Origin: a virus
IMG/VR virus record: IMGVR_UViG_3300027749_000049
Location: 1 to 64,000 of that record
Reading direction: 5' to 3' (one strand)
DNA length: 64,000 nucleotides
Shown: piece after piece, positions 1 to 64,000 of the stretch
How positions within the stretch are numbered: position 1 is the first letter of the stretch
Layout: every line of letters begins with the position of its first letter
The notes under the pieces: generated by a model
Told to the model about the DNA's origin: nothing
The model's database searches: none
What the model saw: only the letters and a program-made list of their open reading frames with translations
Position numbers and translations under genes: made by a program

Positions 1-107
1 TCTTCTGGAACTGCTGGTACTTCAGGTTCTTCTGGTTCAACTGGTAGTTCTGGAACATCAGGTTCTAATGGATCTAACGGCTCATCAGGAACAAGCGGAA
101 CCTCAGG
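1..107 (+). repeat. Direct repeat copy 1 inside the collagen-like fibre gene
   Basis: This stretch is base-for-base identical to 1045-1151, an in-frame offset of 1044 bases. The neighbouring Gly-X-Y sequence has scrambled synonymous codons, so exact identity over about 107 bases points to a recent duplication or recombination. Confidence 0.8.
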
Positions 108-3100
108 CTCTTCAGGTTCTTCTGGTTTAACCGGTAGCTCAGGAACTTCAGGTTCAAGCGGATCTAATGGTTCTTCAGGAACATCAGGTTCAAGTGGAAC
201 TTCTGGATCAAATGGAAGCTCAGGAACTAGTGGAACGTCAGGTTCTAGTGGATCGAATGGTTCATCTGGTACAAGTGGTTCTTCAGGTTCAAACGGTAGC
301 TCTGGAACATCAGGAACTTCTGGTTCAAGCGGATTAACAGGTTCTTCTGGAACTTCAGGCTCTTCAGGTTCAAACGGTTCAAGTGGAACTAGTGGTACTT
401 CAGGCTCAAGCGGTTCTAACGGAAGCTCAGGAACATCAGGTTCTAATGGCTCAAGCGGAACTGCTGGTACTTCAGGAAGTTCAGGCTCAAATGGTTCAAG
501 TGGTACGTCAGGTACATCAGGTTCTAATGGATCAAACGGAAGCTCAGGAACTTCAGGTTCAAACGGTTCTTCTGGTACGTCAGGTACTTCAGGTTCTAAT
601 GGATCAAATGGTTCAAGCGGTACTTCTGGTACATCGGGAACTTCAGGAGCAAATGGAGCAAACGGTTCATCAGGAACTTCCGGTTCAAATGGTTCTTCTG
701 GAACTTCAGGTTCTAATGGATCAAACGGCTCAAGTGGAACTTCAGGTTCTAACGGATCAAATGGATCAAGCGGTACGTCAGGTTCTAATGGAAGCTCAGG
801 AACATCTGGGTCAAACGGTTCTTCCGGAACAAGTGGAACATCAGGAACTTCAGGTTCAAACGGCTCTTCTGGAACTTCAGGTTCAAATGGTAGCTCAGGA
901 ACTTCAGGTACTTCTGGCTCAAATGGTTCTAGTGGATCTTCTGGTACTTCAGGTTCAAATGGATCTAATGGAAGCTCAGGAACTTCAGGTTCTAATGGCT
1001 CAAACGGTTCTAGTGGAACTTCAGGAACATCTGGTTCAAACGGCTCTTCTGGAACTGCTGGTACTTCAGGTTCTTCTGGTTCAACTGGTAGTTCTGGAAC
1101 ATCAGGTTCTAATGGATCTAACGGCTCATCAGGAACAAGCGGAACCTCAGGTTCAAATGGCTCTAACGGTAGCTCTGGTACTTCTGGAACTTCAGGTTCA
1201 AGCGGATCTAATGGTTCTTCAGGAACATCAGGTTCAAGTGGTTCTAACGGCTCAAGTGGTACTTCTGGTTCTAGTGGAAGCTCTGGCTCAAACGGTTCTT
1301 CGGGAACTTCAGGTTCTTCCGGTTCAAACGGTTCTAGTGGAACTTCTGGTTCTAGTGGATCAAACGGTAGCTCAGGTTCTAATGGTTCTAGTGGAACAAG
1401 TGGAACCTCAGGTTCTAATGGTAGCTCAGGTTCTAATGGTTCTTCTGGTACTTCTGGCTCAAATGGATCTAACGGAAGCTCAGGAACTTCTGGTTCAAAT
1501 GGTTCTTCTGGAACAAGTGGAACCTCAGGTTCTAATGGTAGCTCAGGCTCAAATGGTTCTAGTGGAACCTCTGGTACTTCTGGTTCTTCTGGAACTTCTG
1601 GTACACGCGGAACTTCTGGTACTTCTGGAACTAGCGGTTCTTCCGGAACTTCTGGAACAAGTGGATTATCTGCTTCTCCTCCAGCAAACTCTTTGATTTA
1701 TAATAATTGGGGTAGTTATTCAGCAGGTGGATGGTCATCTACTGGATCAGTCGGTCAACCTTTATCAGCATTCGCATTTATAGCATTCTATGAAACAAGT
1801 CTTATTGATTATATAGGTACTGCTGGATCTACTGGAAATGCTGCTAGCTTCTTTACCGGTCTTGCAATTGGTGATAAGATCCAACTTTATTATGTTGACG
1901 GCACCGGCTACGGTATTTACAATGTAACTTCAACTGCTTCACTTTCATTAGGTATGTATACAATTGGTGTTTCAGTTATATCTACTACTGGCACTGTTCA
2001 AGCTAAAAATATGACTGTGTCATATGTAGTTAGCGGAACTTCCGGTACTGCTGGTACGTCAGGTTCATCTGGTACTTCAGGAACACGTGGTACTTCAGGT
2101 ACTTCCGGTACATCAGGTTCAAACGGTTCTTCAGGAACAAGCGGTACATCTGGCGCAAACGGTGCTAACGGTTCTTCAGGAACAAGTGGAACATCAGGTT
2201 CTTCAGGTTCTAACGGTTCAAATGGCTCAAGTGGTACTTCAGGAAGTTCAGGCTCAAATGGTTCTAATGGTTCTTCCGGAACTAGCGGAACCTCAGGTTC
2301 AAGCGGTAGTTCAGGAACATCAGGAACCTCCGGTTCAAGCGGAACCGCTGGAACATCAGGAACGTCCGGTAGTTCAGGTTCTAACGGTTCTAGTGGAACA
2401 TCAGGTTCTAATGGAAGCTCTGGCTCAAATGGTAGTTCAGGAACATCTGGTACTTCTGGAGTAAATGGAGCTAATGGTACATCAGGCACAAGTGGTACAT
2501 CAGGTTCTTCAGGGTCAAACGGTTCTTCTGGTTCAAGCGGAACTTCAGGTTCTAGTGGATCAAACGGAAGCTCGGGATCAAACGGAAGTTCTGGTACCTC
2601 AGGTAATACCGGTTCTTCTGGAACTTCAGGTTCGAGCGGATCGAATGGCTCAAACGGTTCAAGTGGAACTTCTGGTTCTAGTGGCTCAAACGGTTCGTCG
2701 GGAACATCAGGTTCAAGCGGATCGAATGGTAGTTCTGGAACTTCAGGTTCTTCAGGCTCAACCGGCTCTTCAGGTACAAGTGGAGTTTCTGGTGCATCAG
2801 GTACGTCCGGCACCTCTGGAACAAGTGGTACTTCAGGTACGTCCGGGTCAAACGGTTCAAGCGGAACTTCGGGTACATCTGGAAGCTCAGGTAATACTGG
2901 TTCTTCAGGAACTTCAGGCTCAAGTGGCTCAAACGGTTCAAGTGGAACTGCTGGAACATCAGGTTCTAATGGTTCAAGCGGAACTTCAGGAACATCAGGA
3001 GCTAATGGAGCTAATGGTTCTTCTGGAACAAGTGGTACCTCTGGAGCAAATGGAGCTAACGGTTCGTCTGGAACAAGCGGAACTTCAGGTGCAAATGGTG

Positions 3101-4029
3101 CTAATGGAACAAGTGGAACTTCAGGTGCAAATGGAGCTAATGGAACAAGCGGAACTTCTGGAACTTCAGGTGCAAACGGTTCAAGTGGTACTTCAGGTGC
3201 AACTGGAGCTAACGGTTCTTCTGGAACTTCAGGAGCAAATGGTGCTAATGGTTCAAGCGGTACGTCAGGCGCAAACGGAGCTAATGGTTCAAGCGGTACT
3301 TCAGGTGCAAATGGAGCTAATGGTTCAAGCGGTACTTCTGGATCTAGTGGAACTTCTGGAAGAGCTGGAGGAAATGGTACTGACGGAAGCTCAGGAACTT
3401 CTGGAGCAAATGGTGCTAATGGTACAAGCGGTACTTCTGGAGCAAATGGTGCTAATGGTACATCAGGCACAAGCGGTACTTCCGGTGCAACTGGTGGAAG
3501 CGGTTCTTCTGGAACGTCAGGAACACGAGGTACCTCTGGTACTTCAGGAACAAGCGGAAGTTCAGTAGTAATATCACTTACGGCTGGAAAAATTCCTAAA
3601 ACAAATACAGGCGGAGCAACCTTAACTGACAGTATTATTACAGAGGCTAGCGGAAAGATCGGAGTTGGAATTAGCCCAACCACTTATGTATTTGAAGTAG
3701 CTGGTGATATTTATGCTAGTTCTAATATTATTGCATATTCAGATCGATCAGTTAAAGATAATGTGAAGACCATCACTGATGCTCTAGATAAGGTAACATC
3801 AATGAGAGGCGTTACATTCACCAGAAATGATCAAAAAGATACGACACGGATTCATGCGGGTGTTATTGCTCAGGAAATGGAAATGGTATTCCCAGAAGTT
3901 GTATTTGAAAATGCGGATGGTACCAAGGCAGTTGCCTATCCAGCCCTTGTGTCGGTTCTAATTGAGGCAATCAAGCAACAGCAACACCAAATTGATGACT
4001 TAAGGGATCAAATTGAAAAATTATTATAA
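1..4029 (+). CDS. Giant collagen-like tail fibre with C-terminal S74 self-cleaving chaperone (5' partial)
   Basis: The reading frame is open from the first base, so the start lies upstream of the window. About 1,200 visible residues are Gly-X-Y triplets built from Ser, Thr, Asn and Ala (GTS, GSS, GSN, GAN), with almost no Pro. They are interrupted by a globular insert at about nt 1666-2040. From nt 3739 the protein ends in an intramolecular chaperone of the endosialidase/Peptidase_S74 type: the Ser (nt 3739-3741) and Lys (nt 3754-3756) of the S-D-x-x-x-K dyad are present, followed by the GVIAQEME and AYPALVSVLIEAIKQ blocks. In this family the chaperone trimerises the fibre and then cuts itself off before the Ser. 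The glycosylation genes downstream suggest that the Ser/Thr-rich shaft is modified. The fibre role is inferred from architecture; the S74 call is firm. Confidence 0.9.
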   Translation, partial: SSGTAGTSGSSGSTGSSGTSGSNGSNGSSGTSGTSGSSGSSGLTGSSGTSGSSGSNGSSGTSGSSGTSGSNGSSGTSGTSGSSGSNGSSGTSGSSGSNGSSGTSGTSGSSGLTGSSGTSGSSGSNGSSGTSGTSGSSGSNGSSGTSGSNGSSGTAGTSGSSGSNGSSGTSGTSGSNGSNGSSGTSGSNGSSGTSGTSGSNGSNGSSGTSGTSGTSGANGANGSSGTSGSNGSSGTSGSNGSNGSSGTSGSNGSNGSSGTSGSNGSSGTSGSNGSSGTSGTSGTSGSNGSSGTSGSNGSSGTSGTSGSNGSSGSSGTSGSNGSNGSSGTSGSNGSNGSSGTSGTSGSNGSSGTAGTSGSSGSTGSSGTSGSNGSNGSSGTSGTSGSNGSNGSSGTSGTSGSSGSNGSSGTSGSSGSNGSSGTSGSSGSSGSNGSSGTSGSSGSNGSSGTSGSSGSNGSSGSNGSSGTSGTSGSNGSSGSNGSSGTSGSNGSNGSSGTSGSNGSSGTSGTSGSNGSSGSNGSSGTSGTSGSSGTSGTRGTSGTSGTSGSSGTSGTSGLSASPPANSLIYNNWGSYSAGGWSSTGSVGQPLSAFAFIAFYETSLIDYIGTAGSTGNAASFFTGLAIGDKIQLYYVDGTGYGIYNVTSTASLSLGMYTIGVSVISTTGTVQAKNMTVSYVVSGTSGTAGTSGSSGTSGTRGTSGTSGTSGSNGSSGTSGTSGANGANGSSGTSGTSGSSGSNGSNGSSGTSGSSGSNGSNGSSGTSGTSGSSGSSGTSGTSGSSGTAGTSGTSGSSGSNGSSGTSGSNGSSGSNGSSGTSGTSGVNGANGTSGTSGTSGSSGSNGSSGSSGTSGSSGSNGSSGSNGSSGTSGNTGSSGTSGSSGSNGSNGSSGTSGSSGSNGSSGTSGSSGSNGSSGTSGSSGSTGSSGTSGVSGASGTSGTSGTSGTSGTSGSNGSSGTSGTSGSSGNTGSSGTSGSSGSNGSSGTAGTSGSNGSSGTSGTSGANGANGSSGTSGTSGANGANGSSGTSGTSGANGANGTSGTSGANGANGTSGTSGTSGANGSSGTSGATGANGSSGTSGANGANGSSGTSGANGANGSSGTSGANGANGSSGTSGSSGTSGRAGGNGTDGSSGTSGANGANGTSGTSGANGANGTSGTSGTSGATGGSGSSGTSGTRGTSGTSGTSGSSVVISLTAGKIPKTNTGGATLTDSIITEASGKIGVGISPTTYVFEVAGDIYASSNIIAYSDRSVKDNVKTITDALDKVTSMRGVTFTRNDQKDTTRIHAGVIAQEMEMVFPEVVFENADGTKAVAYPALVSVLIEAIKQQQHQIDDLRDQIEKLL
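1045..1151 (+). repeat. Direct repeat copy 2 inside the collagen-like fibre gene
   Basis: Exact copy of 1-107 at codon level. Recombination between the two copies would remove or add 348 codons without a frameshift and so change fibre length. Confidence 0.8.
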
Positions 4030-4032
4030 TTA

Positions 4033-4728
4033 ATGCCAACCACAATAGTAGGAGCATCTAGCGGTCAAATGTCTATTCAGGATGCAGGCAATGACACGAG
4101 ATCAATTGCAGCAATCTTAACCCAGACGACTGGAAGCGGTAGCAACACCGGTGTTCGTCCAAATAAAACCGGCCTGCCAGAGTTTTATTGGTCATTTACC
4201 AATGTCGGTGGTTCTGGTGCTGGAAATTTTTATATTAATCGTAATGACCCTCAAGGTTTAGCCTATTGGACCCAAGCCTATACCGGCTACCCCATCGGAT
4301 TTGACCAATTTTATAATTATGATCATTGGTCTGATAAACATTACTATGATGGGCAGATTTCAGTAACCTCGCCTTTTGCAGTACAGGTGGACCTATCGTT
4401 AGACGATTCATTCCAAGGCCCTTCTACCTATATGTCTAATACGTATAGTACTGGGCCAGGGCAATCACTAACTGGTGGACTTACTTTATATAATTATCAA
4501 CACACCTATCCAAATACCCCATTTAACGTGCATCAAATTAGGCTAACCAGTCTTGCACCTCCTGGTCCAATGATAAGTGTAAATACGCTTGATGTAACTG
4601 ACCTTGATACTGGAGCTACAATTGCCTCGTTCGGCGGTGGAACTATATTAGCTCCAGGTGCACCGAAGGATTTTAACCATAAATTACCATTTAATGGTAG
4701 ATATTATATTACAATTAATATTGCCTAA
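4033..4728 (+). CDS. Predicted virion protein downstream of the fibre
   Basis: This 231-residue protein begins three bases after the fibre stop codon, so the two are probably co-transcribed. It is rich in Gly, Ser, Thr and Tyr, has no signal peptide or membrane segment, and looks like an all-beta protein with a C-terminal strand pattern (FNGRYYITINIA). I do not recognise a family. Position suggests a fibre-associated or appendage protein; this is inference only. Confidence 0.6.
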   Translation: MPTTIVGASSGQMSIQDAGNDTRSIAAILTQTTGSGSNTGVRPNKTGLPEFYWSFTNVGGSGAGNFYINRNDPQGLAYWTQAYTGYPIGFDQFYNYDHWSDKHYYDGQISVTSPFAVQVDLSLDDSFQGPSTYMSNTYSTGPGQSLTGGLTLYNYQHTYPNTPFNVHQIRLTSLAPPGPMISVNTLDVTDLDTGATIASFGGGTILAPGAPKDFNHKLPFNGRYYITINIA

Positions 4729-4735
4729 ACTAAAA

Positions 4736-4743
4736 ATAAATAA
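4736..4743 (+). promoter_or_regulatory. Late-type promoter box ATAAATAA
   Basis: Copy of the recurrent ATAAATAA box, ending 4 bases before the ATG of the 79-residue gene at 4748. It resembles the T4 late promoter TATAAATA. The spacing is unusually short, so this copy is less certain than others. Confidence 0.4.
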
Positions 4744-4747
4744 AGAT

Positions 4748-4987
4748 ATGACCACAGATATTCAAAACTATTCAGTACTTGGTAAAACTGCAACAAGTAT
4801 TAAATTTATACCCGTAACCTATGAATTGGGTTCAACTGCAGTTTCGGTAATTTATCAATTAATGGATAGCGGCAATGCAATCATATGCACAGGCTCAATT
4901 AAATTAACTGATATATCAGATTGGGGTACAAATGACTCAGTCATTGTTACTAAAGTCTTAACTGCACTAGGCTTAACCACCGCATAA
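4748..4987 (+). CDS. Small hypothetical protein (79 aa)
   Basis: I start this gene at ATG 4748, just after the stop of the previous gene, rather than at an in-frame codon inside it. The 79-residue product begins MTTDIQNYSVLGKTATSIKF, is soluble and beta-rich, and matches no family I know. It sits between fibre-associated genes and the glycosylation cluster, so a minor structural role is possible. Confidence 0.6.
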   Translation: MTTDIQNYSVLGKTATSIKFIPVTYELGSTAVSVIYQLMDSGNAIICTGSIKLTDISDWGTNDSVIVTKVLTALGLTTA

Positions 4988-5053
4988 TTTTTTTTAAGAC
5001 TACATAACCTTATTGCCAAACTTTAGTATAAAATAAAAAGTTTAGCAAAAGGC

Positions 5054-7864
5054 ATGTCAATTAAAATTAAAGCGCACACCTCAATTATTGGGGAAACTGG
5101 TTACAACTGTCATTCTAGAAATTTCTTTAAAGCCCTAAATTCTCTAGAAGATTTACAGGTTGATGCCAGAAATTGGACAGTAGGTTCAACCTGGACAGGT
5201 TACAATAATGATGAACCTCATAATGATGAGTACTATATTGATACTGAGTTAAAAACAATCCTAACTCAACAAACTCTACAGACCCCAAACGGTTCACAAG
5301 AGTTTCCACTATATCAAAACTATCAAAATCCTGGAAAACCTGATGTTCACATTGTCTTAAATGATGTTAATCATAAATATTTTGGTGATAAGTATGATGG
5401 CCCAAAAATTGCCTATAATGTTTGGGAAACTACCAAATATCCTGATGATTTTTTTAATAAACTAAAAACATTTGATCAGGTTTGGGTTCCAAGCAGCTGG
5501 CAAAAAGAGTGCACGGTTGCTCAAGGTATCAGAGCAGATAAAGTAAAGGTTGTACCTGAGGGAGTTGATACCCAAATGTTTAAACCGCTTTCGCAAGAGA
5601 CCTCATTTCCAAAAGGTCGCCCATTCAAATTTGTTTTAGTTGGGCGTTGGGAATATCGCAAATCGACTAAAGAGATTATAAAGGCATTCATTGATACCTT
5701 TTCAGAAGATGAAAATGTTGAGCTTATCTTAAATGTTGAAAATCCATTTGCAAATGATGACTGTTCAAATACTCAAGAACGCCTTGCCAAATTTGGCTTA
5801 GCACATAGAGGTATTAAGATACTTACTCATTTAAGCAAAGCCGACTATGTAGCATTATTACAAACGGCTGATGTCTTTGTTTCTTGTGCTCGTAGTGAAG
5901 GTTGGAATCTTCCATTAATTGAGGCAATGGCCTGCGGTACCCCATCAATCTATTCTAATTGGGGAGCTCAATTAGAATTTGCCGCAGGTAAAGGTTTGCC
6001 GGTAGCAACCCATGGAGAAGTTCCAGCTGGTGTTGCAAATGATGAATCCTGGAATCCAAATGCTCCAGGTAATTTTGTTGAGCCAAACTTTGAAGACCTT
6101 AAACTTAGACTTAGAGAAGTTTATGATAATTATGAAATTTATAAAAAATCCGCGCTAATGGAATCAAAACAAATCCGAACTCAATTCACTTGGGAAAATG
6201 CAGCAAAAATCGCACAAGATCACATCCAGGAACTTATTCAACCTGAGGTAAATGAATACTCAACTGACTTTGCATGGGTGACCTGTGGTAACCTGGCATA
6301 TATGCCGATCATTCAGAAATTAGCTGAATCGCTATTGGAATTCTCAAATCGTAAACTTATTGTTTATGGAATTGACTGTGATGTTCCATTTGACTATTTG
6401 CCAAATGTAATTGCCCGAAAATTAACAATTCCATACTATTCAAACTATGATAAATGGTATTGGAAGCAATATGCCTGTCTTGCAGCATTTAACGAAAGTT
6501 TTGAAAATTTTGTTTGGCTAGACGGTGATATTATTGCAAACCATACAATTGATAAATTAGCAGATCATTTTGCAAATATTGAGAATTATCCATTAGCTGA
6601 TATTCATGTACAGGAAGATTTTATTGGATATTATACAAAACCAGACGGGTCAAGAGGTCAGCAGCTATTTAATGAAAATCTATGCAAAGCCAAAGGCGTT
6701 AATCGTCTTGCGACTAAAGCCCATATTTGCATGTACTTATACAATCGAAATTGCGAATGGTGGTTTAATGAAATCTTAAATGTATATAAAGAAACTGCTC
6801 TTACTGACTATCCAAGTTTACTGCAATGGAATGATGAAGGTATTGATAATTACCTAAGATGCAAATACGGTTATAATAAGTTTTTACCAATTTCAAATTT
6901 TGATGTTTCTGAATGGGATGGTGATTTACTTGGAACAACCGGCAAAGCAATGGAACACTTTATTTCTTTTTGGAGAGATCAAGGCCCTAAGAATTTTGGA
7001 AAAGTATACGGTTGGCAGTTTATCCCAAAGAATAAAGATCAAATCCTATACTTTCATGGAAATAAAAATCTAGGCTTTGCTCAAATTATGATTGACCATA
7101 TTAAAGCTCAAAGAGACCAGAATTTCCATGATACTGAATATTTCTTTGTTGCTAAAGATGAAATTAAAAATTTAGGTTCAATCAAAAAAGTAGAAGGTGG
7201 TACAATGGATATTGCCTATAAATACGGATGGGATTATGCAATTTATCATGAAATTTATAACCTAACTGATTACGAACATCCTCATCGCTCAGAAAATCCA
7301 GTTGTTAAAATCCAACCAGGAGATGTAGTTGTTGATCTTGGTGGAAATATTGGAATTTTTACTCGGTATGCATACCATATGGGAGCAAGTAAAATTGTAA
7401 CATTTGAACCTGATCGTAGATATTTTGAGATCCTAAAACAAAATGCTCCAGCAAATGCCATCCTATTTAATGCAGCAATTGGAGATCAGTTAGGAACCCT
7501 AACCTTAACTGAAAGTTCTCACTTGGGCGGCTCTAACCTATGGCATCAAAAGGATCCAACTCTTACTCAATACGATGTTAATCTATACACATTAGACTAT
7601 ATTTTAGATAACGGGCTAATTGACAGAATTGACTTCTTAAAGGTAGATATTGAAGGTTCTGAAATTATTGCACTAAAAGGTATCAGTGATGCTAACTTAG
7701 CTAAGATCCGAAATGTTGCAGTTGAATATCATCATGAGCACCTTAATTTTAATGATGAGCTACGCAATGAATTTATTGGCAGATTTAACAGATTAGGTTT
7801 TAATTCCTACCTATTATTTTGCGGCCCAAACAATGCACTACAATTAATTTATTTTTGGAAATAA
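5054..7864 (+). CDS. Trifunctional fusion: GT4 glycosyltransferase, GT-A-like domain, FkbM methyltransferase
   Basis: The 936-residue protein has three modules. Residues 1-395 are a GT-B group 1 (GT4) glycosyltransferase with the donor-site block EGWNLPLIEAMACGTP near residue 280. Residues about 405-690 resemble a GT-A transferase with a metal-binding DGD motif near residue 489. Residues about 720-936 are an FkbM-type SAM methyltransferase with the SAM loop VVDLGGNIGIF near residue 757 and the DIEGSE motif typical of the family. It leads a run of sugar-modifying genes (5054-11987) that follows the fibre genes, so building and methylating a glycan on a virion protein is the likely job. TATAAAAT at 5028-5035 could be its promoter. 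Domain calls are strong; substrate is unknown. Confidence 0.85.
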   Translation: MSIKIKAHTSIIGETGYNCHSRNFFKALNSLEDLQVDARNWTVGSTWTGYNNDEPHNDEYYIDTELKTILTQQTLQTPNGSQEFPLYQNYQNPGKPDVHIVLNDVNHKYFGDKYDGPKIAYNVWETTKYPDDFFNKLKTFDQVWVPSSWQKECTVAQGIRADKVKVVPEGVDTQMFKPLSQETSFPKGRPFKFVLVGRWEYRKSTKEIIKAFIDTFSEDENVELILNVENPFANDDCSNTQERLAKFGLAHRGIKILTHLSKADYVALLQTADVFVSCARSEGWNLPLIEAMACGTPSIYSNWGAQLEFAAGKGLPVATHGEVPAGVANDESWNPNAPGNFVEPNFEDLKLRLREVYDNYEIYKKSALMESKQIRTQFTWENAAKIAQDHIQELIQPEVNEYSTDFAWVTCGNLAYMPIIQKLAESLLEFSNRKLIVYGIDCDVPFDYLPNVIARKLTIPYYSNYDKWYWKQYACLAAFNESFENFVWLDGDIIANHTIDKLADHFANIENYPLADIHVQEDFIGYYTKPDGSRGQQLFNENLCKAKGVNRLATKAHICMYLYNRNCEWWFNEILNVYKETALTDYPSLLQWNDEGIDNYLRCKYGYNKFLPISNFDVSEWDGDLLGTTGKAMEHFISFWRDQGPKNFGKVYGWQFIPKNKDQILYFHGNKNLGFAQIMIDHIKAQRDQNFHDTEYFFVAKDEIKNLGSIKKVEGGTMDIAYKYGWDYAIYHEIYNLTDYEHPHRSENPVVKIQPGDVVVDLGGNIGIFTRYAYHMGASKIVTFEPDRRYFEILKQNAPANAILFNAAIGDQLGTLTLTESSHLGGSNLWHQKDPTLTQYDVNLYTLDYILDNGLIDRIDFLKVDIEGSEIIALKGISDANLAKIRNVAVEYHHEHLNFNDELRNEFIGRFNRLGFNSYLLFCGPNNALQLIYFWK

Positions 7865-7873
7865 CTAAACAAT

Positions 7874-8569
7874 ATGATAACGACCTTTAAGCAAGACCCT
7901 GAAATACTTAACTCAATTAGTCCAAAAAACTATTTAGAGAGTTATTTTATAAACAATGAAAAACGAAAAATTCATAAATGGTTTCACTATTTAGAAATCT
8001 ATGAGGCTCACTTTAGTAAATTTAGAGATACTCCAGTAAATATCCTTGAGATTGGAATTGACAATGGAGGCTCGTTACAAATGTGGAAAGACTATTTTGG
8101 TAAAAACTGCAAGATCTATGGAATTGATATTCTTGAAAAATGTAAAGAGTATGAAGATGATCAAATTAACATAATTATCGGATCTCAAGAAGATCGTAAT
8201 TTTTGGAAAACCGTAAAGGATACTTGTCCAAAATTTGATATTATAATAGATGATGGAGGTCATACTATGAATCAACAAGTAATTACTTACGAAGAAATGT
8301 TTCCATTTTTAAATGACAATGGTGTCTATTTATGCGAAGATGTGCATACCTCATATTGGCCTGGAGAATATGGTGGAAGTTATAAAGGAAATACCTTCAT
8401 TGAATATTCTAAAAATTTCATAGACTATTTACATGCATCATATTCATCAGCCATACCTAAAACCTATTCAGGAGATAATATCCACGGTATTCATTATTAC
8501 GATAGTATGATAGTAATTGAAAAACGAAAAAAGCCACAAATATTTCATACTGTTACTGGAAAAATATAA
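7874..8569 (+). CDS. Class I SAM methyltransferase, sugar O-methyltransferase-like
   Basis: The 231-residue protein carries the SAM-binding motif ILEIGIDNGGS (about residues 56-66), an acidic ribose-binding residue in YGIDIL, and the IIDDGGHT block found in macrolide-sugar and TylF/MycF-like O-methyltransferases. The aspartates of that block bind a metal in characterised members. It starts 9 bases after the GT4 fusion gene and is followed by two more methyltransferase-containing genes, so it probably methylates the glycan they make. Substrate not determined. Confidence 0.8.
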   Translation: MITTFKQDPEILNSISPKNYLESYFINNEKRKIHKWFHYLEIYEAHFSKFRDTPVNILEIGIDNGGSLQMWKDYFGKNCKIYGIDILEKCKEYEDDQINIIIGSQEDRNFWKTVKDTCPKFDIIIDDGGHTMNQQVITYEEMFPFLNDNGVYLCEDVHTSYWPGEYGGSYKGNTFIEYSKNFIDYLHASYSSAIPKTYSGDNIHGIHYYDSMIVIEKRKKPQIFHTVTGKI

Positions 8570-8576
8570 ATTAACT

Positions 8577-9209
8577 ATGCAAAGATACGATATAATAAAC
8601 GAATTAATTCTAAAAAATGGTTTTACCAAATATTTAGAAATTGGAGTTAGGGAGCCTAATGACTGCTTTAACTTAATTAATATTAATACAAAACATTCAG
8701 TTGATCCATGTTTTGAAGTTGATGCTCAAATCGACTATAAACAGACATCTGACCAATTCTTTAGGTCATTAAGAGATTCCGAATTAAATTTAGACCCTAA
8801 TTATAAATGGGATATTATTTTTATTGACGGCCTTCATGAGTCTGACCAAGTTGACCGAGATATTGAAAATTCGCTAGCGCATCTTAGTCCAACTGGCTAT
8901 ATTGTTTTACATGACTGTAATCCACCAACAATCCATCATGCTCGGGAAGATTTTTACGATCACTCTACTCCAGCCGAAGGTAATTGGAATGGAACTGTTT
9001 GGAAAGCAATATATAAGTATCGAGCAACCAGACCGGATCTTGAAATTTTTACAATTGATACAGATTGGGGCGTTGGTATTATTAAACACGGTTTTCAAGA
9101 ATGTTGCGATTTTGACAATCCATACTATGAGTACAATAAATTTAACAATGAACGTGGCCTCTACTTAAACTTAATTAGCGTAGACGAGTTTTTAAAAAAT
9201 AAACTATAA
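8577..9209 (+). CDS. Class I SAM methyltransferase (Methyltransf_24-like)
   Basis: I start at ATG 8577, seven bases after the preceding stop, giving 210 residues. The product has YLEIGVREPNDCF for SAM binding and IDGLHESDQVDRDIEN followed by YIVLHDCNPP, the pattern of Methyltransf_24 proteins in glycan and cell-surface clusters. It lies in the sugar-modification operon. Its partner substrate is inferred to be a virion glycan. Confidence 0.8.
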   Translation: MQRYDIINELILKNGFTKYLEIGVREPNDCFNLININTKHSVDPCFEVDAQIDYKQTSDQFFRSLRDSELNLDPNYKWDIIFIDGLHESDQVDRDIENSLAHLSPTGYIVLHDCNPPTIHHAREDFYDHSTPAEGNWNGTVWKAIYKYRATRPDLEIFTIDTDWGVGIIKHGFQECCDFDNPYYEYNKFNNERGLYLNLISVDEFLKNKL

Positions 9210-9212
9210 TAA

Positions 9213-11987
9213 ATGGCACATAAAGAACAGCAAGATTTTTGTAAAAAGATCAAATTAAATTTTCCAAAATACTTCCAAAATAAAAAAGTATTAGATATTG
9301 GATCACTTGATGTTAATGGAAATAATCGTTTTCTATTTGATAATTGTAACTATATTGGATTAGATGTTGGTGATGGCGCTAATGTTGATGTAGTAGTCCC
9401 AGGGAATCTATATGATGCACCATCTGAGCAGTTTGATGTAATTATTTCAACTGAAGTATTTGAACACGATCTATATTATGAAACTACTATTCAAAATATT
9501 ATTCGTATGTTAAAGCCAGGTGGAATGTTTATTTTTACTTGTGCATCAGGTCAAAGACCTGAACATGGAACTAGAAGACGTGGAGAAAGGGATGCTCCAT
9601 TATTAATTCAACAATCAAGCGAATGGGCTGACTATTATAAAAATCTTGAAGCTGACGATTTTTTAAAAATTAATGGATTTGAAACCGCTTTTCCAGATGG
9701 AGTATTTGAATACGGTTCACATGGTAGCTATAATCATGAATGGCAAAATCCAGACATGCAAAATATACATTCAGATATTTACTTCTTTGGGGTTAAAGGT
9801 GGAATTGCAAATGACCTAAAATATTCAGCGGATAACAGGCCTTCGATAATCAGACCGAATGAATATCCTGATGATATTTTTGTTGTTGACACTTGGCCAA
9901 ATACTCCAGAAAAAGAATCAGACCTAATTGAATGTATTAAAAAGCTTAGAGAATTTTCAGGAATTCCAATCTTGTTAGTTTCGCATTATGCAATCAAACC
10001 TGAAATTCAAAAATTAGTTGATTATTACATATATGATAAAGAAAATCCACTGCTATTAAATTCTGAATTTGAAGAATATGCAGTTGGTAGTGGAAGATGG
10101 TGTACATTTGGAAAAACCAGAGTAGACAATCAAATGGAATATCATCATGATTATGCAATTTGGAGATCAATGACCCATGCCTTTAATTTCTGTAAGTATC
10201 TAGGAAAGAAGATGATTCACTTTATGGAATACGATAATCTGCTTGATACTTTTCAATATCGCCAAGCCTTCTTGGAAAGAGCTCACCAGCATGATGCAGT
10301 AATTTATGAATACCATTCTGGTTCAGCAAAGGATACTCACCTAGCTAAATTTATGGCAACCTTTATTTTCTCAATTAAAACTGAGGTTGCTCTAAATATC
10401 ATAAATGAAGTAAAGACAAAAAAGGAATACTTCATGGGTCGCCCAAACGGTTGGCAGTTAGAAAGAGTATTCCTGCACTATTTAGAAAAACACGCAAAGG
10501 ATATTTGGTTAACTAATTATATTGCAAATTCAAATGAATTAAATACTCAAGCAGTTTGGAATAGAGATGGTATTCTAAGAGATGACGCTAAATTTCAAAT
10601 TTATACAGCAGCTGACGATTTTAATAATTTATATGTGCAACTTGTTTCAGGATTTCATGATGAACCTGCAACCAAAGATTACCTACTTGAAATCAAATAT
10701 AATGGAACCGTACAGTTTACGACTCTTAAAAAGGGCGACTTTTTACTTATTAAATTAGGCGAATACTGTAAAGGCTATACCGTAACTGTTAATTATTTAG
10801 GTAAATGCGCATTCACTCAATTTTTAAGTGATGATTTCCAAACTTTTGCAAAAATGAATCATGTAACAATTGACGGAGTTCAGCCACTGCCTACTGTAAA
10901 TCATAATTTAGTAGACGGCCCGTTTGTTGAATTGAAAACTACAAGTCCAATGAAATATCAAGTAGAGTTTATTGATAATGAAACTGACAAATTAGTTTAT
11001 TCAACAAAATTAAGTGGCGGAACTTGGGCAAAAAGTGCAATCAAATATTTTAAAGATTGGAAAATTAAAGTTAAGGACCAAAGCGGAAATCCGGTAATAA
11101 TATTTAATACTGACCTAAAAGGTAAACGTGTCTATATTCCATTAGAGTCAAAAGCACTAGGTGATACCTTAGCATGGTTTCCATATGTTGAAGAATTTAG
11201 AAAGAAGCACGATTGTATTATGATCTGTTCAACTTTCTGGAATCAATTATTTAAAGATACTTATCCAAATATTGAATTAATTGAACCGGGTCAAATGGTA
11301 ACTAATTTACATGCAATGTACCGAATAGGCTGGTTCCATAATGGCGATAATATTGATCTTGAAAAAAATCCTAGCGATTTTAAATTAGGTCCATTACAAA
11401 GAACTGCGACCGATATTTTAGGATTAGAATATAAAGAGATTAAACCAATTATTAATTATCCAACTGGTCCAGTAGTTAAGAAAAAAGTAGGCCTTGGAAT
11501 TCACAGTACTGCTCAAGCAAAATATTGGAATAATCTAACTGGTTGGCAAGAAGTTACAGATTGGTTAATTGCAAACGGTTATGAACCGGTAGTATTATCT
11601 AGAGAAGAAGACGGCTATATGGGAAATCGTAATCCAGTTGGAGCCGCTAAACTTGAAGCTGGTACAATTGACCGAGTAATTACTGAATTAACTGAATGCG
11701 CTGCTTTTATTGGAATTAGTAGTGGATTGACTTGGTTAGCTTGGGTAACAAATACTCCAAGTATTCAAATCTCCGGTTTTACTGAACCTTATAATGAACC
11801 AGATGGCGGTATTATTAAATTAGCTGCACCAACTGGCGCGTGTTCAGGTTGTGCAAATCGATTAAGGCTCAATGCTGGTGATTGGAATTGGTGCCCAGAT
11901 CAAAAAGGTACACCTCGTCAATTTGAATGTTCAAAATTGATCACAGCTGATCAGGTAATTGAAAAGTTAAAGACAATTCTAATATAG
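9213..11987 (+). CDS. Fusion of SAM methyltransferase and BAHT-type (TibC-like) heptosyltransferase
   Basis: Residues 1-190 of this 924-residue protein are a SAM methyltransferase (VLDIGSLDVNGNN, then FEHD and MLKPGGMFIF). The middle (about 200-640) includes a region resembling a nucleotide-sugar or capping enzyme, which I cannot place. Residues about 640-924 match the GT9-related bacterial autotransporter heptosyltransferases: GDTLAWFPYVEEF, CSTFWNQLF and GISSGLTWLAW. Four cysteines, C877, C880, C894 and C906 (C-x2-C-x13-C-x11-C), match the iron-finger of that family. TibC and AAH O-glycosylate Ser residues of repeat-rich surface proteins. The Ser/Thr-rich collagen-like fibre encoded upstream is therefore the obvious candidate substrate. 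Confidence 0.8.
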   Translation: MAHKEQQDFCKKIKLNFPKYFQNKKVLDIGSLDVNGNNRFLFDNCNYIGLDVGDGANVDVVVPGNLYDAPSEQFDVIISTEVFEHDLYYETTIQNIIRMLKPGGMFIFTCASGQRPEHGTRRRGERDAPLLIQQSSEWADYYKNLEADDFLKINGFETAFPDGVFEYGSHGSYNHEWQNPDMQNIHSDIYFFGVKGGIANDLKYSADNRPSIIRPNEYPDDIFVVDTWPNTPEKESDLIECIKKLREFSGIPILLVSHYAIKPEIQKLVDYYIYDKENPLLLNSEFEEYAVGSGRWCTFGKTRVDNQMEYHHDYAIWRSMTHAFNFCKYLGKKMIHFMEYDNLLDTFQYRQAFLERAHQHDAVIYEYHSGSAKDTHLAKFMATFIFSIKTEVALNIINEVKTKKEYFMGRPNGWQLERVFLHYLEKHAKDIWLTNYIANSNELNTQAVWNRDGILRDDAKFQIYTAADDFNNLYVQLVSGFHDEPATKDYLLEIKYNGTVQFTTLKKGDFLLIKLGEYCKGYTVTVNYLGKCAFTQFLSDDFQTFAKMNHVTIDGVQPLPTVNHNLVDGPFVELKTTSPMKYQVEFIDNETDKLVYSTKLSGGTWAKSAIKYFKDWKIKVKDQSGNPVIIFNTDLKGKRVYIPLESKALGDTLAWFPYVEEFRKKHDCIMICSTFWNQLFKDTYPNIELIEPGQMVTNLHAMYRIGWFHNGDNIDLEKNPSDFKLGPLQRTATDILGLEYKEIKPIINYPTGPVVKKKVGLGIHSTAQAKYWNNLTGWQEVTDWLIANGYEPVVLSREEDGYMGNRNPVGAAKLEAGTIDRVITELTECAAFIGISSGLTWLAWVTNTPSIQISGFTEPYNEPDGGIIKLAAPTGACSGCANRLRLNAGDWNWCPDQKGTPRQFECSKLITADQVIEKLKTILI

Positions 11988-11997
11988 ATAATTCTAT

Positions 11998-12615
11998 ATG
12001 ATATTAAACGCTAGACAAAATTCATTTTTAGTAAACCTACCAATGGACTTCTTTAATAGTGTTGTGCAACAAAAGTACAACAAATATTATAGAAGTCTAT
12101 TATTGCCATATAAGTCATTATCTGATTTTATGGCATCAACTATACAAAGTGTGAATTTTCCAGGATTTTCTTCAACTTTGCCAACTCAAACCCGAACACT
12201 TGGAAAGATTCAAGAATTACAGAGTGCAAAACCAATAGCTGATCAATTTACTAGAGAACTTAAATTGACTTTTAAATTAACTGATGCATACCTAAACTAT
12301 TTTATATTTTTAGATAATGCCCTAAATTATTTAGAACCAGCAAATGTTAATCCAGACAATCTTGGCAATAATTCATTAGGTCAAGCCTTATCGGTAAATC
12401 CAATTTCAAATGTAAATCATCCGTTCTTTCATCCAATCCGATTAACTCTCTTAAATAATGAAGGTTATGCAGTATCGTCTATTGTGTTTAACAGACCAAT
12501 GCTAAAGTCATTAAGCGAAATGAATCTATCGTATTCATCAATAACTCCGCAGTTTACAACGTTCACTGCCACTTTCCAATATTATAATTTTGACTTGGAA
12601 TTAGATTTTGATTAA
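11998..12615 (+). CDS. Tail-tube-family protein (T4 gp19/gp54-like, tentative)
   Basis: The 205-residue protein has the layout of contractile-tail tube folds: an N-terminal hydrophobic start (ARQNSFLVNLP), an early strand (TIQSVNFPGF), a long strand-helix unit (RELKLTFKLTDAYLNYFIFL) and a C-terminal strand pair (LSYSSITPQFTTFTATFQYY). This pattern is shared by T4 gp19 and the tube-initiating gp54. No diagnostic motif decides between tube and tube-initiator. It lies 10 bases after the glycosylation operon and converges with the minus-strand appendage gene. Confidence 0.5.
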   Translation: MILNARQNSFLVNLPMDFFNSVVQQKYNKYYRSLLLPYKSLSDFMASTIQSVNFPGFSSTLPTQTRTLGKIQELQSAKPIADQFTRELKLTFKLTDAYLNYFIFLDNALNYLEPANVNPDNLGNNSLGQALSVNPISNVNHPFFHPIRLTLLNNEGYAVSSIVFNRPMLKSLSEMNLSYSSITPQFTTFTATFQYYNFDLELDFD

Positions 12616-12625
12616 TTATGCAAGG

Positions 12626-14059
12626 TTATGCATTTTGATCAACGAATCCAAAACAAACTGTACAATAATATTCTGAAACAGTATAGACGAAACTTACAAT
12701 TTGTACGGTACCGTCTATTCGAATAATATTAAATCCTTCTGTTCCAGTAAACTGAGTGTATTGAGTTCCATTAACTGCATTTTGATAGGTTGTAGCCTGT
12801 GAAAAAATTGGTGTAAATGGCGCAGATACTTGAACTGGTACAGATAAACTTCCATTACCAACACTAGCAAATGCAACTAGTGGATCGGTAACCGGTTGGC
12901 TAAATATTGCTGTAAATGTTCCAGCTGCTTGATTTAAAATTTGAATACCATTAAATGGTACTCCGTATTGTTCAGGAAAAGTATTTGCGGCGTACATACC
13001 GCTATGTTGTCCCATACCGCCTCCGCTTTGACTAATTGTAATACCTATTGAGTTTTGACCTACTCCTGATGCTGAACTTCCGGTAACCGAACCAATTGTC
13101 ATCCATTGAAATCCTGAACTTCCAAAATTTGACCAATTATTCCAATACCCATTTGCGGTTAACCAGGTACTTGCAGCATTGCCGCTTATAAAAACTTGGC
13201 CACTTATGCTATTTGCAACTTCAATAAAACTGGCTTCGGTTAGTGAAGTTGACCTATTAAATCCAACTGCTGCAACTTCTTCACCTAAAAATTTAAAATT
13301 GCTTGGGGTTCCATATGCTGCGGTATTTTGTATTGTCATTGTACCTTCATATCCAGGACATAATACTGGATAAAAAGGCCCGCCAATAATCTCAATACCA
13401 TAAGCATTAGTTGCTGGGTCGGCACTAGGGTTATTATTCCAAAGACCACCATTTACTCTAACCCACATACCATTAAGGTTACTATCAATCACCACATCAA
13501 TAATATTATTATGCGTCCAAGGTTCTAAACCTGAGATGGTTTCAATACCGTTGTACCAAATGGTTCCATCACTACGATAACCCATACTAAAACCATCATT
13601 ACCGGGATATCCACCATATGGATTACCTTGATAATTCATGAATTGATAACCAATACCAATAAAGTGAGAATTTGCTAGAACTCCTGGATTTGACAAACTA
13701 ACCAGTACACTAAACATAATTTTGTCAGTAGATTTAATTTCATTAACCCCTAATACTGATTGTTGGTAACCAAATTGTTGATGAGCTATTTGAAGCGGTG
13801 ATCCGCTTAAATTTATATCTGTTCCTTTATGCGTATTATCCAAATACAGGTAACTTGAGGCTGGCGTAGGTTGAGTATTATTTGGCACAGTATGCGCAAT
13901 AACATAGCCCAGATCCTGATCTGGACCTTGCCACCATTGAACTCCACCTGGAGAAGTTGTATAATCTAGGTCGGCTACACTAATTGCTAAATCTCCAACT
14001 TGATCTGTTCCAGCAATTGGAGAACCTGGATTATATGAAAACGATTTTGATGTTGACAT
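12626..14059 (-). CDS. Virion appendage or receptor-binding protein with SPRY-like region
   Basis: The 477-residue protein opens with an attachment-type domain (AGTDQVGDLAISVADLDY followed by GGVQWWQGPDQDLGYVIAH), a layout I associate with tail fibre or capsid-appendage proteins of Bacteroidota phages. The middle has a B30.2/SPRY-like or lectin-like pattern (GFSMGYRSDGTIWYNGIE). The C-terminal 180 residues are Gly/Ser/Thr-rich beta sequence ending in YYCTVCFGFVDQNA. There is no signal peptide. A degenerate late-type box (AATAAAATAA) lies just upstream on the minus strand. Receptor or surface binding is inference. Confidence 0.55.
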   Translation of the reverse strand: MSTSKSFSYNPGSPIAGTDQVGDLAISVADLDYTTSPGGVQWWQGPDQDLGYVIAHTVPNNTQPTPASSYLYLDNTHKGTDINLSGSPLQIAHQQFGYQQSVLGVNEIKSTDKIMFSVLVSLSNPGVLANSHFIGIGYQFMNYQGNPYGGYPGNDGFSMGYRSDGTIWYNGIETISGLEPWTHNNIIDVVIDSNLNGMWVRVNGGLWNNNPSADPATNAYGIEIIGGPFYPVLCPGYEGTMTIQNTAAYGTPSNFKFLGEEVAAVGFNRSTSLTEASFIEVANSISGQVFISGNAASTWLTANGYWNNWSNFGSSGFQWMTIGSVTGSSASGVGQNSIGITISQSGGGMGQHSGMYAANTFPEQYGVPFNGIQILNQAAGTFTAIFSQPVTDPLVAFASVGNGSLSVPVQVSAPFTPIFSQATTYQNAVNGTQYTQFTGTEGFNIIRIDGTVQIVSFVYTVSEYYCTVCFGFVDQNA

Positions 14060-14076
14060 TTGTTTATTTTATTATT

Positions 14077-14832
14077 TTAAGTATTTGCACGGTTTTGATC
14101 AGCCCAAGTAGTCTTAGTTAATTTATCACCATTTGGCCCTTTACGATTAACTTCAAATCTTTCAATGACATTTGAACTCTTACGTTTAGAGGTTTTTTCA
14201 AAACTGGGAAAGTAAGTTTCTACATCAATTGACAAATTTATATTTAATTTATTATTGTCAGTCATTGAGAACTTATAGGACTTATCAACTGTTTCATTTG
14301 CTGGAAATTGAAATTGAGCAGGAATTCTGACTCCGTGATATTGAAAATACATTACCCGGTTTGAATAAAAAATATGTAGCATATTTTCAGCAATCTTAAA
14401 TGCTTTATTTAAGTTATCACAAATAATTTTAATATCAAATTTAATTGACATTGGAAAAGAAAATAGCTGAGCTGAATAGCCAGTTAGGATATTTTCATCA
14501 TTTTCTCCTCTTTCAGGTTCAGTAAAACTACCCCTAACAAACTTATTTGTAATATCAGACGGTTTAACTTGGAAGCTTGACAGAGTTACAATTCCTCTTG
14601 GAATAATATCATAGGTGCCTTCTGCGGCTGGAATGCGACAGTTATCCGGCAGTCCAATATAAAAATCCTTTAAGAAGCCTTCATCTGTTCCATAATTATA
14701 AAGAAACGGAACCTTAAAAGTTTCATTATGATCATTTCGTGCAATCGTAATCTCCATTTCTCCATTTAACAAATCAAGCAAGGCAATTGTTAAATTTCTT
14801 AGAAAAATATCGTCGGTGTTTAATGTTTTCAT
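14077..14832 (-). CDS. Tail sheath stabiliser/terminator, T4 gp15-like
   Basis: The 251-residue protein follows the T4 gp15 plan: an N-terminal helix (RNLTIALLDLLNGEMEIT), the strand FKVPFLYNY, a central block (DIIPRGIVTLSSFQ), then SFPMSIKFDIKIICDNLNKA and an ILMLHIF-like helix, and a late IDVETYFPSF strand. gp15 caps the sheath and tube after polymerisation. No single motif is diagnostic, so the match is by residue pattern. Tandem ATAAATAA boxes stand directly upstream. Confidence 0.55.
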   Translation of the reverse strand: MKTLNTDDIFLRNLTIALLDLLNGEMEITIARNDHNETFKVPFLYNYGTDEGFLKDFYIGLPDNCRIPAAEGTYDIIPRGIVTLSSFQVKPSDITNKFVRGSFTEPERGENDENILTGYSAQLFSFPMSIKFDIKIICDNLNKAFKIAENMLHIFYSNRVMYFQYHGVRIPAQFQFPANETVDKSYKFSMTDNNKLNINLSIDVETYFPSFEKTSKRKSSNVIERFEVNRKGPNGDKLTKTTWADQNRANT

Positions 14833-14837
14833 CTGGT

Positions 14838-14849
14838 TTATTTATTTAT
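14838..14849 (-). promoter_or_regulatory. Overlapping late-type promoter boxes
   Basis: Minus-strand ATAAATAAATAA ends about 5 bases before the ATG of the gp15-like gene at 14832. Confidence 0.5.
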
Positions 14850-14883
14850 GCCCAGACTCAACTCTTAGAAAATAAAAAAAAGG

Positions 14884-15537
14884 TTAATTAGTTGGACTCT
14901 TCCTACCTAGGACATATCCGATTGTTAGATATGACTCAACTGCTGACTTGCTAACTTTTATTGCACCAATAGTTGGATGATAGACCCATTTTGTTCCAAA
15001 TTGGCTATTGTTTTCTCCTAATTGACTAATTGAATTCGCTAGTCCTATTTTTGATTTAGTTTCAACATTATGAGATTTACCGGTCCAATCGTAAGTTTTT
15101 TGCCAGTTAAGATGAGTTCCAGCAGCTTTAGCGTCAGTATGATACTTAGTCATGCGCTCGCTAGCTAATCTTGATTTAGTAGGGTTGTTTGATAAACCGC
15201 CGGCTGCTGAACACTTGAGTTGATGTTCAATTGAAATAAACCCATGCCAGCCTTCTCCGCCCTTAACTAAATTCATGCACATAGGATCAGATAATAGTGA
15301 TTCATTTACTAACTCTCTTTCTCGATTAGCTAGAGATTTTCTATCTGGTAAAAATTCAAGTATTTCCCTAGCGTGATTTTCTTTTCCGTGGTAATTTATA
15401 GAATGCCACAACTTTTTTCCACTACCTAAATATGAATCTTCTATTTTTGGAGTAGAATGCATGCCAATATAATAACGACCGGTTATTAAGCATGTTGTTT
15501 TGTAGATAAAGTGGTATTTATGTTTTGATTGAGCCAT
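14884..15537 (-). CDS. GIY-YIG homing endonuclease (Seg/Mob-like, free-standing)
   Basis: The N-terminal 95 residues form a GIY-YIG nuclease: FIYKTTCLITGRYYIGMHS, the R of LANRERELV, and the conserved NLVKGGEGW. A NUMOD3-type DNA-binding helix follows (GKSHNVETKSKIGLANS), then a C-terminal FGTKWVYH repeat common in phage homing enzymes. No intron is visible around it, so it appears free-standing. Its start codon abuts a perfect 15-bp inverted repeat whose loop holds a late promoter box, an arrangement like that controlling T4 I-TevI. The tmRNA gene lies immediately upstream on the same strand. Confidence 0.9.
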   Translation of the reverse strand: MAQSKHKYHFIYKTTCLITGRYYIGMHSTPKIEDSYLGSGKKLWHSINYHGKENHAREILEFLPDRKSLANRERELVNESLLSDPMCMNLVKGGEGWHGFISIEHQLKCSAAGGLSNNPTKSRLASERMTKYHTDAKAAGTHLNWQKTYDWTGKSHNVETKSKIGLANSISQLGENNSQFGTKWVYHPTIGAIKVSKSAVESYLTIGYVLGRKSPTN

Positions 15538-15538
15538 A

Positions 15539-15583
15539 TTGCAAACAAGTCTTTGATTTTATTTATCTAAGACTTGTTTGCAA
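15539..15583 (-). promoter_or_regulatory. Perfect 15-bp inverted repeat with late promoter in its loop
   Basis: Arms 15539-15553 and 15569-15583 are perfectly complementary and flank a 15-base loop. Read on the minus strand, the loop holds AGATAAATAAAATCA, a late-type box, and the downstream arm ends one base before the homing-endonuclease ATG. Read-through RNA from the tmRNA side would fold and hide the start. RNA begun at the late box would lack the first arm. It could also serve as a tmRNA 3' processing or termination hairpin. Confidence 0.75.
15559..15566 (-). promoter_or_regulatory. Late-type promoter box inside hairpin loop
   Basis: Minus-strand ATAAATAA in the loop of the inverted repeat, about 21 bases before the homing-endonuclease ATG. 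Confidence 0.6.
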
Positions 15584-15590
15584 AAGGTTG

Positions 15591-15959
15591 TGGTGTGGAG
15601 ATAGGCGGAATCGAACCGCCGTCCAAAAAACCTCTAATTAAACTTTCATTTACACGCTTAGTCCATTTTTCTAATTGGACGAAATATCTTATTCTTTAAC
15701 GACTTAAAGCTAAAGTCAGTAACGGTTCGACTTGGCCGCTACGCCATGCTGGTTTTGCAACTTTGGTTAGTCAAGCAGTTGCCGCTTGGTCACTTATGCA
15801 GCTAAAAGCTCTTCAGTAACAGGAGTGTTAACGCCTTGGTTAACTAGGCTCCAGAAAGTAGTGTTGCCACTTATTGTTTGTAATACATTTTAACGAGTCT
15901 TAGCATCATCCTCGGCGTGCAAGCGTAACCGATAATCTTTGTCAAAACCGGTTATCCCC
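15591..15959 (-). ncRNA. ssrA: tmRNA (transfer-messenger RNA)
   Basis: The 3' end shows the tmRNA T-arm (GGACGGCGGTTCGATTCCGCC) and the acceptor strand UAUCUCC, which pairs with the 5' end GGGGAUA (one G-U pair). The 5' D-like part GGUUUUGACAAAG follows. The likely tag frame starts at GGC after CAAUAAGU and runs 24 codons, beginning GNTTFW and ending EELLAA before UAA. A Gly start and an LAA-type end fit Bacteroidota tmRNA tags. A CCA is encoded three bases beyond the expected discriminator base, so the exact mature 3' end is uncertain. tmRNA rescues stalled ribosomes and tags their products; a phage copy presumably serves the infected cell. Confidence 0.92.
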
Positions 15960-15970
15960 ATATAATAGTT

Positions 15971-15976
15971 ATTATA
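15971..15976 (-). promoter_or_regulatory. TATAAT -10 box for tmRNA
   Basis: Minus-strand GGTATAATAAC places transcription start near 15964, a few bases before the mature tmRNA 5' end at 15959. Confidence 0.6.
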
Positions 15977-15982
15977 CCTAAT

Positions 15983-15990
15983 TATTTATA
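15983..15990 (-). promoter_or_regulatory. TATAAATA late-type box upstream of tmRNA
   Basis: A perfect match to the T4 late consensus on the minus strand, just upstream of the TATAAT box. It suggests that tmRNA is made both early and late. Confidence 0.5.
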
Positions 15991-16024
15991 CAGGTGGTCT
16001 CTTTCATAAACGTTTTACTCTGCT

Positions 16025-16033
16025 GATAAATAA
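16025..16033 (+). promoter_or_regulatory. Late-type promoter box GATAAATAA
   Basis: Lies 22 bases before the ATG of the baseplate wedge gene at 16056. Confidence 0.65.
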
Positions 16034-16055
16034 CCTAAAAGAAGCTACTCCTTAA

Positions 16056-17750
16056 ATGGCAAACCTTACTAAACAAAATACCAGTCTAAGGCTCTTTACT
16101 AGTTTAAATATACGAGTTAGAGATATTCTTAGCGAAACTATACAGTTCTTACAAACAAAGTTTAAACAGAGTCGTTCTGTATTTACTGCAGCTTCTCCAT
16201 TTGGGCAGCTATTAATTGTTGTAGAAAACTTAAGTCAACTTATTTTTTATTATATTGAAGACTCAATTACTGAACTAAATATAAATGAAGCAAGTCGAGT
16301 TTCATCAATCTATTCATTAGCTACTCTAGCTGGCCATAATCCAAGTAGAGCAATTGGCGCAACCGGTCAAATCCGAATTGTTAGAAAACCTAATATTACC
16401 CCACCTGCCACTAAAGTTGTGCTTAATAACCTATTTAGAGTTCGTTGTGAAAATAATGGACTTACCTATGCAATTGAACTTACGCAAGAAGAGGTTAGGC
16501 TTGCGCTAAGCGGTACTGAAACTACTGCAATTTTTAGTGTTCGTCAAGGTCAAATTGAATCCCAAACATTTACTGCAAAGGGAATTGCATTTGAAAGTTA
16601 TCAAATGGGAGCTCCGAATAATTTCTATATTGATAATTTTATTGTTAATATTTATGTTAATGGCGAAAAATGGACTAAATATGAATCACTCTTAGATATT
16701 CCAAGAGGAGCAAAAGGATTTATTGCAAAAACTGGTATAACAAATGGATTAGACATCTATTTTGGTAATGGCTCGTTTGGTAAAATTCCAACCACCGGTT
16801 CAACCATTGTTGTTGAATACTTAAATACAGACGGCTCAGCTGGAAATGTTAAAGTTGATAATAATGCACAAGTATTATTTTCGTTTGTTGATACTGGATT
16901 TTCTCCAATTGGCGAAGAGATTATAATGAGCGACTATTTTGGAATTGTAACAGTAAGTGCTCCAAATTTCGGAGTAGACCCAGAGGATCCTACTTTAACC
17001 CGATTAATTGCACCTCGTGCATCAAAAAGCTTTGCGCTAGTTAATTTAGATAATTATGAAGTCTTATTGCAAAAAATGCAAATGTTTTCAACAATTAAAG
17101 TATTCCTAGATCAAGACACAACTGGAAATATCCTAGATTCTAGAATGATTAACTTATTCCTGGTACCGGATGTTACTCAAATGTTTAAAAATGGAACTGA
17201 CTATTTTAATTTACCAATCAGCAATTTTAAGCTAACCAATTTTCAAAAGAATGAGTTAATGAAGTACGTTGAAAAATCTGGAACAAAAATGATTTCAACC
17301 GACTTGAAAATAGTTGATCCAAAAATTACCAGATACATTATTAACTTAAGTATCATTGCATTTGATGATGTTTCTCAAGATATTGTTAAATCAGATATTG
17401 CTGATGCGCTAGGTAAATATTTCATTAAATTAAAGAGACATGATCGGGTTCCAAAAAGTGATTTAATTGCAGTAGTTGAAGCAATTAATGGAGTTGACTC
17501 AGTTAGTATTAATATGCTAAGCGAGTTTAATGAACTTTATAAAACCGCAAATCCAACTAGTGAAACTCTAGTAGGACTTGATGATTTTAACGATATTATT
17601 ATTGGACTAGACGAATTTCCGGTAGTACGTGGAGGTTGGACTGATTCTCAAGGTAATAAGTATGCAGAAGGATTATCTGAATCTGCACTAGGTGCACTAA
17701 ATATTTCAATTAAAGCACAGGTTGCTCGTAAAAATACTGGAATTATATGA
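16056..17750 (+). CDS. Baseplate wedge protein, T4 gp6-like / baseplate J family
   Basis: The 564-residue protein follows the gp6/baseplate_J plan: an N-terminal helical part (RDILSETIQFLQTKFKQ), a transition with EASRVSSIYSLATLAGHNPSRA, a central beta part with FGNGSFGKIPTTGSTIVVEY, and a C-terminal region with KKMQMFSTIKVFLDQ and repeated wedge modules. gp6 links neighbouring wedges and the hub-wedge contacts in contractile baseplates. At 564 residues it is shorter than T4 gp6 (about 660). It heads a probable late operon running through the terminase genes, with a 4-base overlap to the next gene. Confidence 0.8.
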   Translation: MANLTKQNTSLRLFTSLNIRVRDILSETIQFLQTKFKQSRSVFTAASPFGQLLIVVENLSQLIFYYIEDSITELNINEASRVSSIYSLATLAGHNPSRAIGATGQIRIVRKPNITPPATKVVLNNLFRVRCENNGLTYAIELTQEEVRLALSGTETTAIFSVRQGQIESQTFTAKGIAFESYQMGAPNNFYIDNFIVNIYVNGEKWTKYESLLDIPRGAKGFIAKTGITNGLDIYFGNGSFGKIPTTGSTIVVEYLNTDGSAGNVKVDNNAQVLFSFVDTGFSPIGEEIIMSDYFGIVTVSAPNFGVDPEDPTLTRLIAPRASKSFALVNLDNYEVLLQKMQMFSTIKVFLDQDTTGNILDSRMINLFLVPDVTQMFKNGTDYFNLPISNFKLTNFQKNELMKYVEKSGTKMISTDLKIVDPKITRYIINLSIIAFDDVSQDIVKSDIADALGKYFIKLKRHDRVPKSDLIAVVEAINGVDSVSINMLSEFNELYKTANPTSETLVGLDDFNDIIIGLDEFPVVRGGWTDSQGNKYAEGLSESALGALNISIKAQVARKNTGII

Positions 17751-17992
17751 TAAGAAACTCTCTTTACCAAACAGTGTATAATAGAAAAGACAGACGTCTT
17801 CATTTAGGTTATAAGTATAAAAATAACTTAATGAAACGTGTCCTTTCAAATCAAATGTTCGGCGCAAACCCAATATTAGATTCGTTTATTGCATATATTG
17901 AAGCTTACATATACGAGCATATTGAGGCAGTTAAACAAATTAAAATATTTGCAAATCCGGCACTAGATAAGAACGAAAATCGACTAAACTAA
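17747..17992 (+). CDS. Small hypothetical protein in baseplate-terminase operon (81 aa)
   Basis: The gene overlaps the gp6-like gene by four bases (ATGA), so translation is probably coupled. The product is basic in its first half (YNRKDRRLHLGYKYKNNLMKR) and helical in its second (DSFIAYIEAYIYEHIEAVKQI). I do not recognise a family; a small baseplate or packaging factor is possible. Confidence 0.6.
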   Translation: MIRNSLYQTVYNRKDRRLHLGYKYKNNLMKRVLSNQMFGANPILDSFIAYIEAYIYEHIEAVKQIKIFANPALDKNENRLN

Positions 17993-17995
17993 TGT

Positions 17996-18748
17996 ATGGC
18001 TGGACCAGTATTCTCAAAGGAAAAAAAGGCTCAAATTAAGGGCGAACTTGAATCACTATTGAGTAGCTACTCAGGTGGACCTAATCAGGAAGACGATAAT
18101 ATTGATGAGCAGCTTGCTGAAATTGCAGCAGCACCTCCATTGGATTTTATTGAAATGAATGCAGGTTTTGAAAAGCAGGCTAAAAATATTACCGACTCTC
18201 TTCTTTCGTTTTATGTTGATCTTGGCGTACTAGACAAGCATGAATATATTAAACAGAAACAGGTTCTTGATAACTCAAGTATTCAAAATATTTTCTTTCA
18301 ATTAAAAACCATTCGAATGGCAATTGAAAAAATTGCTGAAGAAATTAATCAAGGCAATACTCATCCTAGACTATTTGAAGTATTTGGACAACTTCAAGAT
18401 AAATTAACAGCGGTTGTAAAAACTCAAGCAAATTATATGTTATTTCTAGAAGATACCTATAAAAAGGTAAATCAAGACATATCACAAAAAGAATTAGGTG
18501 GAAGTGGAACCGGTCCACAAGCAAGAGCAATACCCCAAAGTTCAAGCGATTACTATATCACAGCCGGTACAAAAAATTTAATAAAAGAAATTGACGCTCT
18601 TGAAATAGAAGAAGATACCTCTGATTCAAGACACCTAACTCATCCAGGTCGAAAGGCTGAAGTTATGATAGAGAGAGGCGTATCAAATGTTATTATTACA
18701 GAAGATAGTGATATTGATTATATGGATGACGTTAATTCATTAATATGA
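17996..18748 (+). CDS. Candidate small terminase subunit (gp16-like by position)
   Basis: The 250-residue, mainly helical protein sits directly before the large terminase gene and overlaps it by four bases. It has an acidic N-terminal region, a central helical core (about residues 60-160, including NIFFQLKTIRMAIEKIAEEI) and an acidic tail. T4-type small terminases are helical oligomers encoded in this position. No sequence motif proves the call, and it is longer than T4 gp16 (164 residues). Confidence 0.45.
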   Translation: MAGPVFSKEKKAQIKGELESLLSSYSGGPNQEDDNIDEQLAEIAAAPPLDFIEMNAGFEKQAKNITDSLLSFYVDLGVLDKHEYIKQKQVLDNSSIQNIFFQLKTIRMAIEKIAEEINQGNTHPRLFEVFGQLQDKLTAVVKTQANYMLFLEDTYKKVNQDISQKELGGSGTGPQARAIPQSSSDYYITAGTKNLIKEIDALEIEEDTSDSRHLTHPGRKAEVMIERGVSNVIITEDSDIDYMDDVNSLI

Positions 18749-20715
18749 AAGATTTTATAGCAAATAGTGGAAGCCGAACTCAGATGAAGCTTTCTGACCT
18801 TGATCAGGAGAATAGTGCGATTTGGACGACAGTTAAGGTACAACAATTACTTGATGATTTTGAAAATGGTGTGATTGATATTAAAACAATCAAAAATTCG
18901 CCATTTAAAGATAATGATCCAGTTTGGAAAAAGGCAAATATTGTATTTGAATATACACCAGAAGAGCTTGAAGAAATCCGAAAATGTAAATCTGATCCAG
19001 TTTATTTTGCCGGTAAATATGCTCAAGTAATGCAGGAGCAAGGTATTGAGCAAATTATCTTACGCGACTATCAAGAAGAAATTATCCGATCATTTAAGAA
19101 TAATCGATTTAATTGCTTAATGGCAAGTCGTCAAATTGGAAAGACTGTAATGTCTGGCGTATTTATTGCCTGGTACTTAATATTCCATACTGATAAAAAT
19201 GTCCTGGCGGTAGCGAATATTGCAACAACTACTAAAGAGGTATTAGATAAAATTAAATCAGTACTTGAAAATCTACCGTTCTTCCTAAAACCTGGCTGTA
19301 TTTCAAATAACGTAATGTCAATGAAATTTGACAATGGCTGCCGATTAATTGGGCGTACTACAACTAAAAATACCGGTATTGGTTTTACAATTCACGTATT
19401 ATACATTGACGAGTTTGCGCATATTAATCCATCTTATTTAGACTTTTTTTATCGAGCAATTTATCCTACTATTTCAGCATCAAAGAACTCAAAAATCATA
19501 ATAACTTCAACTCCAAATGGCATGAATCGCTTTTATCAAATTTACATGGATGCAATGAATCATAATAATGAATACGTTCCATTAAGGGTAGATTGGTGGC
19601 AAGTCCCAGGTCGTGATGACGAATGGAAGCAATCAACCATTGCAAACTTAGGTTCAGAAGAAGATTTTAATCAGGAATATGGCCTACAATTCTTTTCATC
19701 GGATAAGTTGCTATTACCATCAAAGGATCTTAAGAAAATATTTAATTTACGCACATCATATATCACCCCAGAATGGGCTCAAAGCCCAGATCATTTAGTA
19801 CTATTAGATGGCTTTACGGTTCACCCAAACCTTGCCAAATTAACACCAGATGATATTAAAAACGATGGTAATAACTATATTTTTGCAATTGATACAGCTG
19901 ATGGATTAGGTAGAGATTATTCAGTAATTAATATTTTTAAATTAGCCGCTCTTCCTCTAAAAATGCTAGATCAAGTAAAAGACTTTATTAAAAATGAAGG
20001 TGATATTTTTACACTAGTGCAAGTTGCAACTTTTAGATCAAACAAAAAAGATATTAACGAATACTGTAATACTTTAGAACATTTGTTGTATAATATCTTT
20101 AATCCTGAAAAAGTTAAACTTTTAATTGAGCTTAACCACAAAGGCGAATGGGTAATGGATAAGCTAACACAAAATGAGGATTTTTGGCCAGGTCAAGTAA
20201 TTCACTCAAAACATACAACCACTTCAATAAATTGGAAACCTGGATTAAAAATGACAGAGACCAATAAAACTAAATACTGCGAGCGATTTAAGTATTTAGC
20301 TGCAGTAAATAAAATTTTACCAAATGAACATAAAACAGTTCATGAACTTGGTGCATTTGGCCGATCAAGTAATGGTAATTACCGAAGCCAAAGCGGTAAT
20401 GACGATTTAGCAATCACATGTGTTGAAACGGCGGCATTCTTTGAATCACCAAACTTTTGGGAATTAGTAAATGAAGAACTTGACAGATTACCAAAAGAGT
20501 ATTTGTCAAAAGTATATTCATTATATTTAGGCGAATCGTATCTTGGAAATTCATCAGGATTTGATCACTCTGCACTAAGGGAATTAAATACAACCGCTGA
20601 GGTTAAAAAACCGGGTAAACTGGTTAATGTATTTGATGAAATGACGATAGATCAAATAAAAAGAACCCGTGACACCTTTTACGGAAATAATTCAAAGTCA
20701 GGCTATGAAACATGA
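18745..20715 (+). CDS. Terminase large subunit, T4 gp17-like
   Basis: The 656-residue packaging motor has a Walker A-like MASRQIGKT (residues 126-134), Walker B LYIDEF (219-224) with the catalytic Glu, and the coupling motif TSTPNG. The C-terminal RNase H-like nuclease starts with FAIDTADGLGRDYS, whose aspartate corresponds to the metal ligand of gp17. It cuts concatemers and pumps DNA into the prohead. The start overlaps the upstream gene (ATGA). Length and motif order fit headful-packaging T4-like terminases. Confidence 0.95.
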   Translation: MKDFIANSGSRTQMKLSDLDQENSAIWTTVKVQQLLDDFENGVIDIKTIKNSPFKDNDPVWKKANIVFEYTPEELEEIRKCKSDPVYFAGKYAQVMQEQGIEQIILRDYQEEIIRSFKNNRFNCLMASRQIGKTVMSGVFIAWYLIFHTDKNVLAVANIATTTKEVLDKIKSVLENLPFFLKPGCISNNVMSMKFDNGCRLIGRTTTKNTGIGFTIHVLYIDEFAHINPSYLDFFYRAIYPTISASKNSKIIITSTPNGMNRFYQIYMDAMNHNNEYVPLRVDWWQVPGRDDEWKQSTIANLGSEEDFNQEYGLQFFSSDKLLLPSKDLKKIFNLRTSYITPEWAQSPDHLVLLDGFTVHPNLAKLTPDDIKNDGNNYIFAIDTADGLGRDYSVINIFKLAALPLKMLDQVKDFIKNEGDIFTLVQVATFRSNKKDINEYCNTLEHLLYNIFNPEKVKLLIELNHKGEWVMDKLTQNEDFWPGQVIHSKHTTTSINWKPGLKMTETNKTKYCERFKYLAAVNKILPNEHKTVHELGAFGRSSNGNYRSQSGNDDLAITCVETAAFFESPNFWELVNEELDRLPKEYLSKVYSLYLGESYLGNSSGFDHSALRELNTTAEVKKPGKLVNVFDEMTIDQIKRTRDTFYGNNSKSGYET

Positions 20716-21016
20716 TGATTTTTTAAAATTCGACTATGGCACTAACAAAAAGCAAATTTTTGATATAGTAGTTGCCCAAATAGATGTAGCCCTTTCGGAA
20801 AAAAGGCCACATATCTATATTAAAAAATTAAAAATTGTTGATGAAGAATTAGATGTTATTGCGGAAAGTAAAGATTGGCCGGATTGCTTAACTAAAGCAC
20901 TTGCCTTTTACAAGCAAATTGAAGATTATGAATCTTGTTCAAAATGCCAAAAAATATTGGATAAGATCAATACCAAACCTAAAACTAAAAAAAGAACCAC
21001 TAAATCTAATGGCTGA
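20705..21016 (+). CDS. Small hypothetical protein with CxxC motif (103 aa)
   Basis: I choose ATG 20705, overlapping the terminase end by 11 bases, giving MKHDDFLKFDYGTNKKQ. The product has a central helical region and a C-terminal CSKCQKILDKIN followed by a Lys-rich tail. It overlaps the PhoH gene by eight bases. No family recognised. Confidence 0.6.
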   Translation: MKHDDFLKFDYGTNKKQIFDIVVAQIDVALSEKRPHIYIKKLKIVDEELDVIAESKDWPDCLTKALAFYKQIEDYESCSKCQKILDKINTKPKTKKRTTKSNG

Positions 21017-21731
21017 AAGACCGCAATCAAAGAGAAAAACTCAATCTTTTAAACCTGAATTAACTGAAAAGGAGTTACGTCAAATTAGCTTAAAACCTTC
21101 ACAGGCTGATTATTTACAAAAGATTATGTCCAGCGAAATAACTTTATGTTATGGGCCGGCTGGTACAAGTAAAACGTTTACTGCATGTCTAGCGGCACTA
21201 AAACTTTACCTAGGTGGAAAAATTAAAAAGATTATCCTATCTAAACCTATTCAGGAGTCTGGAGAGAAACTTGGATTTTTACCTGGAGAAATAAAAGATA
21301 AAATTGATCCATTTATGGAAAGTTATCGATCAAATTTGGTAAAATTATTAAATGATCCCAATAATGTTGGTTGGTTAGAAACTGCTGGAGTTATTGAATT
21401 TAGACCTCTTGCCTATATGAGAGGTGCTACCTTTGATAATTGTTTAATGATTTTAGATGAGGCACAAAATGCTGATTTTAAACAGTTAATGCTATTCATT
21501 ACTAGGATGGGTAAAGATTCTAAGGTATTAATATGTGGAGATGTAAGCCAATATGATATAGCAAAGAGTAAAGTAGCTCTACCTGATTTTATTGAATTGC
21601 TTAGCGGAATCAATGGATTAAGTATTCATACCTTTAAAGACGAAGATATTGTGAGAAATAAAATACTAATCCAGATAACTGAAAGATATGATAAATGGAA
21701 ATCTGCTAACCCAAACAAATACACCAACTAA
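21009..21731 (+). CDS. phoH: PhoH-like P-loop ATPase
   Basis: Starting at ATG 21009, the 240-residue product has Walker A CYGPAGTSKTF, the PhoH block SKPIQESGEKLGFLPG, Walker B MILDEAQNA and the GDVSQYD sensor region. PhoH proteins are RNA-linked ATPases or helicases common in large phages; their role in infection is not settled. The gene is coupled to its upstream neighbour by overlap. Confidence 0.92.
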   Translation: MAERPQSKRKTQSFKPELTEKELRQISLKPSQADYLQKIMSSEITLCYGPAGTSKTFTACLAALKLYLGGKIKKIILSKPIQESGEKLGFLPGEIKDKIDPFMESYRSNLVKLLNDPNNVGWLETAGVIEFRPLAYMRGATFDNCLMILDEAQNADFKQLMLFITRMGKDSKVLICGDVSQYDIAKSKVALPDFIELLSGINGLSIHTFKDEDIVRNKILIQITERYDKWKSANPNKYTN

Positions 21732-21740
21732 CCCGACTAC

Positions 21741-22367
21741 ATGAGCGCATACGATCTACTGAATAAGCAATTAAATGACGAAATGCAAAGTCTTGCTGAA
21801 CTTATCAAAACCGGCAAATATAAAGAAAAAGATCGAAATCGGCTAGCCTCAATCATGTACCCAAAATTAAAATATTTTATTTGGAAATTTTTTAATGACG
21901 CAGATGAAACTGATGAGGTATTACACAATACCCTTTTTAAAATATTTAAAGGAATTGCATCGTATAGTGATAGTTATCGATTTACTACTTGGATTTATAC
22001 AATTGCAAAAAATGAGGCATTACTTCATCAACATAAATTAAAGCAGCAATATGCAATAAGTTTAGATAATTTAACTAAACCATTAAATATACCAGATAAT
22101 TCAGCAGAGACCTTTGAAAAGGAAGTATATTTTGATGATTTATATAATATGACTAAGTTTGAAATTAATGCCTTACCTGAATGTATTGAAAAGTCAATAT
22201 TAATCGATAAAGAATTACATCATATGCGAGGTAATGAAATTGCTGAGAAATATGAAATGAATCTAAATACGGTTAAAACTAAAATCAGAAAAGCTCGTAA
22301 AATGTTAAAAGAGGCCGTGTTGACTAAAAATCCTCACATGGTTGATAAACTTGGAGAATATTTTTAA
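21741..22367 (+). CDS. ECF-like RNA polymerase sigma factor, candidate late sigma
   Basis: The 208-residue protein has sigma region 2 (ADETDEVLHNTLFKIFKGI then YRFTTWIYTIAKNEAL) and a region 4 helix-turn-helix (MRGNEIAEKYEMNLNTVKTKIRKARKML), with no region 1 or 3. This is the ECF layout. About twenty ATAAATAA boxes in the window resemble the T4 late promoter read by gp55, itself a minimal sigma. This gene, in the terminase region, is the natural candidate to read them; that link is inference. Confidence 0.88.
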   Translation: MSAYDLLNKQLNDEMQSLAELIKTGKYKEKDRNRLASIMYPKLKYFIWKFFNDADETDEVLHNTLFKIFKGIASYSDSYRFTTWIYTIAKNEALLHQHKLKQQYAISLDNLTKPLNIPDNSAETFEKEVYFDDLYNMTKFEINALPECIEKSILIDKELHHMRGNEIAEKYEMNLNTVKTKIRKARKMLKEAVLTKNPHMVDKLGEYF

Positions 22368-22369
22368 TT

Positions 22370-22876
22370 ATGAAACTACTTAACTATTTAAACCCAATTG
22401 ATGCATTTAGCTCAGCTAAACTAATTGTAAAGGACATTAGCAATTATCTTTTTTACCGAAAGAAAATAACTGGACTGGAAGAGTCAGGTTTTATCAAAGG
22501 CTTTAAGATGCGAGCCGATTTACTAAAGCGAGTATACTATGTTATTAACCTTGAACCTGAAACGCTATTGGCAACTGGCGATTTAATTGATCTTGAAAAA
22601 AGTAGAGTATTTGATTCGGTTTCTAAGTTTCAAAATAAATTCGCAGATCTAAATCTTACTGAAATAGTGGATATTTCAACAAAACGAATTAAATCTGCTG
22701 ATTATTATGCCTATTTGGTTTGGGTAAAGTGTAAATTCTTCTCGGAAAGGTCAGATTTTTTTAGAGTTATTGTATTTGGTGCTGCTTTATATTATGCAAT
22801 TAGCACCGGGTTGTGGATTTATCACAATAATGCTGATGTGCAACTATGGATAACAAATAAACTAACTACCAAGTAA
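22370..22876 (+). CDS. Hypothetical protein with C-terminal membrane segment (168 aa)
   Basis: The gene starts two bases after the sigma-like gene. Residues 1-135 are soluble and helical, with basic patches (FYRKKITGLEESGFIKGFKM). A single hydrophobic segment (VIVFGAALYYAISTGLWIY) lies near the C terminus. Tail-anchored membrane protein of unknown function. Confidence 0.65.
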   Translation: MKLLNYLNPIDAFSSAKLIVKDISNYLFYRKKITGLEESGFIKGFKMRADLLKRVYYVINLEPETLLATGDLIDLEKSRVFDSVSKFQNKFADLNLTEIVDISTKRIKSADYYAYLVWVKCKFFSERSDFFRVIVFGAALYYAISTGLWIYHNNADVQLWITNKLTTK

Positions 22877-22884
22877 ATAAATAA
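22877..22884 (+). promoter_or_regulatory. Late-type promoter box
   Basis: ATAAATAA 19 bases before the ATG at 22904. Confidence 0.6.
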
Positions 22885-22903
22885 CCAAAAAGATATTTTA
22901 ACC

Positions 22904-23194
22904 ATGAATTTTATTAAACTTCATTTTGAAAAATTTGTGTTGGCATTTATGCTAATTGTATTTCTTCAACAGTGTAATAATTCTAGTCGACTTTCTAAAA
23001 TTGAAAAACAGGACAAAATTACAAATGCACAATTAGATTCACTGTGTACTACTAAAGAACTTAATAAGTACCTTGAAATTGAAGGATTAAAAGCTGAAAA
23101 GCGCATGATCCAATCTACTGATCGTAAAATCTTTGATGTTAATCGTCAATCTGAAATTGATTTACAAATTAAAAAATTAGAATCTTCTAAATAA
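22904..23194 (+). CDS. Small membrane-anchored or lipoprotein-like protein (96 aa)
   Basis: The N terminus has a hydrophobic stretch (FVLAFMLIVFLQQC) ending in a Cys that could be a lipobox. A charged, helical, Lys/Glu-rich domain follows. This resembles spanin-type or periplasmic helical proteins. It overlaps the next membrane-protein gene, so a lysis or envelope role is possible but unproved. Confidence 0.6.
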   Translation: MNFIKLHFEKFVLAFMLIVFLQQCNNSSRLSKIEKQDKITNAQLDSLCTTKELNKYLEIEGLKAEKRMIQSTDRKIFDVNRQSEIDLQIKKLESSK

Positions 23195-23967
23195 TGAGTA
23201 AAAAAGCCGTTAGTTATTTTATAATAGGCACGTTTGTTACGCTATATTTGCTGGTTTCAATAATTTCAACAATTCACGTTATTGACTTTTTTAGCCTGTC
23301 TAATCCTCAGTGGCTAGCAATAAGTTTAGCAATTGCGTTTGAGGTTGGAGCAGCAGCGTCACTTGCCTCACTTATTACCCTTGATAAAATGAATAAGGGT
23401 ATTGTTTGGATGCTATTTCTTTTATTAACTGCAATGCAGGCAATGGGAAATATGTATTATGCGTATGTTCACTTAACCAATTTCCAAGGCTGGATAGAAT
23501 TATTTGGCTTAGTCGAAGAAGAATTAATTTATCAAAAACGGGTTCTTTCTATTGTAAGTGGTGCAATTTTACCAATTGTTGCACTTGGATTTATTAAATC
23601 ACTGGTTGACTATATTAAACCTGATAATAAAGTAGGCGAAATTATTAATCCTCAAATAACTGATGCAGTTACCCAAGTAGCTAAAGAAACTTCAGTTATT
23701 ATATCTGAGCCAATAGTTGAAACTACAACTCAGCCAATTGAACCTTCTTATCTTTCTAAAATCAGTATTGAAATGCCGGATGTTAAACCTGCTGAAATTA
23801 ATGAACCTAACTTAAATGAGGTTTCTAAAACAGCAGTTGATGTTCAAGAAATTGCGGCCGAACCTAAGGTAGATAATAATATACAAAGAGAACGCAAAAT
23901 AGACAAAGAATTAGCTAGAGGCAGTAATCCTGGTTCTGGTAAAATAATGTTTAATGATCGCCCTTAA
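23194..23967 (+). CDS. Multi-pass membrane protein with soluble C-terminal tail
   Basis: The 257-residue protein has about four hydrophobic segments in the first 140 residues (for example VSYFIIGTFVTLYLLVSII and LAISLAIAFEVGAAASLASL). A polar Pro/Glu/Thr-rich tail follows. The start codon overlaps the preceding stop. A role in the inner membrane, such as a holin-like or superinfection protein, is only a guess. Confidence 0.65.
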   Translation: MSKKAVSYFIIGTFVTLYLLVSIISTIHVIDFFSLSNPQWLAISLAIAFEVGAAASLASLITLDKMNKGIVWMLFLLLTAMQAMGNMYYAYVHLTNFQGWIELFGLVEEELIYQKRVLSIVSGAILPIVALGFIKSLVDYIKPDNKVGEIINPQITDAVTQVAKETSVIISEPIVETTTQPIEPSYLSKISIEMPDVKPAEINEPNLNEVSKTAVDVQEIAAEPKVDNNIQRERKIDKELARGSNPGSGKIMFNDRP

Positions 23968-23982
23968 AAAAGTCTACTATGA

Positions 23983-24702
23983 ATGGCATATATTAATTTT
24001 CAAGATGATCCAATTGCAAAAAGATTTAATAATTCTTTTGCAAATCTGTGTGCAGGTGACCCAACTAAAAAGGTCTTAAAATTATTAGACAAATGTTTTA
24101 ATATCTATAATAAAGGTCAATCTGAAGCAAGTTTTTGTAATCTAAAGGACTTTCTTTATCCAGTTGATAGTTATCAAGTAATTAACTTTGAAGTTTGTGC
24201 AGGTGATACTTTATCAATATTTGATAATAATTTAGGGAATCAAATTAGCTCAGTTAGCCCAGGAGATCCAGATCCAGCTCATCCTGGTGATTTTATCTCA
24301 GTTGACATAAATTATCCATTTGATATAAGCTCAGAATATATGGCTCATGCAGGTAGTGACCTATCTCCAGAATATTATATTTTGCCTAATGACCGAAATT
24401 TCAGTAGAGGCTGCCTTTTATATATTGAATACCCTAAGACTAATAAAATGGGAGAAGATATTATGCCAGCAAATATGTCAAGTAATATAACATTAGGCTC
24501 ATTTAGTAATGGTTCAACTAGTTCTATAACATTGCCGGTTGCTCAATTCTTTTCTAACTTCAGTAACCCTGAGACGCTTAACGCAAATAACCTAATAAAT
24601 AAGATAGAGATAACTAACCCTAATCCTAATTTCAGTATTAAGGTATCAGGTTTAATAGTCTATGTAAAAAGTAATAACGATCCAAATGATTGTGCTTGCT
24701 AA
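23983..24702 (+). CDS. Predicted virion protein (239 aa)
   Basis: The protein begins MAYINFQDDPIAKRFNNSF. It has a helical first third with several Cys, then beta-rich Asn/Ser/Pro sequence (SNITLGSFSNGSTSSITLP), and ends in CAC. There is no signal peptide. It neighbours small structural-looking genes and baseplate genes, so a virion role is likely. Family unknown. Confidence 0.55.
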   Translation: MAYINFQDDPIAKRFNNSFANLCAGDPTKKVLKLLDKCFNIYNKGQSEASFCNLKDFLYPVDSYQVINFEVCAGDTLSIFDNNLGNQISSVSPGDPDPAHPGDFISVDINYPFDISSEYMAHAGSDLSPEYYILPNDRNFSRGCLLYIEYPKTNKMGEDIMPANMSSNITLGSFSNGSTSSITLPVAQFFSNFSNPETLNANNLINKIEITNPNPNFSIKVSGLIVYVKSNNDPNDCAC

Positions 24703-24717
24703 AAATATTAAAACCAA

Positions 24718-25050
24718 ATGAACACTACTATTGCTAAAATTTTAAAAACCCACACTGATTCAGATAATGGAACCAATTATACTCCAGTCTTTGTTAATCA
24801 AAGTTCTAGAAATATTACTGATTTAGATACTGGCGTAGGCTACTATACTGATACATTTTTTGGAATTCACAATCCAAACAGTTCAGCAGTTACAGTAAAT
24901 GTAAAAACTGCTGCTCAGGGAATTTCTGGAGATGGAGTAGACGTTAGAATTAATGCAGGCGACACATTCTATGCAGTAATTTCAAAAATAACAGTTGCGA
25001 ATGGAGTTACTGTAGCATTACTTGCAATTCCATCTACTTTTAGCCGATAA
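24718..25050 (+). CDS. Small beta-rich virion-type protein (110 aa)
   Basis: The product is a compact beta-rich domain (FFGIHNPNSSAVTVNVKTAA then GVDVRINAGDTFYAVISKI) like capsid or tail decoration domains. Its stop overlaps the next start (TAATG). No family assigned. Confidence 0.6.
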   Translation: MNTTIAKILKTHTDSDNGTNYTPVFVNQSSRNITDLDTGVGYYTDTFFGIHNPNSSAVTVNVKTAAQGISGDGVDVRINAGDTFYAVISKITVANGVTVALLAIPSTFSR

Positions 25051-25502
25051 TGGTACCAGTATTAACCTTTGGTCAAAGACAACAAGCAATGAAAGGTCTG
25101 CCTTTTTATGGAAGAGGCGACTTTAGTTTTGTGTCAAACCGTAGTGGTTTTACCAATGGTATATCAGTTCAGCTATTACCGTTATCCGATCTTTCGCTAC
25201 CTCAGCAAATTGAAGTTGACGATTTTGATCAAGAAATAAAGAAACTTAATAACCTATTTAAAAAAGGTTCACGTCTTGGTGGAGTAGTTGTTAACTCAAC
25301 CTTTAAAAACTCCAAAGGCAATCCAGATAGCATTATTGGAAAATTTGATAGTTTTAAAATCGATACCAAGCATAAAACAATTAGAGCATTCATTCGAGAT
25401 ACAAATTCAATGAAACTAGTTGAAGTTTACCCAGAGACTCTATCTAAACTAAATGAGTCCAATTCCCATCTAGCAAAAACCTTTCTAGAGTTTTTGATAT
25501 AA
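25050..25502 (+). CDS. Hypothetical protein in baseplate region (150 aa)
   Basis: The start overlaps the previous stop. The product is soluble, with a basic middle (KKLNNLFKKGSRLGG) and a strand pattern at KFDSFKIDTKHKTIRAFIRD. It directly precedes the gp26-like gene, so a tail or baseplate assembly role is plausible. Not recognised. Confidence 0.55.
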   Translation: MVPVLTFGQRQQAMKGLPFYGRGDFSFVSNRSGFTNGISVQLLPLSDLSLPQQIEVDDFDQEIKKLNNLFKKGSRLGGVVVNSTFKNSKGNPDSIIGKFDSFKIDTKHKTIRAFIRDTNSMKLVEVYPETLSKLNESNSHLAKTFLEFLI

Positions 25503-25522
25503 TTTAATAAACAAAGTATTTA

Positions 25523-26551
25523 ATGGCAGAAGACAATAACACTCCGAATGTGGAGGATGCAGCATTGGCCTTTTTAGAAAAGGAAGATGTAAAGTATGGT
25601 AAGAATACGAATAGCCCAATTGATTCCAACCCAGCTGAACCTGGATCTCCAATAAGTAGTTTAGGCCAAGCAATTTCGCTTCAACCTACTTCAACTGTTT
25701 CTGGAGCTAATGATAATTATTGGAAAAATATTCCATTAGCAAATTTACCATCAAGGGGTATGTTCTATGCAGAAGGTTCAGAATTAACAATTAGAGCAGC
25801 AACTGTTTCTGAAATTAGGCACTGGTCTACCATTGATGAATCCGATGTATTAGATATTGATGATAAGTTAAATTTTATTATTGAAAAGTGTACCCGATTC
25901 AAAATTAAAGGCGGTCAGTCTTGGTTAACTTGGAGAGATATTGCAGAAGTAGATCGTCTCTATATTATTTTCATAATTCACGAAATTACTTTCCCTGAAG
26001 GCCAAAATGAACTTTCCACAAAACTTGAGTGTACTCAAACCTGTGCAGAAGATGGAGGTTGGTCAGATGATGTTAAAGTTAGAAGTAGCATGTTACAATT
26101 ATTTGATATGCCTGAAGAAATTAATCAATGGTATTCTGCACAATATCGTTGCTTTGAAGTAGTTTCTCCAAAACTAAATGAGACCTTTTATTTGTATATG
26201 CCAACTCTTGGTGTAATTGAAAGACTTCGTAAACGAATTTCTGAAGCCAAATCACAGAGTAAAACAATTGATAAGTCATTTATTAAAGTTGCTCCATATC
26301 TTGTACAAGATTGGTCAAAATTCGGTCAACCTGAATATGCAGCAAGTCAATCTGAAACTTTTAATTGGCACCTTAATAAATTTACATTTGTTACTAAGTT
26401 TGCTGAACTAATGCAAGGTTCAAGAGAAAGTGTCTTAACTACTGTCTGCCCTAAATGTGGATCAACATTATCCAGTTCAATTTTTTCGTCAGACAGCTTC
26501 ACGATCAAAGATCTTTTCCTTATTTCAGGTAGACTTAATGAACTTATTTGA
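25523..26551 (+). CDS. Baseplate hub assembly protein, T4 gp26-like (tentative)
   Basis: After a disordered 65-residue N terminus, the protein has NIPLANLPSRGMFYAEGSEL, then ATVSEIRHWSTIDESDVLD. The pattern Pro-Ser-x-Gly-x-x-Tyr followed by a strand and a helix is that of the T4 baseplate gp26 family. A zinc-type VCPKCGSTLSS pair sits near the C terminus. The length of 342 residues exceeds T4 gp26 (208). It overlaps a small downstream gene, as assembly-factor pairs often do. Confidence 0.55.
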   Translation: MAEDNNTPNVEDAALAFLEKEDVKYGKNTNSPIDSNPAEPGSPISSLGQAISLQPTSTVSGANDNYWKNIPLANLPSRGMFYAEGSELTIRAATVSEIRHWSTIDESDVLDIDDKLNFIIEKCTRFKIKGGQSWLTWRDIAEVDRLYIIFIIHEITFPEGQNELSTKLECTQTCAEDGGWSDDVKVRSSMLQLFDMPEEINQWYSAQYRCFEVVSPKLNETFYLYMPTLGVIERLRKRISEAKSQSKTIDKSFIKVAPYLVQDWSKFGQPEYAASQSETFNWHLNKFTFVTKFAELMQGSRESVLTTVCPKCGSTLSSSIFSSDSFTIKDLFLISGRLNELI

Positions 26552-26708
26552 GACTAATCGTCTCTTGGCCGTGAAGCTGAACCAATCGATCAACGAACTT
26601 TATTCATTACCTTTATATGAATATTTAAGTTACGTTAAATTTTTAGTAAATGAATCTGGCGAAAATAGCCAGCAAACTTTTGAAATCCAGACTGGACTTG
26701 ATGACTAA
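26538..26708 (+). CDS. Small protein overlapping the gp26-like gene (56 aa)
   Basis: I start at ATG 26538, overlapping the upstream gene by 14 bases in a different frame. The product is MNLFETNRLLAVKLNQSIN followed by a helical segment with LYEYLSYVKFLVNES. Position and helical size resemble small tail-assembly factors such as T4 gp51. No motif supports that firmly. A terminator hairpin overlaps its stop. Confidence 0.55.
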   Translation: MNLFETNRLLAVKLNQSINELYSLPLYEYLSYVKFLVNESGENSQQTFEIQTGLDD

Positions 26709-26731
26709 CACTCTCAAGTCCTTCTTTTTTT
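26694..26731 (+). terminator. Rho-independent terminator
   Basis: GGACTTGA (26694-26701) pairs with TCAAGTCC (26714-26721) and is followed by a T-rich run. It overlaps the end of the 56-residue gene. Confidence 0.7.
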
Positions 26732-26732
26732 A

Positions 26733-26740
26733 ATAAATAA
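26733..26740 (+). promoter_or_regulatory. Late-type promoter box
   Basis: ATAAATAA 18 bases before the GTG start at 26759, immediately after a terminator. Confidence 0.65.
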
Positions 26741-26758
26741 CTAAAAGAACTTAATTAA

Positions 26759-28198
26759 GTGAAATACAATTTAAACTACTCAACTGTCTTTGAATTACTT
26801 CCGACTGGCGTAGATAAGCAGTCAGTCTTTGTAATTAGGGTTGTAAATATTGAAACTGGAACGATAGTCGCCAATGCTGAAGAACTTGGCTCTTTAAAAT
26901 CCGCTTATAAATCAGCAATTGGCCAAATAAAAACTCAACTCGCTGACGAAAAGATTGAGGGCGTAATTTTACCAAGCGTAAATCAAATAAATCAAGGAGT
27001 TACTAGTTTATCGCCGTCTGAACCTTTGCCTGGGAGCCTTATCTCATCAAGCGTTACTGAATTAACTCCGGCTGCTGTTTTAGATAGCGCAATTAATAAA
27101 TCAACAACAGCTAGTACTATTCCAACTAGCGAAACGGTTTTATCAAAAGAAACAGCAAAACCTTCTCCTAATCTACCAGTAACTGCAAATATTAAACCGG
27201 CTAAAATTGAACAGCCTTCACCTAAACCTGAAGAGCAGGTTAAATTAACTTCGCCTGACCAAACTAGTGCAATTGCTGCAACTAGCGGAAATGTTGCTAG
27301 CATTGCAAGTACGCCAGCGATTCAAGCTCAAACTCCGGCTCCTTTAATTGCAAATACCACAATTAATAATAATATTACAAACTCTAAATCTGAATCAGCT
27401 AATAATTCAAATAGTGCAGTAAATTCAAAAAACGTATTAAATAATGAGGCTAACTCTGAAAAGAATACTAGTTCAACTTCTATATCTGAAAAAACTAAAA
27501 GCATAACCGTTGAATCTGATCCTACTGTTAAAATGCTTGAGACATTAATGGGAATACCTCAATCCGCAACTAAAAATGAAGTCTCAACCGTTAATCAAAA
27601 ATCAGCTAATTTAAGTTCTGTAAATAAAACAAAAGAGTCAATTAATTCCAAGCTTTCAAATGTACTTAAATCAACAGTTGATAATAAGTTGTCTACTTCA
27701 ACTAAGGAAGAAGAAGAGACTAAAGCAAATCAGGCAATGTTAAATACCTTAATGGGAATACCAAATATTCCTGAATCTACTGAAGTCAATAAAACGAATA
27801 TTAATAAAACAAATACAAATGAATCAGTTAACGTAAAATCTACTAAATTGGTTGAATCCTCTAGTGTAAAAAAAATGTTGGAACCAGATAAAACATTAGA
27901 AAAGAGTGTAGGCAAATTATCAAAAGATTTACCAGCTGCTGTAAATAACCTAAGTTCATCAGTTACCTCAATGAATCCTCAAACAAGCTCATCAAGTTCA
28001 ATTACCAATGAAGGTAATAACGTTGATCAAAGTTCAAAAACTGTAATTAATCAAAACTCTGGACAAACTGGCCCACAAGAACAAACTTCTCGACCTAAAG
28101 AAATGGGACAACCTCCACAAAGTAGCGATTTTTATCTACAAGGAATCTATGCTGCTCTTATGTCTGGCAAAATCAAAGTAAAACTTGAATATCAATAA
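26759..28198 (+). CDS. Low-complexity late protein with repeated LMGIP motif (479 aa)
   Basis: GTG is the only plausible start after the promoter box. Residues 1-65 form a small folded domain. Most of the rest is Ser/Thr/Asn/Lys-rich and disordered. Two copies of a short motif (MLETLMGIP and MLNTLMGIP, about nt 27532 and 27737) stand out. The C terminus (DFYLQGIYAALMSGKIKVKL) is ordered. This looks like a linker or multi-site binding protein of the virion. Function unknown. Confidence 0.6.
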   Translation: MKYNLNYSTVFELLPTGVDKQSVFVIRVVNIETGTIVANAEELGSLKSAYKSAIGQIKTQLADEKIEGVILPSVNQINQGVTSLSPSEPLPGSLISSSVTELTPAAVLDSAINKSTTASTIPTSETVLSKETAKPSPNLPVTANIKPAKIEQPSPKPEEQVKLTSPDQTSAIAATSGNVASIASTPAIQAQTPAPLIANTTINNNITNSKSESANNSNSAVNSKNVLNNEANSEKNTSSTSISEKTKSITVESDPTVKMLETLMGIPQSATKNEVSTVNQKSANLSSVNKTKESINSKLSNVLKSTVDNKLSTSTKEEEETKANQAMLNTLMGIPNIPESTEVNKTNINKTNTNESVNVKSTKLVESSSVKKMLEPDKTLEKSVGKLSKDLPAAVNNLSSSVTSMNPQTSSSSSITNEGNNVDQSSKTVINQNSGQTGPQEQTSRPKEMGQPPQSSDFYLQGIYAALMSGKIKVKLEYQ

Positions 28199-28428
28199 TG
28201 GAATATTTAACTGAAATAAAAGAAATCGTAACTGAATACGATAAAATAAATGCTGGCTTATCTGAATTAGAGAAAATGGCAAATCTATTAGAGATTAGAA
28301 AGAATGAGTTAATGCATGCACTAGACTCTAACCGACTAAAGGAGAAAGCCCTAATAGATAAAATAGTAGAGGAAACTGGCAAAGCCCCTGACTATTATAA
28401 AATTATGCTGAACTTGAATGAACATTAA
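28198..28428 (+). CDS. Small coiled-coil protein (76 aa)
   Basis: The ATG shares a base with the previous stop (TAATGG). The product is almost entirely charged helix (LSELEKMANLLEIRKNELMH) and likely forms a coiled coil. It overlaps the next gene by 11 bases. Function unknown. Confidence 0.65.
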   Translation: MEYLTEIKEIVTEYDKINAGLSELEKMANLLEIRKNELMHALDSNRLKEKALIDKIVEETGKAPDYYKIMLNLNEH

Positions 28429-29050
28429 AGACTTACTTAAGCTTGACTTTAAAACATTAGCAGTAATTGTATTAATTATAATTATTATCCTAATGAGAGC
28501 CTGTGATGGTACTGGGGTTAAACCAGTAGATATAATTAAAGTTGATGGTAAAAAATATGAATTACTTAAACATACTATTGATACGGTATACATACCTAGG
28601 GATACTATTGTTTATAAAAGGGGTAAAGATATTTACCATGAAAAACCTGTATACATTAAACTTCCACTATCAATCGATACAATAGCGGTCCTTAATGACT
28701 ATTATTCAAAAAAGGTTTATATTGATACTTTACAATTAGCCGATTCATTAGGCTATATTATAGTGAATGATACTGTTTCTCAAAATACAGTATTGGGAAG
28801 ATTATGGAACGCCCAAGTAAATAAAATACAAATTAGAGAAACTGTAATAGTTAAAGAGCTTCCTAAAAATCAAGTATATATTGGTTTAGTTGGAGGCTTC
28901 GATAAAGTAAATGCTGTTAATTTTATAGGTCCATCAATATTATTAAAAACAAAAAGTGATAAAATATACAGTATAGGAGTTGGCTACTCTGCCAGTAAAA
29001 CAATCTCAATTCAAGGAAGTATTTACTGGAAAATTAAGCTAAAGAAATAA
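28418..29050 (+). CDS. Membrane-anchored periplasmic protein (210 aa)
   Basis: An N-terminal transmembrane anchor (TLAVIVLIIIIILMRACD) precedes a soluble domain with a repeated Ile-Asp-Thr pattern (HTIDTVYIPRDTIVYKRG). A C-terminal beta segment (KIYSIGVGYSASKTISIQG) could be barrel-like. Proteins of this build are common in Bacteroidota phages, without known function. Spanin or envelope functions are possible. Confidence 0.65.
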   Translation: MNIKDLLKLDFKTLAVIVLIIIIILMRACDGTGVKPVDIIKVDGKKYELLKHTIDTVYIPRDTIVYKRGKDIYHEKPVYIKLPLSIDTIAVLNDYYSKKVYIDTLQLADSLGYIIVNDTVSQNTVLGRLWNAQVNKIQIRETVIVKELPKNQVYIGLVGGFDKVNAVNFIGPSILLKTKSDKIYSIGVGYSASKTISIQGSIYWKIKLKK

Positions 29051-29062
29051 CAATTAAAAACA

Positions 29063-30997
29063 ATGACTTCTAGATTTGTAACCCTATCTGACTATTGTAT
29101 ATTAGAATACATGATGACTCCATTGGGGGATCCTGCTCCAAATATAGTTAATTCTGATTACTATTTTGTTAAAAATAATAATGTAGATTTATATCAAATT
29201 TATAATAAAGACGCAGATGCAGCAGCTACTAAAAATGCTAGAGCCTCAAGTGTTGTACCAATTGGAGAGTCTAGATTAGTTCAAGTTGACCTAACTTCAA
29301 ATCCAATATATACAGCATACGATCCAAATATTATAGAATCTAGTGTATTACCTAGTTTATCAAGTGCACTAGTGATGGATACTATGAGATTCCATTTTGC
29401 TTCTGGTTTTAATTTTACTGAGGTTGAAAATATTGTAGTTGGAGCAAGAGTAAAACTAAATAACTTAAAGCAACTTCAAACTGCAAATGTTTTAATTAAT
29501 GCAGCCTCTTATCAAGAGTTATTAACCTTTAATACCAGACCTCTATTTTTAGCAAATACAATTTACGATAAGTACGTTGATATTAAAGTTCCAAACTCCG
29601 CATACTTAGATGCAGACTTTGCTCAATTTGGAATAGATTCATTTGAATCAGTTGTAACTGAAGGTACCGGTTTAATTGCAGGTTCTCCAATTACGGTATC
29701 TTTAGCTGAAGTAAGTTATGAACCGTATTATGCAGATAATGGAGAAACTTATAATTTATATCGAGTTGTTTCCTATTTTGAAGGATCAGTTCCTCAAACT
29801 AACGAATTTGATAGTTTAGGTGCAGTTATTCAAGAAGCAACAGATGGAGACTATATTGAGTTTTTTGCAACATGGAATGGAGCATTTCCAGATCAATTAA
29901 TTTCAAACTTAGATTCTCAAGGTGCAGGCAATGATTGGATCTTTGTACATCAACTTCAGGTATATGAGCAAATTGGAGGTAATACTTTGCCGTCTGGTAA
30001 TTTCTTAGTATATCAAGAAGAGAATTTTGATGTTCCATTAAGTTATAGACCAATCCTAAAAGAGGCTGGGTTTGCAGTATCTATGTCAATTGACTATACT
30101 CTTAGGCTCTTAAATAAAAATACCGGAGATCAAGTTATCCGAACTGGGTCTATGAGCCTATTTAATCCTAACAAATACGGTAAGCACTTAGCCAAACTTG
30201 AATTAGCTGAGGCTCCTCAATCATTAAAGGTATACAATAAAATTGTTCAAAAAAATATTGATATTACCAATTTATTTACCGGTAAAAAATTAGCACCCGC
30301 AGCAGCCGGCGCAGCAGCCGGCACAATTACCTTTGTTGATCGAGAAGTAAAAGTATCAGTTCCAACTTTTTATAAACAGGCAAATATCCGAATAAGTCAA
30401 AAGAATGCTCTATTAAAAGCAACTGATGGTTCTGCTGAATTAATTTATGGCCAGGGAGAATTAATTATACCAATTGATCCAACTGATAACTTTATAAAGA
30501 TTGCAGTATATGAAGAAAGCGTTTTGGATCCAGGAAGTCAAACTCCAGCTAATCTAAATAATAATTCAAAATTTGTTCTTAATTTTGGAGCAGATGCAAA
30601 ATATTCATATTCTTCATTAGTTGACTCAGCCTTTGAAAATCCTAGCCAAGGCCAAATTGCATTTAGAATACCTAAGGACCAAGCCAGAAAGATTTTGGAC
30701 CTAAGTGATCAAATGATGTACATATCATTAATTGCAGAAGACGGTACTGAAACTCTTTTATATACAGGTAAATGGTTATCATCTAGCGACTATGCAAATA
30801 TTTTAAAAGCTACAGCTGCTGCAAAAAATGCACTGGTTAATGATCCAGCAATAACAATTGCCGGTTTAAATAAAACTATTCAAACTTTAATATCTGAAAA
30901 TGATACTTTAAAAGCACGACTTAATACAGGTACTTCAATATCTAGCACACAGAGAGATGACAACATTCAAAATGTGAATACTATATCAGGCAGATAG
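29063..30997 (+). CDS. Large virion structural protein (644 aa)
   Basis: The 644-residue protein starts MTSRFVTLSDYCILEYMMTP and is mostly beta-rich. It has a low-complexity Ala/Gly stretch (LAPAAAGAAAGTITF) near residue 415 and a C-terminal helix that looks like a coiled coil (LNKTIQTLISENDTLKARL). No enzyme motif or signal peptide is seen. It is a tail, neck or baseplate component by context; I cannot name the family. Confidence 0.6.
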   Translation: MTSRFVTLSDYCILEYMMTPLGDPAPNIVNSDYYFVKNNNVDLYQIYNKDADAAATKNARASSVVPIGESRLVQVDLTSNPIYTAYDPNIIESSVLPSLSSALVMDTMRFHFASGFNFTEVENIVVGARVKLNNLKQLQTANVLINAASYQELLTFNTRPLFLANTIYDKYVDIKVPNSAYLDADFAQFGIDSFESVVTEGTGLIAGSPITVSLAEVSYEPYYADNGETYNLYRVVSYFEGSVPQTNEFDSLGAVIQEATDGDYIEFFATWNGAFPDQLISNLDSQGAGNDWIFVHQLQVYEQIGGNTLPSGNFLVYQEENFDVPLSYRPILKEAGFAVSMSIDYTLRLLNKNTGDQVIRTGSMSLFNPNKYGKHLAKLELAEAPQSLKVYNKIVQKNIDITNLFTGKKLAPAAAGAAAGTITFVDREVKVSVPTFYKQANIRISQKNALLKATDGSAELIYGQGELIIPIDPTDNFIKIAVYEESVLDPGSQTPANLNNNSKFVLNFGADAKYSYSSLVDSAFENPSQGQIAFRIPKDQARKILDLSDQMMYISLIAEDGTETLLYTGKWLSSSDYANILKATAAAKNALVNDPAITIAGLNKTIQTLISENDTLKARLNTGTSISSTQRDDNIQNVNTISGR

Positions 30998-31026
30998 TAA
31001 GTTTCATTAAATTAAACTGGGTTAAG

Positions 31027-31034
31027 ATAAATAA
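31027..31034 (+). promoter_or_regulatory. Late-type promoter box 1 of 3
   Basis: First of three tandem ATAAATAA boxes (23 and 26 bases apart) upstream of the gene at 31104. Confidence 0.55.
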
Positions 31035-31049
31035 CTGTACAAGTACAAG

Positions 31050-31057
31050 ATAAATAA
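31050..31057 (+). promoter_or_regulatory. Late-type promoter box 2 of 3
   Basis: Second of three tandem ATAAATAA boxes upstream of the gene at 31104. Confidence 0.55.
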
Positions 31058-31075
31058 ATTTAGCAACAAAAGCTG

Positions 31076-31083
31076 ATAAATAA
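31076..31083 (+). promoter_or_regulatory. Late-type promoter box 3 of 3
   Basis: Third tandem box, 20 bases before the ATG at 31104, the usual spacing in this genome. Confidence 0.65.
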
Positions 31084-31103
31084 TAAAAAAGACAAACGTT
31101 TCA

Positions 31104-32642
31104 ATGAACGGTCTCATACAAGAACTAACTAACGAGCTCAAAAATAATTCGAGCATAAGCTCTAATATTGCTGCAAAGGTGGTATTAGAATCAATTAATA
31201 ACTCATTACTTTTGGGAGTTTCGCCTGATCAAATTTTAGAAAATTCTCTAAACACATTAGAGCAATTTGCTAATGAACTAGTAAACGAAAATCTTAAAGA
31301 AGTAGTTGCTAAATTCAAAAAGATGGCAGACAAGCCAACTAAGCGTCTTCAAAATATGGCTAGCGAAGCTGGTCTTTCTTTAAAACTTAAAGTCTTAAAG
31401 GAAAGTGAAATTTATGCAGATCCGGTAGTTAAACATACGGTTGCTAGATTAGAAGAAGCAGTTGCATCCATGCCAGAATACAGAGCTTTAAACTTCTTTT
31501 TTAATGCGTTATCTAAATTCTCTTACGATAAGACAGTTTCTACAATTCTAGAATCTCTTATTACTTATGTAAATGAAAACTCAGTGAAACTTGAAATCTT
31601 AAATTCAATTTATGAAATGCGAGTTACTGGTGCAATTCTTTACAAAGATGCATGTGCTCTATTAGAAGAAGCCCTACTTGAAAATATTGCAACCTCTGAT
31701 TCATTAAAAATGAAATTACGTTCTCATGCTCAATTACCGGTAGTTAATCAGTTAATTAATAAAATTAGCATGTTAGAATCAAAAACAACTGGTACCTTTA
31801 ATCTAGGAATTGGTAACAGCGATTCACAGGTAAAACCAATTATTGCACCTTTCTATAAAATTAGCGAAAGCGATGCAATTGTTTTTGTTGATAATAAATT
31901 CATTAAAGTATCAGAAGATTCTGATCCATCTCAAATGACAGCCGAAGAAGTTAAGGAATTCCCTGAGTTCTTTGAAACTTGCGAAGCTTTTGCAACTTTA
32001 AATTTTAAAGAGCACAGTACTGAGTTAGTATCTACTTGCAGAAATTTAACTATCGCATTTGGTATTAATGAAAATGGTACACTAAATTTAAAAATCAATA
32101 ATTCAATTATTGAAAATATTAACAATATTAAATTGTCTGAAATTTTCTTAATGGAAACTATTGAGACTCGTAATGCTCTTTCTAAATTGTTTAATAATTT
32201 AGATTTAGTGGTTAATCTTGAATTTGGAAAAACCATTATTAATGAAAGACTTGGAAGAGATTCAATTGTTCTTAATTTAGACGAAAATATTTTTGTATTT
32301 GAAAAACTTGGAGAAACTAGAATTGTTAAGAAAATGAAAGGTTTAACTTTCCATAATTATGTTATGGAGAACTTTAAATATGATATTAGCGAAATGTACT
32401 CAATTCAATTAGAAGAAAGAGAAGCTAATATTAAAGCCTTTGATCTTGAAAAAACCACAATTGAAGAAAATCTTGCTAAATTAGAAGCATCAATTTCTCA
32501 AATTGAAGAAGCTCTATCTGATAAAGGTCTTACTGCTGAGTATCAAGAAAAATTAACTGAACTTAAAGTATCTATCGAGAAAAACGTAAATGCTCTTAAG
32601 AGTCAGTATATTGTAGTTGATCAATCCAAAAAAAAAGCATAA
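31104..32642 (+). CDS. Abundant-type late protein with C-terminal coiled coil (512 aa)
   Basis: Three tandem late boxes upstream suggest strong late expression. The first 230 residues are helical (LIQELTNELKNN, ENLKEVVAKFKKMADKPTKR). The middle is mixed, and the last 90 residues form a coiled coil (EENLAKLEASISQIEEAL). It could be a head core, scaffold or inner-virion protein; no motif decides. The gene ends in nine A residues (32628-32636) just before the stop. A -1 slip there would fuse it to the next open frame, adding about 98 residues. Confidence 0.6.
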   Translation: MNGLIQELTNELKNNSSISSNIAAKVVLESINNSLLLGVSPDQILENSLNTLEQFANELVNENLKEVVAKFKKMADKPTKRLQNMASEAGLSLKLKVLKESEIYADPVVKHTVARLEEAVASMPEYRALNFFFNALSKFSYDKTVSTILESLITYVNENSVKLEILNSIYEMRVTGAILYKDACALLEEALLENIATSDSLKMKLRSHAQLPVVNQLINKISMLESKTTGTFNLGIGNSDSQVKPIIAPFYKISESDAIVFVDNKFIKVSEDSDPSQMTAEEVKEFPEFFETCEAFATLNFKEHSTELVSTCRNLTIAFGINENGTLNLKINNSIIENINNIKLSEIFLMETIETRNALSKLFNNLDLVVNLEFGKTIINERLGRDSIVLNLDENIFVFEKLGETRIVKKMKGLTFHNYVMENFKYDISEMYSIQLEEREANIKAFDLEKTTIEENLAKLEASISQIEEALSDKGLTAEYQEKLTELKVSIEKNVNALKSQYIVVDQSKKKA

Positions 32643-32932
32643 GTGAGTCGGAAGATATTACTTTAGTTTCACCTACTTCTTCTAAATACATAACTGGCCA
32701 AGAGGTCATGTTAAAATCAGGTCATACTGCCAAAATTATTGGAGTTGATCCAATTTCTAAAACCTATAAGGTTATGGGCTCTGATAATAAAGTTCAATCA
32801 GTTAAATCTGATGAGATTGAAAAGACTGAGCCTAGCCGATATGATGATTATCAAACAGCTGGACCAAATCCTGAAAATCCAAATGAGCTTTTAATTAAAC
32901 AAAAGGACGTTAACGTAGACCAAAGCCGATAA
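32636..32932 (+). CDS. Downstream frame, possible -1 frameshift extension or separate 74-aa protein
   Basis: The frame is open from the A9 run at 32628-32636 of the preceding gene to the stop at 32932. It reads sensibly through the junction (KSISESEDITLVSP, then YITGQEVMLKSGHTAKIIGV). The first ATG in frame is at 32708 and would give 74 residues. The folded part looks like a small SH3/KOW-type beta domain (LKSGHTAKIIGVDPISKTYK). Whether it is translated alone or as an extension of the 512-residue protein cannot be settled from sequence. Confidence 0.55.
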   Translation, partial: SISESEDITLVSPTSSKYITGQEVMLKSGHTAKIIGVDPISKTYKVMGSDNKVQSVKSDEIEKTEPSRYDDYQTAGPNPENPNELLIKQKDVNVDQSR

Positions 32933-32936
32933 ACTG

Positions 32937-32945
32937 TAGTATAAT
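32937..32945 (+). promoter_or_regulatory. Early-type promoter box TAGTATAAT
   Basis: Lies 21 bases before the FkbM methyltransferase ATG at 32967. Confidence 0.65.
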
Positions 32946-32966
32946 TAGCCTAAACAACATTTATAA

Positions 32967-33779
32967 ATGGCAGACGTATTATGCTCGATTGAAGAGGCTA
33001 GACAGAATGGAACCCTTCAGGTTTTCCAAAAGAAAACCAAATATCACGATTATCAATTTTTAGTTAGGTCTGAGGAGGAGATTAAATTTAATGTCTCTCA
33101 AAATATTTCAACTAAGCCTACCGGCGGTGAATATTTTAAACCTCTATTCATACCGCATTATGCGCAAAATGGGGGTCCTTTAAATCTTGAAGATTTAAAC
33201 CATGAAGATACTTGGTTAGATGCCGGAGGTCACATTGGTATTTTTGCAACCCGTTTATTAACTCAATTTCCAAAAGTAAAGAAAGTCTATTCATATGAAC
33301 CTTTCCATAATAACGTGGAGTTCCTGGAACAAAATGTTCAAATGAATGGCGTTCAAGACCGTTGCGAAATTATTGAAAAGGCAATTGTTGCAGATGATTC
33401 GTCTGAAGTAGAATTTTACCTATCTCAAGACTCTGGCAAGCACAGCGTGCATCACATTAGAGGTCGTCAGGTTACAACTGTACCTGCTGAAAATATAAAC
33501 ACTATTATTAAAGAAAAAGGCATCACGGCCATCAAGATGGACATTGAGGGGTTAGAGTATGATATGATTAAGGCCTTAAATCAAGAGAGCCTAGATCAAA
33601 TCCGCCTTTTTATTGTTGAATACCATTTTCATTATAGTTGGTTATTGGAAAATCGGTCAGCTAAATTTACTGAAATCCTTGATATTTTTAGAGCAAACTT
33701 TGGGCAATTATTCGTTAATCCACGTACAATAAACGGAAAGCATTTTATTACGCATTTTGCCGGTTTTAAAAATACCTAA
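32967..33779 (+). CDS. FkbM-family SAM methyltransferase
   Basis: The 270-residue protein has the SAM loop WLDAGGHIGIFATRLL (about residue 88), the acidic YSYEPFHNNVEFL block and the family motif KMDIEGLEYDMI. FkbM enzymes O-methylate sugars and related hydroxyls. An early-type promoter precedes it. It overlaps no virion gene and pairs with the glycosyltransferase-like gene downstream. It is a second FkbM copy besides the domain at the end of the 5054 gene. Confidence 0.85.
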   Translation: MADVLCSIEEARQNGTLQVFQKKTKYHDYQFLVRSEEEIKFNVSQNISTKPTGGEYFKPLFIPHYAQNGGPLNLEDLNHEDTWLDAGGHIGIFATRLLTQFPKVKKVYSYEPFHNNVEFLEQNVQMNGVQDRCEIIEKAIVADDSSEVEFYLSQDSGKHSVHHIRGRQVTTVPAENINTIIKEKGITAIKMDIEGLEYDMIKALNQESLDQIRLFIVEYHFHYSWLLENRSAKFTEILDIFRANFGQLFVNPRTINGKHFITHFAGFKNT

Positions 33780-33790
33780 TCTAAAATCGA

Positions 33791-33797
33791 GTATAAT
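33791..33797 (+). promoter_or_regulatory. Early-type promoter box GTATAAT
   Basis: TATAAT ends seven bases before the ATG at 33805, so the mRNA would be nearly leaderless. Confidence 0.65.
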
Positions 33798-33804
33798 ACA
33801 TATT

Positions 33805-34869
33805 ATGGAAAATAAAAGAGCACTCTATGCATATTTTGGCGAACTAGGAATATTTAATGATAATATCCCAGGTCATACCTTTTACCAATTAGGTTTATTA
33901 GATGAATTAGCTAATCAATATGAAATTAATAAATTTGATTTTGTAAATTATTTAGATACTGGAATGGTTAATCTTGCTAGTCGACCTAGCTTCCCAGACG
34001 ATCAATTGGGCAAAGTATTTAATCAATTTGCAGATAAATTAATTGATAACTATAGATTACATCAATTTGCAGTGCTTGAGGCTATTAAAAATAAAGAATA
34101 TTCAAAATTATTCTTAAAGGCTCGATTCAGAAATTTGTCTACACTTGAAAAGAAATTAAAGGATGCTGCCTATTTTGAAAAAATAATTAATGTTGCATTA
34201 GAGTCAGGTTATGAACCTGCTGATATTATTATATTAGATACAGATCTTTCATTATCTGCCGAGTTTCTTACTAAATTAACAGAATTAGGAATAAGTAGAG
34301 AAATTCCATCAATTACTATTCTGGGTTGTAGTAAAGGCTTTATGAATGCGTGTTTAGCCGTACACCAAGCCCATGCAAATAAAGAGTCAACTCATTTAAT
34401 ATATTATGGAAACCTATCATTTGATAATTACAAAGAAGGTCATTCTAAAAATCCAATAATTAATGATATTATTTCTGCAATTGATACCACCTGTAAATTT
34501 GATGGAAGTTCATTTAATATGACAGTTGCTGCAAAGCAACATCCAACTCTGGAAAGCTGGATTGACACAATGAACCTGGTTGCTCTTTGCCCAAGAGAAA
34601 ATCGTGAAGCGATTTGGGCGGACATGCAAGTTGCACAAGTATCAGTAAACGTAAGCAAAGATCTCTACCTAAAAGAAAAGTTCATTCCAGCTAGGGTTTA
34701 TGAATCTGTTATATTTGGAACTATTCCAGTTTCTTATAAAGACCCAAGATTTCATCCAGCAATGTCGTTTGATACAGTTGATGAGTTCTTTGAGATTTGT
34801 AAATTTTTATCAGAGTGTTCAACTGGTGACTATTTTAAAATATTACGCCAGATTGCAGATTCACTTTAA
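33805..34869 (+). CDS. Glycosyltransferase-like protein (354 aa)
   Basis: I start at ATG 33805, directly after the promoter box, rather than at a codon upstream of it. The product starts MENKRALYAYFGELGIFNDN. Near the C terminus it has FIPARVYESVIFGTIPVSYK, the arrangement seen at the donor site of phage GT-B glycosyltransferases (Arg-x-x-Glu, then Gly-x-x-Pro-Val). The N-terminal half is unusual. It could act on DNA, on a host surface sugar or on a virion glycan; early expression argues against virion decoration. Confidence 0.5.
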   Translation: MENKRALYAYFGELGIFNDNIPGHTFYQLGLLDELANQYEINKFDFVNYLDTGMVNLASRPSFPDDQLGKVFNQFADKLIDNYRLHQFAVLEAIKNKEYSKLFLKARFRNLSTLEKKLKDAAYFEKIINVALESGYEPADIIILDTDLSLSAEFLTKLTELGISREIPSITILGCSKGFMNACLAVHQAHANKESTHLIYYGNLSFDNYKEGHSKNPIINDIISAIDTTCKFDGSSFNMTVAAKQHPTLESWIDTMNLVALCPRENREAIWADMQVAQVSVNVSKDLYLKEKFIPARVYESVIFGTIPVSYKDPRFHPAMSFDTVDEFFEICKFLSECSTGDYFKILRQIADSL

Positions 34870-34884
34870 TACCAAATCACTCGA

Positions 34885-34892
34885 ATAAATAA
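34885..34892 (+). promoter_or_regulatory. Late-type promoter box
   Basis: ATAAATAA 23 bases before the ATG at 34916. Confidence 0.6.
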
Positions 34893-34915
34893 TAAGAAAT
34901 TACCATTATTAGCTA

Positions 34916-37342
34916 ATGAAATATGTAATTTCAGCAGATCAATACTTTAGTCAAGGCGCTAACCCAGTTAATGAAAAACTTGTTCAATACTTTGAGAGTA
35001 TTCCTGAAGCTTTTTGGACTGCATTAGACGCAGTTGACTTTAGCAAATTAAGTAAACCTAGAACTCCTAATCATTCAGAAAAAGAAATCTTTGAACATCA
35101 AGTTTTTTTACTTGACAATATTGAAGATATTAATAATATTATCCAAAAAGAGGACTTTTTGGTTAGACAAGGATATGATACCGTTAAGCTTAGACTTAAT
35201 GAATCCTATCTACCGACAGTTCAATTAATTAACGAAGGTGTAATGAGTTCAGTTATGAACTTTGTAAAAGCCCTAGTTGCCGATCCGGATCCATTTGAAA
35301 TGGGTCTAAATATCCTAAGATTAGTACTAGACGTAATTGGAATTGTTCCTTTTACTTGGGCTGGATTTCCAATTGATATAGTTGCAAATGTTCTATCGGC
35401 AATAATTTCTCTATATAAAGGCGAATATATTTCAATGATGCTTAGTGTAATTGCGGCAATTGATGTTTCTAAAACTTCAAATTTCTTAAAAACTATTAAA
35501 TGGTTACCTAAACCTGCACTAAAACTACTTGAAAAACTAGCAAAGATTCTATGTAGGGCTGGAAGTTCAGCAACTGAAATTGGGCCAGCTGTTCTTGCAC
35601 TAAAGAATGGAATTAGAACCCTAGGCGATAAAAGCATTTCGGGAATAATTGTCTCTTTATTTAAAGGAGTTGCTAGCTTTTTTAGTACAATTGCAGTTGG
35701 CATAGTTAAATTTGTTACTAATTTTATAAAAACTGTTTTTAATTTAGTTCCAATTGTTGGAAAATACGGAGTAAAGGCAGTCCAAGCATTTGAAAGACTT
35801 GGCCTTGAAGCTCAACTTGCTCTATTTGGGCGTAATTTCTCAACTGCTGCTACCTTATTAGGGGAAGAGGGTACTAAAAAGGAAATTGCAAAAGGCGTTG
35901 ATAAATTAGGAGATACTGTAGTTTCTGCACCAAAGCTTGGAGCAGATGGAAAACCTTTAATTGGAGCAGATGGACTGCCAGTAAAAGGCAAAGAATATGC
36001 AGCAACCAGTCCACAAGGAAGAGCAATACTTAATTCAAAAGCATATAAAGATTTTGATGCAGCGGTAATTACAGCCTATGCAAAAGAAGGAGGGTATGCA
36101 GCTGACTTGCTAAAAGCAGTTAAGTCAGATACTAAGTTTATGGCCTCGATTGCAGGTCAACCTGAGGCTATACAGAAGGTTGCAATAGCTGCAAAGGTTG
36201 AAAATGAATTAATTGGAGCATCAGTTGATGCAATTGATCAAATTGTTAAAAAGGATCCAACGTTAGCTGACTATTTTGCAGTTAAGTATAGATGGAAGCC
36301 AAGTGGAGAATATATTACTCAACTTGCAAAAGATGGCAAAGTTGATGATATTGGCAAAGTTTTTAAAACAATGTTAACTGACCCAGCGGTTGCTAAAAAT
36401 TTATCAAAGGCTGAAGTTAGGGCATTTACGCCATGGGCAACCAAACCTGAAATTTTTATTCAAGGTGTTAAAAACTTTGATGATACGGTTTATGTATTAG
36501 CTAAATTAACCAAAGCCGGCGGAGCTCTTGCAACTAGAGCAGTATTTCTAAAGAGGCTACTTAATTTTATTTCTAGACTTGTTTGGCAACGCTATGGAAG
36601 TTTGGATTGTATTAAACAAATGGCAACCGCTAAGACTAATGGTTTAATTGGAAAAGCATTAACCCCTGCATTAAATGAAGAAGACGTTTTGACTGGAGAT
36701 GCTACTGTTGATGCAAATAATGCAACCGCAAATGCAGCCAATGCTGCTCAAGCTAATATTACTAATCCTGACACCAACCCGCCAGTTAAGTCAGCTGAGG
36801 TAGAAGAAGTTATTAATAAAAATGACGAGACCATTGAAAAAGCAAAAGCAAATGGTGGCAAAACCAATTGTAACTTAATGAGTAACGTTGTTAAAACCGC
36901 GGTTGGCGCTCATTGTGCAAATTTCCCAGGATCAACTGCTCTACTTGGAGGTCAATCCGATATGTCTGATCCAAAAGTAGCAGCTGAGTTTCAAAGGAAG
37001 AGTACTGAATATACTAAACAAATTTTAAAGTCAATGGGATTAGATGATTCAATTGATGCTCAGCATGCACTAAATGCTCAATCTCTTGAAGATAAGGCAG
37101 CCTTGGCCGATGTATGGGATTATGAAAATGGTATAGTTAGTTTAAATACAGAAGATACATCAAGAGTACATATTACTTTGCAAAAATGGGTTAAGGACGG
37201 TTACTGTACTCAAGAAGAGGCAGATGCTGCTGAACAGAAGGCAATTGAACGAATAAAAAATGCAAATCCACCTGAATTAAAACTTCCAGATAATTCAGCT
37301 AATGAAGGTTTATTTAGGACTAAAACCTTTAATTTTGCATAA
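34916..37342 (+). CDS. Large late protein with hydrophobic segment, possible internal virion protein (808 aa)
   Basis: The N terminus (MKYVISADQYFSQGANPVNE) is a weak match to the packaged-protein signature: aromatic residues followed by V-N-E at residue 20. Further L-N-E and I-N-E sites occur at about residues 93-106. Residues about 115-290 are hydrophobic and amphipathic (RLVLDVIGIVPFTWAGFPID, IVSLFKGVASFFSTIAVGIV) and may insert in a membrane. The rest is helical and Ala-rich. The same Asp-Val-x-Gly then Ile-Asp pattern recurs in the protein at 60593. A membrane-active ejection protein is a reasonable but unproved idea. Confidence 0.55.
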   Translation: MKYVISADQYFSQGANPVNEKLVQYFESIPEAFWTALDAVDFSKLSKPRTPNHSEKEIFEHQVFLLDNIEDINNIIQKEDFLVRQGYDTVKLRLNESYLPTVQLINEGVMSSVMNFVKALVADPDPFEMGLNILRLVLDVIGIVPFTWAGFPIDIVANVLSAIISLYKGEYISMMLSVIAAIDVSKTSNFLKTIKWLPKPALKLLEKLAKILCRAGSSATEIGPAVLALKNGIRTLGDKSISGIIVSLFKGVASFFSTIAVGIVKFVTNFIKTVFNLVPIVGKYGVKAVQAFERLGLEAQLALFGRNFSTAATLLGEEGTKKEIAKGVDKLGDTVVSAPKLGADGKPLIGADGLPVKGKEYAATSPQGRAILNSKAYKDFDAAVITAYAKEGGYAADLLKAVKSDTKFMASIAGQPEAIQKVAIAAKVENELIGASVDAIDQIVKKDPTLADYFAVKYRWKPSGEYITQLAKDGKVDDIGKVFKTMLTDPAVAKNLSKAEVRAFTPWATKPEIFIQGVKNFDDTVYVLAKLTKAGGALATRAVFLKRLLNFISRLVWQRYGSLDCIKQMATAKTNGLIGKALTPALNEEDVLTGDATVDANNATANAANAAQANITNPDTNPPVKSAEVEEVINKNDETIEKAKANGGKTNCNLMSNVVKTAVGAHCANFPGSTALLGGQSDMSDPKVAAEFQRKSTEYTKQILKSMGLDDSIDAQHALNAQSLEDKAALADVWDYENGIVSLNTEDTSRVHITLQKWVKDGYCTQEEADAAEQKAIERIKNANPPELKLPDNSANEGLFRTKTFNFA

Positions 37343-37349
37343 TAAATAA
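37342..37349 (+). promoter_or_regulatory. Late-type promoter box
   Basis: ATAAATAA 20 bases before the ATG at 37370; heads the 37370-39762 operon. Confidence 0.65.
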
Positions 37350-37369
37350 CTAAAAATAAGTAAAAACAA

Positions 37370-38425
37370 ATGACCCTTATTAAAACATTTGACGAATTTA
37401 AAAAACCGCCAGTAATTGATGAAGCTCGAAGAGTTGAAAAGATTTCAGCAGCTAACGCACAAAAAGGCGAATTAAAAAGATGGAACGTAGTAATACGTAG
37501 TGGAGAAGAAGATACTGCTGATTTATCTAATCCATATACTACAATATTACGAGAACTTTCCCAAGACAGTGATTTTAAAAATTGGATTAACGGGTCTAGT
37601 CCAGTGAAAGATCCAGTTCAAGGCACTGATGTAACTATTTCAAATCGTAATTTATTAGCGGTTATTAATTTAGGCGTTCAAAATAAAACCAATTTAATTG
37701 GGCAAAAGGTTTTTAAAGGACAAGTTGCATTTTTGCCTTATGCAACAGCTCAACTTCGTACAGGCTTGACCACAGGTATGTGGGTTACATATGATGTTAC
37801 AAAAGTTCCACACAGAGGTGAGGTTGTTGATAGTTCAAATGTTAAATTGGTTGCTTGGGATGAACAGGATTTGCCTAAGTTAAAAGTTATTGATAATAAG
37901 GATAAAGGCATCTTTAACAACAGAATAGAGGCAATATATAAAAAGGATGGATCAAATATACCAGAATATTTAGTTTCGCCAGCATATGTTGAAGAAAATG
38001 GAGCACCAGACGGAATTTATAAGGCTGCTCCAAATGCTGCTGCAGGTGGAGGCGTAACTACCACAACTACAACGGCTGCTCCTGGTACAACTGGTGTTAC
38101 TGCTACCACTATTAAAACTGGTCTAAAATCAAATAACTTATTTAGCCAAGATGTTAAAGATTTACAAAACAAAATTCTGGCTAATGGTGGAGATGCCGCT
38201 GCTAAAATTAAGGCAGTAGGCGGAGCTGATGGTAAATATGGAAATGCAACAGCTACGGCGATTGGAATTCTAACCGGTAAGCCGGCTGTTCCAGTTATTG
38301 ATATTACTCAAGACATTGCAGATAAATTAAATACTATACTAAAGGACGTAAAGGTTGAAGCACCGGTAGTGAAGCCTGATACAACTAAGAAAAAAAAGCA
38401 GGCAAGTGCTGACCCTGGATTTTAA
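37370..38425 (+). CDS. Packaged-type protein with capsid-targeting-like N terminus and PG-binding-like domain
   Basis: The N terminus MTLIKTFDEFKKPPVIDEA matches the recurrent signature (I-K-T-F-x-x-F, ending I-D-E). In T4 such a tag is removed by the prohead protease. A folded middle domain follows (residues about 30-215), then a Thr/Ala linker. A C-terminal unit (DLQNKILANGG and GADGKYGNATATAIGILTG) resembles peptidoglycan-binding type 1 repeats. It heads a late operon with three further genes. Packaging is inferred. Confidence 0.6.
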   Translation: MTLIKTFDEFKKPPVIDEARRVEKISAANAQKGELKRWNVVIRSGEEDTADLSNPYTTILRELSQDSDFKNWINGSSPVKDPVQGTDVTISNRNLLAVINLGVQNKTNLIGQKVFKGQVAFLPYATAQLRTGLTTGMWVTYDVTKVPHRGEVVDSSNVKLVAWDEQDLPKLKVIDNKDKGIFNNRIEAIYKKDGSNIPEYLVSPAYVEENGAPDGIYKAAPNAAAGGGVTTTTTTAAPGTTGVTATTIKTGLKSNNLFSQDVKDLQNKILANGGDAAAKIKAVGGADGKYGNATATAIGILTGKPAVPVIDITQDIADKLNTILKDVKVEAPVVKPDTTKKKKQASADPGF

Positions 38426-38446
38426 TAAAAAATAAAAAACAAAGAT

Positions 38447-39115
38447 ATGATTGACTTAAGAAATTATGCACTACTTGCTGAACAGAAAAAATTTGGCTAT
38501 TTTAATAAACTAAATGAATCAGGTCCAGATCAACAATCGGACGCCGGCCTTAAAGCTGTATTAAGCGGAAAAACTGATGCAAAGTACCTAAATCAATGGG
38601 AGCAATTAGTTGCTGATTTTAATAAAAACGTACAGACTCCTGGTCTACACACTGTAATTATTAATCACGATGATGGGAAAACGCAGATGGTATCAATTGA
38701 CTATCAAATTGGAACAGATAAAAAGCCAATAAAAGGCAGCGTAGTACTTACTCCAGCGGTTAAGACCTTAGCACCTACTGGGACAGTTACTAATCCTATC
38801 AACTATACTGACGTACAATTACAAGCTGACGTTGACACGTTAGTTGATGAGTTAGATGGTATTGTTAATATTAAAAATTTGCAAACCATTAAAACTATGT
38901 TAACAAAATATATAGGCCATTTTGGTCTTGGCGATGATGATACTACCAAAGTTTCAGCAATTGGCCGTATTTTAACATTGTATAAAAGAGATGAGAGTGG
39001 CGATACTCTACCTGGAGATATTGCAGACGTTGGTACTTCCACGTTAGCTCCTGAGGCTGAAAAATTAAAAAGCCAGCTTGCAACTCTACTTAAACCTTAT
39101 AAAGAGGAAGCTTAA
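38447..39115 (+). CDS. Packaged-type protein with capsid-targeting-like N terminus (222 aa)
   Basis: MIDLRNYALLAEQKKFGYFN carries the signature, with L-A-E at residues 10-12 and a second L-N-E at about residue 24 as candidate cleavage sites. The mature part has a folded domain (PGLHTVIINHDDGKTQMVSI) and an acidic C-terminal helical region. No family known. It ends one base before the bS21 gene, so the two are co-translated or at least co-transcribed. Confidence 0.6.
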   Translation: MIDLRNYALLAEQKKFGYFNKLNESGPDQQSDAGLKAVLSGKTDAKYLNQWEQLVADFNKNVQTPGLHTVIINHDDGKTQMVSIDYQIGTDKKPIKGSVVLTPAVKTLAPTGTVTNPINYTDVQLQADVDTLVDELDGIVNIKNLQTIKTMLTKYIGHFGLGDDDTTKVSAIGRILTLYKRDESGDTLPGDIADVGTSTLAPEAEKLKSQLATLLKPYKEEA

Positions 39116-39116
39116 T

Positions 39117-39302
39117 ATGCTAATAATAAACGTAAAGGACAATGGAACTTTAGACAGGGCTCTTAAAGTTTTAAAACGCAAATTTGAAAAAACTGGTACA
39201 GTAAAGCAGTTACGTTCCCGAAAGGAATTTATAAAACCAAGTATAAAACGTCGAGAAGAGATTCGTAATGCACAGTACCGCCAATCTCTAAACAATGATT
39301 AA
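39117..39302 (+). CDS. rpsU: Ribosomal protein bS21, phage-encoded
   Basis: Started at ATG 39117, the 61-residue product begins MLIINVKDNGTLDRALKVLK and continues with KRKFEKTGTVKQLR and RKEFIKPSIKRREEI, the Bacteroidota bS21 pattern. In Flavobacterium ribosomes bS21 helps hide the 16S anti-Shine-Dalgarno sequence; a C-terminal Tyr analogous to the one involved there is present (QYRQSLNND). Several phages carry bS21, presumably to swap into host ribosomes. It sits in a late operon and overlaps the NUDIX gene. Confidence 0.92.
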   Translation: MLIINVKDNGTLDRALKVLKRKFEKTGTVKQLRSRKEFIKPSIKRREEIRNAQYRQSLNND

Positions 39303-39762
39303 AACATTTTCTAATTTCTTGGCAGAAACAAAGAAATATTCAGATGGAGCTGGTGTAGCTATTCTTTATCAAAAAAAGATTCTACTAGTTCATCCAACTA
39401 ATGGTAGCTGGACCAAACCAATTATGGGAATTCCAAAAGGCAAAATTGAAGTTGGAGAAGACCTAATGGAGGCAGCGCTTAGGGAACTTCGCGAAGAAAC
39501 TGGAATTAGGCTCTCACCCGATAAATTAGAACCAGGGGTTGAAACTGTTCAAGTTTTTGATAAGGACGGCAACTATAAAAGCTCACTTCATTATTTTATT
39601 TGTAGAATCTCAAACCTTTCCGAAATTGGCCTAGACGGATTGGCTATTCCAAAGAATCAATTACAGCCAGAAGAAATTGACTGGGCTGGCTTTATCAATA
39701 TTAAAGATGCCTATTCAAAGGTATCCAGAGCACAATTAATAATTTTAGATAGAATTTCCTAA
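39295..39762 (+). CDS. NUDIX hydrolase with capsid-targeting-like N terminus
   Basis: The 155-residue enzyme has a complete NUDIX box, GKIEVGEDLMEAALRELREE with TGI following (about residues 51-73), which binds metal and hydrolyses nucleoside-diphosphate-linked substrates. Ahead of it, MIKTFSNFLAETKKYS is nearly the T4 internal-protein tag (MKTYQEFIAEA), with L-A-E as candidate cleavage site. If packaged, it would enter the host with the DNA and could act at once on nucleotide signals, NAD-type compounds or RNA caps. Substrate is unknown. It overlaps bS21 by eight bases. Confidence 0.88.
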   Translation: MIKTFSNFLAETKKYSDGAGVAILYQKKILLVHPTNGSWTKPIMGIPKGKIEVGEDLMEAALRELREETGIRLSPDKLEPGVETVQVFDKDGNYKSSLHYFICRISNLSEIGLDGLAIPKNQLQPEEIDWAGFINIKDAYSKVSRAQLIILDRIS

Positions 39763-39813
39763 AACTCCTTCACCATTTTTAGTAAAATAGCTAAACAACA
39801 AATTTTATATAAA

Positions 39814-40374
39814 ATGGAAAATCAACAAGACCTAATTACTGACGAACTAGTAATTGACGAAGCTACAGTAGCTATCGAAGAACCTCAAACTGAAATGGCA
39901 CCAGACATGGAAATGGAAGAGCCAACCCAAGAACCTCAAGCTGAAATGTCAGAGTTAGACATGTTAATCAACAAACGAACTGGATTTTTCCAAGTTAATT
40001 TGGACATTAAAGATCTAAAATGGATTAAAAATTCATGTAATGATGGTAAATTTGGATTCACAGGCCCAAATGAAGCCTTTATGATTATGAATTGTTTCAT
40101 GGGATTCTCTTCTGCTATTGCACGTCTTGAGCAAGAAGAAAAAGCGGCTGAATCAGCTGGAGTTCAAATTCAAGCTTCTGCTGTTGAAGCTGCAGCAATC
40201 CTTATTAATAAATTCGAAGGTTCAAGTTTAGAATCAGCACAACGAATTTTTAGAATTGCAATTGCTCTTAACAATCCAGTAATGGAAATGAAGCAACTTG
40301 ACCAAATCATTAACCAAATTAAATTGGAAAGTGCAAAGCAGGACGAACTTGCTAATCAGGAATCTCAAGCTTAA
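39814..40374 (+). CDS. Acidic-tailed hypothetical protein (186 aa)
   Basis: The first 50 residues are Glu/Met/Pro-rich and disordered (EEPQTEMAPDMEMEEPTQEP). The rest is a compact helical domain (FQVNLDIKDLKWIKNSCNDG then ILINKFEGSSLESAQRIF). It has its own early-like box (AGTAAAATA at 39781) and a strong terminator after it, so it is a single-gene unit. V-I-D-E-A near the start recalls the tag of the 37370 gene, but the aromatic part is missing. Function unknown. Confidence 0.65.
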   Translation: MENQQDLITDELVIDEATVAIEEPQTEMAPDMEMEEPTQEPQAEMSELDMLINKRTGFFQVNLDIKDLKWIKNSCNDGKFGFTGPNEAFMIMNCFMGFSSAIARLEQEEKAAESAGVQIQASAVEAAAILINKFEGSSLESAQRIFRIAIALNNPVMEMKQLDQIINQIKLESAKQDELANQESQA

Positions 40375-40391
40375 TTTTTAAATTTTTATTT

Positions 40392-40416
40392 AAAAGCCGC
40401 GTCAGCGGCTTTTTTT
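40392..40416 (+). terminator. Rho-independent terminator
   Basis: AAAAGCCGC (40392-40400) pairs with GCGGCTTTT (40405-40413) around a GTCA loop, followed by more T residues. Confidence 0.9.
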
Positions 40417-40420
40417 GTTT

Positions 40421-40428
40421 AGTATAAT
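40421..40428 (+). promoter_or_regulatory. Early-type promoter box AGTATAAT
   Basis: TATAAT ends six bases before the ligase ATG at 40435, the normal distance from a -10 box to the transcription start. It implies a leaderless mRNA. Confidence 0.75.
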
Positions 40429-40434
40429 AGCCAT

Positions 40435-41724
40435 ATGACAAATCTAGATTTTAAAGCAGTTGCACAATTCATTGAAGAAATGAAAGCAACTTCTTCAACA
40501 AATGATAAAAAAGAGATACTTAAAAAGTACGATACTCCGGTATTGCGTAAGCTGTTTGAATACGTATATTCTCCTTTTAAACAGTATTATGTTACTTCGG
40601 ATAACCTAAAGAAACGTCAGGATCTTAGTTTTGATAACTATGATGATCTATTTGCTTTACTTGATGATCTGAATGCAAGGCTAATCACAGGTCACAATGC
40701 TATTCAAGTAGTTAATGGTTTTATTGCCAAGAATCAGGAGTTCGCGGAGGTCATCTATGATGTGATAGACCGAAACCTAAAAACACGAGCAACTACAACC
40801 CTAATTAATTCAGTAATGCCAGGTACAGTACCTACATTTGATGTTGCCCTAGCTGAGAAGTTTGATGGTAATGAGAAAAAGGTAAACTTTGAGTCCGGAG
40901 AATGGTGGGCAAGTCGTAAGCTTGATGGAGTTCGATGTATTACTGTAATTGATGCAGATGGAGAACCTAAATTCTATTCACGAGCAGGCAATGAATTCTT
41001 AACTCTTTCAGTCCTGGCCCAAGATATTAAGAGGCTTGGCTTAAAGAATAAAATATTGGATGGAGAAGTTTGCGTTATGAAAGAAGGCGGGCTTGAAGAT
41101 TTCCAAGGTATTATCAAAGAAATTGGCAGAAAGAACCATACTATTCAAACTCCAAAATATTATGTATTTGATTTTTTAGAAGCCGCTGAATTTTGGAATC
41201 AAGCTGGAGACGTTTCTCTGTCAGCCCGACTAATTATCCTAAATGCAATTGTAACTGACTTAACCTATGCTGAACCGTTACCTCAATTCCAAATTAAATC
41301 AGTTGAAGAATTTGAAAAAATTGTAGCTGATGCAACTGAAATGGGTTATGAAGGAGTAATGATGCGCAAGGATATTGGTTACGAAGGCAAACGTTCAAAG
41401 AACCTGCTTAAGGTTAAAAAGATGCATGATGCCGAATATGTCGTAATCGATCTTGAATCTGACGTAAATCGTATTATTGATATGGGTAAAGAAGTTGAAG
41501 AACTTATGTTAAAGGCCGTAATTGTAGAACATAAAGGCAATAAGGTTAGAGTAGGTTCAGGCTTTAATCTTGAACAAAGACGTCACTATCACGAAAACCC
41601 AAATGAAATTTTAGGTAAAACAATTACCGTACAATTCTTTGAAGAAACTACTGATCAACATGGTGCTCACTCACTAAGATTTCCAGTATTCAAAGCAGTT
41701 CACGGCCAAAAGAGAGAATTTTAA
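40435..41724 (+). CDS. ATP-dependent DNA ligase
   Basis: The 429-residue protein carries the nucleotidyltransferase motifs in order: I with the adenylated Lys in SRKLDGVRC (about residue 164), III KYYVFDFL, IV YEGVMMR and V LLKVKKMH. An OB-fold domain follows (NKVRVGSGFNLEQRRHY). The first 140 residues form a helical DNA-binding domain, as in T4-type ligases. It leads an early replication and repair operon with guanylate kinase, SSB-like protein and exonuclease. Confidence 0.93.
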   Translation: MTNLDFKAVAQFIEEMKATSSTNDKKEILKKYDTPVLRKLFEYVYSPFKQYYVTSDNLKKRQDLSFDNYDDLFALLDDLNARLITGHNAIQVVNGFIAKNQEFAEVIYDVIDRNLKTRATTTLINSVMPGTVPTFDVALAEKFDGNEKKVNFESGEWWASRKLDGVRCITVIDADGEPKFYSRAGNEFLTLSVLAQDIKRLGLKNKILDGEVCVMKEGGLEDFQGIIKEIGRKNHTIQTPKYYVFDFLEAAEFWNQAGDVSLSARLIILNAIVTDLTYAEPLPQFQIKSVEEFEKIVADATEMGYEGVMMRKDIGYEGKRSKNLLKVKKMHDAEYVVIDLESDVNRIIDMGKEVEELMLKAVIVEHKGNKVRVGSGFNLEQRRHYHENPNEILGKTITVQFFEETTDQHGAHSLRFPVFKAVHGQKREF

Positions 41725-41732
41725 TTTAATAT

Positions 41733-42212
41733 ATGAGCAAAAGAATAATTTTAGTCGGCAAAGCCGCAAGCGGCAAGGATTTCCTTCGCAAAAAATTTGA
41801 AGATCGCGGGTTTAAATACGCAATCAGTTACACAACACGGCCGCCAAGAGAAGGCGAAATAGATGGAAAGGATTATTTCTTTATGACACGAGCAAATGCT
41901 CAAGATATGATTGACACAGGTCAGTTTTATGAATGGGTTGCATTTAACAACTGGATATACGGAACAACGGTTGACCAGTTTGAAGAAGACGATCTTTTTA
42001 TTATGACGCCATCTGGCCTAGCTCACTTATCAGATGATGCGCGTAAAGAATCACTTGTAATCTTTTTTGATATTGATGAAGAGATTAGACGTAAGCGTAT
42101 GCTTAGTCGCAATATGCCTGGAGATTCAGTTGATCGTCGACTTGAAGCAGATCGCAAAGATTTTGAAAATTTTACTAACTACGATATAAAAATAACTAAT
42201 CACGATTTCTAA
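41733..42212 (+). CDS. gmk: Guanylate kinase
   Basis: The 159-residue enzyme has the P-loop VGKAASGKDF, the GMP-binding SYTTRPPREGEIDGKDYFF, and the lid with RRKRMLSRNMPGD. It phosphorylates GMP/dGMP to the diphosphate and would feed the phage nucleotide pool. It is shorter than cellular guanylate kinases (about 200 residues), mostly at the C terminus. Gene spacing to both neighbours is under 10 bases. Confidence 0.9.
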   Translation: MSKRIILVGKAASGKDFLRKKFEDRGFKYAISYTTRPPREGEIDGKDYFFMTRANAQDMIDTGQFYEWVAFNNWIYGTTVDQFEEDDLFIMTPSGLAHLSDDARKESLVIFFDIDEEIRRKRMLSRNMPGDSVDRRLEADRKDFENFTNYDIKITNHDF

Positions 42213-42213
42213 T

Positions 42214-42633
42214 ATGGCATTTGAATTAACAGGGGTAATTATCGAAATATTCCCAGCACAGACATTTAACAAAGGCTTTCGCAAAAGAGAGTTTGTAATT
42301 GAATCAGGGGACAAGTACCCACAAAAAATAATATTTGGACTAGTCCAAGATAAATGCGATATGATTGACTCATATGGCGTTGGAGACACAGTGTCTATTT
42401 CATTTGATGTAAAAGGCCGAGATTGGACAGATAAGTCTGGTCAAACCAAATACTTCAATAGTCTTGAGGCTTACCGAATTAGTGGTCAACAGCGTGCATC
42501 CACTAAAAGTAAAAAAGTTGAAGAAGAGGACGAAGACGATGAAATCTTCCGCAGTCTTGGAATTGACACTGGTCCTAAAAAATCATCAGCACCAGCTAGT
42601 TCATTTAGTGATGATAGTGATTTACCATTTTAA
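42214..42633 (+). CDS. DUF3127-type single-stranded-DNA-binding protein
   Basis: An OB-fold-like core (FELTGVIIEIFPAQTFNKGF, then KIIFGLVQDKCDMID, then GDTVSISFDVKGRDW) is followed by an acidic linker. The C-terminal tip SDDSDLPF is like the protein-binding tip of bacterial SSB (DDDIPF). DUF3127 proteins are typical of Bacteroidota and their phages. Its place beside ligase and exonuclease supports a replication role. Confidence 0.8.
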   Translation: MAFELTGVIIEIFPAQTFNKGFRKREFVIESGDKYPQKIIFGLVQDKCDMIDSYGVGDTVSISFDVKGRDWTDKSGQTKYFNSLEAYRISGQQRASTKSKKVEEEDEDDEIFRSLGIDTGPKKSSAPASSFSDDSDLPF

Positions 42634-42642
42634 TCTATAAAT

Positions 42643-43269
42643 ATGAAATATATCTCAATCGATATCGAAACAACTGGTCTAAATCCAGAGTCTTGTCAAA
42701 TTCTTCAAATTGGTGCAGTGATTGAAGACACTCAAAATTTGCTACCATACGATCAACTGCCTAAATTTCAGTGTATCATTGAACATGAAGCTTATGTTGG
42801 AAGTGCATTTGCGCTTTCCTTAAATTCATGGATCCTAAAAATCTTAGGTGGTCTTGAAAATAAAACCAAGGAAGAACGTTTGGAATACCGAAAGGTCCAT
42901 AATATTTTACCTGCCGGCTTGGTTGCAAAATCTTTTCAAATGTGGTTAATCACAAATGGGTTTCCATGTGAAGCAACCGGTGGTGTAAAGATTAATGCTG
43001 CTGGTAAAAACTTTGCAAGTTTTGATAAAGTATTTCTACAAAAACTTCCAAATTGGATGAGCTCAATTCAAATGAGACAGCGTATCCTGGACCCAGCTAT
43101 TCTATTAATGGACTGGCACAATGATGAAAGTTTACCGAATTTACAAACATGTATGAATCGATGTAAATTAACAGGTGAAGTAACCCATGATGCTCTGCAA
43201 GATGCATTAGATGTGGTTAGAGTCATCCGAACTGTAACAAATGAGTACTTATTTTTAGGCCAACTTTAA
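42643..43269 (+). CDS. DEDDh 3'-5' exonuclease (DnaQ-like)
   Basis: The three exonuclease motifs are present: YISIDIETTGLNPES (Exo I, residues 3-17), KNFASFDKVFL (Exo II) and THDALQDALDVVR (Exo III, with the His of the DEDDh type). The 208-residue length suits a stand-alone proofreading or RNase T-like enzyme. It lies in the ligase operon. Confidence 0.88.
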   Translation: MKYISIDIETTGLNPESCQILQIGAVIEDTQNLLPYDQLPKFQCIIEHEAYVGSAFALSLNSWILKILGGLENKTKEERLEYRKVHNILPAGLVAKSFQMWLITNGFPCEATGGVKINAAGKNFASFDKVFLQKLPNWMSSIQMRQRILDPAILLMDWHNDESLPNLQTCMNRCKLTGEVTHDALQDALDVVRVIRTVTNEYLFLGQL

Positions 43270-43278
43270 TTAATTAGG

Positions 43279-43557
43279 ATGAATATTTTAAAACTAAAAG
43301 AGTTTTTATTGCTATTTGCAATTCAGCTTTTACTTTATGGAATTCTGTGTATAAATTTTAGAGCAGTTGCTGAAACTCAATATCACTTAGCAGCAGTTAG
43401 CGATTTTACAATAGCTTCACTAAATTTTTTCGTAATCCGAAAAATTGCAAAGAGCGAAGATTCACTACACCAATGGTTTGGTTATGTTGCAGGTTCAGTA
43501 GCCGGGTCCTATTTAGGAATTTGGTTATCGGTTCAACTAGCCAATACAATTTTGTAG
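43279..43557 (+). CDS. Small membrane protein, three predicted segments (92 aa)
   Basis: Hydrophobic segments lie at about residues 8-27 (FLLLFAIQLLLYGILCINF), 38-53 and 66-90 (WFGYVAGSVAGSYLGIWLSV). No motif is recognised. It ends the ligase operon, and the early promoter of the UV endonuclease overlaps its stop. Confidence 0.65.
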   Translation: MNILKLKEFLLLFAIQLLLYGILCINFRAVAETQYHLAAVSDFTIASLNFFVIRKIAKSEDSLHQWFGYVAGSVAGSYLGIWLSVQLANTIL

Positions 43558-43563
43558 TATAAT
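43556..43563 (+). promoter_or_regulatory. Early-type promoter box AGTATAAT
   Basis: TATAAT ends six bases before the ATG at 43570; probable leaderless start. Confidence 0.75.
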
Positions 43564-43569
43564 AACTAC

Positions 43570-44544
43570 ATGAAAGATACTAATGTCCGTTTGGGTTATT
43601 GTTGCATTAATTTGTCTCTAGCCGACCAAAAAATTACAGCTAACCGAGGTATGATCCGTAAAACTTTTCAGGAAAAGGGTGTTTCATATTGTGCCGAGCT
43701 TGCGCATCAAAATATAAAAGATGTTCTAAAAATTCTGGAATGGAATTTGGCCAATGGCATTTACGTATACCGAATGTCAAGTGATATTTTTCCATGGATG
43801 TCAGAATACGAAATTCAAAGGCTGCCAAATTTTCCAGAAATTTTATCAGACATGCAGGAGATTGGCAAGTTTGCAGTTGCAAATAATATCAGGGTATCAA
43901 TGCACCCAGGCCAGTTTGATGTCTTGCCTTCTCCAAGAGCCGATGTTGTTGCAAAAACAGTAAAAGATCTGGATCAGCACTGCGAAATTATGGATCTTAT
44001 GAAGTTGCCAACAAATGTAGGGTTTCCAATCAATATTCATATTGGCGGTACCTATGGCGATAAAATTGCAGCTGCTAAACGTTTTTGCGAGAATTTTCAA
44101 CTACTTAAACCAAATACCAAAGCCAGGCTGGTTGTAGAAAATGACGATAAGGCTACTCAATATTCAGTAGTAGATCTTTATCAACTCGTATACCTTGAAA
44201 TAGGTACTCCTATTACTTTTGATTTTCATCATCACAGGTTCAATACTAGTGATCTTACCGAAGAGGCTGCACTTAAGCTGGCCGCTACCACTTGGCACGG
44301 CCATACTCCGCTTACTCATTATTCAAGTAGCAAAAAAACATTTGAGGATCCGGGCGTAATTGCCAGATCTCATGCTGATTACATTTATGAGCAAATAAAT
44401 AATTACAGTCAGGCAATAGATATTGAAATTGAGGCAAAGGCCAAAGACTTAGCTGTACTTAAGTATCGTGAAGGTTTTAATTCTTTGCTTGAAAACTATT
44501 TAGAGTTTGACGATAAGAGACTATTTGAAAAAATTGAAGCATAA
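43570..44544 (+). CDS. uvsE: UV damage endonuclease (UvdE/UvsE)
   Basis: The 324-residue TIM-barrel enzyme has all the family blocks: VRLGYCCINLSL at the start, YVYRMSSDIFPW, RVSMHPGQF, INIHIGGTYGDK, LVVENDDKA, FDFHHHRFN and the late DIEIEAKAKDLAVL. These include the three-metal ligands of His, Glu and Asp. It nicks 5' of UV photoproducts. Early expression suits repair of incoming DNA. Confidence 0.95.
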   Translation: MKDTNVRLGYCCINLSLADQKITANRGMIRKTFQEKGVSYCAELAHQNIKDVLKILEWNLANGIYVYRMSSDIFPWMSEYEIQRLPNFPEILSDMQEIGKFAVANNIRVSMHPGQFDVLPSPRADVVAKTVKDLDQHCEIMDLMKLPTNVGFPINIHIGGTYGDKIAAAKRFCENFQLLKPNTKARLVVENDDKATQYSVVDLYQLVYLEIGTPITFDFHHHRFNTSDLTEEAALKLAATTWHGHTPLTHYSSSKKTFEDPGVIARSHADYIYEQINNYSQAIDIEIEAKAKDLAVLKYREGFNSLLENYLEFDDKRLFEKIEA

Positions 44545-44804
44545 TGGCTGAAGAAACAACTAAAGATTGCGGTTGCGGTAATAAACAACCAGTTCCACAA
44601 ACTACCGTACTCAGTAGAATCATGAATAAAGTATTTGTGAATGATGCAGAAAAAGACCGTCGAATGGCAATTTGCAAAGAGTGTCCACACTTTGGAGAGA
44701 TCCTAACCCAGTGCGGCATATGCGGCTGTTTCTTAGAGGCAAAAACCAGACTTGTTGGATTTCATTGCGCACTAGATCAAATTGGCGAGGAACCTAAGTG
44801 GTAA
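44544..44804 (+). CDS. Small cysteine-rich zinc-binding protein (86 aa)
   Basis: It overlaps the UV endonuclease stop by one base. Cys clusters (DCGCGNK, AICKECPHFG, QCGICGCFLEAK, FHCAL) suggest one or two zinc knuckles, as in small phage DUF6171-like proteins. The end IGEEPKW is also typical. Probably a regulator or DNA/RNA-binding adaptor; function not known. Confidence 0.75.
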   Translation: MAEETTKDCGCGNKQPVPQTTVLSRIMNKVFVNDAEKDRRMAICKECPHFGEILTQCGICGCFLEAKTRLVGFHCALDQIGEEPKW

Positions 44805-44811
44805 TAAATAA
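44804..44811 (+). promoter_or_regulatory. Late-type promoter box
   Basis: ATAAATAA overlapping the zinc-protein stop, about 70 bases before the GTG gene at 44881. A 7-bp hairpin (44816-44832) follows it directly. Confidence 0.5.
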
Positions 44812-44880
44812 ATTTGAAATTTTAGAAATTTCCTGGCGATCTTAAATTAGTGAGCTTGAAAAAAGAGACACATATGGACA

Positions 44881-45105
44881 GTGACAGTCAAAACTCAAAG
44901 AAGAACCCTACTCGGGAATCTATCCACTTGGAGCATGATGCTCGCACTATTTTTCAACCCATTTGGCTTCGATATTGTCCAATTTTGGCTAATCGAAGCG
45001 ACTGGCAGCTTGTGGCGAGCCAATTTCGTTATGTACTGTATTGCGGCAGTTTTCTTTGGATCCTCTATTTACTTTCGTTGGCGTTATAAAAAACTATCTG
45101 TATGA
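44881..45105 (+). CDS. Small membrane protein, GTG start (74 aa)
   Basis: GTG 44881 is the only start after an in-frame stop at 44857. Two hydrophobic segments are clear (MMLALFFNPFGFDIVQFWLI and FVMYCIAAVFFGSSIYF), and the C terminus is basic. It overlaps the next gene by four bases (ATGA), which supports this frame over an overlapping competitor. Function unknown. Confidence 0.6.
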   Translation: MTVKTQRRTLLGNLSTWSMMLALFFNPFGFDIVQFWLIEATGSLWRANFVMYCIAAVFFGSSIYFRWRYKKLSV

Positions 45106-45329
45106 GAGACTGTTTATCCCTAATCAATACGACCCTAACCAAAGATGGAATTATGCATCAAATAAAAGACCTTAGCGTTAGTTGCCTAAATCATACCTAT
45201 ATTACAGTCCAGTGCAGTCAAACCGGCTGTAGAATCAACTATAAGTTCACAGATTTTCAGTCCTTCTTAAACGACAATGGATTCTCATTAAGAGAATCCA
45301 TTGCTAAAGAATATCAATTTAAGGATTAG
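45102..45329 (+). CDS. Small hypothetical protein (75 aa)
   Basis: Coupled by ATGA overlap to the membrane-protein gene. The soluble product has three or four Cys (LSVSCLNHTYITVQCSQTGC) and a C-terminal helical end. No family recognised. It converges with the minus-strand appendage gene, with four bases of overlap. Confidence 0.6.
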   Translation: MRDCLSLINTTLTKDGIMHQIKDLSVSCLNHTYITVQCSQTGCRINYKFTDFQSFLNDNGFSLRESIAKEYQFKD

Positions 45330-46408
45330 ATTCCGTATATTGCAGAAATTGCAGCATAGTTTGAATTTGAAATTGCATTGACTGCCCCGGTTGCTGTTGC
45401 TTGGTCATAATACCCATAAGCTTTAAATCCATAAACTCTGGTAGTGGTTGCATGGGTTGGAGAAACAACAGATTCGCATAGCGTAAGATCTGGAATTGTT
45501 GAACTCGCTAGAGAACCTGTACCAGATAGCACACCGCCGCCAGCATTGTGACCGTTTATATAAAGAGTGGCTTGGCCTGGATCATCGAATCCAGTTGGAA
45601 TATGTGCAGCAATATGAAATATACCAGTGGTAACTAGAGCACCTGCCCAGCTAATAGTAAAGCCTCCAGATTTCATAATAATGTTTCCGCTACTGGCGAT
45701 AATTGAAATACTATCAGTATGAGTACCTACTAAATAATTTTCGGTTCCATCTTGATAAAATACTCCTTCTACCGCTAACGATTCATTAAATGAACCACCT
45801 GCAGCATTTTTAAAAGCACCTAGCCTTAAACTACCGTTGCTAACTGATCTAAAATAACCTACAAAACTTCCAGCTGCTGGAGCTGTAAATGCACCATCGG
45901 TTGCCCTAAAAATATTTTGTGAACCTCCAGCAACTAAATCATAAACATATGAGTCTGTTCCTGGGTAACTTGCTAAGAATCCTAATTCAAGATTTACTGC
46001 GCATTCAGTATCTAGTAAATATTCAGGATAGTGTGTGTTAACCAACATGTATTTACCAGTACCAATTAGCCAGGCAATTGCGGTTGCATAATCTGCAAAT
46101 AATTCGTAATTATTTGCTGATCTTTCAGGTAAACGACTAATTAATTCAATAATATCTGGTTGAGATTGACCACTAATCCAGTGAATTGATGGTTTTGCTG
46201 CTGTTTGAGTATCAACTCCGCGGCTGTAAGTGTCTGTATAAATTACAGTGTTGGTTGATGGGTTAATACCCGCTCTCCAATTATTATTGGTTAGAGTAGT
46301 GTAGTCTTTTTTAACGGTCCCTAATGAAACTGGGCCGAAATTAACGGAATCCCTGTTTGGTTTAGATAACCCGTTGTAACATACTGGGTTAATGTAATTT
46401 ACTGCCAT
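45326..46408 (-). CDS. Virion appendage protein with lectin-like (ConA/LamG) domain
   Basis: The 360-residue protein has an N-terminal region (NGLSKPNRDSVNFGPVSLGT) probably used for attachment. A jelly-roll-like C-terminal half follows (GTENYLVGTHTDSISIIASS, WAGALVTTGIFHIAAHIPTG, TLYINGHNAGGG), the pattern of LamG/concanavalin-like domains. There is no signal peptide. A late-type box lies 22 bases upstream. It probably decorates capsid or tail and binds glycans. Confidence 0.6.
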   Translation of the reverse strand: MAVNYINPVCYNGLSKPNRDSVNFGPVSLGTVKKDYTTLTNNNWRAGINPSTNTVIYTDTYSRGVDTQTAAKPSIHWISGQSQPDIIELISRLPERSANNYELFADYATAIAWLIGTGKYMLVNTHYPEYLLDTECAVNLELGFLASYPGTDSYVYDLVAGGSQNIFRATDGAFTAPAAGSFVGYFRSVSNGSLRLGAFKNAAGGSFNESLAVEGVFYQDGTENYLVGTHTDSISIIASSGNIIMKSGGFTISWAGALVTTGIFHIAAHIPTGFDDPGQATLYINGHNAGGGVLSGTGSLASSTIPDLTLCESVVSPTHATTTRVYGFKAYGYYDQATATGAVNAISNSNYAAISAIYGI

Positions 46409-46430
46409 AATGTATAAAAATTATTTTAAG

Positions 46431-46438
46431 TTATTTAT
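46431..46438 (-). promoter_or_regulatory. Late-type promoter box
   Basis: Minus-strand ATAAATAA 22 bases before the ATG at 46408. Confidence 0.65.
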
Positions 46439-46482
46439 TTAGCCAAATTTTAGATTTTTTGAAAACCTTTTTTGCTAACCAT

Positions 46483-46490
46483 GATATAAT
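46483..46490 (+). promoter_or_regulatory. GATATAAT promoter box for structured RNA
   Basis: TATAAT at 46485-46490 predicts a transcription start near 46497, ahead of the structured RNA. Confidence 0.65.
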
Positions 46491-46496
46491 AAATAG

Positions 46497-46963
46497 ACTT
46501 TACAATAATCGTTCTTTAATTTACGTTGGAAAAACCTGATAGGAAGTCATGAGCCTTTCAGGAGTATGTGCCAGAACAACCTGATTGTAAAACAGGTAAT
46601 GGTTTAGATTAGGAGGATGCTCCGCAAGTATTGGCTGAACGGTCAACTTGAACCAGTTAACCGCTGGAGTCTAAGGTTTTGATATCCATATATGGTATTT
46701 TGCAATCGGCATACGGGTATAAAATAGTCCCGTTAAATGGCTGAATAATCCTTTGCTAGGTGGGATAAAGCACTCGTACTGTTGTGGTTAACACGATAGT
46801 GATTCAAGCGGATCCAACTTGCTTTGAGTCGACTCTGACAGGAGTGTACGAAGGTTGTCGTTATAACGCAAGCTCAGCATCAAATTGGAGGTAAACCCTA
46901 CCCCTCTCATACGTTTTTTCCGACGATACCAAGGCTAGCCGTAAAAAAGCTAGCCTTTTTTTT
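46497..46963 (+). ncRNA. Large structured non-coding RNA of unknown class
   Basis: There is no convincing reading frame in about 490 bases, yet the stretch has a -10 box before it and a strong terminator after it. The two ends pair in an 11-bp helix (46524-46534 with 46915-46925, one G-U pair), which closes a core of about 400 nt. Inside are clear hairpins: 46625-46650, 46653-46667, 46713-46733, 46771-46801, 46801-46830 (9 bp with one bulge) and 46832-46845. It lacks the conserved RNase P sequences, a tmRNA T-arm and group I or II core motifs. Size and phage setting recall ornate phage RNAs such as GOLLD or ROOL, but I see no shared motif. Confidence 0.7.
46931..46963 (+). terminator. Rho-independent terminator of the structured RNA
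   Basis: AAGGCTAGC (46931-46939) pairs with GCTAGCCTT (46949-46957), followed by a run of eight T residues. Confidence 0.9.
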
Positions 46964-46971
46964 GTTTACAG

Positions 46972-46979
46972 AGTATAAT
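46972..46979 (+). promoter_or_regulatory. Early-type promoter box AGTATAAT
   Basis: TATAAT ends nine bases before the ATG at 46989, directly after the terminator. Confidence 0.7.
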
Positions 46980-46988
46980 AATATTATT

Positions 46989-47213
46989 ATGGGATTTAAC
47001 AAATTTTTTGTACCTGAACCAGCCGAAGTTGCTAGACAGGTAAAATTAAACGGGCCGACTCAATTTATTAATCGTAAAATTGATGCAATAATCGGTAATT
47101 CAACTAGTATTGATATAATGGATCATATTTATGAAAGGTCACAAACTGGCCAAACTGATGATCAGATCCTAAAAAGTCTAGTCAAAAAATTTCCGGTGTA
47201 TTTTAATGCCTAG
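46989..47213 (+). CDS. Small hypothetical early protein (74 aa)
   Basis: ATG 46989 follows the promoter box; an earlier in-frame codon lies inside the terminator and is rejected. The product starts MGFNKFFVPEPAEVARQVKL and is helical in its second half. It overlaps the next gene by eight bases. Function unknown. Confidence 0.65.
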   Translation: MGFNKFFVPEPAEVARQVKLNGPTQFINRKIDAIIGNSTSIDIMDHIYERSQTGQTDDQILKSLVKKFPVYFNA

Positions 47214-47496
47214 TCCAGCCAGAGCAAAAGAGGTTTGTTTACTAACGGTTGTCACTGGAGAAGCCCAAACTCATCTATGCGTTATTGGTACCTTTAGGGG
47301 AGCCTATAAACTTGCACTATTTGAGGCAGCTATTTCTTTTCCAAATTTAACAGAGCGTGCAGCTCAGACCCTAATGAATCAAACAGGCGCAGTTAAACTT
47401 TGGGATACCAAAAAGTTTGCATATGAAGAAGAGGCCAGGTGGTCGCCAGTTGGAAAGATAATTTCAGTCTGTAAAGTTCCAGTAAAACACACATAA
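47206..47496 (+). CDS. Small hypothetical early protein (96 aa)
   Basis: Overlaps the previous gene and ends in a strong terminator. The soluble product has a strand-helix pattern (TFRGAYKLALFEAAISFPNL) and a basic C terminus (GKIISVCKVPVKHT). Not recognised. Confidence 0.65.
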   Translation: MPSPARAKEVCLLTVVTGEAQTHLCVIGTFRGAYKLALFEAAISFPNLTERAAQTLMNQTGAVKLWDTKKFAYEEEARWSPVGKIISVCKVPVKHT

Positions 47497-47523
47497 AAAA
47501 AGAGAGCAGTTGCTCTCTTTTTT
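47497..47523. terminator. Bidirectional terminator hairpin
   Basis: AGAGAGCA and TGCTCTCT arms lie between A-rich and T-rich flanks, so the hairpin can end the plus-strand gene at 47496 and the minus-strand gene at 47541. Confidence 0.8.
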
Positions 47524-47540
47524 ATTTAAGTAAGTTAGGG

Positions 47541-47738
47541 TTATTCAATTAGGCCTAGAATCCTTGATTCTTGAACTGCTTCTAATTGACATGGCGAAAT
47601 TCCTTCACCAAATCTTTTTAATAATTTTTCTTCGGCTTCTCCGATTGAAGTTGCTTCAACCAAGTACTGTTCACGAATTTTTTTCGTTTTGCCGTTGTCG
47701 TCTTCCGACTCAAATCTTAATTTTGCTAGATAATACAT
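47541..47738 (-). CDS. DUF4494-type small protein (65 aa)
   Basis: The product reads MYYLAKLRFESEDDNGKTKK followed by REQYLVEATSIGEAEEKL, the DUF4494 signature found in Bacteroidota and their phages. Its role is unknown. A TAGTATAAC box lies about 23 bases upstream on the minus strand, so it may be early. It supports the host assignment. Confidence 0.8.
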   Translation of the reverse strand: MYYLAKLRFESEDDNGKTKKIREQYLVEATSIGEAEEKLLKRFGEGISPCQLEAVQESRILGLIE

Positions 47739-47774
47739 ATTGCTTTTAAATTTATGTTATGTTATACTAGTAAA

Positions 47775-48341
47775 TTATCGAGTAGTTTTACGAGGTCTTA
47801 AAGATTGAGGCTTTTTACCAGTTTCAAGATTTGAATCTTTTGCGGAAACCGTTAACACTCCATTATCTGGAATATTATTGGTCTTTGCAAATATCTTTTT
47901 CTTATTCATAGACTCTTCAGTTTTCTGTGCAGATTTTAAAGCGCCTGGAGCTGGATAACCTTTTTCTCCTGGCTTTGCAGGTTTTTCTCCACGCTTTCTT
48001 TTTGCATTAATATTATCCCATAAACCTTTTTTCTTTTCGGAAATTTCTAGGCTTGCTAATAGTGCATCAGACTCGTCTGCAAAACTTTGAGCAATATCTT
48101 CTCCAAATTCGTCATAAATTTTTGTAATAAGATCATTTTGTAAATCTTTAATTCGGCTTGCCGTTTCATACTTATTGGAGTGTTGATCAATTTCAACTGG
48201 CTCATTTGTATAGTTACTAGCTAATTCAATTAGATCTTTTGAAATATTATGGTAAAAAGAATCCGATTTTGTATTTGGTGCTTGGTGGAATTCATCGTAA
48301 CTCTCTTCAAAGCTTTCAAATAGTGCAATGTAATTTTTCAT
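47775..48341 (-). CDS. Packaged-type basic protein with capsid-targeting-like N terminus (188 aa)
   Basis: MKNYIALFESFEESYDEF carries the signature (K-N-Y-x-x-L-F-E, cleavage candidate after L-F-E). The C-terminal half is strongly basic and includes GLWDNINAKRKRGEKPAKPG, a sequence type found in DUF5872-like phage and DNA-associated proteins. A basic, packaged protein would suit DNA condensation in the head or delivery with DNA, like T4 internal proteins. A late box precedes it. Confidence 0.6.
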   Translation of the reverse strand: MKNYIALFESFEESYDEFHQAPNTKSDSFYHNISKDLIELASNYTNEPVEIDQHSNKYETASRIKDLQNDLITKIYDEFGEDIAQSFADESDALLASLEISEKKKGLWDNINAKRKRGEKPAKPGEKGYPAPGALKSAQKTEESMNKKKIFAKTNNIPDNGVLTVSAKDSNLETGKKPQSLRPRKTTR

Positions 48342-48349
48342 TTGTTTTT

Positions 48350-48357
48350 GGTATAAT
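48350..48357 (+). promoter_or_regulatory. Early-type box GGTATAAT, divergent
   Basis: Plus-strand TATAAT 20 bases before the tiny gene at 48378. It faces the minus-strand late box at 48367-48374. Confidence 0.45.
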
Positions 48358-48366
48358 TTTATAAAC

Positions 48367-48374
48367 TTATTTAT
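48367..48374 (-). promoter_or_regulatory. Late-type promoter box
   Basis: Minus-strand ATAAATAA 25 bases before the ATG at 48341. Confidence 0.65.
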
Positions 48375-48377
48375 CTA

Positions 48378-48452
48378 ATGCCGGAAGTAGTAGTTAGAGA
48401 AGAAACACCAGACGGCCGAACCACACATTGGGTTCCAAGTCTACAATCATAG
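48378..48452 (+). CDS. Possible micro-protein (24 aa)
   Basis: ATG 48378 opens MPEVVVREETPDGRTTHWVP and ends at 48452, overlapping the next early promoter. It has a TATAAT box upstream and the same TTATTTATCTAATGCC leader as the gene at 53957. At this length coding cannot be proved. Confidence 0.35.
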   Translation: MPEVVVREETPDGRTTHWVPSLQS

Positions 48453-48458
48453 TATAAT
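48451..48458 (+). promoter_or_regulatory. Early-type promoter box AGTATAAT
   Basis: TATAAT ends five bases before the ATG at 48464; probable leaderless start. Confidence 0.7.
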
Positions 48459-48463
48459 AAAAT

Positions 48464-48817
48464 ATGAAAGATATTATTGACTTGGGCAATCTAGTATTTA
48501 ATCAGCTAGTAAAATCACATGGGGAACTTGAAGAGTCTAGGACCCTGTTTCTTTATGGAATCACAGTTGGTTCAGATTGGCAAGTATTGGGTTCAGTAAA
48601 GGTCGTAATAATTGACCAAACTGGAGTATCAATTAATTTTGAAGATCAGATAATTACTGATGTAAACAGTCAATGGAAACAAATAATTACAAATCGCCAA
48701 GGAGTTAAAGCAGCCGCTGAGCTTTCAAAAATAAAATCAAATACTAAACAATTTAAGGACGGGGAAACCTATGAATTTTGGCAAAATGAAGGTCCTTGGA
48801 GAGAAATAAATTTTTAA
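48464..48817 (+). CDS. Hypothetical early protein (117 aa)
   Basis: Preceded by an early box. The product has a beta-rich middle (VLGSVKVVIIDQTGVSINF) and a polar end (FKDGETYEFWQNEGPWREI). No family known. It starts a run of small plus-strand genes reaching to 52154. Confidence 0.6.
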   Translation: MKDIIDLGNLVFNQLVKSHGELEESRTLFLYGITVGSDWQVLGSVKVVIIDQTGVSINFEDQIITDVNSQWKQIITNRQGVKAAAELSKIKSNTKQFKDGETYEFWQNEGPWREINF

Positions 48818-48821
48818 AAAT

Positions 48822-49055
48822 ATGAAAAGACTTGGATTAATTAATAGTGGAGCACTTTCGTATAATCATCGAATTTATTGGGAAACTCAATTATTCGCTA
48901 GAGTCAGAAAGTGGTCAGATGGTATTACCATTTTTAAATTTGATATAAACTGGGATCGTTATGTTAGTGATCATACCCCGGCATTTCAAATAGAGCTAAC
49001 AATTTTAAACATATATAATCAAATACACATACACCAAAATAATTATGAAGAATAA
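48822..49055 (+). CDS. Hypothetical early protein (77 aa)
   Basis: Begins MKRLGLINSGALSYNHRIYW, five bases after the previous gene, and overlaps the next by 11 bases. Aromatic-rich and soluble. Function unknown. Confidence 0.55.
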   Translation: MKRLGLINSGALSYNHRIYWETQLFARVRKWSDGITIFKFDINWDRYVSDHTPAFQIELTILNIYNQIHIHQNNYEE

Positions 49056-49140
49056 AATAGAAAAAATAGCCACACATTTACTGCTAATATTGGGAATCTT
49101 ATTATTTTTTAGTATACCATTTTTAGTATGGTCAATTTAA
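49045..49140 (+). CDS. Single-pass membrane micro-protein (31 aa)
   Basis: ATG 49045 overlaps the preceding stop. The product is a charged start (MKNKIEKIATH) followed by one hydrophobic helix (LLLILGILLFFSIPFLVWSI). This is the shape of small phage membrane effectors or holin-like peptides. Clear overlap and composition support it despite the size. Confidence 0.5.
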   Translation: MKNKIEKIATHLLLILGILLFFSIPFLVWSI

Positions 49141-49155
49141 AAAAAAAATAAAAAT

Positions 49156-49452
49156 ATGAAAAAACTATTATTAATTATAATGTTAATATTAACATTAACC
49201 ACATTTTCGCAGAATTATACAGATTCGGTTTCTTGTAGACAAACAATAAGTATGTATAAGAGAATAGAATCTAAACTACAATCTAGCATAACTGCCCAGG
49301 GTAATACGTTAAAAACAAAAAATTTAGAAATAGGTTTATTAAATGAGACTATTATTAAAAACAATAAACGGATTAAAAAGCAAAAGATATACAAATGGTT
49401 GTCAATTTTAGGTAATGTTGGGCTAGTTTGGTATATTATAAAAACCAATTAA
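49156..49452 (+). CDS. Exported helical protein with signal peptide and C-terminal membrane segment (98 aa)
   Basis: MKKLLLIIMLILTLTTFSQN is a clear signal peptide with a Ser-Gln cleavage region typical of Bacteroidota. A helical body follows (RIESKLQSSITAQGNTLKTK), then a C-terminal hydrophobic segment (WLSILGNVGLVWYII). It could be an envelope or spanin-like protein; no proof. Confidence 0.6.
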   Translation: MKKLLLIIMLILTLTTFSQNYTDSVSCRQTISMYKRIESKLQSSITAQGNTLKTKNLEIGLLNETIIKNNKRIKKQKIYKWLSILGNVGLVWYIIKTN

Positions 49453-49453
49453 T

Positions 49454-50014
49454 ATGAAAAGCAAAGAAGACATAGAACAGTTAGCTAAAACTGAATATCC
49501 AATTAAAATAGGGGGTTCAATGTGGATGCCTAATACTAATGATATTAAAAAATCTAATAAACAAGAAGGTTATATCAAAGGCTACACTCAATGCCAAGAA
49601 GATATGATAAAAGAAGAACTTAAAGATTGGGATGTAACGTTAAATGATGGTTTAGAAGATGAACCATATGTTTCAGATGACTTTCAAATTGGTCCAGATG
49701 GAGCATATGAGCATACCGAAGATATGACACCAAAAGAAAAAGCAAAAGATGAATTAATCAAAGTATTATACTCTCAAGTAATAGATTTAACCATGATGTC
49801 CAAAATAGAATTAGGTGATGCTGTAATTGCTGAAATTAAAAGATTGCAAGATATTATTGATAAGCCAAATACAAAAGAAGAGTTAGACTTATGGTGTAAC
49901 TATAGTAATATGCTTTCGCCAATGGCTTACATTGAATGTGAATACTGTGGTGAATTAAAAAGCGTGTGTGAGTGCATACACGAAGAAAAAATTAAACAAC
50001 AAACAGAAATATGA
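49454..50014 (+). CDS. Hypothetical protein with C-terminal CxxC pairs (186 aa)
   Basis: The soluble, acidic product has a C-terminal CEYCGELKSVCEC that may bind zinc. The N-terminal part (EGYIKGYTQCQEDMIKEELK) resembles small phage proteins of Bacteroidota of unknown role. Overlaps the lipoprotein gene by four bases. Confidence 0.6.
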   Translation: MKSKEDIEQLAKTEYPIKIGGSMWMPNTNDIKKSNKQEGYIKGYTQCQEDMIKEELKDWDVTLNDGLEDEPYVSDDFQIGPDGAYEHTEDMTPKEKAKDELIKVLYSQVIDLTMMSKIELGDAVIAEIKRLQDIIDKPNTKEELDLWCNYSNMLSPMAYIECEYCGELKSVCECIHEEKIKQQTEI

Positions 50015-50316
50015 AAAGACTAATAATATTAGCAATAGCAATCTCTGCAACTACGCTGAGCTGCAAAACAGATAAACACACATTGACAAACAAAGAAGAA
50101 CTTGAATGGTCAACTAAAGGTGATACAATATTACGTAACAATAAACCAGTTGCTGTATACAATCATTTAGAATATGAACTGTATAATGGCAAAGCAACTA
50201 TTGAAATATCAATAGATCAGATTGACCGCTCTCCGGAAAACACAATTCCTTTAATTAAATATGTTCACCTTAAACATAAGAAAAACAAGGTAGAAATTGT
50301 AGTACAAAATAAATAA
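50011..50316 (+). CDS. Small lipoprotein (101 aa)
   Basis: MKRLIILAIAISATTLSCKT is a lipoprotein signal peptide with the lipobox Cys at residue 18. The mature part is polar and beta-rich. It would sit in the envelope, and may be an exclusion protein or an o-spanin-like partner of the exported gene at 49156. It ends directly before thyA. Confidence 0.65.
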   Translation: MKRLIILAIAISATTLSCKTDKHTLTNKEELEWSTKGDTILRNNKPVAVYNHLEYELYNGKATIEISIDQIDRSPENTIPLIKYVHLKHKKNKVEIVVQNK

Positions 50317-51600
50317 ATGAACAACCTCGATAACCAATATCAAAAACTCCTAACTGACATTTTAAAGAATGGTGTCTATAAGTCTGACCGAACTGGTACA
50401 GGAACTCTATCAGTATTTGGAAGACAAATCAGACATAAAATGTCAGAAGGCTTTCCTTTACTCACAACTAAGAAGATGGCATTTAAAACTATTGTAACTG
50501 AATTGTTATGGTTCTTAAAAGGTGATACTAATATCAAGTTCTTAGTTGATAACGGATGTCATATTTGGGATGGTGATGCATATAAGAATTATGAAAAGAC
50601 CGTTAAGCTATCAATTGATAAAGCTACTGACGAGGGTATACTTAAAGAGGCAACTGATTACAATATTCTAAGTAAAGAAGGATTTATTGAACGTATTAAA
50701 ACAGATGATGAGTTTGCTAAAGAGTGGGGTGATTTAGGCTTAATTTATGGTAAGCAATGGAGAAGTTGGAGCCGAAACGCAACTCGTGATGAGAAAATAG
50801 TTGACCCTGGTGTTTATACAAAACAAATAGACCAAATCGCAAACCTAATCAACGACCTTAAAACAAATCCAGACTCAAGACGATTAATGGTTAATGCTTG
50901 GAATGTAGGTGAATTAGACCAAATGGTTCTTCCTCCTTGTCATTATGGATTTCAAGTTTATACAAGAGAGTTGAGTTGGGAAGAAAGAGAAGACTATGGT
51001 TATAAGATAAATATAGATGGAATATTAACAAAAGAATGGGCTGACAAGTTACGTTTACCGACAAGAGCAATCTCTTTAATGTGGAATCAACGTTCAGTAG
51101 ATACATTCTTAGGGTTACCATTCAACATTGCATCTTATGGCTTATTGTTAGAGATCATTGCTACTGCAGTTAATATGGTTCCCGATGAATTGATTGGTAA
51201 TCTAGGTGATGTACACTTGTATTCAAATCATATTGAACAAGCAAAAGAACAGATCGGTAGAAAATATGACCATGAAGAAAGGGAGACCATGCTAAAAGAT
51301 GCAATGAGCTGGCATTTGTATAACAAAGCGGTTAACGAATTGATGCCATTTGGTGGAGGTATGTCTGAGTATTATGATGCTCACAAAATTCCTTATCGAA
51401 CAAGAGCACCTTATCCGTTACCTTCTCTAAATATCAATACTGAATTTTGGCCTAGGGAAACTGAAGACGGTCCAATAAATGCAGTCTCAGTATTTAATAA
51501 TTTCCCTGATATTTATTTTTGTAAATGTTTGTTGGAAGAAGATATTCAGTTAGCTAATTATCAATCTCACCCAACCATTAAAGCACCTTTATCTAATTAA
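50317..51600 (+). CDS. thyA: Thymidylate synthase, enlarged
   Basis: All ThyA blocks are present: SDRTGTGTLSVFGRQIRH, TELLWFLKGDTNIKFL, the catalytic Cys208 in QMVLPPCHYGFQVY, LMWNQRSVDTFLGLPFNIAS, and the C-terminal HPTIKAPLSN. It makes dTMP from dUMP with methylene-tetrahydrofolate. At 427 residues it is much longer than E. coli ThyA (264). Extra segments lie at about residues 92-138, after the catalytic loop (residues 215-240) and near the end. The core is intact, so it is expected to be active. Confidence 0.95.
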   Translation: MNNLDNQYQKLLTDILKNGVYKSDRTGTGTLSVFGRQIRHKMSEGFPLLTTKKMAFKTIVTELLWFLKGDTNIKFLVDNGCHIWDGDAYKNYEKTVKLSIDKATDEGILKEATDYNILSKEGFIERIKTDDEFAKEWGDLGLIYGKQWRSWSRNATRDEKIVDPGVYTKQIDQIANLINDLKTNPDSRRLMVNAWNVGELDQMVLPPCHYGFQVYTRELSWEEREDYGYKINIDGILTKEWADKLRLPTRAISLMWNQRSVDTFLGLPFNIASYGLLLEIIATAVNMVPDELIGNLGDVHLYSNHIEQAKEQIGRKYDHEERETMLKDAMSWHLYNKAVNELMPFGGGMSEYYDAHKIPYRTRAPYPLPSLNINTEFWPRETEDGPINAVSVFNNFPDIYFCKCLLEEDIQLANYQSHPTIKAPLSN

Positions 51601-51603
51601 AAT

Positions 51604-51951
51604 ATGGAAATTAGAAAAATAACCTATAAGGAAGTTGATCATGAATTCAGCGAACTTAAGCCTGATCTATTAGATGAATATGCAACCTATTATGGGTGCT
51701 TTATTAAGGATGACTTGGTTGGAGTAGTTTCATATGTTGAACACGCTGCTGTAATTTATCTTTGCCATGCATATGTTAAAGAAGAACACAGAAGTCAGGG
51801 TATCTATAAATTATTGTGGAACTATAGAGACTCTAAAATAAAAGAATCAGATAAATCTATTTATGCACATTGTAATGTTGATAGTTTAAAATATTTTATC
51901 AACAACGGATATGCAATTGAAAAGGCCCTATTTAAAGTAGTTAAATTATGA
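51604..51951 (+). CDS. GNAT-family N-acetyltransferase
   Basis: The 115-residue protein has the GNAT core, with VGVVSYVEHAAVIYLCHAYV leading into the acetyl-CoA loop KEEHRSQGIYKLLW, and ends in the usual helix-strand (LKYFINNGYAIEKALFKV). Substrate unknown. A deacetylase-like enzyme is encoded about 5.6 kb downstream, so reversible acetylation is conceivable. Confidence 0.8.
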   Translation: MEIRKITYKEVDHEFSELKPDLLDEYATYYGCFIKDDLVGVVSYVEHAAVIYLCHAYVKEEHRSQGIYKLLWNYRDSKIKESDKSIYAHCNVDSLKYFINNGYAIEKALFKVVKL

Positions 51952-52154
51952 AGAAAGTATTAAGAATTGAACCGTATTGTTATAAAACATGGTCACCAGC
52001 CTTTAAGCAAATTGGCTTAATTTCCCCGTATATTACATATAATCCAGAAGGTCACTTTGTTGAACCTGGAGTTAGCTCTTGGCTATTAATAGTAAGCTTT
52101 AATATACTAATTTGGGATTTTGGATTCAGGATCTATTATGATCTTGAGTATTAA
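51948..52154 (+). CDS. Small hypothetical protein (68 aa)
   Basis: Overlaps the GNAT stop by four bases. Contains a hydrophobic stretch (SSWLLIVSFNILIWDFGF) that may be membrane-associated. Converges with the endolysin gene. Not recognised. Confidence 0.55.
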   Translation: MKKVLRIEPYCYKTWSPAFKQIGLISPYITYNPEGHFVEPGVSSWLLIVSFNILIWDFGFRIYYDLEY

Positions 52155-53536
52155 GCAGTTGCAGTTGAGTCTAATGAACTAGCAAAAGCTTTTGCTTTTT
52201 GAAAACCAACCGAAACAACTGCTCCATCTAATGAAGTTCCCCAACCTGCATTTGACCTAATATAGTCAGTAACTGCTGAATCTAAATCTGAATAGTTATT
52301 TGGATCTTTACCGTGTCTTTTAAATGAATCAATAAAATATAGGATTGCAAATTCTGCCGCAACCTCAGGTTTTTCAAGAAGTTCAGGATTTTTAACAATG
52401 TCAATACTACCTAAAGCCTGATTTGTCTTATTATAAATCTTTTGTAGATTTTCGTAATTTCCTTTGAAAGTTATTCCGTTAAAACCTCGGCCTCTGTATT
52501 TTTCTCCATCTCCTGGTGCAGTATTACCGTACATTCCACCATATACTGCTTCCCAAAATTTATGGTCAAATTCAGTTTTACCTAATTGTTTCCAACCTTC
52601 AATTTCTTGATCTGAGTATTTTGTAATTCTGGCTCCAAATACTTCTTTCATTCTTGCAAGTGATGTACTAAAATAGGAAGTTTCGCTACCGCCCTTTGAA
52701 GACTCTTTTGAAATTACACCTAAAATTGCTTTACGTGCAAATTCATTAGTTATTCCATTTTTATCCATTGACTGTTCTAATGCAATCATATTTTCTTTTG
52801 GAAAACCTCCTCCAGCTTTAAAATTAGTGCCTTTACCTGCAATTAATGAAGTTGAATATTTGTCTAAATCAGCTTGAGAAAAATTCTTTTCTTTTAATTT
52901 TGCAATAAGTCGCTTAATTAGATCTGAATCAATTGTAGCAACTTTTTGATTACCGCCAGCCATTGGGCTAGCTTTGTCAACTGTTGTTTCTTTATCAAAT
53001 ACGGATAAGTCAATTGGATCGTCAAAATGATCCATTACATATTGTTTAATGGTTGCACCCTCAGTTGCAGCCTTATGGCCTGGATTAACTTCGCCATGGC
53101 CAAATATTTGATTCTTAGTATAACCAAGATGTTTAATAATCTTTAATACTGCAATTCCTTGTTCAGGCATTTGTATATCAGCATCATTCTTTGCAATAAC
53201 TTCAACCCCTTGGGCATTTGAATTTGAAATTCCTGGAGGTGCTCCACGATAACCGTCAGATGCTCCAACATGAGCGCCTCTTGAATTTGAAGGAAGTGTT
53301 TTATAAATTGTACCGTCTCTATCAACCACCCACTGTACGCCTAATTTACCTCTAGAATTTAAAACGCCAACAACGCCAGATGCAGTTCCACGACCAGCGG
53401 TATGGTGAATTATGAAAAAATTATTTGATGCAAGAGGTTCTCCTTTTCTAGCATATTGTGACTCAGCTGAAATATCAATAATTTCGTCAGCTGCTTCATT
53501 AATTATTTTAGTAAATTGGTTAAACGTTTTAAGCAT
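52151..53536 (-). CDS. Two-domain peptidoglycan hydrolase with capsid-targeting-like N terminus
   Basis: Residues about 30-180 are an Amidase_2/PGRP N-acetylmuramoyl-L-alanine amidase, with zinc ligands in FFIIHHTAGRG and GHGEVNPGHK. The C-terminal 230 residues resemble a GH19-like lysozyme/chitinase fold (ILGVISKESSKGG, YRGRGFNGITFKGNYENLQK, KPEVAAEFAILYF). Before them, MLKTFNQFTKIINEAADE carries the packaging signature (I-N-E). It therefore could be a virion-carried lysin rather than, or as well as, the lysis enzyme. It is co-oriented, one base apart, with a peptidoglycan-binding protein bearing the same tag. Confidence 0.82.
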   Translation of the reverse strand: MLKTFNQFTKIINEAADEIIDISAESQYARKGEPLASNNFFIIHHTAGRGTASGVVGVLNSRGKLGVQWVVDRDGTIYKTLPSNSRGAHVGASDGYRGAPPGISNSNAQGVEVIAKNDADIQMPEQGIAVLKIIKHLGYTKNQIFGHGEVNPGHKAATEGATIKQYVMDHFDDPIDLSVFDKETTVDKASPMAGGNQKVATIDSDLIKRLIAKLKEKNFSQADLDKYSTSLIAGKGTNFKAGGGFPKENMIALEQSMDKNGITNEFARKAILGVISKESSKGGSETSYFSTSLARMKEVFGARITKYSDQEIEGWKQLGKTEFDHKFWEAVYGGMYGNTAPGDGEKYRGRGFNGITFKGNYENLQKIYNKTNQALGSIDIVKNPELLEKPEVAAEFAILYFIDSFKRHGKDPNNYSDLDSAVTDYIRSNAGWGTSLDGAVVSVGFQKAKAFASSLDSTATA

Positions 53537-53537
53537 A

Positions 53538-53906
53538 TTAAATATGTTCTATTTTAGGTAGAGTTTCTAAATTAAATTTATCAATAGCAGCAGCCGTTTC
53601 TGGGCCAAAATATCCATCTACTCCGTATTTTTCAAGTTTATATCCTAAAAATTCTAATGCAAGTTGAATATTTTCAACCATTTTAGAATATTCAAACTTG
53701 CCTGAAAGTTGAGTATTAACTGATTTATTTGAATTTGCAAAGTCTTCAAGGGTTTTATAAAAGTCGGCAACTTTTGCATCAAGTACACCTTGGTTTTCAG
53801 TATTTCCTTGAGTTTTAGTATCGCCTTTTTCACTCTTACCGGTTAGCCAGTCCCAAAAACCATCTTCATTGATGGTTGAATTAAATTCGGTAAATGTTTT
53901 AATCAT
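53538..53906 (-). CDS. Peptidoglycan-binding protein with capsid-targeting-like N terminus (122 aa)
   Basis: MIKTFTEFNSTINEDGFWDW carries the signature ending I-N-E. The C-terminal half is a PG_binding_1 domain (IQLALEFLGYKLEKYGVDGY followed by FGPETAAAIDKFN). A late box precedes it, and the lysin gene follows one base later. Together they look like a packaged wall-degrading pair. The packaging part is inferred. Confidence 0.75.
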   Translation of the reverse strand: MIKTFTEFNSTINEDGFWDWLTGKSEKGDTKTQGNTENQGVLDAKVADFYKTLEDFANSNKSVNTQLSGKFEYSKMVENIQLALEFLGYKLEKYGVDGYFGPETAAAIDKFNLETLPKIEHI

Positions 53907-53945
53907 GTTAAACTTTAAATATTTATTGTGTACTATATTGTAAAG

Positions 53946-53953
53946 TTATTTAT
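53946..53953 (-). promoter_or_regulatory. Late-type promoter box
   Basis: Minus-strand ATAAATAA about 40 bases before the ATG at 53906. Back-to-back with the plus-strand TATATT at 53934-53939 serving the nuclease gene. Confidence 0.55.
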
Positions 53954-53956
53954 CTA

Positions 53957-54709
53957 ATGCCTGAATCAATTAAAAGAGTTGTGCTGAATGGATTTCGATA
54001 CTATCAAGTATCTGATTCAACTGGAATATTGGGAACTTTCCCAAGTGTAACTTCTGTGCTTGGAGATACCTCTGATAAATCTGGGCTTGATGCTTGGAGA
54101 AACCGGATAGGTCATCAAAAAGCTGATCAAATAGGTCAAGATGCAGCTAACCGTGGAACGGTAATGCACAGACTATGCGAAATTTATCTTAATTTGCCAC
54201 AGTCAATGTCTGCTAAGGACAGACTTGAGGACACCCTGGCCTTGGCCAGAATAGATGATGAGATTGATCAATTTGATAATCGGGCAAAAATTGTAGGCGG
54301 CATGCTCTTCTATAATTTTATAAAATCAAATTCATTTGACGAAATTAAACGGGTAATTGCTCAAGAGCGATTCCTATGGACCGCAAGAGACGGTGGATTT
54401 GCTGGTACTGTAGATAATGTTTCTGAATTAATAACCGGTGACCATGCAATTGTAGATTTTAAAACTGCTCGTAAACCCAAGGAAGAAAAATGGATTGAAG
54501 ACTATAAAAATCAAGTTGCAGCATATTCAGTTGCGGTTTGGGACCGCATGCAGGTTAAAACAGTTACTTGCAGAATTTGGATTTCAAATGAAGTAAACTT
54601 AGCGCCACAACATTTTAGAATGGACTCTAGCGAAATGCGAGAATACTATTTTAAATTCAGAGAAAGATTAGCAGAATTCTATAAGAAGAATCCGCCAATT
54701 GTACTTTAG
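53957..54709 (+). CDS. PD-(D/E)XK exonuclease (MGME1/RecB-like)
   Basis: The 250-residue nuclease has NRGTVMHRLCEIYL (Glu/His of motif I), GFAGTVDNVSEL (the Asp), AIVDFKTARKPK (the D/E-x-K pair) and the stabilising Gln-Tyr motif KNQVAAYSVAV. This order defines the PD-(D/E)XK exonuclease superfamily, including phage and mitochondrial MGME1-like enzymes. It probably processes single-stranded DNA ends in recombination or replication. Converges with the 654-residue gene, with overlapping stops. Confidence 0.88.
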   Translation: MPESIKRVVLNGFRYYQVSDSTGILGTFPSVTSVLGDTSDKSGLDAWRNRIGHQKADQIGQDAANRGTVMHRLCEIYLNLPQSMSAKDRLEDTLALARIDDEIDQFDNRAKIVGGMLFYNFIKSNSFDEIKRVIAQERFLWTARDGGFAGTVDNVSELITGDHAIVDFKTARKPKEEKWIEDYKNQVAAYSVAVWDRMQVKTVTCRIWISNEVNLAPQHFRMDSSEMREYYFKFRERLAEFYKKNPPIVL

Positions 54710-56670
54710 GCAATCTCAGTTCGGTCAGTTATCTTTCTTAAAAGATCCAATCTAACTGGAGTAGGTCTTTCAGCTCCACCAAATGTTCGTAAGTAAATAA
54801 ACGGCTGATTTGCAGTATTTCTGGTTGTATAATCGCATTTAGATAAAATACCCCAATTGTTTTGGTGATTTGCAATATAATAATGATCTCCAGCTCTGGC
54901 CATTAATTTATCCTGTTCTGTAACTGGTTCAAGACTTAGGGCAACTAATCCCATTCCAACAAATGGACCTTCAACTGTTTTACCGGTAACTACATTAATC
55001 AAGCTAATATTACGCGGATTACTGATTAATTCCTGTGGACTTTCAACTGACCGTGTTGCTCTACCTATTTTTTCAACTGCTACAAATACTGGAACGCCAG
55101 CGGCTCCTCTAAGGGTTGCTTGTTGAGGTTCTGCTAGAACTACAAATTTTGCAAAATTACCAGTTCTGATTTTCTTAAGCAGGTCAAGATTATCCAAAGT
55201 TTGGCGATTATTAACAGCCTGTTTTAATTCAGCTCCAGTAAAATCAAGTTTACCAAATAGGGCTTTATCTGCAGTTCTGGCCAAGTTTTGAGAACGATCT
55301 CTTTCAATACGTTCTCTTTCTGCTTGAGCTTCAGCATCTCGACGTTGTTGAACTACTTCAGGACGTAATCTATTACTAATAAATGTTTTACCAGCTGGGG
55401 TTAGGTTAACTCTATCTAAGTCCGGAATACTTTCAATATTTACTTTAACCCAGGTTGATTTATCATCAGTTGTTCGAGTATCACTTGCATTTCCTGGTGT
55501 AATCTCTCCAGCCTCAATTCGGATAGCATCATTAATATTTACAGCAATATAAGTCCCGTTACGTACATCAACCACATACCTAATTGGTAAGCTACCATAA
55601 CTTGCATCATACAGATAGCTTTTAACTACAATAAAGTCGCCAACTTGCCATTCTGCATCTGGCTCTGCGCCAAATTGTGTAATACGAGAAGCAAGACGTT
55701 GTCGAGTTTCAGCCTCTTCACGAGTTCTACGCTCTCTATCTGCAATTGCTTGGCGTTCTGCTCTTTCTCTGTCAAGGCGCTGTACTTCTGATCTAGCTGC
55801 ATTAATTGAGGTTAATCTCTCATTTGGTACACGGCCGTCTCGGCCTAATGAAGCCAAATAAGCATCATCTAATTTTGTTAAAAATGTATCAGGTAAAATT
55901 GAAAGAAGCTCATCATCAATATCAAATCTGTCGGGTTTTGTGTTATTAAAACCAATTTGGCGTTCAATAAATCTTTCAGCTACATCAATTTTTGATTGAG
56001 TGCTTATACCTTTATCCATTGCCATCCAACTACCTGGACCAATTATGGCTAAGGCATCATCGACTGATGGTGTTCCATCTGGATTTGCTTTATAGTCTAA
56101 TAATGATCCCCAAGCTTTGTCCTTTTCAGGAGTTCCACTTGAGTTTGATGAAATATAACCCGCATATTTTAATAGTGTTCTGTACAATTTATAACCTAAT
56201 CCTGTACCCCTAAGCGCAGGTCTAATTCCATCATTTGGGAAATGGCTTCGTTGAAATGAGCTTGGCTCTTCAGTTCTAAGATAAATTGAAGTACCTGATG
56301 GATAAACATCTCTCCATTTACCAAAATCATCTTTCATTCTACCTTCATCAATCTGCTTGAGTTCTTTAAGTAAATCAACAATTGGTTGTGGAAATCTTGG
56401 ATAGTAGTCTCTTGTATTACTAGGCTTTTCCATTGTAATCTCAAGTCTAGTAACCTGCTTTAGTGCACGAGTTAACTCAGCAGCAACTTCTGCGTAACTT
56501 CTACGAACTGGCTGATTTGCAAGCTGCTGTCTACGAGTAACGGTTTCCTGTCTAGCTCTACCAATATGACTGCCCGCTAATCGTTCAGGGCGTTTAACTC
56601 CCATTTCATCAACTAGCCCACCCTGATTAATATTTGATTCATTAATTGTTTCTATAAAAGACTTTGCCAT
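54706..56670 (-). CDS. Large packaged-type protein with GNAT-like motif and coiled coils (654 aa)
   Basis: MAKSFIETINESNINQGG shows the signature with I-N-E at residues 9-11. Residues about 145-180 contain RGTGLGYKLYRTLLKYAGYI, which resembles the acetyl-CoA loop of GNAT enzymes (R/Q-x-x-G-x-G/A). Two Arg/Glu-rich coiled coils lie at about residues 290-330 and 435-465. They flank a small beta domain (WQVGDFIVVKSYLYD, ending near VVDVRNGTYIAV). Late box upstream. An injected acetyltransferase is one reading; a structural core protein is the other. Confidence 0.6.
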   Translation of the reverse strand: MAKSFIETINESNINQGGLVDEMGVKRPERLAGSHIGRARQETVTRRQQLANQPVRRSYAEVAAELTRALKQVTRLEITMEKPSNTRDYYPRFPQPIVDLLKELKQIDEGRMKDDFGKWRDVYPSGTSIYLRTEEPSSFQRSHFPNDGIRPALRGTGLGYKLYRTLLKYAGYISSNSSGTPEKDKAWGSLLDYKANPDGTPSVDDALAIIGPGSWMAMDKGISTQSKIDVAERFIERQIGFNNTKPDRFDIDDELLSILPDTFLTKLDDAYLASLGRDGRVPNERLTSINAARSEVQRLDRERAERQAIADRERRTREEAETRQRLASRITQFGAEPDAEWQVGDFIVVKSYLYDASYGSLPIRYVVDVRNGTYIAVNINDAIRIEAGEITPGNASDTRTTDDKSTWVKVNIESIPDLDRVNLTPAGKTFISNRLRPEVVQQRRDAEAQAERERIERDRSQNLARTADKALFGKLDFTGAELKQAVNNRQTLDNLDLLKKIRTGNFAKFVVLAEPQQATLRGAAGVPVFVAVEKIGRATRSVESPQELISNPRNISLINVVTGKTVEGPFVGMGLVALSLEPVTEQDKLMARAGDHYYIANHQNNWGILSKCDYTTRNTANQPFIYLRTFGGAERPTPVRLDLLRKITDRTEIA

Positions 56671-56694
56671 AATTATATAAAAAATACTTTTTAG

Positions 56695-56702
56695 TTATTT
56701 AT
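56695..56702 (-). promoter_or_regulatory. Late-type promoter box
   Basis: Minus-strand ATAAATAA 24 bases before the ATG at 56670. Confidence 0.65.
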
Positions 56703-56753
56703 TCTTGAATCCGGTTAGATAACCATAGTAGAATACTTAAAAAGATTTGGATC

Positions 56754-57476
56754 ATGCAAAAACTCACATTTACTAAATACTCTATCCTAGTTTCATTTTG
56801 GGATGAAACTTCTGAAAAATGGATCGACCGAAATATTGCTGATACGAGCTTACCTATTACTTGGTATTTACCATATGAAGTTCATATAGAAAAAAATGTT
56901 ACCTTAAGAGACATTATTAATATGTTAACTCCATATTCTGAGCAATTAAATTTTGTATTTCTTGCATATCTTAATGGCGTGCAAGTTGAAGACCTATTTA
57001 TAGAATTGTTAAGTCGACCGGCTGAGCCGCATAATCTTAAAATAGATGCAATTTGTCTATTGTGGATGGGTAAAGTAAAACCTTTACCTGATATAGATGA
57101 TCCAAAAATATACACATTTTCAGCCCTACTAGCTCTAGAAATTATTGATGAAGAAGATGATGGATCAGAGGACGAACTCCATAGCATTTATGATATAACA
57201 GTTGATCAATTATTAGATACGTCAATTGTGATCGATGATTTCCTAGAATATTATGATGATGATAAACATGATGATGCACTATTTAGTGGAATAACTGATT
57301 GGCAATTTTTTGATTTTATCCGAACAATATTAAGCGAATTGGTTCTTTATAGTTTTACAACTGATATAATTAAAAAATCTGAATTAGATACTGCCCCAAT
57401 TGGAGCAGCTGAATTATTTGAACATCTTGATAAATTAGATAAATTTTTTAAAGATGAACCAACTGATTTAGGTTAG
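56754..57476 (+). CDS. Very acidic hypothetical early protein (240 aa)
   Basis: A degenerate early box (TAGAAT, 56729-56734) lies upstream. The product is rich in Asp and Glu (IIDEEDDGSEDELHSIYD, FLEYYDDDKHDDALFS) and has few basic residues in its second half. The composition recalls DNA-mimic anti-restriction proteins, but there is no sequence evidence for that function. Helical and soluble. Confidence 0.6.
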   Translation: MQKLTFTKYSILVSFWDETSEKWIDRNIADTSLPITWYLPYEVHIEKNVTLRDIINMLTPYSEQLNFVFLAYLNGVQVEDLFIELLSRPAEPHNLKIDAICLLWMGKVKPLPDIDDPKIYTFSALLALEIIDEEDDGSEDELHSIYDITVDQLLDTSIVIDDFLEYYDDDKHDDALFSGITDWQFFDFIRTILSELVLYSFTTDIIKKSELDTAPIGAAELFEHLDKLDKFFKDEPTDLG

Positions 57477-57533
57477 TGGTAATATAATATGCAATCGAAA
57501 GTATCTAAGCTTTTGTGGTATATTATATTAAGT

Positions 57534-58541
57534 ATGAGATCAAAGAAAATAAAAACTTTTTATACGCCAAAACAGGTTTTAGAAAATGACAAGACTTCTA
57601 ATTATAGTAAGTCTCCATTAAAACCTAAACTTCTGTTGGCATATTTAAAACAGAAAAAACTTCTCGGCAATTTTTCAATAACTGATGACTTTAAACCATT
57701 TACTAAAACTGATTTTAGAATGGCTCATCATAAAAGTTACGTGGACGATTTTTTTAATGGGACCGGTCTGTGCTGTTCAAATTCATTAGCGTGGTCAAAA
57801 CAGTTTGCTGACTCAATTAGATATACAAATTCATCACTATATGCAGCAATTCGAAATTCAATAGTTAATCCAAAACAGGTTAGTTTCAGTCCAACTAGCG
57901 GATTTCACCATGCTAGACCAAGTGGAGGTAGCGGTTTCTGTACATTTAGTGGTCAAGTAATTGCATCACTTAAAATCTATAATGAATTTGGATTAAGTGG
58001 GGCCTATTTAGATTTAGATGGCCATTTTGGAAATTCAATTGAAGACAGTCGTGCATTTTGTAAAAACTTAAATAAAGCAGTTCCATTAGATTTTAATATT
58101 AATCCAGAAGGATATGACTCTGACTATTTAGCCGATCTTGCAAAATGGTTAGAGCGATTAAAATATGCTATTCTAAATAATAAAATTCATTATGTGGTTT
58201 GGTGTCACGGAGCAGATTCTCACGCAGATGATAATTTAGGCAGACAATGTGATACTGATCATTGGTCTGCATGCTCAACTCTTTTTTGGAAATGGGTAAA
58301 AGGCATGGATAAAATATTAGGTCGGCCATTGCCAGTTTCATGTGCACTGTTTGGCGGATATCGAGATGATGACTATAATTCAGTACTAAGTTTACACACC
58401 AACGATTTTGTTAAGTGCTTTAAAGAATTACTTGAGGTCGACGTTAAATATACTATAGAGGTACTGCCTCGTCAAAAAATTGGATATGGTGATGGTACGA
58501 GACTACGTAGAAAACGAAGAAGCCTGGATCAAAAAGTATAA
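57534..58541 (+). CDS. Histone-deacetylase-superfamily amidohydrolase
   Basis: I start at ATG 57534, after a TATATTATATT promoter-like stretch, giving 335 residues. The arginase/deacetylase-fold catalytic set is complete: the His pair H125-H126 in SGFHHARPSGGSGFC, zinc ligands D162 and H164 in YLDLDGHFGN and D228 in HGADSHADD, and the transition-state Tyr276 in FGGY. These match HDAC8 D178, H180, D267, H142-H143 and Y306. Bacterial relatives deacetylate acetylpolyamines, acetoin-pathway enzymes or proteins. The phage substrate is unknown; acetylated host proteins or polyamines are candidates. It overlaps a small downstream gene. Confidence 0.88.
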   Translation: MRSKKIKTFYTPKQVLENDKTSNYSKSPLKPKLLLAYLKQKKLLGNFSITDDFKPFTKTDFRMAHHKSYVDDFFNGTGLCCSNSLAWSKQFADSIRYTNSSLYAAIRNSIVNPKQVSFSPTSGFHHARPSGGSGFCTFSGQVIASLKIYNEFGLSGAYLDLDGHFGNSIEDSRAFCKNLNKAVPLDFNINPEGYDSDYLADLAKWLERLKYAILNNKIHYVVWCHGADSHADDNLGRQCDTDHWSACSTLFWKWVKGMDKILGRPLPVSCALFGGYRDDDYNSVLSLHTNDFVKCFKELLEVDVKYTIEVLPRQKIGYGDGTRLRRKRRSLDQKV

Positions 58542-58695
58542 AGATATTGACAGTAAAGGAGTTACCTCAACCTATTGGAAGGAGGTTCTTGAAGTAATTG
58601 GATATTTAGAATATAAAGAAAATTATGAAAGTTGCCAAGAGCTTTGGGACTATTATAAGGAAATAACAAATGGTAAACAGGACGATACTGACTAA
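58486..58695 (+). CDS. Small hypothetical protein overlapping the deacetylase gene (69 aa)
   Basis: Starting at ATG 58486 (or 58492), in a different frame from the deacetylase end, the product continues with RDYVENEEAWIKKYKDIDSK. It is charged and helical (EVIGYLEYKENYESCQELWD). It ends before a bidirectional terminator. It may partner the deacetylase, judging only by the overlap. Confidence 0.55.
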   Translation: MVMVRDYVENEEAWIKKYKDIDSKGVTSTYWKEVLEVIGYLEYKENYESCQELWDYYKEITNGKQDDTD

Positions 58696-58699
58696 ACAA

Positions 58700-58728
58700 A
58701 AATAGCCCTAATATTAGGGCTATTTTTA
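58700..58728. terminator. Bidirectional terminator
   Basis: AAATAGCCCTA (58700-58710) pairs with TAGGGCTATTT (58715-58725) between convergent genes, with A and T runs on either side. Confidence 0.9.
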
Positions 58729-58744
58729 TTAGATTCGTTTTTAA

Positions 58745-59062
58745 TTATGAATTAAGTTGTTCTGGCAAAGTTGATTCAGCTGGTGCCTCTACTAAATCTG
58801 TTGCTGCTGGTTTTTTACCATTCATAACATTTTTAACACCAAGTAGAGTTGCTCCAATTAAGGTAAAGGTTATTGCTTGAGTAATAACATCAATTGATTT
58901 ACTAATCCATAACTTGTCAATACATCCTAATAAGAAGCATAAGCCCCCAATAAAGATAATATAGAGACCAGCAACTGAAGTACCTGAAGTTTTACCATTA
59001 TCGTTTGAGGTCATTTCACCAAATGAAAAACGTTTAACATCTCCGATTTTAGAAATTTTCAT
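58745..59062 (-). CDS. Small membrane protein, two predicted segments (105 aa)
   Basis: Two hydrophobic segments (GLYIIFIGGLCFLLGCIDKL and ITQAITFTLIGATLLGV) are followed by a polar C-terminal tail. The shape is holin-like, but small phage membrane proteins of this kind have many roles. It follows the metallopeptidase gene on the minus strand. Confidence 0.65.
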   Translation of the reverse strand: MKISKIGDVKRFSFGEMTSNDNGKTSGTSVAGLYIIFIGGLCFLLGCIDKLWISKSIDVITQAITFTLIGATLLGVKNVMNGKKPAATDLVEAPAESTLPEQLNS

Positions 59063-59079
59063 TGTATTTTATATTTTTT

Positions 59080-59883
59080 TTAGTTGACGTAGTTATTAAG
59101 AACTGTTTCAAGATCGTCAGTCTTTTCAAGAGTAGATGAAGGCTCGCCATAATATAATTCATAACGATCTTCTAAAAGATCAGCTGCATCCACTGCATTT
59201 TTTAGTTTAAGTAGTCTAATACCAAACCAGTCAGCTTCCATTTCTTGGCGTTCATCATATTGATTTGCTCGATCGTATTTAGACGCTGAGTGATCTAATT
59301 CAAAATGTGCAATTTCATGAGCCTCAATTGCAAGTATGTGATCACTTGTTAAGTTTTGACTCTCAATTATTACTCCGTCAATATAGATTGTTTTTGAAGA
59401 AAGATCTGCAAATGCAATTCCTAAATAGTTAAAGATCTTTGCAAAATCTTTATATAGAGAATCCTCTGGCCACAAGGCAATAACTGTCCAGTCTGGATCA
59501 AGTTTACTTTTCCAAGCAGTAGGTTCTGCCGATTCTGATAAATTATAACGCTTCATCTTTGAAGCACGTTGACCAGTTAAGTCTCTCCATAACTCGCGTA
59601 CATCAGGTTGAGCTAAAGTATCCGCCTGTACCATTGAATAAAATTGATTATCTGAGTTCTGCATCATTGCGAACCATTCTTCTAGCGTTGGTTTCTTAGG
59701 TAGTGCGGCTATTCTAGTCTTTAACCGACGGAACATTGGAAACAGTTCAGTTTCATATTTGTCACCGGTATGAGGGTTTCTGCCGAATTTACGATTAATA
59801 CCAAGATCGCCTAATTGCTTAAGAGGTCTTGGATGCTCAATATTTTCAGATACCCATGTATTAAAGTTTACAATCGTTGCCAT
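59080..59883 (-). CDS. Zinc metallopeptidase-like protein with capsid-targeting-like N terminus
   Basis: HEIAH (residues 189-193) in AIEAHEIAHFELDHS is the zincin motif, and E216 in RQEMEADWFGIRLL is a suitable third zinc ligand, as in gluzincins of the ImmA/IrrE (M78) or M48 type. The N terminus MATIVNFNTWVSENIE shows a weaker form of the packaging signature (V-S-E). A late box lies upstream. If packaged, it would be a protease delivered on infection; ImmA-type proteases cleave repressors and immunity regulators. Target unknown. It could instead act in virion maturation. Confidence 0.75.
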   Translation of the reverse strand: MATIVNFNTWVSENIEHPRPLKQLGDLGINRKFGRNPHTGDKYETELFPMFRRLKTRIAALPKKPTLEEWFAMMQNSDNQFYSMVQADTLAQPDVRELWRDLTGQRASKMKRYNLSESAEPTAWKSKLDPDWTVIALWPEDSLYKDFAKIFNYLGIAFADLSSKTIYIDGVIIESQNLTSDHILAIEAHEIAHFELDHSASKYDRANQYDERQEMEADWFGIRLLKLKNAVDAADLLEDRYELYYGEPSSTLEKTDDLETVLNNYVN

Positions 59884-59889
59884 TCTGTT

Positions 59890-59897
59890 TTATTTAT
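59890..59897 (-). promoter_or_regulatory. Late-type promoter box
   Basis: Minus-strand ATAAATAA six bases before the ATG at 59883. Confidence 0.5.
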
Positions 59898-59908
59898 CCC
59901 TAGCGTAG

Positions 59909-59916
59909 ATAAATAA
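59909..59916 (+). promoter_or_regulatory. Late-type promoter box
   Basis: Plus-strand ATAAATAA 17 bases before the ATG at 59934, back-to-back with the minus-strand box. Confidence 0.65.
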
Positions 59917-59933
59917 TAAGAAAATCAATAGTA

Positions 59934-60380
59934 ATGATTCATAAATATCAACAATGGATTGAAGAATCTGAAAAAGTTGAAGCAAACGAACAGGTGCCAA
60001 CGGATACTCCAGAAGTACCGGCAACAATGGATGCAGCAGCTTTACCAGCTACCACCGAAACTCCAGCAGCAACTACTCCAGAACTTCCATCTGAACCAGA
60101 AATCGTATCAGCCGAGTCTGAAATTGAAGAATACCAAACTTTAGACAAAGCTCGTAGAGACGCGATTAAAGCATTTAAAGAAAAACAAGGCGAATTTTTG
60201 GAAATTCCAGCAGACATTCGTAAAAACCCAGTTGAAGAAGCTGATAAAACAAAAGTTGAAGAATTAAAGACCTCTTTAATTGAGCTTAATAAAACCATGA
60301 AAGCTGCAATTACTGCCTGGAATAAATTTAATTCAATGGCTCTTGGTATCGAAGATGAAGAAGACCAAGTTGAACCATAA
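59934..60380 (+). CDS. Packaged-type Pro/Glu-rich protein with capsid-targeting-like N terminus (148 aa)
   Basis: MIHKYQQWIEESEKVEANEQ matches the signature (H-K-Y-x-x-W, then I-E-E). The next 55 residues are Pro/Ala/Thr/Glu-rich and disordered. The C-terminal 70 residues form a charged helical hairpin (LDKARRDAIKAFKEKQGEFL then VEELKTSLIELNKTMKAAIT). No enzyme motif. A late box precedes it. Confidence 0.6.
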   Translation: MIHKYQQWIEESEKVEANEQVPTDTPEVPATMDAAALPATTETPAATTPELPSEPEIVSAESEIEEYQTLDKARRDAIKAFKEKQGEFLEIPADIRKNPVEEADKTKVEELKTSLIELNKTMKAAITAWNKFNSMALGIEDEEDQVEP

Positions 60381-60395
60381 AATAACTAACTTACA

Positions 60396-60593
60396 ATGTC
60401 AATTATAAAAAATTTTAAAGATTTTCTTAACGAAAGCTGGCATCCATATGATGCATACGAAACTGGCGAATCAAATTGTTGTGGTGCACCAATCATGCAA
60501 GGCGGAATTTGCTCAGACTGTAAAGAGCATTGTGAAGCTGAAGAAGAGGACTTTGAACCAGGTAATGATTTACCTAATGTTGAAGGATTTTAA
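60396..60593 (+). CDS. Small zinc-ribbon-like protein with capsid-targeting-like N terminus (65 aa)
   Basis: MSIIKNFKDFLNESWHPYD matches the signature strongly (I-K-N-F-x-x-F-L-N-E). The body has NCCGAPIMQGGICSDCKEHC, likely one zinc site, and an acidic tail. A degenerate late box (ATAAAATAA) is upstream. Its stop overlaps the next ATG. Function unknown. Confidence 0.65.
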   Translation: MSIIKNFKDFLNESWHPYDAYETGESNCCGAPIMQGGICSDCKEHCEAEEEDFEPGNDLPNVEGF

Positions 60594-61381
60594 TGCAGTA
60601 CCTATTAGAATATAGCGATTGGACAAACGCACGAGAACACGAACTCAATGAAGATTGGGGATGGGATGATTTAGCTCATCTTGGAGTTGATGTGATTAGC
60701 GCAGTTGCTGATTCATGGGTTCCAGGTTCAGGCAGTATAATTGACGTAATTCATGCAATTTCCTATACGCTGCAAGCAAAAGTTGCAAATACTGAAGCTG
60801 AAAAGGTTTCTTTAAATATGCAAGGCTTAATAACACTAGCATCCGTTGCTGCAATTAGCGGAGCTCAAGCTTTGGCGGTTGCACTAAAGGCTCAAATTAA
60901 AATAGTAATGACAGCTTTTACTGAAGGCCTTTCTAACCCAACTGCTTTTAAATTAGCAAAGTCTGTTGCCCCAGACGTGTCAGCTAAAATTAAAGTTTTG
61001 CTTGGAATGGTTGAAGCTATTGGAAAATGGGTTGGTCAAAAAATTAAATCATTTAAAAATTCAGAATTAGGCGAATGGGTTATTGGTAAATTTGGATCAA
61101 TTGATATTGCAATTACTAAATTAGGAGAAATAATAACCAAAAGTATTCCAGCCTCAATTAATAAATTTTTACAATTTCTAGCAAAGCTTAATCCATTAAA
61201 ACTGGGAGCACACGGAGCAGCTGGTGAAACTGGTGAACTTTTACTTAAAACCGCTGCTAAACACTATGTAGCATCAAAGGCAACAAATACTACAATTGCA
61301 GCAATTACAAATACAACAAGTCAAACTAACAAAGAGATTGCGGCTTTAACTAAGAAACCTCAAACCAAACCTGGAGCATAA
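60593..61381 (+). CDS. Packaged-type amphipathic protein (262 aa)
   Basis: MQYLLEYSDWTNAREHELNE carries an aromatic-rich start and L-N-E at residues 18-20. The middle is hydrophobic and Ala-rich (GLITLASVAAISGAQALAVA) with small-residue patterns suited to membrane interaction. It recalls the 808-residue protein at 34916. The start overlaps the preceding stop. A terminator follows. An internal or ejection protein is a reasonable inference. Confidence 0.55.
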   Translation: MQYLLEYSDWTNAREHELNEDWGWDDLAHLGVDVISAVADSWVPGSGSIIDVIHAISYTLQAKVANTEAEKVSLNMQGLITLASVAAISGAQALAVALKAQIKIVMTAFTEGLSNPTAFKLAKSVAPDVSAKIKVLLGMVEAIGKWVGQKIKSFKNSELGEWVIGKFGSIDIAITKLGEIITKSIPASINKFLQFLAKLNPLKLGAHGAAGETGELLLKTAAKHYVASKATNTTIAAITNTTSQTNKEIAALTKKPQTKPGA

Positions 61382-61421
61382 TGGATCAATTAAAATCATT
61401 ATATACGTTATTATAAACACC

Positions 61422-61446
61422 AAAAGCCGGATTCCCGGCTTTTTTA
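61422..61446 (+). terminator. Rho-independent terminator
   Basis: AAAAGCCGG (61422-61430) pairs with CCGGCTTTT (61435-61443) around ATTC, followed by T residues. Confidence 0.9.
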
Positions 61447-61536
61447 ATGTGATCTGAGATGATTTAGTATTTGGGTTAGGTTACTATTGACTGACCCGTT
61501 AAATAGTGGCCAGTGTCATCTAGTAAGTGAAATATT

Positions 61537-62190
61537 TTATTTGGTTGTAAACTTATAGCCTGTTAATTTCTCAACCTGGGCTTTTGTAACTTTCCAATGC
61601 TCTAGTCCAACTGGTTTATCTGGCGTATTATTAAAAATATAATATTCCCAAACTTTTGTCTTTTTAACAAATAAAACTTTCCAACATTTAAGTGGTACCG
61701 AGGTTGAACCAATCTTTTTAGCTGCTCCAGTCGAGCCACACCAAACCATTACTGAATCAAATTCAGTAGCTAGCTCGCGAGTTCGGCCCTCAAGATTTTT
61801 CCAGTCTCCGGCGTTTAAGGAATGATATTGTGGTGCCATATTTGAAAAATAGAAACACTCCTTTTGCAATTCAGCACTACACTGATTATCTGCGGCTGGA
61901 CACATATGACCTCGATCAGTACCTGAACCTACATAATCATCCATTAAGTCAGTTTCTGCTGGTAATAGTGGGTCTGGTGCAAATTGATCTTTGCGTGCAA
62001 CCTTAGTGGCTGGACACTCAAGTCTGGCTTTAGTATCCCACCATTCAACCTTTAATGGATAGTGCAAGGTTTTACTGTAATAGGAAGTATAACCTGTGTG
62101 TTCTAATTTTATTGGACTGGGCTCTTTAACTGAGCTGGTGAACAGTAGTAGAGCAAGTACTGCTACTGATAAAAATTTAAAAGTTTTCAT
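61537..62190 (-). CDS. Secreted DNA/RNA non-specific endonuclease (NUC1/beta-beta-alpha metal)
   Basis: MKTFKFLSVAVLALLLFTSS is a signal peptide, so this is an exported protein and not one of the packaged set despite the MKTF start. The nuclease core is typical: GSGTDRGHMCPAADNQ with the catalytic His, and FYFSNMAPQYHSLNAGDWKN with the metal-binding Asn. It would cut DNA or RNA in the periplasm or outside the cell. A late box lies upstream, so it is made late; clearing released host DNA or attacking rival DNA is possible. Confidence 0.9.
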   Translation of the reverse strand: MKTFKFLSVAVLALLLFTSSVKEPSPIKLEHTGYTSYYSKTLHYPLKVEWWDTKARLECPATKVARKDQFAPDPLLPAETDLMDDYVGSGTDRGHMCPAADNQCSAELQKECFYFSNMAPQYHSLNAGDWKNLEGRTRELATEFDSVMVWCGSTGAAKKIGSTSVPLKCWKVLFVKKTKVWEYYIFNNTPDKPVGLEHWKVTKAQVEKLTGYKFTTK

Positions 62191-62195
62191 ATTTT

Positions 62196-62203
62196 TTATT
62201 TAT
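62196..62203 (-). promoter_or_regulatory. Late-type promoter box
   Basis: Minus-strand ATAAATAA five bases before the ATG at 62190. Confidence 0.5.
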
Positions 62204-62258
62204 TAAGGAAATTTTATTAATATCAGGAGTATATTAATCTTAATCAAATACTCTAATT

Positions 62259-62810
62259 ATGAAAACTTTAATCTCAATATTATTTTTAAGTTTTGGAATC
62301 AATGCATTCTCACAAACTCCTCAGGAATTAGAATTAATTAGATTAACAAATATTGAAAGAGCTAAAGAAAATCTTAGTCCGGTAGTTTATTCAGCCCTGT
62401 TAGATTCGGCTGCTCAATTTCATAATAGATACCAGGTTGCAAAAGATAAAATTGATCATATTGAATATGAAATCCAACCTGGAGAAACTACAGAATACGT
62501 TGGGCCAATGCAACGTATTGAAAAATATAATTCAAAATGGCTTAATATTTTTACTGGAGCAGTTGGTGAAATTTGTGCTGGTCGTTTTGCAACAGATTCA
62601 CCAACTAAAATTACCGAAGACTCTGCGGTTCAGTTAATTTTTAGTCAATGGATGAATTCAGAAGGGCATAGAGCCATATTAATGACCCGTGACATTACTC
62701 ATATTGCCTTTGCCTTAACTGTAAAACAGAGCCCAATCCGTAAAAGTATCTTTGGCGAACTTAGTACTTGGTCCTTTTATGGAACCGGTTTAGTAGCTAA
62801 AACTTTTTAA
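62259..62810 (+). CDS. Exported CAP/SCP-domain protein
   Basis: MKTLISILFLSFGINAFSQT is a Bacteroidota-style signal peptide. The 160-residue mature part has the CAP pattern: ELIRLTNIERAKENLSPVVY, SALLDSAAQFHNRYQVAK with the first His, GAVGEICAGRF with the Glu, and QWMNSEGHRAILMTRDITHI with the second His. Bacterial CAP proteins are secreted and poorly understood. A TATATT box at 62230-62235 may drive it. Its stop overlaps the convergent gene. Confidence 0.82.
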   Translation: MKTLISILFLSFGINAFSQTPQELELIRLTNIERAKENLSPVVYSALLDSAAQFHNRYQVAKDKIDHIEYEIQPGETTEYVGPMQRIEKYNSKWLNIFTGAVGEICAGRFATDSPTKITEDSAVQLIFSQWMNSEGHRAILMTRDITHIAFALTVKQSPIRKSIFGELSTWSFYGTGLVAKTF

Positions 62811-64000
62811 AATTTAGGACAACCAACTGAGCTAGTTTTGCCTGGTGCTTTTGTACCAGTACTAGAGCCTAATCCTGGTATTCCCGGTAATTTAATAGTG
62901 GTAGATTCATCAGCCCATCCAATGCGTACGTCCCAATTAGAAGAAGAGGTTGCAATTGGCTCAGTTATTTGAGGTTGTATTGAGGTTTTAGTAAAGTCTA
63001 TTGCAAAATGACCAAATGCAAATCTGTATTTACCAAATTTATCTTCATAGTCCGCCTGTAATTTTGGATCATTTGCTCTATTCGCATATTGTTCTTTATT
63101 CCATTTAACGGCTGGATCACCATTATTTGGTAAAGTTTGACTATTTGCATCAGCTGGTTTAATTATTGCAGCATCAACTCCGGCTGTTGTAAATGCAGAG
63201 TTAAGCGCAGTTTTTAAAGAGGTTAATCGGTCAAGGGCAAGATCGATATTCTTTTGGGTTGTATAATCTTTTAAACTAGGTTTCTTAGTTGCTTTATCAT
63301 ACGAACTTGGTACAATACTGGTAGAAGATGTTCCCCAAACTCTAACTGCTGTAATTTTACCACCATCCTGTGTAATTACGTCTACTGCATTTTTAACTGC
63401 AGTATTTAATGCAGTTTGCATTTCTGGTTTAATATCGATTGAATCGTCTGGAAAATAATTAACTGACTTCTTAAGTCCGTCAGAATTCCAGTCTCCATTT
63501 GCTTCTGGAAAAGTTCCGTTTAGTGTTGTTGATACTGGGGCAGCTGGAGTAGCTGATGGCTGTACTGTAATTGCTGATCCCTTTGGTACAATTGATAAAT
63601 TAGTTGCAAGCTTAATTGCTTGATCAGCAGTAAGTTCAGGTGTTCCAGGCTTAGCGGATTTAGCAGCTTTTACAATGTGCTCTTTAACTTTTGCATCAAG
63701 CGCATCCATAATTATTTTCTTATTTTCAGGCGTCATTGTCTGGTTTGCACTAAAATATTGAGAAATTGTTGCTTGTGAACCAAGGGCAGAGGTTAGTGTC
63801 TGAATATTTGCTTTTACTCTATCAAGAGTTAATTCTGAAATGTCTGTGCCCCAGCGATGATTTGAAAAGCCAGTAACTTTACCAGTGGTTGATAAGGCAT
63901 TAGCATATCCTTTAAAATAGTCAGCAAATGAAACTTGTTTACCGTCCATTGTGTAAGAGCCGGCTAACGAAGCGGTTGGAATAAGCATAGTTGCGGCACT
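62807..64000 (-). CDS. Large protein with OmpA-like region (5' partial)
   Basis: The frame is open to the window edge on the minus strand (Ser-Ala-Ala-Thr precede the first Met), so the start probably lies outside. A region of about 130 residues (YFPDDSIDIKPEMQTALNTA, ITAVRVWGTSSTS, NIDLALDRLTSLKTALNSAF) has the strand-helix order of OmpA C-terminal peptidoglycan-binding domains. The end is Gly/Ser/Thr-rich with a Cys (SSVGCPKF). It could be a further virion or packaged protein; the N terminus is needed to tell. Confidence 0.55.
   Translation of the reverse strand, partial: SAATMLIPTASLAGSYTMDGKQVSFADYFKGYANALSTTGKVTGFSNHRWGTDISELTLDRVKANIQTLTSALGSQATISQYFSANQTMTPENKKIIMDALDAKVKEHIVKAAKSAKPGTPELTADQAIKLATNLSIVPKGSAITVQPSATPAAPVSTTLNGTFPEANGDWNSDGLKKSVNYFPDDSIDIKPEMQTALNTAVKNAVDVITQDGGKITAVRVWGTSSTSIVPSSYDKATKKPSLKDYTTQKNIDLALDRLTSLKTALNSAFTTAGVDAAIIKPADANSQTLPNNGDPAVKWNKEQYANRANDPKLQADYEDKFGKYRFAFGHFAIDFTKTSIQPQITEPIATSSSNWDVRIGWADESTTIKLPGIPGLGSSTGTKAPGKTSSVGCPKF

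What the first reader, a model, noticed from the sequence alone, without database searches (positions are those of the whole stretch)
15539..15583. Late promoter hidden in the loop of a start-codon-blocking hairpin upstream of a homing endonuclease
A perfect 15-bp inverted repeat abuts the ATG of the GIY-YIG gene and carries AGATAAATAA in its loop. Early read-through RNA from the tmRNA side would fold over the start; late RNA begun in the loop would not. T4 I-TevI uses this logic (early hairpin, internal late promoter). Finding it in a distant Bacteroidota phage would be convergent or long-conserved control. It may double as a tmRNA 3' terminator.
Basis: partly seen in the sequence, partly recalled or inferred. 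Interest (0 to 1): 0.78.

Follow-up and report, generated by a model that had tools for sequence, protein, structure and literature searches.

The report
Late promoter inside start-codon-blocking hairpin
A T4-like phage carries a SegB-type selfish DNA-cutting gene behind its tmRNA gene; the gene's start is folded shut in read-through RNA but should be open in RNA begun at the phage's own late promoter, which lies in the hairpin loop, and about 90% of some 100 related genes behind tRNA or tmRNA genes in other phages show the same design.

Summary
On the minus strand a perfect 15-bp inverted repeat (15539-15553 / 15569-15583) ends one base before the ATG of a 217-aa GIY-YIG homing endonuclease, and its loop holds GATAAATA. 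It is the only perfect repeat of 14 bp or more (loop up to 30) in 64 kb.

ATAAATAA is this phage's late-type promoter: 19 of 24 copies lie just upstream of a same-strand gene start (4% expected). About 100 non-redundant relatives, nearly all just downstream of a tRNA or tmRNA gene, show the same design. A significant start-codon hairpin occurs in about 90%, against 8% of control genes. The arms co-vary (0 of 5000 swaps as good). The loop motif matches each phage group's own promoter dialect. The predicted late start falls at the beginning of the 3' arm.

In near relatives without the gene, the slot holds the tmRNA's intrinsic terminator, so the insertion replaced it. This copy has no U-tract, so the terminator idea is not supported here; two relatives do combine both.

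The mechanism is known from T4 I-TevI and segB. This is a new member of that kind, plus a broader rule. Start sites and translation are untested; host unknown.

The parts
14884..15537 (-). SegB-type GIY-YIG homing endonuclease gene (217 aa, intact)
   Evidence: phrog_314 E=6e-30, T4-type PP01 SegB about 37% identity
15569..15583 (-). 5' arm of the start-blocking hairpin (absent from RNA begun in the loop)
15554..15568 (-). hairpin loop, AGATAAATAAAATCA
15560..15567 (-). late-type promoter motif GATAAATA in the loop; by the T4 rule (motif -13 to -6) transcription would start near 15554
   Evidence: start position inferred, not measured
15539..15553 (-). 3' arm, pairs with the 5' arm and ends one base before the ATG
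15593..15959 (-). tmRNA gene, source of read-through RNA into the endonuclease gene
15608..15616 (-). T-arm of the tmRNA; + strand GAATCGAAC matches the published T6 SegB cleavage motif RAWTSGAAC
   Evidence: motif from PMC13096335
15983..15990 (-). TATAAATA late-type motif upstream of the tmRNA, conserved in nearly all relatives
15971..15976 (-). TATAAT (host sigma-like -10) upstream of the tmRNA, conserved in most relatives
14868..14884 (-). CCTTTTTTTTATTTT: right-hand remnant of the tmRNA terminator that is intact in gene-free relatives
14838..14849 (-). late-type motif of the downstream tail-sheath-stabiliser gene (gp15)
21741..22367 (+). phage-encoded RNA polymerase sigma factor, candidate reader of the motif
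   Evidence: phrog_1740 E=2e-13; Sigma70_r2 over cut-off

Best explanation
The element is a two-state translational switch in front of a SegB-type homing endonuclease gene. RNA that reads through from the tmRNA contains both arms, folds a stem of at least 15 bp that ends at the start codon, and is not translated. RNA begun at the phage's late promoter, which lies in the loop, starts at about the first base of the 3' arm, lacks the 5' arm and is translated. The endonuclease is therefore made only late, when replicating phage DNA is available for homing, whatever the activity of the tmRNA promoters. The cassette took the place of the tmRNA's intrinsic terminator when it inserted. Shown by sequence: the structure, the promoter motif, the family-wide conservation and the replaced terminator. 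Inferred: start sites, timing, translation block and homing.
For: Motif: ATAAATAA occurs 24 times in the window, 19 within 90 nt upstream of a same-strand gene start against 4% expected (p about 1e-22). Three phage sigma factors are encoded. Family: of 100 non-redundant relatives, 74 have a tRNA or tmRNA ending 24-64 nt upstream (median 51), and most of the rest show a tRNA T-loop. Start hairpin with z < -2 in 84-100% of elements per motif class against 8% of 200 control gene starts (p = 5e-37). Own 5' region pairs with own start region far better than swapped ones (0 of 5000 within-class permutations). The loop motif matches the motif upstream of other genes in the same phage groups: ATAAATA:ATATTTA is 17:0 in class A and 11:35 in class B (p = 2e-8); class C has ATATATA[AG] in 8 of 40 against 1 of 228 (p = 1e-6). 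The predicted late RNA lowers the energy needed to open the start from about 18.5 to 1-3 kcal/mol; in L001, which has the window's sequence, from 23.6 to 2.5. The predicted start falls within about 5 nt of the 3' arm (40 of 74 ideal, 16 expected, p = 2e-9). T4-type segB (PP01) falls in the same set (z = -8.2). A published review gives the same logic for I-TevI and segB (PMC2988022).
Against: No RNA or protein data exist for this phage. The start site is set by the T4 rule. Motif classes follow the endonuclease tree in large part (13 changes), so element and phage may simply have diverged together. Two relatives (L076, L078) have a U-run after the hairpin, so a termination role is possible in some members. 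One same-slot member (L069) lies behind an intact terminator and has only a weak hairpin without the motif; this fits the model but was not predicted beforehand.
Confidence: 0.78

Rival explanations
1. The hairpin is mainly the tmRNA's transcription terminator or 3'-end protecting structure, and its position at the ATG is a by-product of insertion into the terminator.
For: The slot holds a canonical terminator in 15 of 17 gene-free relatives. L076 and L078 have the start hairpin followed by T6. L071 and L072 have a hairpin with nearly the same arms as the window but no endonuclease gene.
Against: The window copy has no U-tract and no terminator-like site was found. Across about 100 elements only two have four or more T before the ATG. 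Arms often pair with codons 1-5 and co-vary with the start region, and a promoter motif in the loop is not needed for termination.
Confidence: 0.12
2. The repeat is a DNA-level feature: a homing or operator site of the endonuclease (as shown for I-TevI autorepression) or a mobile-element end, rather than an RNA switch.
For: I-TevI binds an operator over its own late promoter (PMC2988022). A T-run follows most of the tRNA genes (56 of 66), as a conserved left boundary would.
Against: Arm sequence differs completely between related elements while complementarity is kept, which fits pairing and not a fixed binding site. The hairpin often extends into the coding region. Autorepression could act in addition.
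Confidence: 0.05
3. The AT-rich loop motif is a chance match and the gene is expressed only by read-through.
For: GATAAATA alone is only mildly in excess in an AT-rich window (10 against 6.5).
Against: Copies concentrate upstream of gene starts. The loop motif follows the phage group's own motif, in the same orientation.
Confidence: 0.04

Closest known systems
T4/T6 SegB (free-standing GIY-YIG homing endonuclease in the tRNA region)
   Same: Same enzyme family by sequence; starts shortly after a tRNA gene; hairpin over the start codon with a late-promoter motif (PMC2988022 names segB among such cases).
   Different: Here the neighbour is a tmRNA, the motif lies wholly in the loop and not in the arm, the stem stops just before the ATG, and the insertion replaced a terminator.
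T4 I-TevI (intron-encoded GIY-YIG endonuclease)
   Same: Early RNA folds over the start; a late promoter inside the hairpin region gives RNA without the 5' strand (PMC2988022, PMC3014915).
   Different: I-TevI sits in a group I intron; no intron was found here (Rfam). Not the closest relative.
T4 genes e and soc; Aeh1 mobE
   Same: Inhibitory RNA structures at the start codon; for gene e they form only on longer read-through transcripts (PMC3014915, PMC2988022).
   Different: e and soc are not homing endonucleases and mobE is HNH-type.
SegB-tRNA association reported in 2026 (PMC13096335)
   Same: SegB homologues lie near tRNA genes of many isotypes in GenBank phages; the T6 enzyme cuts in tRNA genes and prefers RAWTSGAAC.
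   Different: That paper used a 1-kb window and its text holds no mention of hairpin, late promoter or tmRNA. The narrow spacing and the switch are added here.

Membership tests
SegB-type GIY-YIG homing endonucleases | GIY-YIG domain with conserved motif residues | tested here: met
   I11-Y12, Y23-x-G25, E61 and N89 invariant in 27 members; phrog_314 homing endonuclease E=6e-30. Pfam SegE_GIY-YIG only below cut-off.
SegB-type GIY-YIG homing endonucleases | Position next to a tRNA-like gene | tested here: met
   57 nt after the tmRNA 3' end; family median 51 nt
SegB-type GIY-YIG homing endonucleases | Cleaves an allele lacking the gene and is inherited preferentially | not testable with these tools
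   Gene-free alleles exist (L034, L045) and the T6 motif is present in the tmRNA T-arm; no assay
I-TevI/segB type early-hairpin, late-promoter control | Stable RNA structure over the start region in read-through RNA | tested here: met
   z=-6.4; predicted start-region unpaired probability 0.13 in the same sequence (L001)
I-TevI/segB type early-hairpin, late-promoter control | Late promoter inside the hairpin whose RNA lacks the 5' strand | tested here: met
   By sequence only: motif enrichment and geometry; start site not mapped
I-TevI/segB type early-hairpin, late-promoter control | Translation low from early RNA, high from late RNA | not testable with these tools
   Needs reporter or infection data
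Intrinsic transcription terminator | GC-rich stem followed by a U-tract | tested here: not met
   0 sites in the region; no T-run after the stem

The most novel reading that the evidence does not exclude
SegB-type genes are a mobile cassette that homes through the universal T-arm of tRNA and tmRNA genes, displaces the RNA's 3' terminator, and carries a hairpin switch whose loop is re-tuned to the late-promoter dialect of each phage lineage it enters. The published T6 cleavage motif RAWTSGAAC is the reverse complement of the T-arm consensus GTTCSAWTY, which would explain insertion behind any tRNA isotype or tmRNA.
Probability: 0.45. Interest if true: 0.68.

Novelty: new member of a known kind. 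Interest (0 to 1): 0.52.

Why it matters
It extends a control circuit known from a handful of T4 genes to about 100 elements, nearly all in uncultivated phages, and shows that the hairpin is kept by selection while its sequence turns over. Because the loop carries the phage's own late promoter, these cassettes can be used to read off late-promoter motifs of phages that have never been grown. It also suggests why selfish endonucleases gather behind tRNA and tmRNA genes.

Tried and rejected
Nucleotide search of annotated phages for the locus gave no usable hit. The T4 consensus TATAAATA itself is not in excess in the window (4 found, 10 expected); the working motif is ATAAATAA. A MAFFT alignment of divergent hairpins was not usable for pair counts, so a swap test was used instead. 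A profile search against solved structures found nothing. A canonical terminator for the window copy was tested and rejected. Simple convergence with I-TevI was rejected because segB and about 100 relatives share the trait. Assigning a Bacteroidota host was left open: the nearest annotated terminases, from Sphingomonas PAU and from Tenacibaculum and Flavobacterium phages, are only 30-33% identical.

Full report
The observation. The window is part of a 128-kb T4-like phage record (terminase, gp6-like baseplate and tail-sheath-stabiliser genes). On the minus strand a tmRNA (15959-15593) is followed by a 217-aa GIY-YIG homing endonuclease gene (15537-14884) and then by the sheath-stabiliser gene gp15 (14832-14077). 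Between tmRNA and endonuclease lies a perfect 15-bp inverted repeat that ends one base before the ATG and carries AGATAAATAAAATCA as its loop. It folds at -23.7 kcal/mol (z = -6.4) and is the only perfect repeat of its length in the window.

Is the loop motif a promoter? GATAAATA alone is not rare in this AT-rich sequence, and the exact T4 consensus TATAAATA is not in excess. But ATAAATAA is placed very unevenly: 19 of 24 copies lie within 90 nt upstream of a same-strand gene start, where 4% are expected, often about 20 nt before the ATG. A further copy precedes the tmRNA. The phage encodes at least three sigma factors, one in the window. I take the motif to be the late promoter of this phage; that it is read late is inferred from T4.

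Relatives in the same slot. Searches of IMG/VR with gp15, gp6 and the endonuclease gave 170 loci. A tmRNA between gp6 and gp15 is conserved in most of those that span the region. In relatives without the endonuclease, including L034 and L045 whose gp15 is 92-94% identical, the tmRNA is followed by a canonical terminator; 15 of 17 distinct gene-free loci have one. In the window the right half of that terminator (CCTTTTTTTTATTTT) survives behind the endonuclease gene and the left half is gone. The insertion thus swapped a terminator for a start hairpin. Other insertions in this slot (L047, L052, L055, L076, L078) have start hairpins of other arm sequences with a promoter-like motif in the loop. 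L069, whose endonuclease lies behind an intact terminator, has only a weak hairpin and no motif. The same-slot proteins of window, L047, L052 and L076 form a supported clade (98/95), so complementarity has been kept while arm sequence was replaced. L071 and L072 have nearly the window's arms but no endonuclease; whether they are donors or relics is open.

Relatives elsewhere. Widening the search gave 100 non-redundant family members. Seventy-four have a tRNA or tmRNA ending 24-64 nt upstream (median 51, IQR 46-57), of many isotypes, and most of the others show a tRNA T-loop that ARAGORN did not call. The region from the tRNA end to codon 4 folds significantly (z < -2) in 84-100% of members per motif class, against 8% of 200 control gene starts from the same loci (Mann-Whitney p = 5e-37). 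In many the stem includes the ATG and codons 2-5. A swap test, which does not depend on alignment, shows that each 5' region pairs with its own start region far better than with those of other elements of its class (sum -1098 against -724, sd 26, 0 of 5000). Single compensatory changes are visible by eye in three copies on L002: C-G, U-A and U-G at one position.

Promoter dialects. The loops fall into three main classes: ATAAATA (A), TATTTAT (B) and GATATATA-like (C). For other genes of the same loci, the matching motif is the enriched one and in the same orientation. After dereplication the counts are A 17 ATAAATA and 0 ATATTTA; B 11 and 35; C 8 of 40 with ATATATA[AG] against 1 of 228 (p = 2e-8 and 1e-6). 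This is the strongest evidence that the loop is a promoter and not a chance AT-rich loop. The classes cluster on the protein tree but need at least 13 changes, some of which reflect crude class calls. I therefore do not claim how often a cassette has been re-tuned as opposed to diverging with its phage.

Geometry. Placing the start by the T4 rule (motif at -13 to -6), it falls at the beginning of the 3' arm (median offset -1, +1 and +4 nt in A, B and C; 40 of 74 remove nearly the whole 5' arm and keep the 3' arm, 16 expected). In silico the cost of opening the start region drops from about 18.5 to 1-3 kcal/mol; in L001, which has the window's sequence, from 23.6 to 2.5.

How it most likely works. 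The tmRNA has both TATAAT and a late-type motif upstream, conserved in most relatives, so read-through RNA into the endonuclease gene is expected early and late. All of it contains both arms and should be blocked. Only RNA begun in the loop should be translatable. Endonuclease synthesis is thereby tied to the late promoter.

Comparison with the known. The review by Edgell, Gibb and Belfort describes this logic for I-TevI and reports similar arrangements for I-TevII, I-TevIII, segB and Aeh1 mobE (PMC2988022; also PMC3014915). The window enzyme is of SegB type, and phage PP01 segB, fetched here, fits the family pattern. Association of SegB with tRNAs was published in 2026 (PMC13096335), without mention of hairpins, late promoters or tmRNA. 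What is added here: the tmRNA slot, replacement of the terminator, the narrow spacing, covariation across about 100 elements, and the dialect match. The T6 SegB motif RAWTSGAAC is the reverse complement of a T-arm consensus; the window's tmRNA T-arm has an exact match at 15608-15616. That paper's text does not use the terms T-loop, T-arm or acceptor. This link is my inference.

Limits. No transcript or protein data. Start sites, timing, host and homing are inferred. Class C rests on few upstream regions. Family members share ancestry, so counts are not fully independent, although near-identical copies were removed.

Noticed in passing
15971-15990 (-): The tmRNA has a TATAAT 11 nt and a TATAAATA late-type motif about 23 nt upstream; the pair is conserved in most relatives, as if the tmRNA were made both early and late.
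   Followed up: partly
15593-15959 (-) and L033-L170: A phage-encoded tmRNA between gp6-like and gp15 genes is conserved across many related contigs, with variable tag peptides (for example GNTTFWSLVNQGVNTPVTEELLAA, GNTSIWDVINGFVGAPATEVEYAVAA).
   Followed up: partly
L071:3611-3660, L072:4216-4265: tmRNA followed by a hairpin with nearly the window's arms (GCAAACAAG/CTTGTTTGC) but no endonuclease gene and no U-tract: possible relic or donor of the cassette.
   Followed up: partly
L069:4204-4360: Endonuclease gene inserted after a gp15 5' fragment behind an intact tmRNA terminator; it lacks a strong start hairpin and the loop motif.
   Followed up: partly
31027-31083 (+): Three ATAAATAA late-type motifs in tandem, 23-26 nt apart, before the gene at 31104.
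   Followed up: no
14832-14855 (-): gp15 has a small 5-bp hairpin (TCTGG/CCAGA) just before its ATG with the late motif in the loop; kept in L034 and L045, not in L046.
   Followed up: no
21741-22367 (+); record 72042-72254 and 74756-74935: Three sigma-factor-like proteins in one phage record.
   Followed up: partly
32939, 40422, 43557, 48452 (+): GTATAAT lies just upstream of several gene starts, a possible second (early or middle) promoter class.
   Followed up: no
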